DNA of 38,669 bases from Prosthecobacter sp. (GTDB taxonomy: Bacteria > Verrucomicrobiota > Verrucomicrobiia > Verrucomicrobiales > Verrucomicrobiaceae). Positions within the stretch are counted from its first letter, which is position 1; each line of letters starts with the position of its first letter. Position numbers and translations under genes: made by a program. Under the pieces are notes generated by a model, which saw nothing but the letters and a program-made list of their open reading frames with translations, searched no databases and had not been told where the DNA came from. Below are positions 1 to 38,669 of the stretch, in pieces. The stretch spans positions 1 to 38,669 of the forward strand of contig JAUREI010000015.1 of NCBI GenBank assembly GCA_030827515.1, in the 5' to 3' direction.

Positions 1-1229
1 AGGGCAAAAACCAACAAGGTCAGCAACCAGCGTGCAAGGCGCAGTAGCTTGAAGTCGTTCCGGGTGGGATAGAGCATGTCAAGCCGGGCGATGTCCATGT
101 AATTCTGATGGGCCCAGCCCTGCCAGAATGCAGAAAAAGTGTCTGTTGCAGCCAGCTGAGCGACGCCGGAGCGGACTTTCTCAAGCGCGGCGGCATCATA
201 ACTGAGAAATTCCAGCAGATGACCAGGCACCTCGGCCAAGGCAGGCAGCGTCGTTAGATCAAGGATTTCACACTCCAAAGCCTGCCGACTCATCGAAAAC
301 ATCTCAAGCTCCTCCGCGGCCGTCTCCAGCGCTTTGGCATTGGCGGAAACCAGCAAGACCTTCGGTTTGCCAGCATGCTCACCCCCGGCCAGTTCTGCTC
401 CGACTGCCATGTTCCAGAGAATGTCGCCAAAACCTGCCGGCGTCAGACTGCCACCTCGGTGGCCAAGACTGCGCGCGACCCTCAGCTCCCCCTCTGGACT
501 CAGGGCAAACACCGCCGTCTGCTTGGAGTAGGGCATGACCACAAGACAACCTCCCGCCAACTGAGGATGAGCGAGCGGCAGGCCGGCAAACGCCTCAACT
601 GGCGCACTCGTCACGGCGACGCGGATGGGCATGCGCATCTCCTCGCCGCAGTTCATCAGTGTTTTCAAAAATGTCTCGCGCGTGCGTGACATAGCGACGG
701 CAACGCTGCGGGACTGTCCCGGCAATGCTCCCCAGAACGGCAGCAGACGCCAGGAGGTCGACTCGATAGAAACGTCACGATCAGCCAGCACTTCCAGAGG
801 CTCATCAATCAGATTGTAGCGCAAAACACCAAAGTCATCACCGCCCTCTAGAGCACCGTCGCCGATATCAACGATTTCCGAGAGGCCAAATTCATCGGCA
901 ACATGTAAAATCACCCCAAGCGATTTGGGTTTGGTGTCGAAGTGCTTGGTGGAGAAAAATTCGCCCAGTATCTCCTTAACTCTCTCGCCGGTCGTCAAGT
1001 TCGCGAGCTGCAGCTCCGGCCCCGGTCGCCAACGACAATTCTCCCGAGAGAAGGTCGCCGAAACGACCTCTCTCCCACCATCAAACCAAATGTGCCACTG
1101 ACAAGTCAGTTCCTCCGGCGCTCGGTACCAGTCTGCATCCCCTGATCGGCTCGTCTTTGATGCCACGGTGCGCGCCTGACGGTAAATGTCAGCCGGTTTG
1201 AGTTCACCGGGATGAACTATGTTGAGCAT
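1..1229 (-). CDS. GspL/PilM-like secretion or pilus assembly protein (partial, C-terminus beyond the window)
   Basis: About 409 codons are open from an ATG at 1229 to the window edge, so the 3' end is missing. The first ~390 residues look soluble. A stretch around residues 225-260 (GCLVVMPYSKQTAVFALSPE followed by an Arg-Ser-Leu strand) resembles the beta-strand pairs of actin-like PilM/GspL domains. The visible end, about residues 396-409 (ARWLLTLLVFAL), starts a membrane segment. A cytoplasmic actin-like domain followed by one membrane helix is the known plan of GspL, and of PilM-PilN fusions. The gene follows a prepilin gene by 48 bp in the same frame, which supports a role in a pilus or pseudopilus machine. 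The family match is inferred from architecture and context. No clear Shine-Dalgarno precedes the ATG. The GC content is lower than in the rest of the window. Confidence 0.6.
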   Translation of the reverse strand, partial: MLNIVHPGELKPADIYRQARTVASKTSRSGDADWYRAPEELTCQWHIWFDGGREVVSATFSRENCRWRPGPELQLANLTTGERVKEILGEFFSTKHFDTKPKSLGVILHVADEFGLSEIVDIGDGALEGGDDFGVLRYNLIDEPLEVLADRDVSIESTSWRLLPFWGALPGQSRSVAVAMSRTRETFLKTLMNCGEEMRMPIRVAVTSAPVEAFAGLPLAHPQLAGGCLVVMPYSKQTAVFALSPEGELRVARSLGHRGGSLTPAGFGDILWNMAVGAELAGGEHAGKPKVLLVSANAKALETAAEELEMFSMSRQALECEILDLTTLPALAEVPGHLLEFLSYDAAALEKVRSGVAQLAATDTFSAFWQGWAHQNYMDIARLDMLYPTRNDFKLLRLARWLLTLLVFA

Positions 1230-1277
1230 GATGACGGGGAACGATTGGCAAGGGATGCCAATCAAACCAACACAAGC

Positions 1278-1715
1278 TTACCAATCCAGTGTATCGGCAG
1301 CTCCAAGAATATGGGTTGTTGTGGCCGTGCCAGCACCCGCAAAGTCGCAATTCCCATAAGGAGTGCCGACCGCTGGAACGGTAGCCTGCCATGTGTAGAC
1401 ACCACCCGATGGGCAGACGGGCGTATTTTCCATGAGCAATCCGGCTCCAAAAACATCGGTGCTAACAAGCGCAGAGCCCAATGCGAGGTTCTGCATGTTG
1501 GCGCCCGAACGCACCGCCTTCTGAACGGCCGAAAGCTGCATCTTGCATTTTGCCTTGTCTGCGCCCTGCCGGTAGCTGCCGAGGCCCATGAAGACGACGG
1601 CGATCAGGCCCAAGAGAAGCGCGATCACCAAGCTGATTTCGATCAGGGTCATGCCGGAGGCGTTGAGGCGCTTGGCGAGACCGTTCTTGCGAGTGTATTC
1701 AGTGTGTGTTTTCAT
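1278..1715 (-). CDS. Type IV prepilin / type II secretion pseudopilin-like protein
   Basis: A 145-residue protein with a classic class III prepilin leader. A basic leader of 21 residues ends in Gly21, cleavage would fall before Met22, and Glu26 sits at the +5 position (GMTLIEISLVIALL). A hydrophobic helix follows at about 24-44, the N-terminal polymerisation helix of pilins and pseudopilins. Three cysteines (57, 101, 123) lie in the globular part, two of them in the C-terminal region (VCPSGG and GNCDF), where they could form a disulfide. I chose the ATG at 1715 because an upstream ATG at 1775 adds an unlikely 20-residue extension that overlaps the proposed promoter. The protein would be inserted in the inner membrane, cleaved by a prepilin peptidase found elsewhere, and assembled. 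Its neighbour downstream is GspL/PilM-like. Confidence 0.85.
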   Translation of the reverse strand: MKTHTEYTRKNGLAKRLNASGMTLIEISLVIALLLGLIAVVFMGLGSYRQGADKAKCKMQLSAVQKAVRSGANMQNLALGSALVSTDVFGAGLLMENTPVCPSGGVYTWQATVPAVGTPYGNCDFAGAGTATTTHILGAADTLDW

Positions 1716-1745
1716 TTTAATTATGGAATTTATATATCCATGATC

Positions 1746-1775
1746 TATATACTGTCGGCGTTTTGCTTCGCGCAA
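1746..1775 (-). promoter_or_regulatory. Possible sigma-70 promoter for the pilin gene
   Basis: On the minus strand, TTGCGC (1775-1770) and TATATA (1751-1746) are separated by 18 bp and end 30 bp before the pilin ATG. The -35 box matches only half of the consensus. It lies just downstream of the terminator-like structure at 1782-1827, so the pilin pair could have its own start. Confidence 0.35.
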
Positions 1776-1781
1776 TAAAAT

Positions 1782-1827
1782 AAAAAAAAATCTGTGCCTC
1801 AGTGGATCGATTCTAGTTTGGGGGCAC
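1782..1827 (-). terminator. Rho-independent terminator-like hairpin, minus strand
   Basis: On the minus strand GTGCC (1827-1823) pairs with GGCAC (1798-1794), and a run of nine T follows at 1790-1782. The loop is long at 24 nt and an interior mismatch limits the stem, so the structure is modest. The T-run is the best in the window. Confidence 0.45.
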
Positions 1828-1941
1828 CCCTCCGAATTCCCTGATCCGGCCCCTTGGCCTTCCGATCGTTTGAATGGACATGGGTCAACCCGATCACGGT
1901 TTTGAAAAACAAGAGATAAGCCAACGATGAAATCCGTATAC
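1782..1941 (-). ncRNA. Candidate small RNA or structured 5' leader, ~160 nt
   Basis: The stretch is bounded by a strong minus-strand promoter (1975-1948) and a terminator-like hairpin with a T9 tail (1827-1782), and no credible coding frame lies between them. Other short inverted repeats are visible inside it (GGGT-TGA-CCC type and GGGG-TG-CCCC type). Either a free small RNA of about 160 nt is made, or this is an attenuated leader for the pilin pair whose ATG lies at 1715. I recognise no known RNA family. The motif CACTGAGGCACAGA near the 3' end resembles simple phrases common in intergenic DNA of many bacteria, so a decayed repeat is an alternative. Confidence 0.3.
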
Positions 1942-1947
1942 TCTTAA

Positions 1948-1975
1948 ATTTTAAAAATAATGAAGCAATTGTCAA
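1948..1975 (-). promoter_or_regulatory. Strong sigma-70-like promoter, minus strand
   Basis: TTGACA (1975-1970) is a perfect -35 box. TAAAAT (1953-1948) differs from the -10 consensus at one base, and the spacer is 16 bp. The predicted start is near 1941. It sits 25 bp beyond the stop of the BPSS1187-like gene and points toward the pilin pair, 226 nt away. Confidence 0.5.
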
Positions 1976-1999
1976 TAACTTTTATTCTTCTTTGCTTCC

Positions 2000-2995
2000 T
2001 TATTGCGGTTGACCAACCTGCTCCACCGGGTGGTTGAAAAGGTAGTTCCACACAGGCTCGTGGAGAAAGTGGCCGACGCTGTCCTTCGCCGCGGCTGAGC
2101 CTGGCACCACGGAACTGTGCGCCCGCTTGTCATTGCCCTCGACATCAAAGGCGGTGATCAGGCGCCGTGTGTTGGCGTACGGCGGCACGCTTTTGTCGAC
2201 ATCCACCAGCGGACCGTGCGCCTGCAGCCCCAACATTTCCCAGGAGCGGTCATAATGGTGGCCGGTCCAGCCCCCATCCAGCACGTGCGTGAAGGCAAAA
2301 ATGCGATTGGCGGGTGTCGCCGATGGCAGGCTCTGCCAGCTTTCCAACTGGTCGCGCGGTCCGCAGAAACAGACCACACGATCCACGGCTTGGTGCTTGG
2401 CAAAGCGCGCCGAAGTGGTCGCTCCGTGGGAGGAGCCTGCCACCGTCACCTTGTCCCAGCGCAGACCCTCAGCCTTCAGAAACTGTTCCCACCGACCGCC
2501 CGGATGTTCACGCGCGAGCCAGCGCACCAACTGATGGGCGCGTTCCATCATCCCATCCGGCTTGGGGATCGCACACCAATCGCTGTGATCCTCGCCGGTG
2601 GCGGCCTCCAGGCGGATGTTGCCCAGAGTCTTGCCGTCATCTCGCCGCTGAGCCGGCACGAGTCCAAACCACTTGTTGGCATAATGCACCTGGATGACGT
2701 GCAGTCCGTAGCCGTTTAGTCTCTCAAAGAGCGCCTCGCTCGGCCCCATGAGCCAGATGACCAGACGGCCCTGCGGAGCGACACGGGTGTCGACGCAGGC
2801 CTGCTGCAGGTCCTGGGGCTTGCCGTTTTTGTCGGCAAAAACATAACCCAGTTCCGGATGTTCCCGGGCGCGCGGATCAAGTTCGCTGGCGCGGGCGCTG
2901 AACCGGTGCCGCTTGGGGGACGAATCCTTGAAGGAAGGAACGGCGGCACCCGCGGCCAGCGGCAGCAGGAGGGAGGCGAGGAGGATGGCTTTCAT
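2000..2995 (-). CDS. Secreted alpha/beta hydrolase-like protein, BPSS1187 family type
   Basis: A 331-residue protein with an N-terminal signal peptide (MKAILLASLLLPLAAGAAVP, cleavage near 17-19), so it is probably periplasmic or exported. A nucleophile-elbow motif GSSHG with Ser189 follows a hydrophobic strand (VTVAGSSHG), as in serine hydrolases. Conserved-looking later blocks include FTHVLDGG and a C-terminal HSSVVPG segment that could supply the catalytic His. The overall pattern fits the uncharacterised BPSS1187 family, common in Verrucomicrobiota; the substrate is unknown. The gene starts only 5 bp after the pheA stop and is probably the last gene of the mtnA-prsW-pheA run. A metabolic link to that run is not evident. 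Confidence 0.7.
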   Translation of the reverse strand: MKAILLASLLLPLAAGAAVPSFKDSSPKRHRFSARASELDPRAREHPELGYVFADKNGKPQDLQQACVDTRVAPQGRLVIWLMGPSEALFERLNGYGLHVIQVHYANKWFGLVPAQRRDDGKTLGNIRLEAATGEDHSDWCAIPKPDGMMERAHQLVRWLAREHPGGRWEQFLKAEGLRWDKVTVAGSSHGATTSARFAKHQAVDRVVCFCGPRDQLESWQSLPSATPANRIFAFTHVLDGGWTGHHYDRSWEMLGLQAHGPLVDVDKSVPPYANTRRLITAFDVEGNDKRAHSSVVPGSAAAKDSVGHFLHEPVWNYLFNHPVEQVGQPQ

Positions 2996-3000
2996 GAAGG

Positions 3001-3846
3001 TCAGGATTCAAAGCGACGACCCGCGGGATAAGTGCCGAGAACACGCAGGGCGGCGCCATCGGCGCGGGTTTTGTCAAGGGCGGCTGACACCGTGGGTTCG
3101 GCGCTAGAACCCTCAATCTCGACGAAGAACCGGTATTGATTGGGGCGACCGCGCACCGGCCTTGATTCTAGGCGCTTCAGATTGATGGCGGCCTCGCTCA
3201 GGGGCGTCAGGAAGCGGCACAGGCTGCCGGGGCGGTCGGGCAGGTCCACCACCAGCGCCGTTCGGTTCGTCGATCCATGCGGGTTACCGGCATGACCGAG
3301 CAGATAGAACTGGGTGATGTTGGGCACCTCGCCGGCGACGGGAAAGTGCAGGATGGCCAGATCATGGCGTTGGGCATTCTGACGCGGTCCGATGGCCGCG
3401 GCACCCTCAACGGTCGCCGCCTTTTCCGCCGCCTTGGCCGTGCTGGGCTCTACCACCCGGCGAACGTCGGGATAATGCTCCGTCAGCCACTCATCGCAGT
3501 GGAAAAAGGGCATGGCGTGGGAATGAATGGACCGCAACACCGCACCGGGCCGACCAAGCAGGGCCAGTTTCACGTCCAGGGTCAACTCCTCGACGATGGA
3601 CAGGCGGCAGCGGTCATCAAGCAGGCGATCCACAGTGTCGATGATAAATCCCCCGGAGGAGTTTTCGATGGGCACCAAGCCAAGCGCCCCGGGTTCACCC
3701 ACCAGGAAGTCGAAGACTTCGCCGATGCTTGCCATGAGCCGGACTTCGACTCCGGGAAAGCGCATGCCGGCGAGCAAATGGGAAAAACTTCCCTCCGGTC
3801 CAAGGCAGGCAAGCACGGTGGGCGGCGGTAGATCGGGCGCGTTCAT
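3001..3846 (-). CDS. pheA: Prephenate dehydratase with ACT regulatory domain
   Basis: A 281-residue monofunctional enzyme converting prephenate to phenylpyruvate in phenylalanine synthesis (cytoplasm). Visible motifs are LGPEGSFSH near the N-terminus, VPIENSSGGFIIDTVDRLLD in the first catalytic lobe, SHAMPFFHCDEWL, STAKAAEKAA, and a TRF-like segment NITQFYLLG where Thr-Arg is replaced by Thr-Gln. A C-terminal ACT domain begins at NRTALVVDLPDRPGSL and contains the ESRP motif of Phe-binding ACT domains, so feedback inhibition by phenylalanine is expected. No chorismate mutase domain is present. The start at 3846 gives normal family length. An ATG at 3858 with GGAG directly before it would add four residues (MLAF) and cannot be excluded. 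The gene lies 35 bp after the prsW stop. Confidence 0.9.
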   Translation of the reverse strand: MNAPDLPPPTVLACLGPEGSFSHLLAGMRFPGVEVRLMASIGEVFDFLVGEPGALGLVPIENSSGGFIIDTVDRLLDDRCRLSIVEELTLDVKLALLGRPGAVLRSIHSHAMPFFHCDEWLTEHYPDVRRVVEPSTAKAAEKAATVEGAAAIGPRQNAQRHDLAILHFPVAGEVPNITQFYLLGHAGNPHGSTNRTALVVDLPDRPGSLCRFLTPLSEAAINLKRLESRPVRGRPNQYRFFVEIEGSSAEPTVSAALDKTRADGAALRVLGTYPAGRRFES

Positions 3847-3881
3847 GAACGCCAACATGCTCCGCCCGGCCGGCCGAAAGG

Positions 3882-5510
3882 TCAAGGCAGGTCCGACCCA
3901 AGGCGATGCCAGTAAATGAACACCAGCGGCAGCACGGCCAGTCCGTCCATTCCAGCCCCGGCAAGCGACGCAAGGTCCGGCGTGCGCAGAGCCGTCGAGA
4001 TGCAGCACCAGACCAGGAGCAGTGCGGTGCCGAGCACGACCACCGCTCCCGGGCAGACCCAACGCCGCCCGGGTCTGGCCTCCGCTTCGGCGAGGTCCAG
4101 AAAGTGCCAGGCGGTCAGGGCCAGCAACATCATCGACAGGAAGTCCAGGCCGGACACGTCCGAGGAGGCTCCAAAGTCATAGGCGCCATGCACGACCACG
4201 GCGGCCGGCAGGGTCAGCAGGAAACCCTCGACCCGGGCAAATCGGGTGCGCAGGGCCTGCTCCAACGCGTGCAGGATCAGGCCGCTGAGGGCCGCATGCA
4301 TGAAGTTGGCGGTCAGAAAACGCACCACGGCCACACCGCCGCCATACTGCTCGTAGTAGTTGAGGTTCTCCTCGAAGGCGAAGCCCAAACCCACAAACGC
4401 GCCGGTGAACAATGCCCGACCCGGCACCCGACGTCGCAACAATCCGGGCAAAAACAAAGCCCCAGCCACCAGCTTGGCCAGCTCCTCACGCAGGCCCACC
4501 CCGCCGACATAATACCACAGGTCATGGGGAAACGGGGCATCCGCGCTCATGCCGTGCACCACCTCCTGCCAGGCACCCACACTCACGGCCGGCCAGACGC
4601 TCAGCACCCCGGCCAACAGGGGGCCCAGCGGCCAGAGCCAGCGCCAGTCACCGGCCGGCCCCTGAAGCACCAGCACCACGAACCAAAGCAGGGCGGCGAA
4701 TCCCGCCAGTGCCAGGGCACCCAGAGGCAGGTGGTCGAGCCGGTGTCCCAACAGACCGCGCCACTGCAGGCCGAAGTCGCCGAGCAGCGTGCCGGCATGA
4801 TGCTGCAAGAGCGATGGCATCGCCTCCATCCAGCCCTCCGTCTTTGCCATGGCCCGCAGAGCCGAGCCGTCACGCAACCGCAGGGCCAGACGCAACGCGG
4901 CTTCCCGCGCCGGAGTCGCCGCCTCAAACAGCTGGCCTTCCCTTAGCAGGAGCGCCAGAGCCCCCGCCTGATCACGATCGCGCAAGCGCAGGGCGGCCAG
5001 CATCTCGTTGGCAAGCTCCACGTCGCTGCGGGCCAGCGCTTCCAGTCGCTCCAAGGCTTGGGTGCCGTCCGTCGACGGGAGCTCCAGCCAGGCTTGAAGA
5101 AACGCTTCCAGCACCCGGCGCGACGCGGGATCGACTGCATGGCGCTCCAGCAGCGCAACCGTCGCAAATTCGAACAACCCGCCCTCGCGCTGGAAGGTGC
5201 TCCAGTCCGGCACCGGCCGGCCCGTCACGCGGGACAGGTGTTCGAGACTTCCGGCGACCCGCCGCAGCCAGGCCGCCAGTGACCGGGTTTGCGGCGTCTC
5301 CGCTCGCCGCAGGGCCTGCCATTCCTCGCGCAGCACTCGCTCCACCGGGTCCGGGGCAACCTCCACCTCCCTGCCCTGCGTCATTGCCGCAAGGACGAGA
5401 GCAGCCACAAAACCCAAGGCCACCAGGACCAGGGACGTGCGCTTCAGCCAGGTACGATCATGACTCAGAACATGCAGGCGGGTTCGCCAGCCGGGGCTCA
5501 TGGGGGTCAC
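3882..5510 (-). CDS. PrsW-family intramembrane metalloprotease with long N-terminal extension
   Basis: A 542-residue membrane protein. The C-terminal half carries the PrsW signature motifs: REELAKL (Glu342/Glu343), GFAFEENLNYY (Glu380/Glu381), NFMHAALSG (His405) and VVHGAYDFG (His441). In the family these acidic and His residues form a zinc-type active site within membrane helices. PrsW in Bacillus cleaves an anti-sigma factor; the substrate here is unknown. Unlike ordinary PrsW, the first ~260 residues form a large helical, Leu/Ala-rich extracytoplasmic-looking region after a membrane anchor at about 25-43. That region may bind substrate or sense a signal. The gene starts 6 bp after the mtnA stop, suggesting cotranscription. 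A start at residue 4 (MSPGW) is equally possible. Confidence 0.82.
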   Translation of the reverse strand: MTPMSPGWRTRLHVLSHDRTWLKRTSLVLVALGFVAALVLAAMTQGREVEVAPDPVERVLREEWQALRRAETPQTRSLAAWLRRVAGSLEHLSRVTGRPVPDWSTFQREGGLFEFATVALLERHAVDPASRRVLEAFLQAWLELPSTDGTQALERLEALARSDVELANEMLAALRLRDRDQAGALALLLREGQLFEAATPAREAALRLALRLRDGSALRAMAKTEGWMEAMPSLLQHHAGTLLGDFGLQWRGLLGHRLDHLPLGALALAGFAALLWFVVLVLQGPAGDWRWLWPLGPLLAGVLSVWPAVSVGAWQEVVHGMSADAPFPHDLWYYVGGVGLREELAKLVAGALFLPGLLRRRVPGRALFTGAFVGLGFAFEENLNYYEQYGGGVAVVRFLTANFMHAALSGLILHALEQALRTRFARVEGFLLTLPAAVVVHGAYDFGASSDVSGLDFLSMMLLALTAWHFLDLAEAEARPGRRWVCPGAVVVLGTALLLVWCCISTALRTPDLASLAGAGMDGLAVLPLVFIYWHRLGSDLP

Positions 5511-5516
5511 GCTCGC

Positions 5517-6614
<1,098 letters not shown>

Positions 6615-6702
6615 GAGGCGATCTTGCGCGGCACAAAAAACGCCGCCAGCGCTTTTTCCCCGTTTGTCATCGCCCGCGGATCGGGCATGCTTGCCCTTCC
6701 CC

Positions 6703-7875
6703 ATGCTTCCCGTCCCCGACCAACTCGAGATCCTCAAGCGCGGCATCGTCACCCTGCACAGCGAAAAGGAGCTGGCTGACAAGCTTGCCCGCGGTCGCCC
6801 CCTGCGCGTCAAACTGGGCGTCGACCCGACCTCGCCGGACATCCATCTCGGTCATGCCGTCGCCCTGCGCAAGCTGCGCCAGTTTCAGGAACTGGGTCAC
6901 CAGATTGTCCTGATCATCGGTGACTTCACCGCCATGATCGGCGATCCGAGTGGCCGTTCGACCACGCGCCCGCCCCTGACCTACGACGAGGTGCTCGCCA
7001 ACGCCAAGACCTACACCGATCAGGCCTTCCTCGTGCTCGACCGCGAACGCACCGAGGTTGTCTTCAACGGCACCTGGTTCAAGGAGATGCCCTTCATGGA
7101 GGTGATCCGCCTCAATGCCCGCGTGACCCTGCAGCAGATGCTCCAGCGCGAGGACTTCAAGAAACGCGTCGCCGAAGGCACCGAAGTGCGCCTTCACGAA
7201 ATCCAGTATCCGATCATGCAGGGCTGGGACAGCGTGGTGGTCAGGGCCGACGTCGAGATCGGCGGCAGCGACCAGCTTTTCAACATCCTCGTCGGCCGCG
7301 ACCTGCAGAAGGAGGAGGGTCAGGAACCCCAGGTCTGCATGACCCTGCCCCTGCTTGAGGGTCTCGACGGCATCAAAAAGATGTCAAAGAGCCTCGGCAA
7401 CTACGTCGGCCTCACCGACGCGCCCAAGGACATGTTCGGCAAGCTGATGAGCATTCCCGACGAATTGATGGCGAAATACTACCTGCTCGTGCTCGGCGAG
7501 ACGCTCGATTCCTCCCTGCATCCGATGGAGGCAAAGAAGCAGCTCGCCGGCAAGTGTGTGGCCGTCTACCACGGCGAGGCCGCCGCCCGCGACTGCCGCG
7601 AGGACTGGGACATCCGCTTCAGCAAGCGCGATCTCTCCGCCGCCGAACTGCCCGAACTTGCGCTTGGCGAACGCCGCGACGTGCTCGGTGTCGTTCAGCA
7701 CGCCTTTCAGACGACCTTTGGCCAGACCATCTCGGGCGGCGAGGTGCGCCGCCTCGTTCAGGGCGGCAGCATCCAGCTCAACGGCGTCAAACTCACCGAT
7801 CCCAAGGCCGAACCGGACTGGGAAAGCGGTGCCGTCCTCAAGCTCGACAAAAAGCGCAGCGTGCGCCTTGCGTGA
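6703..7875 (+). CDS. tyrS: Tyrosyl-tRNA synthetase (TyrZ-like type)
   Basis: A 390-residue class I aminoacyl-tRNA synthetase that charges tRNA-Tyr. The HIGH box is HLGH at 48-51 within KLGVDPTSPDIHLGH, which is the form of the TyrZ-like group rather than the short Escherichia-like type. The KMSKS loop is at 226-230 (KKMSKSLGNYVGL). The C-terminal ~65 residues form an S4-like RNA-binding domain (VRRLVQGGSIQLNG). The start at 6703 (MLPVPDQLEI) is preferred, since upstream codons overlap the mtnA start on the other strand. Transcription diverges from mtnA, and the gene ends before a palindromic terminator. Confidence 0.96.
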   Translation: MLPVPDQLEILKRGIVTLHSEKELADKLARGRPLRVKLGVDPTSPDIHLGHAVALRKLRQFQELGHQIVLIIGDFTAMIGDPSGRSTTRPPLTYDEVLANAKTYTDQAFLVLDRERTEVVFNGTWFKEMPFMEVIRLNARVTLQQMLQREDFKKRVAEGTEVRLHEIQYPIMQGWDSVVVRADVEIGGSDQLFNILVGRDLQKEEGQEPQVCMTLPLLEGLDGIKKMSKSLGNYVGLTDAPKDMFGKLMSIPDELMAKYYLLVLGETLDSSLHPMEAKKQLAGKCVAVYHGEAAARDCREDWDIRFSKRDLSAAELPELALGERRDVLGVVQHAFQTTFGQTISGGEVRRLVQGGSIQLNGVKLTDPKAEPDWESGAVLKLDKKRSVRLA

Positions 7876-7882
7876 ACGAAAA

Positions 7883-7904
7883 GGGCGGTCCCGCGGGACC
7901 GCCC
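7883..7904. terminator. Perfect 22-bp palindrome between convergent genes, bidirectional terminator
   Basis: GGGCGGTCCC followed by GCGGGACCGCCC reads the same on both strands and can form a GC-rich stem of about 9-10 bp. On the minus strand it is followed by CTTTTCGTT, a short T-rich tail, so termination should work best for the sialate esterase transcript. It lies 7 bp after the tyrS stop and 28 bp after the esterase stop. Confidence 0.75.
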
Positions 7905-7932
7905 TGAAATCCGAGCCTGATTCACCGAACCC

Positions 7933-9489
7933 TCACGGAGCCTTCGGCGCGGTGATCATCGGGAAGTCGTCGCTGCGGAAGGGCGTCACCGGAAGACCCT
8001 CGACGCTGAACAGGTTGCACACCGGGTTGTCGGCCCAGGCATAGCGCACGGCCACCGGCTTGGCAACGCCCTTGGCGCTGACTTCGACGCGGTCCTTGCC
8101 GACGATCTTCGCCTCGGCCCAGACCCAATTGCGGTCCTCGCCGCAGACGGCAAAGCCCCGCACCTCGCTGACGTCGACCGTGCGCAGGCTGGAACCAAAG
8201 GTGTCGAGGGTCACCACCGCCTTGTCGCCCTGGATGGCGACCGATTTGTATTCCGCGCTGCGCCACTTGATGTCGACGCCGTAATCACGCGCCAGGGCGA
8301 TGCGGGCCAGCCGCTCGGCGACATCACGCTTGTTCTTTGGATGGATGTCGTTGGACTCGCCCAGATCAATGATGACGGCCTGTCCACCGTTCTTCACCGC
8401 GTTCTGGGTCTTGGTCTGGCTTTCGCGCAGTTCAGCCCAGTCACTGTCACCCGGCTGGGCCTGCTCGGCCTTGAAGTCGGCCAGCTGCACCCAGTAGAAC
8501 GGGAAGTCGCCCTGACCCCACTCCTGGCGCCAATGCTGGATCATCAGCGGGAACAGGTAGCCGTATTCAAAAGCGCGGCTGGCATTGCTTTCGCCCTGAT
8601 ACCAGATGGCGCCACGGATGCCATAGCCGATCGTCGGGCGCAGAACCCCGTTGTAAATGTTCGACGGACGCTGGTTGCCGCCAAGTACCTGCTGCGGGCC
8701 CTGCGGCGCGCGCTGGGTGAAGGACTTGCCGGCCTTCTTGGCCGCATCACCCTTCTGCTTCCAGTCGGCCAAGGCCTTTTCATGGGCGAGGCGGGCCTCC
8801 TCCGAAGCCAGCTGCTTCTCGCGCACCGCCCAACTGTCCAGCAGGGACTTGAAGCGGGCATCCTTCTCCAGCACATCGCGGCGCACCCAGGCTTCGGCGG
8901 CGCTGCCCCCCCAGGCGTTGTTGATCAGGCCGACCGGCACATCCAGCATCTGGTGCAGGACCCGGCCGTAGAAGAAACCGACCGCGGAGAAACTGCCAAC
9001 CGTCTGCGGCGTGCAGGCCTTCCACTCGCCCTTGAAGTCGTCCTGTGGTTCCTGGGTGCCAACCTGCGGCACCGAAATGAGGCGTAGGTTGGGGAACTTC
9101 GCGGTGGCGATCTCGAGATCAGCGTCCCAGGAGCTGAGCACGCTCCACTGCATGTTCGACTGGCCCGAGCAGACCCAGACCTCACCGACCAGCACGTCCT
9201 TCAACTCGCGCTGGCTCGTGCCGCGGATCGTCAAATTCGCCGGATTGGCGTTCGCCGGCAGCGGGTCCAGTTTCACCGTCCACTTGCCATCGGCACCGGC
9301 CTTCGCCGTCTTGGTTTGGCCGGCAAACTTCACGGTCACCTCGGTGCCGGGATTGTCCCAGCCCCAGACTGGGTTGGCCTGCTTTTGCTGCAGGACCATG
9401 TGGTCGCCAAAAATGGCGGGCAATTTCAGTTCGGCACGGGCTTGGAAGGCGAGCGCCGCAAGGGTCAGGATCAGGGTGGAGGAACGCAT
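7933..9489 (-). CDS. Sialate O-acetylesterase-like SGNH hydrolase (secreted)
   Basis: A 518-residue exported protein: the signal peptide is [20 protein letters not shown], with cleavage near residue 19. The block I nucleophile is Ser111 in [25 protein letters not shown] supplies the oxyanion Gly, and a late DIHP (Asp381/His383) supplies the catalytic His. An N-terminal beta-domain ([10 protein letters not shown]...) and [11 protein letters not shown] are typical of the DUF303/SASA family. Members remove O-acetyl groups from sialic acids or plant and algal polysaccharides; the substrate here is not determined. A Lys/Ala-rich helical insert lies at about 225-265. The gene stands alone, diverging from the beta-barrel gene, so no polysaccharide-utilisation cluster is visible nearby. 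Confidence 0.88.
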
Positions 9490-9530
9490 GGTGGGAACTA
9501 AGAATGACGTGCGGTAAACGGTCGTCCTAT

Positions 9531-9604
9531 CGCGGAATCCGCGGGTTCATCCCAGGTTTCCGTCATCCAGCACCCGCTCCATGCGTCTGAACCCGGATTC
9601 GGGT
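9531..9604. repeat. Two short inverted repeats in a divergent intergenic region
   Basis: CGCGGA-a-TCCGCG occupies 9531-9543 and ACCCG-gatt-CGGGT occupies 9591-9604, both between the sialate esterase and beta-barrel starts. The first has operator-like symmetry; the second ends 13 bp before the beta-barrel ATG and could form a hairpin in its leader. Function is unknown. Confidence 0.35.
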
Positions 9605-9617
9605 CGTTGGCTTTGGC

Positions 9618-10487
9618 ATGACGCTCCGAATTCGCCGCGCCCTCCTGCCGCTCCTGATCACCAGCACGCCCGCATCGGCCGCCGAACTCATCGACCCGGC
9701 CGCTTTCGGCTTCGGCCGTCCAGGCTACATGGTCGATACGACTTTCATCGGCAGCCAGGACTTCGAAGGCGGCGGCTTCGAAACCTTCGAACTGCGCACC
9801 ATCGTGCCGCTGTGGAAGCAGCGCCTCGACAACGGCCTGCGCCTCGGCATTTCGCTCGGCTACAATCTCACCGAGCATGACTTCAGCGGCACCGGCACCG
9901 ACCGTGAACTGCACACCCTGGAGGCCCAGCTGTCCGCCTTCTGGAAAAAACCGAATTCGCCCTGGTGGGGCCTCGGCTTCGTCACCCCCGGTCTCGGCTC
10001 GGACTTCGAAAAACTCTCCGGCGAGGATTTCCAGATCGCCGCCCTCGGCCTGCTCGGCTACGAGTTCACCGACACCTTCAGCGTCGCCGGCGGCCTCTTC
10101 GCCAGCCATGCCCACGACGAGGGTCGCGTGCTGCCGGCGCTCGGTTTCATCTGGCAGCCCGGCGACTGGACCCTGCAGGTCACCCCGCCCTTCCTGGTGC
10201 TCGGCCGACGCCTCAGTGACAAGCTGACGGTCAACCTCAGCGCCTATCCCGGGGGCGGCAGCTGGGACCTCGACGAGGATCGCAGCGCCAACACCCTGGT
10301 CGTTTCCGGTTGGCAGGCCGCCGCCGGTGCGATCTGGCAGTTCAATCCGCGCCTGAGTCTGGCCGTGCGCGCGGGCATCAACTTCGCCGGCGATCTCGAA
10401 ATCCGCGACCGCAACGACCGCACCCGCGTCGATGCATCGCTCGATCCCGCCCCATTCGCCGCCCTCAACCTGCGCTTCGGCTTCTGA
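9618..10487 (+). CDS. DUF6268-type outer-membrane beta-barrel protein
   Basis: A 289-residue protein with a short signal peptide (MTLRIRRALLPLLITSTPASA). The mature part alternates polar and aromatic/hydrophobic residues in strand-length segments (LRLGISLGYNLTEHDF, TFSVAGGLFASHAHDEG, RLSLAVRAGINFAGDLEI) and ends in LNLRFGF, with the terminal Phe recognised by the BAM machinery. This is the pattern of small outer-membrane barrels, and it most resembles DUF6268, frequent in Verrucomicrobiota. Function is unknown. It ends 6 bp from the stop of the convergent dinG-type gene with no clear terminator between them. Confidence 0.7.
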   Translation: MTLRIRRALLPLLITSTPASAAELIDPAAFGFGRPGYMVDTTFIGSQDFEGGGFETFELRTIVPLWKQRLDNGLRLGISLGYNLTEHDFSGTGTDRELHTLEAQLSAFWKKPNSPWWGLGFVTPGLGSDFEKLSGEDFQIAALGLLGYEFTDTFSVAGGLFASHAHDEGRVLPALGFIWQPGDWTLQVTPPFLVLGRRLSDKLTVNLSAYPGGGSWDLDEDRSANTLVVSGWQAAAGAIWQFNPRLSLAVRAGINFAGDLEIRDRNDRTRVDASLDPAPFAALNLRFGF

Positions 10488-10493
10488 ACCACC

Positions 10494-12497
10494 TCAAACG
10501 ATGTCGGTCGGACAGTCCGGCAGTGAAGCGAGGAAGGCGCGGCCGTAGGGTTTGCTGAGAATGCGCGGATCAAGGATGACGACCATGCCCTGATCCTGGC
10601 GGGTACGAATGAGGCGTCCAACCCCTTGTCGCAACTTGAGGACGGCCTCCGGCACGCTGTACGCGGTGAAGCTGTTCAGGCCCTGCTCCTCCAGATGCTC
10701 GAGCCGGCTCGCCGTGACCGGATGATCGGGCACCGCGAAAGGCAGGCGTGTGATGATGACATTGCTCAGCGCCTCGCCAGGCACGTCGACGCCCGTCCAA
10801 AAACTGTCGGTGCCGAGCAGCACGCTGTGCACGTCCTGCTTGAACTCGGCGAGCATCTGGTGGCGGGGCATGCCGCGCCCCTGAACCAGCAGGCGCCAGC
10901 CGCGCTCCTCGCAGAACTCCTCCAGCAGGTCGGCCTGCGCACTCATCTGGCTGTAGCCCGTGAACAGCACGAAGGCACGGCCGCGCGACAATTCCAGGAA
11001 ATGGCGGATTTTCTCCTGCAGGGCCTCCGCGTATTCGGGGCTCGAGGGCTCCGGCATCTTGCGCACGAGGTAGAGTCGCATCTGCTTGCGCAGGTCGAAC
11101 GGACTCTCGAGGACGGCGGCCTCGGCGCGCGCAGCGCCAACCCGGCGACGAAAATACTGCAACTCAGGGTCGTCACCCACGCCAAGGGTGGCACTGGTAA
11201 AGACACAGGCCTTGCCGCCGGAGAAAAACAGGCTCTCCAGCCTCGGGGCCACATCCACCGGCGCACTGTGAAAGGACAGAAGGCGCTGGTCACCGCCGCC
11301 GCGTTCCGCCCAGTACACATGCTCCTCCTCGCTCTGGTCGAGGAAGGCGGCGACACTGGTGCGCAGCGCGGTCAGGCGCTTGGCGATGTCGAGCAGTTCG
11401 AGTTTTTGCCCCTCGCTGCGGGCGGCATCGCCGGCCCTCTGGGCGGCGCGGGCCACCCGCTGCAGGGGCAGCGCCAGGCTGTCCTCGACCAGACCCGGAT
11501 CGCGCACGCGAAACTCCTTGCCGTAGGGACCGCTGAACTTGCAGGCGGCCTCGGCCTCCCGGAAAAAGCCGTCGACCATGCCCAGGCACTGGGCGACCTC
11601 GCGGATGCCGTCCTGCTCGCCGAGCGAGGCAAAGAAGCCCTTGCGCGTGCGCGGATTGAACAGGCGGCCGAGTTCAAAGCGGATGTTCGACTCGCTGACA
11701 TGCAGGCCGAAGGCGCGGGCGGCAATGTTCTCGATCGTGTGCGCCTCGTCGAGGATGACGAAGTCGCGCGGGAAGATGAAATTGGCATCCTCCGCCAGGG
11801 TTTCCTCGGCCGAGGCGAGCAGGGTGAAGAAGAGGGTGTGGTTGAGCACCAGCACGTCGGCCTCGGCCATGCGCCGGCGCACATCCTGGTAGACGCAGCC
11901 GCTGCCCGGCGGGCAGCGCCGCGGCGTGCAGGCGTGCGGCTCGCTGCAGACGAGCGACCAGACGCGCGCGCCGGGCGTAAAATCCATCTCACTGAGCGTG
12001 CCGCCCGGATGCTCGCGAAACCAGTCCTCGATCAGCTTCAACTCGGCGCTCTCGCTGCTGCTGAACAGGTCGCCGCTGTGGGCGAAGGCGTTTTTCAGGC
12101 GCGCCGGACAGAGGTAGTTGCCGCGCCCCTTGAGCAACTCGGCATGGAAATCGCCGGTGATCCGGCGCACGATCGGGATGTCCTTGTGAATGAGCTGTTC
12201 CTGCAGGTTGATCGTGTGCGTGCAGATGATCGCCTTGCGCCCCTGCTCAAGCGCGTGCTCCACCGCCGGCACCAGGTACGCGAGCGATTTGCCAACCCCA
12301 GTGGCCGCCTCGACGACCAGGGCCCGGTTCTGCTCGAGCGCGCGGGCGACCAACCCGGCCATGCGCTGCTGCTGCGGCCGGTATTCGAACTGCGGCGACT
12401 GCGCCAGCCGGCCCTCGGTCGAAAAGACATGGTGCATCCGCTCCGCCAAGCTGGCGGCGCCGGCAGCGCCGTCGGAGGCGTCGAGGATGCTGATCAT
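10494..12497 (-). CDS. dinG: ATP-dependent DNA helicase, DinG/YoaA (XPD-like) family
   Basis: A 667-residue superfamily 2 helicase. Walker A is AATGVGKSLAYLVP (Lys70), and the DEAH box is ILDEAH ending at 253. Four cysteines, Cys130 (NYLCPARL), Cys190, Cys195 and Cys201, match the spacing of the DinG/XPD iron-sulfur cluster; Cys184 is an extra one. C-terminal motifs GTDSFWTGVDVPGE and QGVGRLIRTRQDQG are motif V/VI elements. DinG-type enzymes unwind 5'-3' and resolve R-loops and D-loops after replication stress. No exonuclease domain is fused. The start at 12497 (MISILDASD) is chosen over the open frame to 12710. It diverges from the oxidoreductase gene, and no LexA box was recognised. Confidence 0.88.
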   Translation of the reverse strand: MISILDASDGAAGAASLAERMHHVFSTEGRLAQSPQFEYRPQQQRMAGLVARALEQNRALVVEAATGVGKSLAYLVPAVEHALEQGRKAIICTHTINLQEQLIHKDIPIVRRITGDFHAELLKGRGNYLCPARLKNAFAHSGDLFSSSESAELKLIEDWFREHPGGTLSEMDFTPGARVWSLVCSEPHACTPRRCPPGSGCVYQDVRRRMAEADVLVLNHTLFFTLLASAEETLAEDANFIFPRDFVILDEAHTIENIAARAFGLHVSESNIRFELGRLFNPRTRKGFFASLGEQDGIREVAQCLGMVDGFFREAEAACKFSGPYGKEFRVRDPGLVEDSLALPLQRVARAAQRAGDAARSEGQKLELLDIAKRLTALRTSVAAFLDQSEEEHVYWAERGGGDQRLLSFHSAPVDVAPRLESLFFSGGKACVFTSATLGVGDDPELQYFRRRVGAARAEAAVLESPFDLRKQMRLYLVRKMPEPSSPEYAEALQEKIRHFLELSRGRAFVLFTGYSQMSAQADLLEEFCEERGWRLLVQGRGMPRHQMLAEFKQDVHSVLLGTDSFWTGVDVPGEALSNVIITRLPFAVPDHPVTASRLEHLEEQGLNSFTAYSVPEAVLKLRQGVGRLIRTRQDQGMVVILDPRILSKPYGRAFLASLPDCPTDIV

Positions 12498-12588
12498 GGA
12501 ACGGCAAGATGCCGGGGCGCGGCGCCGGCGCAATGACGAGTGCGCGCCGTTCACTTGCATGCCGCCGCTTTGTGCGGACTGTCGCCCC

Positions 12589-13617
12589 ATGAGTTCCCCA
12601 CGCCCCCTTCGCATCGGTCTCGTCGGCGCCGGCGGCATCGTCAAGCAGCGCCACCTGCCCGGCCTGCGCGCCCTTCCCGGGGTGAGCTTCCGCGCCGTCG
12701 CCAATTCCACGCTCGCCAGCGCCGGGGCTTTCTGCCGCGAGTTCGCGCCGGAAGCCGAACCTCTGGCGCGATGGGAGGACGTCGTCGATCATGACGAGGT
12801 CGACATCGTTTGGATCGGCGCCCATCCCAACCTGCACGCGGATGCCACCTGCTTTGCGCTGGAACGCGGCAAGCACGTGTTCACCCAGGCGCGCATGGCG
12901 GCCAGCCTCGCCGAGGCCGAGCGCATGTGGGAGAAATCGCAAAGCTTCCCCGAACTCGTCACGGGTATCTGCCCCGCCCCACACGGCCTGCGTGGCGGCG
13001 ACCACCTGCGGCAACTGCTGGACGAAGGCGCCATCGGCCGGCCGCATCAGGTCGTCCTGCACAGCTTCAGCCCGGCCTGGCTGGATCCCACCCAGGCGAA
13101 CCACTGGCGTCGCCGCAGCGAGACCAGCGGCATCCAGATTCTCACCCTCGGCATCTACATCGAGGTCCTGCAACGCTGGCTCGGCAACATCGTCGAGGTG
13201 GAGGCCCGCTCCGGCTTCGCCGGCTCGGAGCGCCGGGATGACGCCGTCGACATCCCCGACTTTTTGCACGTGCTCGCCCGCTTTCGCAACGGCACCGAAG
13301 CCGCCCTGCTGTTCAGCGGCGTCGCCGCCCATGCCCCGGGCGACCAGCTCTGGATCCACGGTGCCGAGGGCACTTTGCACTACGATTTTGGTGACGAAAG
13401 CCTGCGTCTCGGCACCCGAACCAGCGGGCTTCAAATCGTTGAGGTGCCACCGGAACAGCAGGGTGGCTGGACCGTTGAACGCGATTTCATCGCCGCCGTG
13501 CGCGATCCGGCCGCTCCCCGGCCTCGGCCCAACTTCACCGAAGGGCTGTGCTACATGCGAGTCGTTGATGCCGTCTGGCGGGCCCTCGAGACCGGCAGCG
13601 CCGAGCGCTGCGCGTGA
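12589..13617 (+). CDS. Gfo/Idh/MocA-type oxidoreductase lacking the EKP motif
   Basis: A 342-residue protein. The N-terminal Rossmann fold is clear (IGLVGAGGIVKQRHLPGL, then HPNLHADATCFALERGKHVF), followed by the family's alpha/beta C-terminal domain (LHSFSPAWLDP, IHGAEGTLHYDFGDESLRL). Members are NAD(P)-dependent sugar or inositol dehydrogenases. Where most have a Glu-Lys-Pro motif with a catalytic Lys, this protein has Thr-Gln-Ala-Arg-Met (99-103), so the usual Lys is absent. It could use another residue, act on an unusual substrate or be non-catalytic. The start at 12589 follows a GC-rich inverted repeat. It lies 60 bp before the TPR gene; a functional connection is not evident. Confidence 0.8.
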   Translation: MSSPRPLRIGLVGAGGIVKQRHLPGLRALPGVSFRAVANSTLASAGAFCREFAPEAEPLARWEDVVDHDEVDIVWIGAHPNLHADATCFALERGKHVFTQARMAASLAEAERMWEKSQSFPELVTGICPAPHGLRGGDHLRQLLDEGAIGRPHQVVLHSFSPAWLDPTQANHWRRRSETSGIQILTLGIYIEVLQRWLGNIVEVEARSGFAGSERRDDAVDIPDFLHVLARFRNGTEAALLFSGVAAHAPGDQLWIHGAEGTLHYDFGDESLRLGTRTSGLQIVEVPPEQQGGWTVERDFIAAVRDPAAPRPRPNFTEGLCYMRVVDAVWRALETGSAERCA

Positions 13618-13619
13618 AA

Positions 13620-13647
13620 TTGTCAGGATTAGAAATTTACCTATTGA
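13620..13647 (+). promoter_or_regulatory. Possible sigma-70 promoter for the TPR-ExbB operon
   Basis: TTGTCA (13620-13625) and TATTGA (13642-13647) with a 16-bp spacer lie in a conspicuously AT-rich island of about 60 bp between GC-rich genes, 30 bp before the TPR ATG. The -10 match is partial. Confidence 0.35.
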
Positions 13648-13660
13648 AATCTTGCACCTC

Positions 13661-13679
13661 ATGGGTTGATTGAACCCAT
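13661..13679 (+). repeat. Inverted repeat covering the TPR gene start codon
   Basis: ATGGGTT-gattg-AACCCAT is a perfect 7-bp inverted repeat. Its right arm includes the first two bases of the ATG at 13678, so the hairpin would hide the initiation site in mRNA. It could also be an operator at the DNA level. Confidence 0.4.
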
Positions 13680-16446
13680 GCCTGTCCGTGCCCTCCTTCG
13701 GGTCCTGCCGCTGCTGGCCAGTGTCGTTCTCGGCGCGGACCTGGAGCCAGCCGATCTGCTGGCAGCCGGTGAGAAAGCCGGCGCCGCCCGGGACTGGTCG
13801 CAGGCGGCCGAACACTTTCAGGCCTTCCTCGACAGCTATGGCGAGGAACCCTCCCTGGCCGAAGCCGTGGCACGGGTGAAGCCCCGACTGGCGTTGATGC
13901 GCCTTCGAATGGGGGAATTCGGCGCCGCCGGCGAACTGGTCTCCGAATGCCTCAGCGCGCCCGGACTGGAACCTTCGATGCGCGATGAATTGAGCTTCTG
14001 GCACGGCATCCTCCTCCTGAAGATGGAAGCCCACGAGGAGGCGCGCGCCGCCCTGCTCGCCTACTTTCAGGCACCGGAGTTCCAGACCCCGCGCAAGGTC
14101 GAGACAATCCTGCTGTATGGCAGCACCTTCGCGCTCGAAAACCGCCACGCGGAGGCGGCGGCCTTTTTCGCCCAGCAGTCCTCCCGGCTCTGGCAGCTTG
14201 ACCGCGAAGCCGCCCTGCGTGCCCAGGTCCTGCGCCTGCACGCCCTGCTGGCGACCGATCAACTGGGGGTGGCGTTCGAGCTTGCGGGCACGATGCGTCC
14301 CCACGTGGCGGAGGTCACCCAGCTGGTCTGCCTGCACAGCCTGCTGGCGGAACTCGGCGGCCGCTTGCTCGAAGCCGGCCGGCATCATGAAGCCATTGCC
14401 TGCCTGCTGCGGGTCTGGCCGGCGGACCGCCTGCAGCGCCATCAGGCGAGGCGCCTGCAAACCCTGCGACTTGAGCTTGAGGCCCTGGAGCAGCGGCCGG
14501 GCAGCGAACCCCTCGCCTTTCAAAAACGCGGCGTGCTGGCGCGTGCCGAACGCGAGTTGCGCCACTTCGCCGCGACGGCGGACTTCGACCTCGGCGTGCG
14601 CCTGCGCCTGGGGCATGCCTGGCTCGGGCTCGAACGCTGGCACGAGGCTGCCCTGGTGCTTGAAGCCGCCCAGGAGCTGCCGGGAACCCGTGAAATGCAG
14701 GCGCAGGCCGGACTCGCCGCCCTGCAGTGCTGGCAGCAACTGGGTCGCCAGGACCGCTGCATCGACGCGGCCCAAGCCTGGCTGAAGCGATTCGGGAACG
14801 TCCCCGGGGAGTTCACCCTGCGAGTGCGCTACCTGCTCGCCCAGGCACACTATGATGCGGCGGCCTTCCCTGCCGCGGCAACCGCGTTTGATGCTCTCGC
14901 GGCGGAATCCCATGACCTGGCACCCGCATCGGCATTTCTCGCCGGCATGGCCCGGCTCATGGCCGACGACGCTGCCGGTGCCGCCCGCTGTTTCCGCGAC
15001 CTGCTGTCACGCCACGGTGGCGCCCCCGTCGCCGAGGACGCCAGCTACTGGCTCGGCCTGGCCCTGAGTTTCGACCGCGAGTATGCCGCCTGTCGCGACC
15101 ACCTCGAGGCCCACCTGCGCCGCTATGGCGCCAGCGCCCGTCACTTGGAGCAGGCGGTGTTCCGGCGCGCCTACTGCCGTCACGCGCTCGGTGATCGTGA
15201 CGGTGCGCTCGGGGAGTTTGAAGCCTTCCTGCGCGACCACCCCGGGGCGGTGGACGCCGACGAGGCACGCCTGCTCTGCGGCGACCTCCTGTGCGCGCTG
15301 GGTGAACTCGACCGGGGTCTCGCCAGCTACCGCGCGGTCAGCACCGGCCCGTGGTTCGAACCCGCTCATTTCAACATGGGCCAGGTGTTCAAGTTGCGCC
15401 GCGACTGGGACGGATTGCGCGAGCACCATCAGGTCTTTCTCGGCGCCCACCCGCACAGTCGGCGGTTGGCCGAAGCGGTGTTTTGGTGTGGCCAGGCCAG
15501 CCTCGCCCAAGGCCGGCCGGAGGAAGCTCGCGATGCCTACTGGCAGGCCATCAACGCGTTCGGCAATGAACCCGCCCACCACGGGGTCGAGGATGTCCTT
15601 CTGGCCATGGCACGATTGTATCGCGGCGAGACGGGTCGCCTGGAACTGCGCCGCGAACTCCTGCGCCGACGCCAGACTGCCAGTGCCGCCGGCCAGCGCA
15701 CCCTGACCGCGCGGCTGCACTGGCTGGAAGCGCAGCTGCAGCCGGCCGACCGGCCGCGCCTCGCCCAGGCCGATTTCCTGATGGCCGCCTCCCTGCTCGA
15801 TGTGCAGCGGCAGAACCCTCGCGTCATTGCCGACTGCGCCGATGCCTCGCGCCTGGCCGGCAGCAAAATGAGAGCCCGCGAACTTTACACCGAACTCATC
15901 CGCTGGCACCCGCGTTCCATTGAGGTCGAACGCGCCCAGGCCGGACTCGGCCTCCTCGCCGCGGCGGCCGGCGAAGCCCGCGAGGCGCTCGACTGGTTCA
16001 CGCGCTGCGACAAGCGCACCGTCAGTTCCGGCCTGCGGGCCCTGATTCGCCTCGAGCGGGCCAGACTTCTCGCCGACCTGGACCGGCCGCAGGAAGCCGC
16101 CAGCCTGTTCCGCGACCTGCTGGCCGACAAAACCACGGAGGCGCGCATCAAGGCTGAAACGCTGCTGGCCTGGGCCTCCCTCTGGGAGAAGCAGGGCGAG
16201 GCGCTCAAGGCCGCCGCCCTCTACGAGCGGGTCTATCTCGGACACGGCCGCCAGCGGGATCTCGCCGCCCGGGCCTACCTCGCCCGCGGGCTCGCCCTCG
16301 AAACCCTCGGCCGCCGGCCCGAGGCGGTCGAGGTCTTTGCCGAACTGGTCGCCAGCGAAGCCCTCAACGGCCTGCCGGAACAGGCCGAGGCGGAACGACG
16401 CCTGCAGCGACTGCCGGCGCGCGCGAACGACAAGACCCCCTCCTGA
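13678..16446 (+). CDS. Large periplasmic tetratricopeptide-repeat protein
   Basis: A 922-residue protein with an N-terminal signal peptide (MPVRALLRVLPLLASVVLGA). The remainder is almost wholly helical and Ala/Leu/Arg-rich, with many TPR-like units such as RDWSQAAEHFQAFLDSYGEE, GDRDGALGEFEAFLRDHPGA, GRPEEARDAYWQAINAFGNE and AGEAREALDWFTRC. It resembles YbgF/BamD-like and other envelope TPR scaffolds that bind partner proteins. The ATG at 13678 is used; a TTG at 13666 would add four residues. The stop at 16446 is followed after one base by the next ATG, so the next gene is translationally coupled. With the ExbB-type protein two genes on, an envelope complex powered by the proton gradient is plausible but inferred. 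Confidence 0.8.
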   Translation: MPVRALLRVLPLLASVVLGADLEPADLLAAGEKAGAARDWSQAAEHFQAFLDSYGEEPSLAEAVARVKPRLALMRLRMGEFGAAGELVSECLSAPGLEPSMRDELSFWHGILLLKMEAHEEARAALLAYFQAPEFQTPRKVETILLYGSTFALENRHAEAAAFFAQQSSRLWQLDREAALRAQVLRLHALLATDQLGVAFELAGTMRPHVAEVTQLVCLHSLLAELGGRLLEAGRHHEAIACLLRVWPADRLQRHQARRLQTLRLELEALEQRPGSEPLAFQKRGVLARAERELRHFAATADFDLGVRLRLGHAWLGLERWHEAALVLEAAQELPGTREMQAQAGLAALQCWQQLGRQDRCIDAAQAWLKRFGNVPGEFTLRVRYLLAQAHYDAAAFPAAATAFDALAAESHDLAPASAFLAGMARLMADDAAGAARCFRDLLSRHGGAPVAEDASYWLGLALSFDREYAACRDHLEAHLRRYGASARHLEQAVFRRAYCRHALGDRDGALGEFEAFLRDHPGAVDADEARLLCGDLLCALGELDRGLASYRAVSTGPWFEPAHFNMGQVFKLRRDWDGLREHHQVFLGAHPHSRRLAEAVFWCGQASLAQGRPEEARDAYWQAINAFGNEPAHHGVEDVLLAMARLYRGETGRLELRRELLRRRQTASAAGQRTLTARLHWLEAQLQPADRPRLAQADFLMAASLLDVQRQNPRVIADCADASRLAGSKMRARELYTELIRWHPRSIEVERAQAGLGLLAAAAGEAREALDWFTRCDKRTVSSGLRALIRLERARLLADLDRPQEAASLFRDLLADKTTEARIKAETLLAWASLWEKQGEALKAAALYERVYLGHGRQRDLAARAYLARGLALETLGRRPEAVEVFAELVASEALNGLPEQAEAERRLQRLPARANDKTPS

Positions 16447-16447
16447 G

Positions 16448-17353
16448 ATGCGCCACTGCCTTGCCATGCTCCTTCTGCTCGCCGGGGTGGCTGCGGCGCA
16501 GGACGTCGTGCACCTGCAGGATGGCCGGGTGTTGCACGGGCGCTTGGAACGCCTCGCCAGTCGCGAGATCCTCATGGTGGAAACCCTCGCGGACGGGCGC
16601 GGCACGGTGCAGCGCAGCCTGCCGCCCGACCAGGTGCGTTTCATCGACTTCGCACAGCTCCCGGGCGAGAAAGAGGCGCTTGCCAAACCGGCAGCCCACG
16701 AGCACCGACTGCTCGACCTCTGGCAGGAAAAATCCGTGCACCTCGGGCAACCGGCAAGCAACGCCGGTGAGATCGGTCTGGTCCTCATGCAGGAATGCCT
16801 GCGTCGCGGTGATCCCCTGCTGGCGGAACGGGCCCTGCGCGTCGGCGATCTGGTTGCCCGCGAGGATTGGAACCCGCGCCGGCGCAGTGAGGCCCGCCGG
16901 GGTTGCCTTCGCGCCCTGCTGCAGTTGCGCCGTCTCGACGAAGCCGTCGCCGAGGCCGAACGCCTGGCGAACAGCGAAGATGACCCCGACCTGCTGCTGG
17001 AAGCGGGGCTGGTGCTCGCCCAGGCCGAGTTCGAACGCCTGCGCCAGTTTGAGACCCAACACCCGCGCTGGCGCGAGAATCCCGAGCACGCCGCCGAACG
17101 CCTGCAACGCTACCATCGCACCCTCGACCTGTTCCTGCGCCTGCCGCTTTTTCATGGGACGGAGGATGAGCGTGCCGCCCAAGCCCTTTGGGGGGCCGTG
17201 CAGGTGCACCGTTTCGCCGGCGAATCGCAGGCTGCCCAGGATCGCACCCGCGATCTGCTCGCCCTCTACCCCGGCACCGCCGCCGCCCACGATGCGGCCC
17301 AAGCGCCGCCCGCCACGCCTGCACACGCAACTCCACCCGCCTCCCCGCCATGA
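16448..17353 (+). CDS. Secreted protein with N-terminal Sm-like beta domain and TPR-like helices
   Basis: A 301-residue protein with a signal peptide (MRHCLAMLLLLAGVAAAQ). Residues ~19-70 (VVHLQDGRVLHGRLERL ... LPPDQVRFIDF) form a short beta-rich unit like the small Sm-like barrels seen at the N-terminus of many Planctomycetes and Verrucomicrobiota secreted proteins. Residues ~100-265 are helical and Arg/Glu/Ala-rich, TPR-like. The tail after ~275 is Ala/Pro/Thr-rich and low complexity, probably disordered. No enzymatic motif is seen. It starts 2 bp after the TPR gene stop and overlaps the ExbB-type gene by ATGA, so the three are one operon. Function is unknown; a periplasmic adaptor between TPR scaffold and channel is a guess. 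Confidence 0.72.
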   Translation: MRHCLAMLLLLAGVAAAQDVVHLQDGRVLHGRLERLASREILMVETLADGRGTVQRSLPPDQVRFIDFAQLPGEKEALAKPAAHEHRLLDLWQEKSVHLGQPASNAGEIGLVLMQECLRRGDPLLAERALRVGDLVAREDWNPRRRSEARRGCLRALLQLRRLDEAVAEAERLANSEDDPDLLLEAGLVLAQAEFERLRQFETQHPRWRENPEHAAERLQRYHRTLDLFLRLPLFHGTEDERAAQALWGAVQVHRFAGESQAAQDRTRDLLALYPGTAAAHDAAQAPPATPAHATPPASPP

Positions 17354-18117
17354 TCCCACCCCGACGCTTCACGCACGCCTTCCTCCTCCCCCTCACCGGG
17401 GTTCTGCTCACGCACCTCTTTGCCGGTTCGGCAGGCGCCCAGGAACCGCCGCAGCCCGTGGTCGAATCCACCTCGCTGCTCGACCTGTATCATCAGGGCG
17501 GCTGGACAATGCATCTGCTGCTGGTTTTCTCCGTCGCCACCGCCGCCGTGGCCACCTACTGCCTGATGCATTTGAGCGCCAAAAAGATGGCTCCGAGAAG
17601 CCTGGTCGACACCCTGACGCTCGCCATGCAGAAGCGCGATGTCGGCGGCGCCTACCAGCACTGTCTGGCCAACCCCTGCGGGGTCACGCGCGTCCTCGCC
17701 GCCGCCCTGCTCAAGGTCAATTTCGAGCGCGATCAGGGCAACAAGGTGTCGATGGAGGAAGCCGCCGCCGAGGCGATTGACGCCGAGGAGACGCGCTGGA
17801 CCCTGTGGGTCAACTATCTCAACGTCTTCGCCACGCTGGCGCCGATGCTCGGCCTGTTTGGCACGGTCACCGGCATGATCGCCGCCTTCAATCAGCTCAA
17901 GTCAGGCCAGAGCGAACCCGCCGACCTTGCGGGCGGCATTGGCGAGGCAATGATCACCACCGCCGGTGGCCTCATCGTCGGCATCCCCGCGATGTTCTTC
18001 TACTTCTTCTTCCGCAACCGCCTGATGGGCCTGACCGCCGAGATCCAGCGCCATGCCTCCTTCCTGATCGGCGTGCTCTCGGGGGAGGTGAAGCTGTCGG
18101 GCGGTGATGCCGGCTGA
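17350..18117 (+). CDS. MotA/TolQ/ExbB-family proton channel subunit
   Basis: A 255-residue inner-membrane protein. It has an N-terminal signal-like segment (residues 1-30), a first helix at about 55-74, and two later helices at about 153-177 and 200-222. The family signature lies in NVFATLAPMLGLFGTVTGMI and in GGIGEAMITTAGGLIVGIPA. ExbB/TolQ subunits form pentameric channels that use the proton gradient with an ExbD/TolR partner. The ATG overlaps the preceding stop (ATGA). The gene is the last of the operon: the next gene, rpsF, is convergent, so no exbD follows. The signal-peptide extension before the first helix is seen in some TonB-system ExbB proteins. The energised partner is unknown. 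Confidence 0.9.
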   Translation: MIPPRRFTHAFLLPLTGVLLTHLFAGSAGAQEPPQPVVESTSLLDLYHQGGWTMHLLLVFSVATAAVATYCLMHLSAKKMAPRSLVDTLTLAMQKRDVGGAYQHCLANPCGVTRVLAAALLKVNFERDQGNKVSMEEAAAEAIDAEETRWTLWVNYLNVFATLAPMLGLFGTVTGMIAAFNQLKSGQSEPADLAGGIGEAMITTAGGLIVGIPAMFFYFFFRNRLMGLTAEIQRHASFLIGVLSGEVKLSGGDAG

Positions 18118-18133
18118 TCGGGCGTCACGGCCC

Positions 18134-18173
18134 AAAAAAACACGAAGGAGACGCCGCGGCAGCGACATCTCCT
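18134..18173 (-). terminator. Rho-independent terminator of the prs-rplY-pth-rpsF run
   Basis: On the minus strand AGGAGA (18173-18168) pairs with TCTCCT (18151-18146). The stem is followed by TCGTG and then seven T (18140-18134). It lies 28 bp after the rpsF stop and 17 bp after the convergent ExbB stop. Confidence 0.7.
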
Positions 18174-18200
18174 CCGTTCAAATCCGGCAATACGCTTGGC

Positions 18201-18491
18201 TTATTCGCCGCGGCGCAGGTACTGCTGCTGATAGACGTTCTCGTTGAGACGAAACTTCGCGCGCATCGAGTCGAGGGCGTCGTTGTCGGCCTCGATCTTG
18301 AAATTGACGAAGTAGCCGCTCTCGACGTGACGGGGGCTGTAGGGGAACTTGCGTTTGCCGAGGTGATCGATCTCTTCGAGCTTGGCGCCGGAAAGCTCCA
18401 TTTCACGGCCAAGGCCGCTGACGAGCTGTTCGACGGTTTCTTCCTTGCCCTTCATGTCGAGGACGATCATGGCATCGTATTTGCGCTTCAT
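18201..18491 (-). CDS. rpsF: 30S ribosomal protein bS6
   Basis: A 96-residue protein with the bS6 pattern: an N-terminal strand KYDAMIVLDMKG, the helix EETVEQLVSGLGREMEL, then IDHLGKRKFPY with Arg/Lys preceding the Tyr, and GYFVNFKIEAD. bS6 binds the 16S central domain with bS18. The start codon overlaps the pth stop by 4 nt, so translation is coupled. Unusually, the ssb, rpsR and rplI genes that often follow rpsF are absent, and a terminator comes at once. Confidence 0.95.
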   Translation of the reverse strand: MKRKYDAMIVLDMKGKEETVEQLVSGLGREMELSGAKLEEIDHLGKRKFPYSPRHVESGYFVNFKIEADNDALDSMRAKFRLNENVYQQQYLRRGE

Positions 18492-19129
18492 CGTGGTGTC
18501 TGAGTTGGTGGGTTGACGGGGGGTTTCTGGTTGAAAAGATTCATCGCCGCGCCGAGACCGGAACGCAAGGCAAGGATGACGGCGTCGGCGGCACGCTGCA
18601 CGCCGATCTGGATTTCGGCCTGCTCCTCCGGGCGGAACCCGCCGAGCACATGACCGACGAGGCGACCGCCCGCGGGGCGCCCGGCGCCGGCGGCAATGCC
18701 GACTTTCAGGCGCGGGAAGGATTCCGTGCCGAAGTGGCGGATCAGCGACTTCAGGCCGTTGTGGCCGGCGGCGGAGCCGGCCAGGCGCAGGCGCAGGCTG
18801 CCAAGCGGCAGGTCCACGTCATCATGGATGACCAGCGTTTCAGCCGGCGTGATCTTGTGAAACCGCGCCAAGGCGGCGGCACTGCGGCCGCTGTCGTTCA
18901 TGAAAGTCAGCGGCTTGAGCAGCCAGCCACCGGCGAACTTGGCCGCCAGACCGTGCCAGCGCCTCTCCTCGGTGAAGGAGGCTCCGAAGCGGCTTGCCAG
19001 CTCGTCGAGGACCATGAAACCTGCGTTGTGACGGGTGTTGTTGTATTCCGGACCGGGATTGCCAAGACCGACGATGAGCCGTGGAACAACCGCTTCCGGA
19101 GGGCGTGGGGAGGCTTCGTCTCCGGGCAC
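18488..19129 (-). CDS. pth: Peptidyl-tRNA hydrolase
   Basis: A 213-residue enzyme that recycles peptidyl-tRNA released from stalled ribosomes. Motifs are LIVGLGNPGPEYNNTRHNAGF (Asn24 and the catalytic His34), LLKPLTFMNDSGRSA, IHDDVDLPLG (catalytic-site Asp) and GSAAGHNGLKSL. The first ~15 residues precede the usual family start and are variable. A GTG at codon 15 just before PRLIVG is a possible shorter start. The gene follows rplY by 34 bp and overlaps rpsF by 4 nt; rplY-pth next to prs is a widely conserved order. Confidence 0.95.
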   Translation of the reverse strand: MPGDEASPRPPEAVVPRLIVGLGNPGPEYNNTRHNAGFMVLDELASRFGASFTEERRWHGLAAKFAGGWLLKPLTFMNDSGRSAAALARFHKITPAETLVIHDDVDLPLGSLRLRLAGSAAGHNGLKSLIRHFGTESFPRLKVGIAAGAGRPAGGRLVGHVLGGFRPEEQAEIQIGVQRAADAVILALRSGLGAAMNLFNQKPPVNPPTQTPR

Positions 19130-19163
19130 TGCGGACAGCGGTTCTCAGGCGCGGGCGCCTGAA

Positions 19164-19769
19164 TTACTTCTTGGCGGCTTCGGCGGCGGCAGCGGCGGGC
19201 GTCTCATCGGCGACCTTCGGCGCTTCGCAGTGGAACACCAGGACTTCGGCGGCCAGCTTGGCGCGCACGCCTTCCGGCAGCTTGATGTCGCCCACGCTGA
19301 CACCCTGACCCTGGTCGAGGGTGGAAATGTCGATCTCGATGTGGTCCGGCAGGTCCTTGGGCAGGCAGCGGACTTCGAGGTTGTGGTGGAAGACTTCGAG
19401 CAGGCCGCCCAGCTTGACACCGGGGGATTCACCTGTCAGGAGGAGCGGCACCTGGGCATGAATTTCTTCGTCCATCGCGACCGCGTGGAAGTCGACATGC
19501 AGGATGCCGCCGCGCAGGTGGTCGTGCTGGACTTCCTGAACCAGGGCGAGCTGGTCCTTGTCGCCCAGCTTGAGGCTGACGAGGATGTTGTCGGAAGCGC
19601 TGCTCTCCAGGAGCTTGGTGAACGACTTGGCGTCAACCTGCACGTTGGAGGGGGCGGTCTTGCGTCCGTAGATCACGGCCGGGATCGAGCCGGCCTTGCG
19701 CAGGCGGTTGACGGCGGAAGTGCCGGCGCTGGTGCGCGGCTGAGTGGGGATGTCGAGGATTTTGGCCAT
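19164..19769 (-). CDS. rplY: 50S ribosomal protein bL25 (CTC/TL5 long form)
   Basis: A 201-residue protein with the 5S rRNA-binding L25 domain first (TSAVNRLRKAGSIPAVIYGRK, then LVQEVQHDHLRGGILHVDFHAV), followed by the CTC-type beta domain (IHAQVPLLLTGESPGVKLGG, LPEGVRAKLAAEVLVF). The tail is Ala/Glu-rich and ends in lysines. CTC-type proteins bind 5S rRNA and take part in stress tolerance in some bacteria. It lies 62 bp after prs in the same direction. Confidence 0.95.
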   Translation of the reverse strand: MAKILDIPTQPRTSAGTSAVNRLRKAGSIPAVIYGRKTAPSNVQVDAKSFTKLLESSASDNILVSLKLGDKDQLALVQEVQHDHLRGGILHVDFHAVAMDEEIHAQVPLLLTGESPGVKLGGLLEVFHHNLEVRCLPKDLPDHIEIDISTLDQGQGVSVGDIKLPEGVRAKLAAEVLVFHCEAPKVADETPAAAAAEAAKK

Positions 19770-19831
19770 GATGCGTTGCTCCGATGAACAGGTGTTTGGA
19801 AGAAAAGGGCACGGAGCATAGTCGCCCGCCG

Positions 19832-20764
19832 CTAAATGTCAAAGAGAGATGTGACGGACTCGTTGTTATGGATGCGGATGATGGCCTGGGCGAGCAACCC
19901 GGAGATGTCCAGCGAGGTCACCTTGTCACCCACCGCCTGGGGCACGGAATTCGTGGCAAACAGCTCAATAATCGGCGAATCGGCGATGCGCGTCTTGCCC
20001 TTCTCGCCGAGCACCGCGTGGGAGACGCCTGCGTAAATGTTGCGCGCGCCGTGCTTGCGCAGCAGGTCGGCCGCGGCGGTGAGGGTGCCCGCCGTCTCGG
20101 TGAGGTCGTCCACGAGCAGCACATTGCGACCGGCGACGTCGCCAATGACGTTGAGGGCCTCGACCTCCTCGGCGCTGACACGGTTTTTGGCGACGATGGC
20201 CATGGGCGCGTTGAGCGCCTTCGCGTAGGCGTGGGTCATCTTGATGCCGCCGACATCGGGCGAAACCACGACCAGATCCTCGATGCCGCGTTCGCGGATC
20301 GCCTTCATCAGCACCGGGGCGGCATACAGATGGTCGACCGGGATGTCGAAGAAGCCCTGAATCTGGCCGGCGTGCAGGTCGACGGTGAGCACCCGGTGAA
20401 CGCCGCTGGCGACGAGCAGGTTGGCGACCAGCTTGGCGGTGATCGGCACGCGCGGGCGGTCCTTGCGGTCCTGGCGGGCGTAGCCAAAGAACGGCAGCAC
20501 GGCGGTGATGCGATGGGCACTGGCGCGGCGCACGGCATCGACCATGATGAGCAGTTCCATCAGGTTCTGGTTCGTGGGCGGGCAGGTCGGCTGAACGATG
20601 TAGATGTCACCGCCGCGGATGTTCTCCTTGATCTGCACGAAGGTCTCGCCGTCCGGAAAAGTCGTCAGCGTGGCGTCGCATAGCTGGGTGCCCAGGTTCT
20701 GGCAGATGAGCCGGGCGAGTTCGGGATGGGCGGATCCACTCAGGACCTTCAATTGTTCGTTCAT
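19832..20764 (-). CDS. prs: Ribose-phosphate pyrophosphokinase (PRPP synthetase)
   Basis: A 310-residue enzyme that makes PRPP from ribose-5-phosphate and ATP for nucleotide, His and Trp synthesis. Motifs are FPDGETFVQI, FFGYARQDRKDRPRVPITAK (93-112, ATP-binding and flexible loop), VDLHAGQIQGFF (128-139, divalent metal and ATP site) and the PRPP loop VLLVDDLTETAGTL (216-228). Ile-Asp usually seen before TAGT is replaced by Thr-Glu. The frame extends to 20806, but the start at 20764 (MNEQLKVLSG) gives the family's standard length. The gene is 38 bp after the peptide-binding protein gene, with no terminator seen between. Confidence 0.95.
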   Translation of the reverse strand: MNEQLKVLSGSAHPELARLICQNLGTQLCDATLTTFPDGETFVQIKENIRGGDIYIVQPTCPPTNQNLMELLIMVDAVRRASAHRITAVLPFFGYARQDRKDRPRVPITAKLVANLLVASGVHRVLTVDLHAGQIQGFFDIPVDHLYAAPVLMKAIRERGIEDLVVVSPDVGGIKMTHAYAKALNAPMAIVAKNRVSAEEVEALNVIGDVAGRNVLLVDDLTETAGTLTAAADLLRKHGARNIYAGVSHAVLGEKGKTRIADSPIIELFATNSVPQAVGDKVTSLDISGLLAQAIIRIHNNESVTSLFDI

Positions 20765-20802
20765 GGCAGGCTGGCTGCTGGTAGGCGCTAACCGCGGGGA
20801 AA

Positions 20803-22431
20803 TCAAGGGGCTTCCAGATGGATGGCCTTGTAGCAGCGGCTGTCGAGCACGGAGGGTGGCCAGCCCCGGACTTCCGGACGCTTCAGCCAGGTGTGGACGT
20901 ACCAGTAAACGGGCAGGATGGGCAGTTCGTTGAGCAGGAGGCGTTCGGCACGGCCGAGCAGTTCAAAGCGCTTCACGGGATCGCCCTCGCGGGCACTGGC
21001 ATCGAGCAGGCCGTCATACTCCGGATGACTCCAGCCGGTGTTGTTGTTGCCATCGCCGGTGCGCCAGATGCTGAGAAAGGTCGAGGGATCCAGGAAATCC
21101 CCGACCCAGCCCGCCCGGCTCAGGCTGAAGGAGAGTTTGCGCTGGCTTTCCAGGTAGACCCCCCAGTCCTCGTTGCGCACGCCAACGCGGACCTTGAGAT
21201 GCTTTTTCCACATCTCCTGCACGGCCTCGGCGATGACGCGGTGCGCCTCGGAGGTGTTGATGAGGATCTCCATCTCCGGAAACCCGCGCCCTTCCGGGAA
21301 TCCCGCCTCGGCCAGCAGACGGCGAGCGAGTTCGGGATTGAATTCCAGCACGCGGGGGGTCGTGTAACCCTCGGCACACCCGGGCGGCACGAAACCAAGC
21401 GCGGGCTGCTGGCCGGCGCGCAGGATGTTGTCGGTCAGCCCCTGCCGGTCAAGCGCCAGCGCCAGGGCCCGCCGCACGCGCGGATCATTCAGGGGCGGCC
21501 TGGTGACGTTGCAGCGGTAAAAGTAGACGCTGAGCAGAGGATCCACCCGGCAGTCGGGCGTCTGACGGTAGGCCGGAATCATGGCAAGGGGCACGGTCAG
21601 GGTGGCGTGCAACTGGCCGTCGCGATAGGCACGCTCCTCGGTGGCATCGCTGACGATGGGAAAGAAGTGGATGCCATTGAGCCGCACCGAGGCGGCGTCC
21701 CAGTAGTGCGGGTTGCGCTCGACGGCGAGGTAGTGGTTGAGGCGCCACTCCTTGAGCCGGAAGGGACCGTTGCCCGTGTAATTCCCGACGCGTGTCCAGG
21801 GTGACACGCGGTCGGTCATGCGACCGTGGCGCTCGATGACATGCCGCGGCACGGGATACCAGGCATAGTGCTTGAGCATCGAGGGCAGATACGGTGCCGG
21901 GCCCTTGAGGATGAACCGCAGGGTGTGGTCGTCAGGCGCCTCGACGCCGACCTGGCTGAAGTCGGTGATCTTGCCGGTGTTGAAGGCCTCGGCATTGCGC
22001 AGCACATACAGCAGTGGCGCGTAATCGGCGGCGAGTGCCGGCGTCAAAATGCGCTCGTAGGCGAACAGGAAATCGCGGGCGGTGACCGGTGTGCCGTCGC
22101 TCCAGCGGGCGTCGCGGCGCAGGTGGAAGGTCCAGTGAACGAAATCCTCTGTCTGCCAGCGTTCGGCCGCACCCGGCGCATTGGCATCAGGATCGTCCGG
22201 CGCCGTGGTCACCAGGCCCTCGAACAGGGCGTCGAAAATGTGATGCTCGGGCGTGCCACTGGCGAGGTGGGGATCCAGCGTGGCGGGATCACTGCCGTTG
22301 CCGACCAGCAGGATGCCGCGTTCACGGGCGATGTCGACGCGCTGAGGCCGGTTCGTGCGCGCCCGGTGAAAGCCGAAGAGAGCAGCGACAAGGCCGGCGA
22401 ACAACAGCAGGCGGATGAGGCGGGCGGTCAT
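20803..22431 (-). CDS. Peptide ABC transporter substrate-binding protein (OppA/SBP_bac_5 family)
   Basis: A 542-residue extracytoplasmic solute-binding protein. An N-terminal membrane segment (LIRLLLFAGLVAALFGF) has no lipobox cysteine, so it may stay anchored by this helix or be cleaved. Typical family blocks follow: SDPATLDPHLASGTPEHHIFDALFEGL, HWTFHLRRDARWSDGTPVTARDFLFAYERIL, NGPFRLKEW, ERNPHYW, and SRAGWVGDFLDPSTFLSIW. OppA-like proteins bind oligopeptides or murein peptides. No permease or ATPase genes (oppBCDF) are adjacent, so it is an orphan here. It starts 12 bp after a cytochrome c gene on the same strand. Confidence 0.88.
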   Translation of the reverse strand: MTARLIRLLLFAGLVAALFGFHRARTNRPQRVDIARERGILLVGNGSDPATLDPHLASGTPEHHIFDALFEGLVTTAPDDPDANAPGAAERWQTEDFVHWTFHLRRDARWSDGTPVTARDFLFAYERILTPALAADYAPLLYVLRNAEAFNTGKITDFSQVGVEAPDDHTLRFILKGPAPYLPSMLKHYAWYPVPRHVIERHGRMTDRVSPWTRVGNYTGNGPFRLKEWRLNHYLAVERNPHYWDAASVRLNGIHFFPIVSDATEERAYRDGQLHATLTVPLAMIPAYRQTPDCRVDPLLSVYFYRCNVTRPPLNDPRVRRALALALDRQGLTDNILRAGQQPALGFVPPGCAEGYTTPRVLEFNPELARRLLAEAGFPEGRGFPEMEILINTSEAHRVIAEAVQEMWKKHLKVRVGVRNEDWGVYLESQRKLSFSLSRAGWVGDFLDPSTFLSIWRTGDGNNNTGWSHPEYDGLLDASAREGDPVKRFELLGRAERLLLNELPILPVYWYVHTWLKRPEVRGWPPSVLDSRCYKAIHLEAP

Positions 22432-22443
22432 GGTGCGGCCGCA

Positions 22444-22866
22444 TCAGGAACCGGTGTCGGCCTTGGCGGCCGGCGGGCGGATGACACCCTCGGCACCGGC
22501 GGGCCACTCGGCCCCCTGCTTGATCCAGTCGTGGATGAGCTGCACCTCGCGGTCGGGGATTCGGTGGCCATTCGGCGGCATTGCCTTCATCTCCTTGGGA
22601 GGCAATTTGAGTACAAGATAGAGCATGCTGCTGTCCGGTCGGCCGGGAAGGATGACCGGGCCGTTGCGGCGCTTCTTGAACGCCATGTCATGGTTCTCCA
22701 GGTTCAGTTCGCCGAACAGGGCGCCGGACTGGTGGCAGCTGAGGCAGCGACTGGCGAGGATGGGCTTGATCTGGGTGGCAAAATCCAGCTTGGCCTCGGC
22801 AGCAAACACGGGGGCGGCTGCGGCGACCAGCAGCGCGGCGAGAACGGGGATCGGACGAATTTTCAT
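22444..22866 (-). CDS. Secreted protein with planctomycete-type cytochrome c domain
   Basis: A 140-residue protein with a signal peptide (MKIRPIPVLAALLVAAAAPVFAAEA). One heme c site, CLSCH (41-45), is followed by a short insert (FGELNLENHDMAFK) and the late MPPNGHRIPDREVQLIHDWI, where a Met can be the second heme ligand. This is the PSCyt1-type domain found in many Planctomycetes and Verrucomicrobiota exported proteins, often fused to larger DUF domains. Here it stands alone. It could carry electrons in the periplasm or serve as a redox module of a complex. The start at 22866 is supported by the signal peptide. Confidence 0.85.
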   Translation of the reverse strand: MKIRPIPVLAALLVAAAAPVFAAEAKLDFATQIKPILASRCLSCHQSGALFGELNLENHDMAFKKRRNGPVILPGRPDSSMLYLVLKLPPKEMKAMPPNGHRIPDREVQLIHDWIKQGAEWPAGAEGVIRPPAAKADTGS

Positions 22867-23013
22867 GATCTCGGTCTGTCCTAACACAAACGCCGCCGAA
22901 CGGCCACCATTTCGCGCCACCGCACAAGGAAGGGTGTCCAAAGGCCAGAATAGGCCGGAGCATCAGCCCGCGATTGCCAGTCCGCCTTCGCGGCCTAGCG
23001 TGACCCACCCCTC

Positions 23014-24486
23014 ATGAATCTTGTCGACGACCTGTTTCGCCACGCCGATCCCGGCGCGCCCGCGCTCATCGACGCGGAGCGGACGACGACCTATGGGGAA
23101 CTGGCCGACTGGACTGCGGCGGCCGTCACCACTCTGGGCGACTGCCACGGCCGGCGCATCGGCCTGTCCTGTCCGAACGGCCTGGCGCACATTGTCTGGT
23201 CGCTCGCCCTGCTCCGGGCCGGCGCGGTGCTGATTCCCGTGGCGCCGGAACTGACCGGACCCGAGCGGCTTGAACTTGCCGCCACCACCTCCCTGCATGC
23301 CGTGCTCGCCGCCGGCGGCAACACCTGGCCACATCCGTCCTGTGAAACGCGTGATCTCGCCGCCGGCGGACTGAGCGCGCGGCTGTTCACGCTCGACGCG
23401 CCGCCCCCCGGTTTCGAGGAAGCCGCGCTCACTGGCCTCAACCCCGCCCTGGTGCGCTTCAGCTCCGGCACCACCGGCCGGCGCAAGGGCGTCGTGCTGT
23501 CCCATGAAACCCTGCTGGCGCGCATCACGGCCGCCAACACCGGCCTCGTCATCGGTCCCGGCGACCGCGTCATCTGGATGCTGCCGATGGCGCATCACTT
23601 CGCCGTCTCGCTGCTGCTCTACCTGCGCCACGGCGCCGCCACCGTCCTGCCCGCCTCCCACCTTGGCGAGGACGTTATTGCCGCCCTGCGAGCCCATCGC
23701 GGCACGGTGCTCTATGCCGCCCCCTTCCATCACGCCATGCTCGCCGGGACGGCCGGCGCCGGTCCGGTGCCCAGCCTGCGACTGGCGGTCTCCACCGCCG
23801 CCCCCCTGCCCTCCGCCACCGCCGAGGCCTTCCAACGCACCTTCGGCCTGCCCCTGCGCCAGGCCTTGGGCATCATCGAATGCGGCCTGCCCCTTCTCAA
23901 CACGCGCTGGCCGGAGAAGACCGACAGTGTTGGCGCGCCCCAGCCGGGATTTGAGATCGAGCTGCGCGACGAGTCCGGTCGACCGGTGGCCGACGGCGAC
24001 ACGGGTGAAGTCTGTCTGCGCGGACCGGGTTTCACCGACGCCTACCTGAGTCCGTGGACCCCGCGCGAGTCATTGCTTGAGGACGGCTGGTTCCGCACCG
24101 GCGATCTCGCCCGCCGCGACAGCGACGGCGCCGTCTATCTGCTGGGACGCCGCCACAGCGTGCTCAATGTTGGTGGCATGAAGTGTTTTCCCGAGGAGAT
24201 CGAGGCCTGCCTGCTGGAGCATCCCGACATCCGCGAGGCACGGGTCACCGGCCTGCCGCATCCGGGCTTCGGCCAGGTGCCCGCCGCCGAGATCGTCCCG
24301 AAGGATGCAACCACCCCGCCCACCCTGCGGTCCTTGGCCGAGCACTGCCGCGCCCGCCTGTCCGCCCACAAGGTACCGGTGCGTTTTGTGGTTGTCGCAG
24401 ACCTGCCCAGGACCGCCAGCGGCAAGCCCGACCGCACGCGACCGCTGGCCGAGGCGGGTGTTGCGCCAGTGGCTTCGACGGGTTAA
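23014..24486 (+). CDS. AMP-forming acyl-CoA synthetase/ligase (ANL superfamily)
   Basis: A 490-residue enzyme that adenylates a carboxylic acid and transfers it, usually to CoA. The P-loop-like A3 motif is FSSGTTGRRKGVVLSHE (149-165). The A5 region is LGIIECGLP rather than the usual YGxTE. A7 is GWFRTGDLARRD, A8 is RRHSVLNVGGMKCFPEEIE, and the A10 catalytic Lys lies in LPRTASGKPDR near the C-terminus. The small alpha/beta N-terminal region (TTYGELADWTAAAV) is also typical. The acid is not determinable by eye; the odd A5 motif hints at a non-standard substrate. It starts a plus-strand run with two small membrane proteins and is preceded by a CCGC-CTTC-GCGG hairpin at 22982-22993. Confidence 0.85.
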   Translation: MNLVDDLFRHADPGAPALIDAERTTTYGELADWTAAAVTTLGDCHGRRIGLSCPNGLAHIVWSLALLRAGAVLIPVAPELTGPERLELAATTSLHAVLAAGGNTWPHPSCETRDLAAGGLSARLFTLDAPPPGFEEAALTGLNPALVRFSSGTTGRRKGVVLSHETLLARITAANTGLVIGPGDRVIWMLPMAHHFAVSLLLYLRHGAATVLPASHLGEDVIAALRAHRGTVLYAAPFHHAMLAGTAGAGPVPSLRLAVSTAAPLPSATAEAFQRTFGLPLRQALGIIECGLPLLNTRWPEKTDSVGAPQPGFEIELRDESGRPVADGDTGEVCLRGPGFTDAYLSPWTPRESLLEDGWFRTGDLARRDSDGAVYLLGRRHSVLNVGGMKCFPEEIEACLLEHPDIREARVTGLPHPGFGQVPAAEIVPKDATTPPTLRSLAEHCRARLSAHKVPVRFVVVADLPRTASGKPDRTRPLAEAGVAPVASTG

Positions 24487-24499
24487 TCTGGTTGGGCGT

Positions 24500-24898
24500 A
24501 TGGAAACCGACACCCCGCCTCCAGACGGCGCCCCGGAAACTTCCGTGGTGGTTCCCCCGAAGGAAGAACGCACGATGGCCATGCTCTGCCACCTGCTCGC
24601 CCTCGCAGGTTTCATGTTTCAGGTTCCAGGCGGCACCATCATCGGCCCGCTCATCCTCTGGGCGATCAAGAAGGACAGCATGCCCTTCGTCAACGACCAG
24701 GGCAAGGAGGCGATCAACTTCAACATCACGATCAGCATCATCGCCCTGCTTTGCTTTCTGACTTGGTGGCTGATCCTGCCCATGCTGCTGCTCATCGGCG
24801 TCGCCATCGCCGCGGTTGTCCTCATCATCATCGCCGCAATCCAGACCAGCGAAGGGAAGGCTTATCGCTACCCCTACATCCTGCGCTTGGTGAAATAA
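24500..24898 (+). CDS. DUF4870-type small membrane protein
   Basis: A 132-residue protein. A Pro/Glu-rich soluble start is followed by ERTMAMLCHLLALAGF, IIGPLILWAIKKDSMPFVNDQGKEAINF and two further hydrophobic segments (ISIIALLCFLTWWLILPMLL and IGVAIAAVVLIIIAAIQT), giving about three membrane helices. This is the DUF4870/Tic20-like pattern. Function is unknown. It starts 13 bp after the ligase stop and lies 22 bp before the next small membrane protein, probably one operon. Confidence 0.8.
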   Translation: METDTPPPDGAPETSVVVPPKEERTMAMLCHLLALAGFMFQVPGGTIIGPLILWAIKKDSMPFVNDQGKEAINFNITISIIALLCFLTWWLILPMLLLIGVAIAAVVLIIIAAIQTSEGKAYRYPYILRLVK

Positions 24899-24920
24899 CC
24901 CGGCTCACGCCTTCACCGCC

Positions 24921-25232
24921 ATGCCCGACTCCGACAACGAACGTTCCCCTTGGAACGTGCTGCGCGCGTTGTCCGACCTCGTGCTCGACTTCTCCTTCCG
25001 CGAGTTCGTCACGCCGCGACTGATCCGCGTGCTCTGCGCGATCAGTTTCGTCAGCGCCCTGCTCGCCGCCCTCGCCTGGATGTTCAGCGGCTTCAGCGTC
25101 GGCCTGCTCTACGGCCTCTTCACCCTGATCACCGGCCCGCTCGCCTTCGTCCTCTACGTGCTCGCCGCACGGGTCGCCGTCGAACTCATCCTCGCCGTCT
25201 TCATCATCGCCGAACGCGCGCGACGGGAGTGA
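24921..25232 (+). CDS. DUF4282-type small membrane protein
   Basis: A 103-residue protein. DFSFREFVTPRLIRVLCAIS leads into a first helix (about 38-60), and a second helix (ALLYGLFTLITGPLAFVLYVL type, about 62-83) precedes ARVAVELILAVFIIAERAR with the Arg-x-x-x-Glu typical of DUF4282. Function is unknown. It is the last gene of the ligase run. Two unusual inverted repeats follow its stop. Confidence 0.75.
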   Translation: MPDSDNERSPWNVLRALSDLVLDFSFREFVTPRLIRVLCAISFVSALLAALAWMFSGFSVGLLYGLFTLITGPLAFVLYVLAARVAVELILAVFIIAERARRE

Positions 25233-25252
25233 GAGTTTCGTTCCGCTTCAGG

Positions 25253-25344
25253 GAATGGCGTGCCATTCGAAGCCGGGCGGGAGAAGATCAGCCCGTCCTT
25301 CGCTCGTTGAGCTTCGGAGGGCATTCATCGCCGCTGAGACGGCG
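25253..25344. repeat. Inverted repeats after the DUF4282 gene
   Basis: GAATGGC-gt-GCCATTC (25253-25268) is a 7-bp inverted repeat with a 2-base centre. TCGCCG-ctgaga-CGGCGA (25327-25344) is a perfect 6-bp stem ending 6 bp short of the tRNA 3' end. A looser CGAAG...CTTCG arm pair encloses GGGC/GCCC between them. They may act as transcription terminators or processing signals; no T-run follows either strand clearly. Confidence 0.35.
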
Positions 25345-25349
25345 AAAAA

Positions 25350-25439
25350 TGGCGGAAGGGGTGGGATTCGAACCCACGGTGAGGTTGCCCCCACGTCTGA
25401 TTTCGAGTCAGATACTTTAGACCACTCAGCCACCCTTCC
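25350..25439 (-). tRNA. tRNA-Ser (anticodon CGA)
   Basis: The 90-nt tRNA is on the minus strand with CCA encoded at 25352-25350. The acceptor stem GGAAGGG pairs with CCCTTCC and the discriminator base is G. The anticodon stem is TCTGA/TCAGA with loop CTCGAAA, giving CGA, which reads UCG serine codons. The long variable arm (GTGGGGG...CCTCAC) is typical of tRNA-Ser, and the T-arm contains GGTTCGAATCC. Confidence 0.97.
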
Positions 25440-25520
25440 GTGAGCCCGTAACATAACGACTCCGTGAACCTTGGCAAGTGCGGGCTGAAAATGTCCTCCA
25501 GGTCAGCACCCCGCAGAGAT

Positions 25521-25546
25521 GATGCGGTCAGTGCCCGCATCTGCAG
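25521..25546 (-). repeat. REP-like hairpin element, single copy
   Basis: On the minus strand the tag GCAG at 25544-25541 is followed by arm ATGCGG, loop GCACTGA and arm CCGCAT. The same order with GTAG-ACGCGG-GCAATGA-CCGCGT occurs at 36866-36888. Over 26 aligned bases, 21 are identical, and the second stem pair changes from C-G to T-A together. It lies 15 bp beyond the yaeQ stop, in non-coding DNA between tRNA-Ser and yaeQ. Confidence 0.6.
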
Positions 25547-25561
25547 GGCCGCGCTCCCTGA

Positions 25562-26116
25562 TCACCCCTCGTTCAATCGGACCGGGGTCAGTTCCACGCT
25601 GACCTCGCCCTCACCGATCCAGAGCCCGCCATCCTGGAGGGTGACTTGCAAGTTCATCGAGCGTTGGGCCAGCTCACCCAGTGCCTGAACCTGATCGGCG
25701 GGGAACTGCCAGACTTCCAGGTTGGGGAGTCGGCCGAGCCGACCCGCCACCGAGGCCCACCAGGCCGGGGCGGTGGTGGCATAGGCGTAAACCGTCACCC
25801 GGCGCGCACGGGCGCATGCACGCGTGAGGCGTTTTTCCTCGGGTTGGCCGAGCTCGATCCAGTGCAGCAGCAGACCCGTCAGGTCGCGGCGGCTCAGGGC
25901 CGGCGCATCTGCCTCCCAGAGATCCTTGTCGAACTCCAGCGCACCGTCACTGGGATCGGCCGGGGCGTTCAGCACGAAGGCGAGCAGTCGGACCATCATC
26001 CGCTCCTCGGTCTCCGACGGGTGTCGCGCCAGGGTCAGCGTGTGATCGCTGTACTGGTTGCGGTCGAGGTCGGAAAACGACACAGCGGCGCGATGGATGG
26101 TTGCCTTGAGGGCCAT
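25562..26116 (-). CDS. YaeQ family protein
   Basis: A 184-residue soluble protein that matches the YaeQ pattern over its whole length: MALKATIHRAAVSFSDLDRN, LTLARHPSETEERMMVRLLAF, ALEFDKDLWEADAPALSRRD, GLLLHWIELGQPEEKRLTRA and WWASVAGRLGRLPNLEVWQF. YaeQ has a PD-(D/E)XK nuclease-like fold. The E...D-x-x-W-x-x-D-x-P-x-L and ELGQP-x-E-K segments carry the conserved residues. Its biological role is not settled. The start at 26116 gives family length. It diverges from the leuA leader region. Confidence 0.9.
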   Translation of the reverse strand: MALKATIHRAAVSFSDLDRNQYSDHTLTLARHPSETEERMMVRLLAFVLNAPADPSDGALEFDKDLWEADAPALSRRDLTGLLLHWIELGQPEEKRLTRACARARRVTVYAYATTAPAWWASVAGRLGRLPNLEVWQFPADQVQALGELAQRSMNLQVTLQDGGLWIGEGEVSVELTPVRLNEG

Positions 26117-26200
26117 GCCCGCTTCTACGCCGCGGCCGGTGTCCGGGCAAGGCACAAAAAAGTCCGTGCGCGGCCGGCTCGGAAGGTTTATTCATGGGAC

Positions 26201-26257
26201 GTGAACCGGAATCCGTCGGCCCCGACCCTGCTTGCCCTGCGACTTACGCTAGGGTAG
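26201..26257 (+). CDS. leuA leader peptide (leucine-rich attenuator peptide)
   Basis: A GTG-initiated 18-codon frame encodes MNRNPSAPTLLALRLTLG and stops at TAG (26255-26257). Five of its last nine codons are Leu (codons 10, 11, 13, 15, 17: CTG, CTT, CTG, CTT, CTA), and three are CTT or CTA, which look uncommon in this GC-rich DNA. It ends 113 bp before leuA. In leucine attenuators, ribosomes stalling at Leu codons when charged tRNA-Leu is scarce alter downstream RNA folding. GGAAGG at 26181-26186 is a distant possible ribosome-binding site. The function is inferred from position and codon content. Confidence 0.65.
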   Translation: MNRNPSAPTLLALRLTLG

Positions 26258-26336
26258 GCGGCCCGTGTTTCCTCGCCCTGCCCCGCCGCCACGTCGCGGC
26301 TCCCCCTTCCGGCTCCAGGAACCTTTTTCCTGGCCG
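26257..26336 (+). promoter_or_regulatory. Possible attenuator hairpins between the leader peptide and leuA
   Basis: GGCGGC (26257-26262, starting on the last base of the leader stop codon) can pair with GCCGCC (26285-26290). Downstream, CGG-ct-CCAGGAA (26310-26321) pairs with TTCCTGGCCG (26327-26336) around a CCTTT loop, a stem of 10 bp with a 2-nt bulge, followed by T-rich DNA without a strict T-run. The first stem's arm overlaps the leader stop, so ribosome position could decide whether it forms. Not proven. Confidence 0.45.
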
Positions 26337-26370
26337 AACGCCAAGTTTCACCTTTGTTCCCTTTCGTCCC

Positions 26371-28035
26371 ATGTTGAAGAATCCCGCCACGAAATACCGG
26401 CCCTTCCCGCCGGTCGATCTGCCCAACCGCCAATGGCCAACGCGCCATCTCACCCGGGCTCCGGCCTGGTGCAGCGTCGACCTCCGCGATGGCAACCAGG
26501 CTCTGGCCGTGCCGATGAACGTCTCGCAAAAGCTGGAGATGTTCGACGCCCTGGTGAAGTGCGGTTTCAAGGAAATCGAGGTTGGTTTCCCGGCCGCCTC
26601 GAACACGGAGTTCAGCTTCAACCGCCGCCTCATCGAGGAGAAACGCATCCCCGATGACGTGACGATCCAGTGCCTGGTGCAGGCGCGCGAGGACCTGATC
26701 GAGAAGACCGTGCAGTCGCTGCTGGGCGCCCGCCGGGTCATCATCCACATGTACAATTCGACCTCGCCGGCGCAGCGCAGATACGTCTTCGGCAAGTCGA
26801 AGGAAGAGATCATCGAGATCGCCGTCAAGGGCGCGCAGATGATCCGCGACCGCATTCACCGCCTGGAGGAGGGTGGCACCGAGGTTGTGCTGCAATACTC
26901 CCCCGAGAGCTTCAGCGCCACCGAGGTCGAATTCGCCAAGGAGATCAGCGAGGCGGTGATGGACGTCTGGCAGCCGACCCCGGAACGCAGGATGATCCTC
27001 AACCTGCCCGACACCGTCGAGGTGGCCATGCCCAACGTTTATGCCGACCAGATCGAGTGGATCTGCACGCACATCCGCAACCGCGACAGCCTGATCATCA
27101 GCCTGCACACCCACAACGACCGCGGCACCGGCACCGCCGCCACCGAGCTCGGCCTGCTGGCCGGCGCCGACCGCGTCGAGGGCACGCTGTTTGGCAACGG
27201 CGAGCGCACCGGCAACCTCGACATCGTCCAGGTGGCGATGAACCTGTACATGCACGGCATGGATCCCGGTCTGGACTTCTCCGACATGAACGGCCTGATC
27301 GCCATGTACGAGCGCACCACCGGCATGACCGTGCCGCCGCGCCAGCCCTACGCCGGCGAGCTTGTCTTCACCGCGTTCAGCGGCAGCCATCAGGACGCCA
27401 TCAAGAAGGGCCTGGCCGGCTACGAGACGCACCACGGCATCTGGGACGTGCCCTACCTGACAATCGACCCGCATGACATCAACCGCGAGTATCGCGAGGT
27501 CATCCGCGTCAACAGCCAGAGCGGCAAGGGCGGGGTCGCCTACCTGCTCGAGAGCGAGTTCGGCATCGAGTTGCCCAAGGACATGCAGCGCGAGTTCGGC
27601 CCGATCGCCAACGACATCGTCGACAACCTTGGCCGCGAAGTCACCGCCGCGGAGTTGAAGGCCATGTTCTGGAAGGAATACATCGAGCGGCGAACACCCT
27701 TCAGCCTGCACCACTTCCACGCCGACGGCGTCGACGGCGTCTTCACCTGCCGCTGCAGCCTCGTGCGTGACGGTCGTGAAATGGCGGTCACCGGCACCGG
27801 CAACGGCCCCATCGCCGCCTTCGTCAACGCCCTGGTCCGGGATGCCGGCGTGCCGGCCTTCGAGGTCAGCAGCTACCGCGAGCAAAGTCTCGGCGAAGGC
27901 ACCGAAGCAAGCGCCCTGGCCTGCATCCAGATCAAAAGCGGCGGCCGCCCGGTGTGGGGCGCCGGGGTCGACACCAACATCGAACTCGCCTCGATCCAGG
28001 CGGTGCTCAGTGCGGTGAATCGTGCCGGGTTTTGA
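26371..28035 (+). CDS. leuA: 2-isopropylmalate synthase (long LeuA type)
   Basis: A 554-residue enzyme condensing acetyl-CoA with 2-oxoisovalerate, the first step of leucine synthesis. The start and length match the long (actinobacterial/fungal) LeuA2 type: APAWCSVDLRDGNQAL carries the metal-binding Asp, GFKEIEVGFPAAS is present, and SLHTHNDRGTGTAATELGLL carries the metal-ligand His pair. FGNGERTGNLDIV is also canonical. The C-terminal ~130 residues (HHFHADGVDGVFTC ... GNGPIAAFVNALV) form the regulatory domain that binds leucine in the family. The ATG at 26371 is chosen. An in-frame ATG at 26194 would run through the leader region. Regulation by the leader peptide upstream and by Leu inhibition is likely. 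Confidence 0.95.
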   Translation: MLKNPATKYRPFPPVDLPNRQWPTRHLTRAPAWCSVDLRDGNQALAVPMNVSQKLEMFDALVKCGFKEIEVGFPAASNTEFSFNRRLIEEKRIPDDVTIQCLVQAREDLIEKTVQSLLGARRVIIHMYNSTSPAQRRYVFGKSKEEIIEIAVKGAQMIRDRIHRLEEGGTEVVLQYSPESFSATEVEFAKEISEAVMDVWQPTPERRMILNLPDTVEVAMPNVYADQIEWICTHIRNRDSLIISLHTHNDRGTGTAATELGLLAGADRVEGTLFGNGERTGNLDIVQVAMNLYMHGMDPGLDFSDMNGLIAMYERTTGMTVPPRQPYAGELVFTAFSGSHQDAIKKGLAGYETHHGIWDVPYLTIDPHDINREYREVIRVNSQSGKGGVAYLLESEFGIELPKDMQREFGPIANDIVDNLGREVTAAELKAMFWKEYIERRTPFSLHHFHADGVDGVFTCRCSLVRDGREMAVTGTGNGPIAAFVNALVRDAGVPAFEVSSYREQSLGEGTEASALACIQIKSGGRPVWGAGVDTNIELASIQAVLSAVNRAGF

Positions 28036-28150
28036 GATTGGCGAATCGGACTGCGCACCACCATCGGGTTCCGGCCGCGTGCCGCCGCCCGCGCGTTGGA
28101 CACGCCCTGCGCTTGCCGGCGGCCCAAAACCGCTGCATGCGTGGGGTTCC

Positions 28151-30742
28151 ATGCCCGCCCGCCGCCCCACCACCCGACGCCCCGTGAAAACCCGCTCCAC
28201 CGCCCTGGAGGCGCCGCCCCTGCAGGCGCAGGTGCGCACCCTGGCCAACGGCCTGGAAGTGCTGGTGCGCGAAGATCGCGAACACCCGCTGGTGAGCGTT
28301 CAGCTCTGGGTCAAGGCCGGCAGCCTGCACGAGGGGGAATGGACCGGTGCCGGCCTGGCGCACTGCCTGGAACACATGCTCTTCAAGGGCACCTGGAAGC
28401 GAAGCGCCGCCGAGATTTCCCAGCACATCCAGCAACTCGGCGGCTACGTGAACGCCTACACGACCTTCAACCGCACGGTCTATTACATCGACGGCCTCGC
28501 CGCCCATGCCGAGGACTATCTGGAGATCCTCGCCGACATGGCCCGGCACTCAAAGCTCGATGCCGCCGATCTGGAGAAGGAGCAGGAGGTCATCCGCCGC
28601 GAGATGGCCATGTATGACGACGACCCGGGATCGGTCGTCCAGGATCTGCTGCAAAGCACCGCCTTCCGCCAGCACCCGCTGCGCCAGCCGGTCATCGGTC
28701 ATCGCGCGGTCTTCGACCAGGTGCGCCAGCCCGACCTCGCCGCCTTCCATCGTCGGCAATACGTGCCGAACAACTGCTTTGTCGTCATCACCGGCGCCAT
28801 CGATCCGCAGGACGCCCTGGCCGCCGTCGAACGCCAGTTCGGTGAATGGCAGCGCGCGCCCTACGAAACGCCGCGACCGCCCGCTGAACCGGCCCAGCGC
28901 GGCCTCCGCGAGGCGCGCCGCAACTTCGCCACGGAACTGACACGCGTCATGCTCGGCTGGCAGGTTCCCGGTGAGGGTCACGAGGACAAGCCGGCCCTCG
29001 ACGTGCTTGCCTTCCTGCTCGGTGCCGGACGCAGCTCGCGCTTTTACCAGGAACTGCGCGAGAAACGGGGCATCGCCCACTGGGTCTGGGCCGGCACCTG
29101 GGGCGCCCAGGAATGCGGCCTGTTCGCCGCCGAGGCGGAATGCGATCCCAAGGACGAGGCCGCCTGCCGCGATGCCCTGCTCCAGGTAGTGGAACAGATG
29201 CGCCGTCGCGGCCCGGCCGCCGCCGAACTCGCCAAGGCCGTGCGCGCCACGGTCGGTGGCCAGTTGCGCAGCCTGAGCACGACCAAGGGCCAGGCCGCCT
29301 CCCTCGGCCATGGCTGGCTCGCCGCCGGCAGCCTGGAACACGCCCGCCACTATCTCGAAGCCGTGCGCGCGCTCACCCCGGCGCGCATCCGCGAAGTTGC
29401 CCAGCGCCACCTGACGCCCACCGGTCTGACCGCCGCGATCGTCGGTCCGGAGGTCGAAACCGCCGGTGCCTCGGCGGCGGCGGCCATCGGCGGCGGCGAC
29501 GTCGAACGCCATGTCCTGCCCAATGGCCTGACCCTGCTGGTACGCGAGAATCCACGCCTGCCGCTCGTCTCGATCCGCGCCGGCTTCCTTGCCGGAGTGC
29601 CCGCCGAGACCGAGGCAAATGCCGGAGTCACCCTGCTGTCCGCCGGCCTGCTGCTCAAGGGCACCAGGAAACGCCCGGCGGCACGCATCGCCGCCGAACT
29701 GGAAAACCTCGGCGGCAGCCTGCACTGCAGCGCCGATGCCCATCGCTATGTTCTCGGCGCCGACGTCATGCGCGGCGATGAATCGCTCGCCGTCGAACTG
29801 CTCGCCGACCTCGCCCGCCAGGCCACCCTGCCCGCCGCCGGCCTCGCCGAGGTGAAGAAACGCCAGTTGGCCGGCCTGCAGGAGGAACTGGAGGACCCGC
29901 TCACCGTCGCCCTGCGCCGCGCCCGCCGCGAAATCTTCGCCGGACTGCCCTTTGCGCGCACCGCCCTGGGCAGCGAAAAATCCATTCGTGCCGTTCAGGT
30001 GGCCGACTGCCGCGCCATGCTGCAAGCCTCACTGACCGGCGCCAACGGCGTCATCAGCATCGACGGCGACGTCCGCGCCGCGGACATTCGCCGGCTCGTG
30101 CAGGCCCACTTCGGCAAGCTGCCACGAGGCAGCCGCCGACCAGTGCACCTCCCGGTCGCCACCGTGAAAAAGGCCGCCGGCAAACCCGGTCGCTGGCGGC
30201 AGAGCCTCGACAAGGAGCAGGCCGTGCTGGTCATCGGTTTCCGCACGCCCGGACTGCACGATCCCGCCACCCAGGCCCTCACCCTGATCGACGAGGCCTG
30301 CAGTGACATGGGCAGCCGCCTGTTCAACCGCCTGCGCGAAGAACTCGGCCTGGCCTACTATGTCGGTGCCCAGCACTTTGGAGCGCTCGGCGCCGGCGCC
30401 TTCTACTTCTACATCGGCACCGATGCCGCCAAGCTCGATCTCGCCCGCGACGAGATGCTGCGCCAGATCGCCGACCTGGCCCGCCGCGGGCTCAGCGCCG
30501 CCGAGATCAACCGCGCCAAGACCGCCTGGAAATCCTCCTGGCTGCGCGCCCAGCAGGGCAACGCCGCGCGTGCCGACGCTCTCGGCTGGAACGAACTCAA
30601 CGGCCTCGGCCACGACCACTTCCAGAAACTGCCGGGCCTGATCGACGCCGTCAGCGCGGCGGACATCCGCGCGGCGGCGAAAACCTGGTTTGGCAAGGAC
30701 AAGGCCTTCCTGGTCGAGGTCGTGCCGGAGCCGGCCGCCTGA
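28151..30742 (+). CDS. M16 family metallopeptidase with two fused units
   Basis: An 863-residue protein made of two M16 repeats. The first carries the inverted zinc motif HCLEH (71-75), with the distal Glu in EQEVIRREM (about 151), and ends with a peptidase-family unit containing FYQELREKRGIAH. The second starts near HVLPNGLTLLVRENPRLPLV, lacks HxxEH (its region reads AGVTLLSAGLLLKGT) and has LFNRLREELGLAYYVG with the Arg and Tyr that complete the site in partner subunits. M16 proteins of this shape degrade peptides in a clamshell chamber. No signal peptide is seen; the basic, Thr/Pro-rich N-terminus looks cytosolic. The ATG at 28151 is the chosen start; GTG at 28184 is also possible. The gene lies 115 bp after leuA. 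Confidence 0.88.
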   Translation: MPARRPTTRRPVKTRSTALEAPPLQAQVRTLANGLEVLVREDREHPLVSVQLWVKAGSLHEGEWTGAGLAHCLEHMLFKGTWKRSAAEISQHIQQLGGYVNAYTTFNRTVYYIDGLAAHAEDYLEILADMARHSKLDAADLEKEQEVIRREMAMYDDDPGSVVQDLLQSTAFRQHPLRQPVIGHRAVFDQVRQPDLAAFHRRQYVPNNCFVVITGAIDPQDALAAVERQFGEWQRAPYETPRPPAEPAQRGLREARRNFATELTRVMLGWQVPGEGHEDKPALDVLAFLLGAGRSSRFYQELREKRGIAHWVWAGTWGAQECGLFAAEAECDPKDEAACRDALLQVVEQMRRRGPAAAELAKAVRATVGGQLRSLSTTKGQAASLGHGWLAAGSLEHARHYLEAVRALTPARIREVAQRHLTPTGLTAAIVGPEVETAGASAAAAIGGGDVERHVLPNGLTLLVRENPRLPLVSIRAGFLAGVPAETEANAGVTLLSAGLLLKGTRKRPAARIAAELENLGGSLHCSADAHRYVLGADVMRGDESLAVELLADLARQATLPAAGLAEVKKRQLAGLQEELEDPLTVALRRARREIFAGLPFARTALGSEKSIRAVQVADCRAMLQASLTGANGVISIDGDVRAADIRRLVQAHFGKLPRGSRRPVHLPVATVKKAAGKPGRWRQSLDKEQAVLVIGFRTPGLHDPATQALTLIDEACSDMGSRLFNRLREELGLAYYVGAQHFGALGAGAFYFYIGTDAAKLDLARDEMLRQIADLARRGLSAAEINRAKTAWKSSWLRAQQGNAARADALGWNELNGLGHDHFQKLPGLIDAVSAADIRAAAKTWFGKDKAFLVEVVPEPAA

Positions 30743-30752
30743 CGCGGCCGGC
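30730..30752. terminator. Strong hairpin overlapping the M16 stop codon
   Basis: GCCGGCCGC (30730-30738) and GCGGCCGGC (30744-30752) form a perfect 9-bp stem around CTGAC, which contains the M16 TGA stop. It sits between the convergent M16 and ccoP stops (30742 and 30761). No T-run follows, so it may block readthrough only weakly or protect the mRNA 3' end. Confidence 0.55.
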
Positions 30753-30760
30753 GAGTTCCG

Positions 30761-31360
30761 TCACGGCGCCGCCTTGAGCGGCGAATCGGCGGCGAGCGTG
30801 AAAGCCTCGCCCTTCTTGTGGTGGCTGAGCAGAAAGGCGGTCACCTCGACGACGCGCTGGATGCCCAGTTGCGGCTCCCAGGGCGGCATGCCCTTGGTCA
30901 GATCCGGTGCGCCCTTGCGAACGATCTTGAGTATCTGGGTCGGGCTGGCGCCGTGCTTCCATTCGGTGTCATTGAGCGGAAGGCCGGGCAGTTTGGCACC
31001 GGCGAGATGTGCGCTCAGGTCCGGGGCATGGCAGGCGACGCAGGTGGTGCTGTAGGTGGCCTTGCCGGCATCGACGACCTTGGGGTCGAGCGACATCGCC
31101 CAGAGCTTGTCGTCGTCGAGCGCGGCCAGTTCCTTGTTGCGGTGTTCCTCGACGGCGGCGATGGCCTTCTGGATCGTTTCGACGTCGGAATCACCGCGAC
31201 CCAGCTGATAATAGGCGACCCAGGCGATGACGAACCACACGATGGTGATGTACCAGGTGAAGAGCCACCAGTTCGGCAGTTTCTGGTCGTATTCCTGGAT
31301 GCCATCATAGACGTGCTCTCGCAGGACGGGACCGTTGTCGGGTTGGTTTTTGGCGGACAT
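30761..31360 (-). CDS. ccoP: cbb3-type cytochrome c oxidase subunit CcoP, monoheme
   Basis: A 199-residue inner-membrane-anchored cytochrome c. HVYDGIQEYDQKLPNWWLFTWY precedes a membrane helix at about 33-51, the classic CcoP start. One heme c motif, CVACH (107-111), is followed by a Met in GMPPW (about 158) as the likely sixth ligand. Usual CcoP has two CxxCH motifs; only one is present. The N-terminal half of the soluble part (55-100) is helical (ETIQKAIAAVEEHRNKELAAL). It is the last gene of the oxidase operon, ending 18 bp from the convergent M16 gene. It passes electrons to CcoO. Confidence 0.92.
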   Translation of the reverse strand: MSAKNQPDNGPVLREHVYDGIQEYDQKLPNWWLFTWYITIVWFVIAWVAYYQLGRGDSDVETIQKAIAAVEEHRNKELAALDDDKLWAMSLDPKVVDAGKATYSTTCVACHAPDLSAHLAGAKLPGLPLNDTEWKHGASPTQILKIVRKGAPDLTKGMPPWEPQLGIQRVVEVTAFLLSHHKKGEAFTLAADSPLKAAP

Positions 31361-31390
31361 GGCCTTCAGTTCAGACTTTTCACGTTTCCC

Positions 31391-31549
31391 TCATTCCTCC
31401 TCGAGCGGCAGGCGCGCCATGTGGTCGGCGCGTTCGCGACGCAGGGTGAAGGCGCGGACCACAAAGGAGAGGAAGACCAGCGCGGTGACGCCGAAGGCCA
31501 GGTAGGGCACCCAGTCGGCCCAGTTTTCGTACAGGACGCGTTTGTACAT
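31391..31549 (-). CDS. ccoQ: CcoQ/FixQ-like small subunit of cbb3 oxidase
   Basis: A 52-residue protein, from an ATG at 31549, with one membrane helix at about 14-33 (WVPYLAFGVTALVFLSFVVR). The C-terminal tail LRRERADHMARLPLEEE contains the LPL-acidic ending of FixQ/CcoQ. CcoQ stabilises CcoP in the cbb3 complex. It lies between the CcoNO fusion and ccoP, with 12 bp before it and 30 bp after. No ribosome-binding site is obvious. It is too short to be flagged by many gene callers. Confidence 0.8.
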   Translation of the reverse strand: MYKRVLYENWADWVPYLAFGVTALVFLSFVVRAFTLRRERADHMARLPLEEE

Positions 31550-31561
31550 CGGCGGGAGGAC

Positions 31562-33946
31562 TCAGGGGTTCTGACTGACGGTTTTGCGATGACTGTCCGG
31601 CAGGGCCGGCTGCAGCGGGAAGGGCACGCCATGCGGCGTGAGCTTGCGCTCGACCTCGGGGGTGTCGAACTTGCCGAGCTTCTGGAGGTAGGCGATGAGG
31701 GCGACGATCTGGGTGTCGGGCGCGGCCACCTTGCCCTGGGCCTTGAGTTCCTCGGCGATCTTCACCGCCTGCTCGAGCGCCTGCATCTTGATCTCGTCGG
31801 CGGTCATGGCCGGGTAGGGCACGCCAAGCCGGGTCATGACGGCGATCTTCCTGAGCAGGCTCTTCTGGTCGAACTTGTCCGTGAACAGGTGCGGGTAGGA
31901 GGGCATGTTCGAGCCGACCGAGGTCGAGCGCGGCTCCATCATGTGGTCGTAGTGCCAGCTGTGCGGGTATTTGCCGCCAAGGCGGGCGAGGTCGGGCCCG
32001 GTGCGCTTCGAACCCCACTGGAAGGGATGATCGTAGATGCTCTCGCCCAGCCGGGAGTAGTCGCCATAGCGAAGCACATCCGGCAGCATTGTGCGGATCA
32101 TCTGACTGTGGCAGTTGTAGCAGCCCTCGCTGACGTAGAGGTCGCGGCCGGCGAGCTCGAGCGGTGTGTAGACCTGCTGGATGCGATCCTCGACATTCTT
32201 GGCGCGGTTGACGGTGACCGTCGGAATGATCTGGATGAGGCCGCCGAGGGCAACGGCGACGAAGGTCAGGACGGTGAACGGCAGCCAGTTGTTGAGCAGG
32301 CTGTCATACCATCCCGACCAGCGGCCATGGCCCTCGCGAAACTTTTTCACCGCGATGACACTGAAGAAACCGGCGCAGAGCAAGGCGGCGATGTCGGCCC
32401 CGGGGGGCAGGAACAGCCAGGCGAGCACCAGGAACAGGCCGGCGAACATGTAGGCGACCGGATCGTTGAGGAAGGTCTCCCTCATGCCCATCGTGTCCTT
32501 GGCACCGCGGTCGATGACGGCGACCTCGCGCGACTCCTCGACCGGCTTGCCCTTGCGCATGGTCATCCATAGGTTCAACGCCATGAGCAGGAAGCCGGCA
32601 AGATAAAGGGTGCCGCCAATGATGCGGAATCCCATCATGGCGCGGATCGAGATGAGGGTTTCGATGAAGTTCGGATACACCAGCGCCGTGCCCTGGGCGT
32701 TGGTGGCGTTGAGCATCAGGCCCTGCATGATGCCGGACACCCACATGGAGGCGACGTAGATCAGGATGCCGATGGTGGCGATCCAGAAGTGGAAGTTGGC
32801 CCAGGCCACCGAGTGCAGGCGAGAGCCATAAAGCTTCGGCGTCAGCCAGTAGAACAGACCGGCCGCCATCAGGCCGTTCCAGCCGAGCGCGCCGGCGTGG
32901 ACATGGCCGATGGTCCAGTCGGAGTAGTGCGACAGGGCGTTCACCGCGCGGATCGACAGCAGCGGCCCCTCAAAGGTCGACATGCCGTAGAAGGTGACGG
33001 CGGCGATGTAGAACTTCACGACCGGGTCGGTGCGCAGCTTGTCCCAAGCGCCGCGCAGGGTCAGCAGGCCGTTGAGCATGCCCCCCCAGCTCGGAGCCCA
33101 AAGCATCAGGCTGAAGAACATGCCGAGCATCTGCAGCCACTTCGGCAGGGCGGTGTTGAGCAGGTGGTGCGGACCGGCCCAGATGTAGATGAAGACGAGC
33201 GACCAGAAGTGGACGATGGACAGCCGGTAGGAATAGACCGGGCGCTCGACCGCCTTCGGCAGGAAGTAATACATGATGCCAAGGATCGGCGTCGTCAGGA
33301 AGAAGGCGACGGCGTTGTGGCCGTACCACCACTGGACAAGGGCGTTCTGCACGCCGGCGAAGAGGGTGTAGCTGTGGGTCCAGGAGGTCGGGATCGACAG
33401 GTGGTTGACGATGTACAGCATCGCCACGGTGATGATGGTGGCGATGTAGAACCAGAGCGCCACATAGAGGGAGGGCTCGTTGCGCTTGGCCAGGGTCCAG
33501 AAGAAGTTCACCGCAAAGACCCCCCAAATGAGGGCGACGGCGACGTTGATCGGCCAAATCAGCTCGGCGTATTCCTGGCCGCGGGTCAGGCCGAGCGGCA
33601 GGGTCACCGCGGCGGCAACGATGATCAACTGCCAGCCCCAAAAGTGGACGTTGCTTAGGAAGTCCGAGGCCATGCGCGCCTTGCACAGGCGCTGTGCCGA
33701 GTAATAGACGCCGGCGAACATCATGTTGCCGACGAAGGCGAAGATGACCGCGTTGGTGTGGAGCGGACGCAGTCGGCCAAAACTCAGCCAGGAGGCGAGG
33801 TTGAGCTCGTGGAAGTTGAGCTGCAGGGCGATGAACACTCCCGCCAGCATGCCGACGGCCCCCCAGAGGATGGAGGCCAGCATGAAACGGCGGACGGTGC
33901 GGTCGTCAAAGGTGATGACGGTCTTGGCGGCGGGGGCGGAGGTCAT
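31562..33946 (-). CDS. ccoNO: Fused CcoN-CcoO subunit of cbb3-type cytochrome c oxidase
   Basis: A 794-residue protein. Residues 1-~480 are the catalytic heme-copper subunit CcoN: a heme b His at 63 (PLHTN), a CuB His at 210 (YGHNAVAF), the CuB pair 260-261 (AGPHHL), and heme ligands at 348 and 350 (GHVHAG). Two extra membrane segments lie around 498-535. CcoO follows from ~545: a membrane anchor (FTVLTFVAVALGG) and the heme c site CYNCH (609-613), with DVLRYGDYSRLGE and GSKRTGPDLARLGG typical of CcoO. The fusion reduces O2 with high affinity and pumps protons. No stop or frameshift separates the halves. The start at 33946 is chosen; the frame is open to 34090. Confidence 0.95.
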   Translation of the reverse strand: MTSAPAAKTVITFDDRTVRRFMLASILWGAVGMLAGVFIALQLNFHELNLASWLSFGRLRPLHTNAVIFAFVGNMMFAGVYYSAQRLCKARMASDFLSNVHFWGWQLIIVAAAVTLPLGLTRGQEYAELIWPINVAVALIWGVFAVNFFWTLAKRNEPSLYVALWFYIATIITVAMLYIVNHLSIPTSWTHSYTLFAGVQNALVQWWYGHNAVAFFLTTPILGIMYYFLPKAVERPVYSYRLSIVHFWSLVFIYIWAGPHHLLNTALPKWLQMLGMFFSLMLWAPSWGGMLNGLLTLRGAWDKLRTDPVVKFYIAAVTFYGMSTFEGPLLSIRAVNALSHYSDWTIGHVHAGALGWNGLMAAGLFYWLTPKLYGSRLHSVAWANFHFWIATIGILIYVASMWVSGIMQGLMLNATNAQGTALVYPNFIETLISIRAMMGFRIIGGTLYLAGFLLMALNLWMTMRKGKPVEESREVAVIDRGAKDTMGMRETFLNDPVAYMFAGLFLVLAWLFLPPGADIAALLCAGFFSVIAVKKFREGHGRWSGWYDSLLNNWLPFTVLTFVAVALGGLIQIIPTVTVNRAKNVEDRIQQVYTPLELAGRDLYVSEGCYNCHSQMIRTMLPDVLRYGDYSRLGESIYDHPFQWGSKRTGPDLARLGGKYPHSWHYDHMMEPRSTSVGSNMPSYPHLFTDKFDQKSLLRKIAVMTRLGVPYPAMTADEIKMQALEQAVKIAEELKAQGKVAAPDTQIVALIAYLQKLGKFDTPEVERKLTPHGVPFPLQPALPDSHRKTVSQNP

Positions 33947-33968
33947 GAGGGAGCGGGAGGCGGGCTTC

Positions 33969-34130
33969 TCAGCGGCCGGTGGAGTCGTGGCCCGGATCGG
34001 TGTCGAGGGGCAGGAGCGCCATCTGTTCGACGGAGCGCCGCTGGCGCTGCGAGCGTTCGGCGAAGAACAACACGGCGAACAGCACGGCAAAGGCCAGGCT
34101 CATGAAGATGGTGACGGCGAAAACTTCCAT
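33969..34130 (-). CDS. Second CcoQ/FixQ-like small membrane protein
   Basis: A 53-residue protein starting at an ATG at 34130: one membrane helix (about 4-26, AVTIFMSLAFAVLFAVLFF) and a cytoplasmic tail ERSQRQRRSVEQMALLPLDT, whose R-R-x(4)-M-x-x-L-P-L-acid pattern matches the tail of the other CcoQ-like protein at 31391-31549. It lies 22 bp upstream of ccoNO and is probably the first gene of the oxidase operon. It lacks the glycine/GQFDD features usual in CcoS, so a CcoS label is less likely. It diverges from the hydrolase at 34260 across 129 bp. Function is inferred from context. Confidence 0.62.
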   Translation of the reverse strand: MEVFAVTIFMSLAFAVLFAVLFFAERSQRQRRSVEQMALLPLDTDPGHDSTGR

Positions 34131-34259
34131 GCGACGCCAACAAAGCGCCTGCAAACCCAACGGCGCCATCCACCCCTTGCTCAAGGCTGCCCGAATCTTG
34201 CTTTCGGCGGCAAAAAACGCTGCACATCGTCGCTGCCACCGCGTTATTCTTCCCTTCTC

Positions 34260-36278
34260 ATGATCCGACCGCTCGCGCTCCTGCTCGCCACCGCATCCTA
34301 CGTCCTGGCCGACGGCCCCAAGGACAACCTCGCCGACAACGTCCGGCCCATCCCGCCGCCCGGCATCGAGGTGCCTGAGGCGGAAGCCACGGCGCTCCAG
34401 GCGGAACTTGCCAGCCTGCGTGCCGCCATCGACGAGGCTGCCAAGGCGCAGGCCAAAAATCCGCGCCTCGCCGACCTGCTGCCCGACGTGGAAATCCACC
34501 ACAAGGCGGTCGACTGGGCCCTGCGCTACGGCGAGGTCCACAAGGCCGGCGAACTGAAGGCAGCCCGAGAAGTGCTTGCCGAGGGCCTCGAGCGCGCCGC
34601 CCAACTCAAGGAGGGTCGCGCACCCTGGACTACCCAGAAGGGCCTCGTGGTTCGCGGTTACCGCTCGAAGATTGACGGCTCGGTGCAGCCCTACGGCATG
34701 GTCGTGCCAGAGAGCTACAGCGGCGCGCCCGCCCGCCTCGATGTCTGGTGCCACGGCCGCGGAGAAACACTCAGCGAACTGGCCTTCCTCGACCAGCGCC
34801 GCAAGCAGGCCGGTCAGATCGCACCCGCCGGCGCCCTCGTCCTGCACCCTTATGGCCGCTACTGCTGCGCCAACAAGCTAGCCGGCGAAATCGATCTCCT
34901 TGAAGCCCTCGACCATGCCGCCAAGTTTTACGCCATCGATCAGGATCGCGTGGTGATGCGCGGCTTCAGCATGGGCGGTGCCGCCGCCTGGCAGTTCGCC
35001 GTCCACTACGCCGACCGCTGGTGCGCCGCCAACCCCGGCGCCGGCTTCTCGGAGACCCCGGAGTTTCTCAATGTCTTCCAGACCGAGGACGTGTCCTCCG
35101 TGCCCGGGTTCCAGCAGACGCTCTGGAAGTGGTACAACGCCACCGACAGCGCCCTGAACCTCTTCCACTGCCCGACGGTCGCCTACAGCGGCGAGATCGA
35201 CCGCCAGAAGCAGGCGGCCGACATCATGGAAAAGCACCTGCGCGCGGAGGGCATCGACCTGGTTCATGTCATCGGTCCGCAGACCGCCCACAAGATCCAC
35301 CCAGACTCGCTTGTGGAGATCGAGCGCCGCCTCGCCGAGATCACCGCCGTCGGCCGCGACCGCACGCCCCGTGAAGTCCACTTTGCCACTTGGTTCCTGC
35401 GCTACCACCGCATGCACTGGGTCCAGCTCGACGCCCTCGAGAAGCAGTGGCAGCGCACGCGCGTGCACGCCGAGATCACCGGCCCCGCCGAGGTGACGGT
35501 CAAGACCCAGAACGTCGTCGCACTGACCCTCGACATGGAGCCCGGCCACTGCCCACTGAGCATGCGCACCGCACCGGAGGTCGTCATCGACGGCACCCGC
35601 CTGGATGTCACCCGGCCCAAGTCCGACCGCTCCTGGCGCGTCCATCTGCGCCACAGCAACGGCAAATGGCAGCAGACGCTGCGCGCCCATGAGCCCGACG
35701 TGCTGGCAAAAAAACACGGCCTTTCCGGCCCCATCGATGATGCCTTCCTCGAGAGTTTTCTCTTTGTCCGCCCGACCGGCAAGGCCATGCACGAAAAAAC
35801 CGGCACCTGGGCCGCCGCCGAGCTGGAACGCGCGGTTTTCGAATGGCGCCGCCAGTTCCGCGGCGACGCCCCGGTGAAGGCCGACACCGAGATCGGCGAC
35901 GCCGACATCGCCTCCAGCAACCTCGTGCTCTGGGGCGACCCCCAGAGCAATGCCGTGCTGAAGAAGATCGTTGCCAAGCTGCCGATTGAGTGGACGTCGG
36001 AAAAGCTGGTCGCCAACGGCAAGACCTACGACGCCGCCAGCCATGCGCCCGTGCTGGTCTTCCCCAACCCGCTCAATCCGGAGAAGTATGTCGTGATCAA
36101 CAGTTCCTTCACCTACCGCGAGTATGACTACCTGAACAATGCCCGCCAGGTGCCCAAGCTGCCGGACTGGGCGGTGATCGACCTGGCACAGCCAAGGACC
36201 AGCCAGGCCCCCGGCGGCATTGCCGACGCCGGCTTCTTCGACGAAGCCTGGTCGTGGCGGAAGGACAAGGGCCGCTGA
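34260..36278 (+). CDS. Secreted prolyl-oligopeptidase/esterase-like alpha/beta hydrolase
   Basis: A 672-residue exported protein: signal peptide MIRPLALLLATASYVLADG. An N-terminal helical region (about 35-120) is followed by a hydrolase domain with the oxyanion-type strand LDVWCHGRGE and the nucleophile elbow MRGFSMGGAAAW. A later His lies in VIGPQTAHKIHPDS and an acidic residue in YSGEIDRQKQA. A C-terminal half (~390-672) has beta-rich blocks (VHAEITGPAEVTVK) and ends FDEAWSWRK. This is the pattern of large secreted serine peptidases or esterases seen in Verrucomicrobiota. The substrate is unknown. The gene diverges from the oxidase operon and stands 53 bp before the peroxiredoxin gene, which may be cotranscribed. 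Confidence 0.8.
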   Translation: MIRPLALLLATASYVLADGPKDNLADNVRPIPPPGIEVPEAEATALQAELASLRAAIDEAAKAQAKNPRLADLLPDVEIHHKAVDWALRYGEVHKAGELKAAREVLAEGLERAAQLKEGRAPWTTQKGLVVRGYRSKIDGSVQPYGMVVPESYSGAPARLDVWCHGRGETLSELAFLDQRRKQAGQIAPAGALVLHPYGRYCCANKLAGEIDLLEALDHAAKFYAIDQDRVVMRGFSMGGAAAWQFAVHYADRWCAANPGAGFSETPEFLNVFQTEDVSSVPGFQQTLWKWYNATDSALNLFHCPTVAYSGEIDRQKQAADIMEKHLRAEGIDLVHVIGPQTAHKIHPDSLVEIERRLAEITAVGRDRTPREVHFATWFLRYHRMHWVQLDALEKQWQRTRVHAEITGPAEVTVKTQNVVALTLDMEPGHCPLSMRTAPEVVIDGTRLDVTRPKSDRSWRVHLRHSNGKWQQTLRAHEPDVLAKKHGLSGPIDDAFLESFLFVRPTGKAMHEKTGTWAAAELERAVFEWRRQFRGDAPVKADTEIGDADIASSNLVLWGDPQSNAVLKKIVAKLPIEWTSEKLVANGKTYDAASHAPVLVFPNPLNPEKYVVINSSFTYREYDYLNNARQVPKLPDWAVIDLAQPRTSQAPGGIADAGFFDEAWSWRKDKGR

Positions 36279-36331
36279 ACGGCCACCATCCAAGCGGCAT
36301 CGCGCCGCGTATCCCGAAAGTGCGCCGTTCC

Positions 36332-36841
36332 ATGCCCCTGCTTGCCGCCTTCTTTTCCAGTCTCTTCGGCGCCGCCCAGGCGGGTCCCGGAGAGAGGGTC
36401 GATCGTCCGGCACCGGAGGTCACCGGGCTCAACCAGGACGGCCGGGAGGTGCGTTTCGCCGAAGTGTATGCCAGGGGACCGACGGTGGTGTTTTTCTATC
36501 CCAAGGCCAACACTCCCGGCTGCACGGCCCAGGCCTGCTCGCTGCGGGACGCCTTTGCCGAACTCCAAAAGCAGGGCGTGCAGGTGCTGGGGGTCTCGAC
36601 CGACGGCACCGCCGCCCAGCAGAAGTTCAAGACTCAGCACCGCCTGCCCTACGACCTCATTGCCGATCCCGACGGCAAGATCCTCGCCGCCTTTGGCGTC
36701 GGCAAGGTGCTTGGTTTGCTTCCCTTCGCCTCCCGCCAATGTTTCCTGATCAAGAGCGGCCGCGTCGTCTGGCATGACGCCAGCGCCTCGACTGACACCC
36801 AGGCCGATGACATCCGGCGGGTGCTGATCGAGGGGCAGTGA
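36332..36841 (+). CDS. Peroxiredoxin, PrxQ/BCP type, with signal peptide
   Basis: A 169-residue thiol peroxidase. The active motif is FYPKANTPGCTAQACSLRD: Cys64 is the peroxidatic and Cys69 the resolving residue, five positions later as in PrxQ/BCP. Around it lie VVFFYPKA, LGVSTDGTAAQQKF and LIADPDGKILAAFGV, typical thioredoxin-fold blocks. The first 18 residues (MPLLAAFFSSLFGAAQAG) form a signal peptide, unusual for BCP but known in secreted PrxQ proteins, so it would act in the periplasm. The start at 36332 is supported by the signal peptide. A reducing partner is not visible nearby. Confidence 0.88.
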   Translation: MPLLAAFFSSLFGAAQAGPGERVDRPAPEVTGLNQDGREVRFAEVYARGPTVVFFYPKANTPGCTAQACSLRDAFAELQKQGVQVLGVSTDGTAAQQKFKTQHRLPYDLIADPDGKILAAFGVGKVLGLLPFASRQCFLIKSGRVVWHDASASTDTQADDIRRVLIEGQ

Positions 36842-36863
36842 TCCCTGCGCGTCGATCAGCCTT

Positions 36864-36923
36864 CTGTAGACGCGGGCAATGACCGCGTGGTTCCCTGTGG
36901 GTCAATGCCCCACACTACAACAG
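36864..36923. repeat. BIME-like pair of opposed REP hairpins
   Basis: GTAG (36866-36869) is followed by a 6-bp stem hairpin ACGCGG-GCAATGA-CCGCGT (36870-36888). After 7 bp a second hairpin TGTGGG-TCAATGC-CCCACA (36896-36914) is followed by CTAC (36915-36918), which is GTAG on the other strand. Read on its own strand, the second unit is GTAG-TGTGGG-GCATTGA-CCCACA, so both have GCAWTGA loops. Outer arms CTGTAG and CTACAACAG nearly close the structure. This is the two-inverted-unit (BIME) arrangement of REP elements. It lies between the peroxiredoxin and TIM-barrel genes. Confidence 0.65.
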
Positions 36924-36926
36924 CCA

Positions 36927-36955
36927 ATCCCTGCGGGCCGATGCACCTCACTTAC
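36927..36955 (-). repeat. Degenerate third REP-like unit
   Basis: On the minus strand GTAAGTGAGGTGCATC followed by GGCCCGCAGGGAT aligns with the second unit (GTAGTGTGGGGCATTG then ACCCACAGGGAA), with about one gap and several substitutions. The stem is decayed. A weaker CCCTGCGCGTCGATC remnant at 36843-36857 may be a further copy. Confidence 0.35.
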
Positions 36956-37026
36956 CCTCACAAAAGGCTGTTCAGGATTCGCGTCACCTGCTAGGCATGC
37001 AGGCTCCAACGCGTATTTTCCCCTCC

Positions 37027-37944
37027 ATGAATCGCCGCCATTTCCTCGCCAGCAGCCTCGGTTTCGCCGCCGCCTCCCCCCTTGCCGCCATCGGCCCGAT
37101 TCAGCGTGCCGGCAAAAGCCGCATGCAGCTCGGCATCGCCGCCTACAGTTTCCGTGACTTCTTCCAGTGGAGCCGGGGCAAGGAGCAGAAGGTCGAGGGA
37201 CGCAAGCCCTGGAGCATCCTCGATTTCATCGACTGGTGCGCCGACCACAATGTGCCGGGTGCCGAGGTGACCAGCTATTTCTTCCCGCCCGATGTCGACG
37301 AGGCCTTTCTGCTTGAGGTGCGCCGCCATGCCTACCTGCGTGGTGTCCAACTGGCCGGCACTGCTGTCGGCAACAATTTCGCCCTGCCCAAGGGCCCTGA
37401 ACTCGACGCGCAGATCGCCGACGTGAAGAAGTGGATCGATCACGCCGCCGTGATGGGGGCGCCACACATCCGCGTCTTTGCCGGCCCCGCGTCGAAAAAG
37501 CTGTCCATCGAGGAAGCCGTCGCCAACTGCACGGCCGCCTATCAGGAATGCCTGGATCATGCCGGCAAGAAGGGCGTCTTCCTCGGCCTGGAAAACCATG
37601 GCGGCATCGTCGCCGAACCGGAGAATTTGGTGAAGATGGTCCGCGCCGCCAACAGCCCCTGGGCCGGCATCAATTTCGACAGCGGGAACTTCCACACCGA
37701 GGATCCCTATGGTGACCTCGCCAAAATCGCCCCCTACGCGATCAATGTGCAACTGAAGATGGTCATGCGGGCCAAGGGGGTCGAGCGCAACGATCCCGGT
37801 GAACCGACCGACATCCCCCGCGTGCTGAAGATCCTGCGCGAAGCGAATTACCAGGGATGGTTCACCCTCGAGTTCGAGGAGAAGAAGGATCCGTTCACCA
37901 CGATTCCCGGCATTCTTGAAACGCTGCGCCCGCTGCTGGCCTGA
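37027..37944 (+). CDS. Tat-exported sugar phosphate isomerase/epimerase-like TIM-barrel protein
   Basis: A 305-residue protein with a twin-arginine type start (MNRRHFLASSLGFAAASPLAA), so it is probably exported folded. The rest is an AP-endonuclease-type TIM barrel: LGIAAYSFRDFF, GAEVTSYFFP, PHIRVFAGPA, GVFLGLENHGGI, GINFDSGNF and TLEFEEKKDP. ENHG, with Glu and His, and the DSGNF and LEFE segments carry the metal-binding residues of xylose-isomerase-like proteins. Members act on sugars or inositols; the substrate is not known. The start at 37027 fits the Tat motif; an ATG at 36997 adds ten residues. A ThuA-like gene follows after 14 bp, a common pairing in Verrucomicrobiota and Planctomycetes. 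Confidence 0.85.
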   Translation: MNRRHFLASSLGFAAASPLAAIGPIQRAGKSRMQLGIAAYSFRDFFQWSRGKEQKVEGRKPWSILDFIDWCADHNVPGAEVTSYFFPPDVDEAFLLEVRRHAYLRGVQLAGTAVGNNFALPKGPELDAQIADVKKWIDHAAVMGAPHIRVFAGPASKKLSIEEAVANCTAAYQECLDHAGKKGVFLGLENHGGIVAEPENLVKMVRAANSPWAGINFDSGNFHTEDPYGDLAKIAPYAINVQLKMVMRAKGVERNDPGEPTDIPRVLKILREANYQGWFTLEFEEKKDPFTTIPGILETLRPLLA

Positions 37945-37958
37945 CACTCCCGAAGGTG

Positions 37959-38669
37959 ATGAAAGCCTGGTTGCTGCTGCCCTTCTGCCTGTCGGCTGTT
38001 CTTCACGGTGAACTCACCGAGGAACAGCGCCGCGTCCCTCTGGAACAGGCGCCCACCGACCCTGCAGCAACGAAGATTGTGCTTCTGGCCGGCGCCCCCA
38101 GCAACCGCCCCGGCCAGCACGAATACTTCGCCGGCTGCGCCTTGTTGATGAACTGGCTCAAGAGCGTGCCCGGCGTCGCCCCGGTGATGGTCGCCGAGGG
38201 CTGGCCAAAGGACGAATCGATCCTGGACGACGCCCGCGCGGTGCTGCTGTTCATGGATGGCGGGGCCAAGCTGCCCTTCCTCGAACCCGCACGACTCGCC
38301 CGTCTGCGCGCGCTGGCCGACGCAGGCACCGGCCTGGCCGTGCTGCATCAGGCCGTCGATTGTCCGCCGGAGCTGGCGGGAGACTTCAAGAACTGGTTCG
38401 GCGCGGTCTTCCAGAGCGACATTGGCTGCCGTGGTCACTGGGATGTGCGCTTTGAGGCCATTCCCAACCACGACATCACCCGCGGCCTGGTTCCCTTCGA
38501 GCTGCCCAAGGACGGCTGGCTATACAACCTGCACTTCGCCAACTCCGGCATCACCCCCCTGCTCACCTGCCAGATGCCGGACAGCAGTCGCAAGACCGCC
38601 GACGCCAAGGCCCACAGTGGCCGCGAGGAAGTCGTCGCCTGGGCCTACGAACGACCGAACGGCGGCCGC
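37959..38669 (+). CDS. ThuA-like domain secreted protein (partial, C-terminus beyond the window)
   Basis: 237 codons are open to the window edge from an ATG at 37959 preceded by GAAGG. The signal peptide is MKAWLLLPFCLSAVLHG. The ThuA-like fold is indicated by KIVLLAGAPSNRPGQHEYFAG at the first strand, VLLFMDGGAK, LAVLHQAVD and NHDITRGLVPFELP, then WAYERPNGG at the edge. ThuA-like proteins resemble class I glutamine amidotransferases without the full catalytic set and often act on sugars or oligosaccharides; a role in trehalose use is known in Rhizobium. The gene follows the TIM-barrel gene by 14 bp, likely the same operon. Any C-terminal domain is unseen. Confidence 0.85.
   Translation, partial: MKAWLLLPFCLSAVLHGELTEEQRRVPLEQAPTDPAATKIVLLAGAPSNRPGQHEYFAGCALLMNWLKSVPGVAPVMVAEGWPKDESILDDARAVLLFMDGGAKLPFLEPARLARLRALADAGTGLAVLHQAVDCPPELAGDFKNWFGAVFQSDIGCRGHWDVRFEAIPNHDITRGLVPFELPKDGWLYNLHFANSGITPLLTCQMPDSSRKTADAKAHSGREEVVAWAYERPNGGR

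Follow-up and report, generated by a model that had tools for sequence, protein, structure and literature searches.

A GTAG-tagged family of inverted REP hairpins in a Prosthecobacter genome, with no matching transposase found beside its units

The window, i.e., the whole stretch of 38,669 nucleotides that was analysed, carries short tagged hairpins at two sites between genes. At the first, an inverted pair of hairpins and a degenerate further copy lie between a peroxiredoxin gene and a gene for a xylose-isomerase-like protein; at the second, a single hairpin is located between yaeQ and a tRNA gene, the latter being the only match of an Rfam search of the window at gathering thresholds. The features are as follows:

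25353-25439, minus strand: tRNA gene (RF00005, 62 bits), flanking the single unit on the side opposite yaeQ
25522-25544, minus strand: single REP unit with GCAG tag, stem ATGCGG/CCGCAT and loop GCACTGA
25562-26155, minus strand: YaeQ gene (PF07152, E 1.8e-65)
36254-36841, plus strand: AhpC/TSA peroxiredoxin gene (PF00578, E 2.6e-30), upstream of the inverted pair
36866-36888, plus strand: REP unit of the first subtype with GTAG tag, stem ACGCGG/CCGCGT (6 bp) and loop GCAATGA
36889-36895, no strand: spacer GGTTCCC (7 nt), separating the two heads of the inverted pair
36896-36918, minus strand: REP unit of the second subtype with GTAG tag, stem TGTGGG/CCCACA and loop GCATTGA
36930-36954, minus strand: degenerate REP unit of the second subtype, 20/25 to the subtype consensus, tag lost
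36997-37944, plus strand: gene for a xylose-isomerase-like TIM barrel protein (PF01261, E 1.3e-30), downstream of the inverted pair

The inverted pair of GTAG-tagged hairpins, which the initial annotation had placed between two genes at 36864-36923, can be read directly from the sequence and starts 24 bp after the peroxiredoxin stop codon. The first unit is preceded by CT at 36864-36865 and reads CT-GTAG-ACGCGG-GCAATGA-CCGCGT in full. Its inverted partner, read on the minus strand from 36918 to 36896, is TT-GTAG-TGTGGG-GCATTGA-CCCACA with TT in front of the tag, and the two GTAG tags are thus found at the outer ends of the pair (36866-36918). With a covariance model of the family the two units scored 38.2 bits (E 8.9e-6) and 34.5 bits (E 8.1e-5), respectively. 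Folded as DNA, the segment 36862-36922 was better than its shuffled versions (z -3.11; 1 of 200 shuffles equally good).

A third unit had been proposed at 25521-25546 on the minus strand, matching 36864-36889 at 21 of 26 positions when aligned by eye and with the second stem pair changed from C-G to T-A. This unit is real (33.1 bits, E 1.9e-4), but it departs from the description given for the family in having the tag GCAG rather than GTAG and the loop GCACTGA rather than GCAWTGA; on the minus strand (25544-25522) it reads CT-GCAG-ATGCGG-GCACTGA-CCGCAT. It sits 17 bp beyond the yaeQ stop codon on the strand shared with yaeQ. Also the suspected degenerate fourth copy held up: the 20/25 agreement of 36930-36954 exceeded the best score in each of ten order-1 Markov windows of equal length (only 17-18/25), and 0 of 400 random 82-mers reached it.

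The hairpin is abundant in the genome to which the window belongs (4.05 Mb, 315 contigs). The exact pattern GYAGNNNNGGGCANTGACC, which fixes the inner two stem pairs and leaves the outer four free, matched 25 times compared to a single match of the reversed control, and a covariance model built from the 25 exact rows returned 57 matches at E<=10 and 37 at E<=0.01. To assess the stem, the 18 distinct rows among the exact matches were compared with 500 shuffles and with slid structures. Stem cells were paired in 95.4% compared to 67.9% in shuffles, 26 cells were changed on both sides compared to 8.0, and the covariation score was 0.636 compared to 0.145, none of these values being reached by any of the 500 shuffles; slid structures scored 0.009-0.206. 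Two further measures were unremarkable, as both-sided change in four of the six stem pairs was reached by 306 of 500 shuffles and the ten further stem pair types by 28 of 500. The stem, which the initial annotation had described as covarying, is kept by compensating changes.

For a wider view of the family, a motif script listed 50 rows corresponding to 49 distinct units in 25 stretches of the genome; the remaining row, an overlapping palindromic duplicate (C115), was dropped. A unit truncated where contig C176 ends and eight places of weak covariance-model matches are outside this list. The tags were GTAG in 33 units, GCAG in eight and GTGG in three; 276 of 294 stem cells were Watson-Crick pairs and a further five G-U, the stems occurring in 27 combinations; within the loop, G.A was present at positions 1 and 7 in 45 and C-G at positions 2 and 6 in 47 of the 49 units, figures which are partly built in, since tag, loop and stem pairing all enter the selecting score. 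The covariation test on the exact rows is freer of this selection bias. The most common unit is GTAGGCGGGGGCAGTGACCCCGC. CT directly precedes the tag in 38 of the 49 units. A profile of the flanks, which lie outside the unit selection, was based on 45 units (four with duplicated flanks were dropped). Information was low farther upstream, rose steeply at the two bases before the tag, the first being C in 37 units and the second T in 42, and was high through the tag; the unit has a sharp boundary at CT-GTAG. Four single units were found in duplicated intergenic segments that flank a short coding stretch (L163; G000 C81:19500-26000).

The units are placed between genes and are frequently paired. 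As counted with a simple, purpose-written and uncalibrated codon-usage gene caller, which called the individual unit-bearing stretches 62.5-99.9% coding, 46 of the 49 distinct units (47 of the 50 rows) were intergenic, the exceptions being located on contigs C203, C257 and C293. Among 16 close neighbour pairs, 11 were arranged head to head with GTAG outside, three head to tail and two tail to tail. Head-to-head spacers ranged from 6 to 12 nt, nine of the 11 measuring 6-8 nt, and several were GGWWCC-like (GGTTCC or GGATCC); spacers akin to the GGTTCCC of the window were GGATTCC, GGAACC, GGATCC and GTAACC. In four rows (C59; C205 at 15301; C307 at 5163; C313) the four tag bases overlap the end of a gene that lies upstream in the same orientation, and the TAG of the tag would be its stop codon. 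According to the sections of Di Nocera et al. (PMC3733652) used here, the termini of REPs often supply a stop codon.

Many copies, intergenic bias, compensating stem changes and inverted pairs support the reading of the hairpins as a REP/BIME family; neither of the findings that the initial annotation named as refuting it, a lack of further copies or copies inside genes without a conserved structure, was obtained. Tagged REPs with GTAG or CGTC are described in more than 80 species of eight phyla, among them the verrucomicrobium Opitutus terrae with the families GTAG-17, -19 and -20 (PMC3733652, in part), and the family of the window therefore belongs to a known kind of REP. In the account of the GTAG superfamily that Di Nocera et al. 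gave in 2013 (PMC3733652), the foot is GTAG, GYAG or GTGG, most stems measure 6-9 bp and have compensating variants, dimers are head to head, placement is intergenic and TAG stop codons are supplied; all of these features are shared. The suggestion that the element is undocumented in this lineage can thus hold only below the phylum level. Compared with the GTAG families of O. terrae, by description rather than by consensus sequences, the family has its own stem and loop (G.A mismatch, C-ANY-G), and no description of it emerged from the literature consulted. Within the published GTAG superfamily, the hairpins make up a REP/BIME family whose exact form appears novel in the Verrucomicrobiaceae; a second novel point is that a matching transposase appears to be missing next to the units.

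Another close system is the REP/BIME system of E. coli with its transposase TnpA-REP (PDB 4er8), which shares the GTAG foot, an adjacent CT, a mismatch within the stem and subtypes in inverted pairs (PMC8266576, in the parts consulted). The same parts state that TnpA-REP recognises GTAG and the hairpin mismatch in single-stranded REPs, needs GTAG and cleaves at CT located 5' or 3' of the REP. The present family differs in its shorter unit, in a single G.A mismatch where E. coli has an AA-GC bulge, and in that no RAYT gene was found beside the units. Each 23-nt unit is made up of a GTAG foot and, directly behind it, a 6-bp stem that is topped by the G.A mismatch, a single C-G pair and a triloop ANY. 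By analogy, the family with its tag, CT and conserved mismatch fits the TnpA-REP scheme. Under this scheme, a RAYT, i.e., a HUH transposase of the Y1 type, would recognise the single-stranded unit by its foot and its irregular hairpin, and would cleave at the CT just before GTAG; such cleavage may have allowed single units and inverted doublets to spread into intergenic sites. The CT in front of 38 of the 49 tags is suggestive of a cleavage mark. Neither empty sites nor movement of the units were observed.

A RAYT flanked by the same units, as envisaged in the initial annotation, was not found in the window's genome, where hairpins of another family surround the only RAYT-type gene. This gene, detected both by NF047646 and by a profile built on nine proteins of congeners, encodes a 294-aa protein of the HLPHW type on contig C146 (C146:1557-2159; L215, G000). 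It lies within GTGG-C-TTCGGC hairpins, unlike those of the window, and no unit of the window family was located on the part of the contig that was examined. These hairpins represent a second REP system of the genome, with GTGGCTTCGGCTTTAGCCGAA around the gene and nine copies genome-wide with at most three mismatches. The only other Y1 gene found is IS200-like and located on contig C77 (C77:17915-18256; L026, G000; PF01797); a search with Pfam PF01797 alone found this gene and missed that on C146. The unit script detected no unit of the window family in 11 kb around the C77 gene, and a looser search one match with three mismatches. As judged by eye against congener proteins, the C77 protein seems to have a histidine at the position of the catalytic tyrosine. 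In addition, neither the examined flanking sequences of the 25 exact matches nor 20 longer stretches of the genome contained a RAYT homologue. The assembly is a draft of 315 contigs estimated as 96% complete, and contig C176 ends inside a unit, so that a gene may be concealed where the assembly breaks at repeats. Given that the search yielded no cognate RAYT, either the gene was lost and the copies have outlived it as relics, or the draft assembly lacks it.

In a congener, G029, related units do occur around a RAYT gene. Here, a 185-aa REP-associated transposase is encoded among inverted GTAG hairpins (C5:42592-43002; L107, L161), one on the 3' side and five on the 5' side of the gene. The protein scored 111 bits with NCBIfam REP_Tyr_transpos (NF047646; cut-off 80) and matches E. 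coli TnpA-REP 4er8 with E 6e-9. Two units picked by the unit script, GTAGGTCGGGTCTGTGACCCGGC and GTAGGCCGGGTCTGTGACCCGGG, each match the unit GTAGGCCGGGGCAGTGACCCGGC (L133) of another congener, G016, at 20 of 23 positions by eye, while GTAGGTCGGGTCTGTGACCCGGC matches the most common unit of the window's genome at only 18 of 23, also by eye. This REPtron-like locus thus resembles the family of the window in its GTAG hairpins, in its inverted doublets and in the two hairpins close to the G016 unit. It differs in that the loop TCTGTGA, in place of GCANTGA, forms a fully paired stem and in that it belongs to another genome of the same genus; the other G029 hairpins, several with GCCACC-like stems, are less like the window family.

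G016, assembled in six contigs, is richer in units than the genome of the window, with 41 covariance-model matches at E<=0.01 compared to 37. Many of its units have the stem ATCGGG/CCCGGT, and several are paired with GTAG-CACCGG-CCAGTGG-CCGGTG. In the stretches that hold 48 of its 62 matches no RAYT-profile match was detected, and of ten known Y1/RAYT places the one closest to a unit, at a distance of 1.8 kb, holds an IS200-like Y...Q-type gene. With NF047646, 11 matches were counted in G016, three places being among the matches listed, and the RAYT test in this genome is incomplete to that extent. In one region of G016 (L143; C1:1737600-1757000), GTAG unit groups recur at distances of 75-76 bp, and in the stretch inspected another hairpin with a GTAG tag lies in between. 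One genus offers a natural comparison between two genomes rich in units, with no RAYT found beside them, and another with a RAYT among related units. The GTAG REPs gain a Verrucomicrobiaceae family, and with this comparison one can ask by what means a REP population survives the loss of its transposase and whether the G.A mismatch conserved in the hairpin is a recognition mark.

Taken together, the inverted pair is best explained as a REP doublet (BIME/REPIN) of the GTAG superfamily that was spread by a RAYT since lost or missing from the assembly, a reading to which we assign a probability of roughly 0.85; we infer that a RAYT of the G029 type made the copies. Against it stands that no RAYT was found beside the family in the window's genome, nor in the G016 stretches searched. 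In the sections of PMC3733652 considered here, REPtrons are stated to be absent from some species that hold REPs. A further proposal, which we regard as rather unlikely, is that a population of about 50 units persists without its cognate RAYT and that its palindromes are kept paired by a non-cognate transposase or by selection acting on the hairpin. Mobilisation in trans by the HLPHW-type protein of C146, which would normally serve GTGG-C-TTCGGC hairpins, appears improbable: no other RAYT-type gene was found in the assembly and the tags overlap, GTGG occurring in three of the 49 units, but its hairpins differ from the units in foot, spacer, stem and loop, and the parts of PMC6006769 drawn on here tie each published RAYT to its own REP family.

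The units might alternatively have been kept, and even spread, mainly for a role in RNA, as 3'-end hairpins that protect or end upstream transcripts. Both window sites indeed lie just beyond the 3' end of a gene, at the distances given above, a position often taken by REPs according to the sections of PMC3733652 cited. However, a scan of 36700-37100 yielded neither promoters nor terminators, the RNA fold of 36842-36960 was no better than shuffles (z -0.62), while the DNA fold of the shorter 36862-36922 was better, and an RNA role alone does not explain dispersed copies bounded at CT-GTAG. As the main cause this role is therefore highly improbable, although a secondary RNA role of the units is possible. 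Chance palindromes in a GC-rich genome could be invoked because loose motif matches with at most two mismatches are common in the window, amounting to 26; the expected number is 13.6 and 0 of 100 shuffles reached 26. This explanation is refuted by the exact-match counts in the genome (25 compared to one in the reversed control), the stem covariation and the intergenic bias, leaving it a negligible probability.

In samples that each include the window's genome, matches to the family occurred in 5 of 48 genomes of the genus (E<=0.001), in 6 of 56 relatives (E<=0.01), all of the same genus, and in 11 of 387 genomes of an even phylum sample (E<=3e-4). In the other ten phylum genomes the RAYT profile had no match within 1.5 kb on either side (less at contig ends) of their 20 matches. 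A strict scan for the inverted pair among genome contigs, which may leave out the window's genome, returned two stretches. One is JABTUN010000004.1 of Verrucomicrobiaceae bacterium H5_VER2, whose unit pair is identical on a G016 contig. The other belongs to the Bacillota MAG WRAY01000026.1, with inverted GTAGGGGCGGGCATTGACCGCCC-like units at L184:4772-4842. Finally, TnpA genes of the Y...Q type were observed near GYAG- or ATAG-tagged CCCAGGGC-like hairpins at five loci (L073, L076, L090, L094 and L101), with up to 13 motif matches in one locus.
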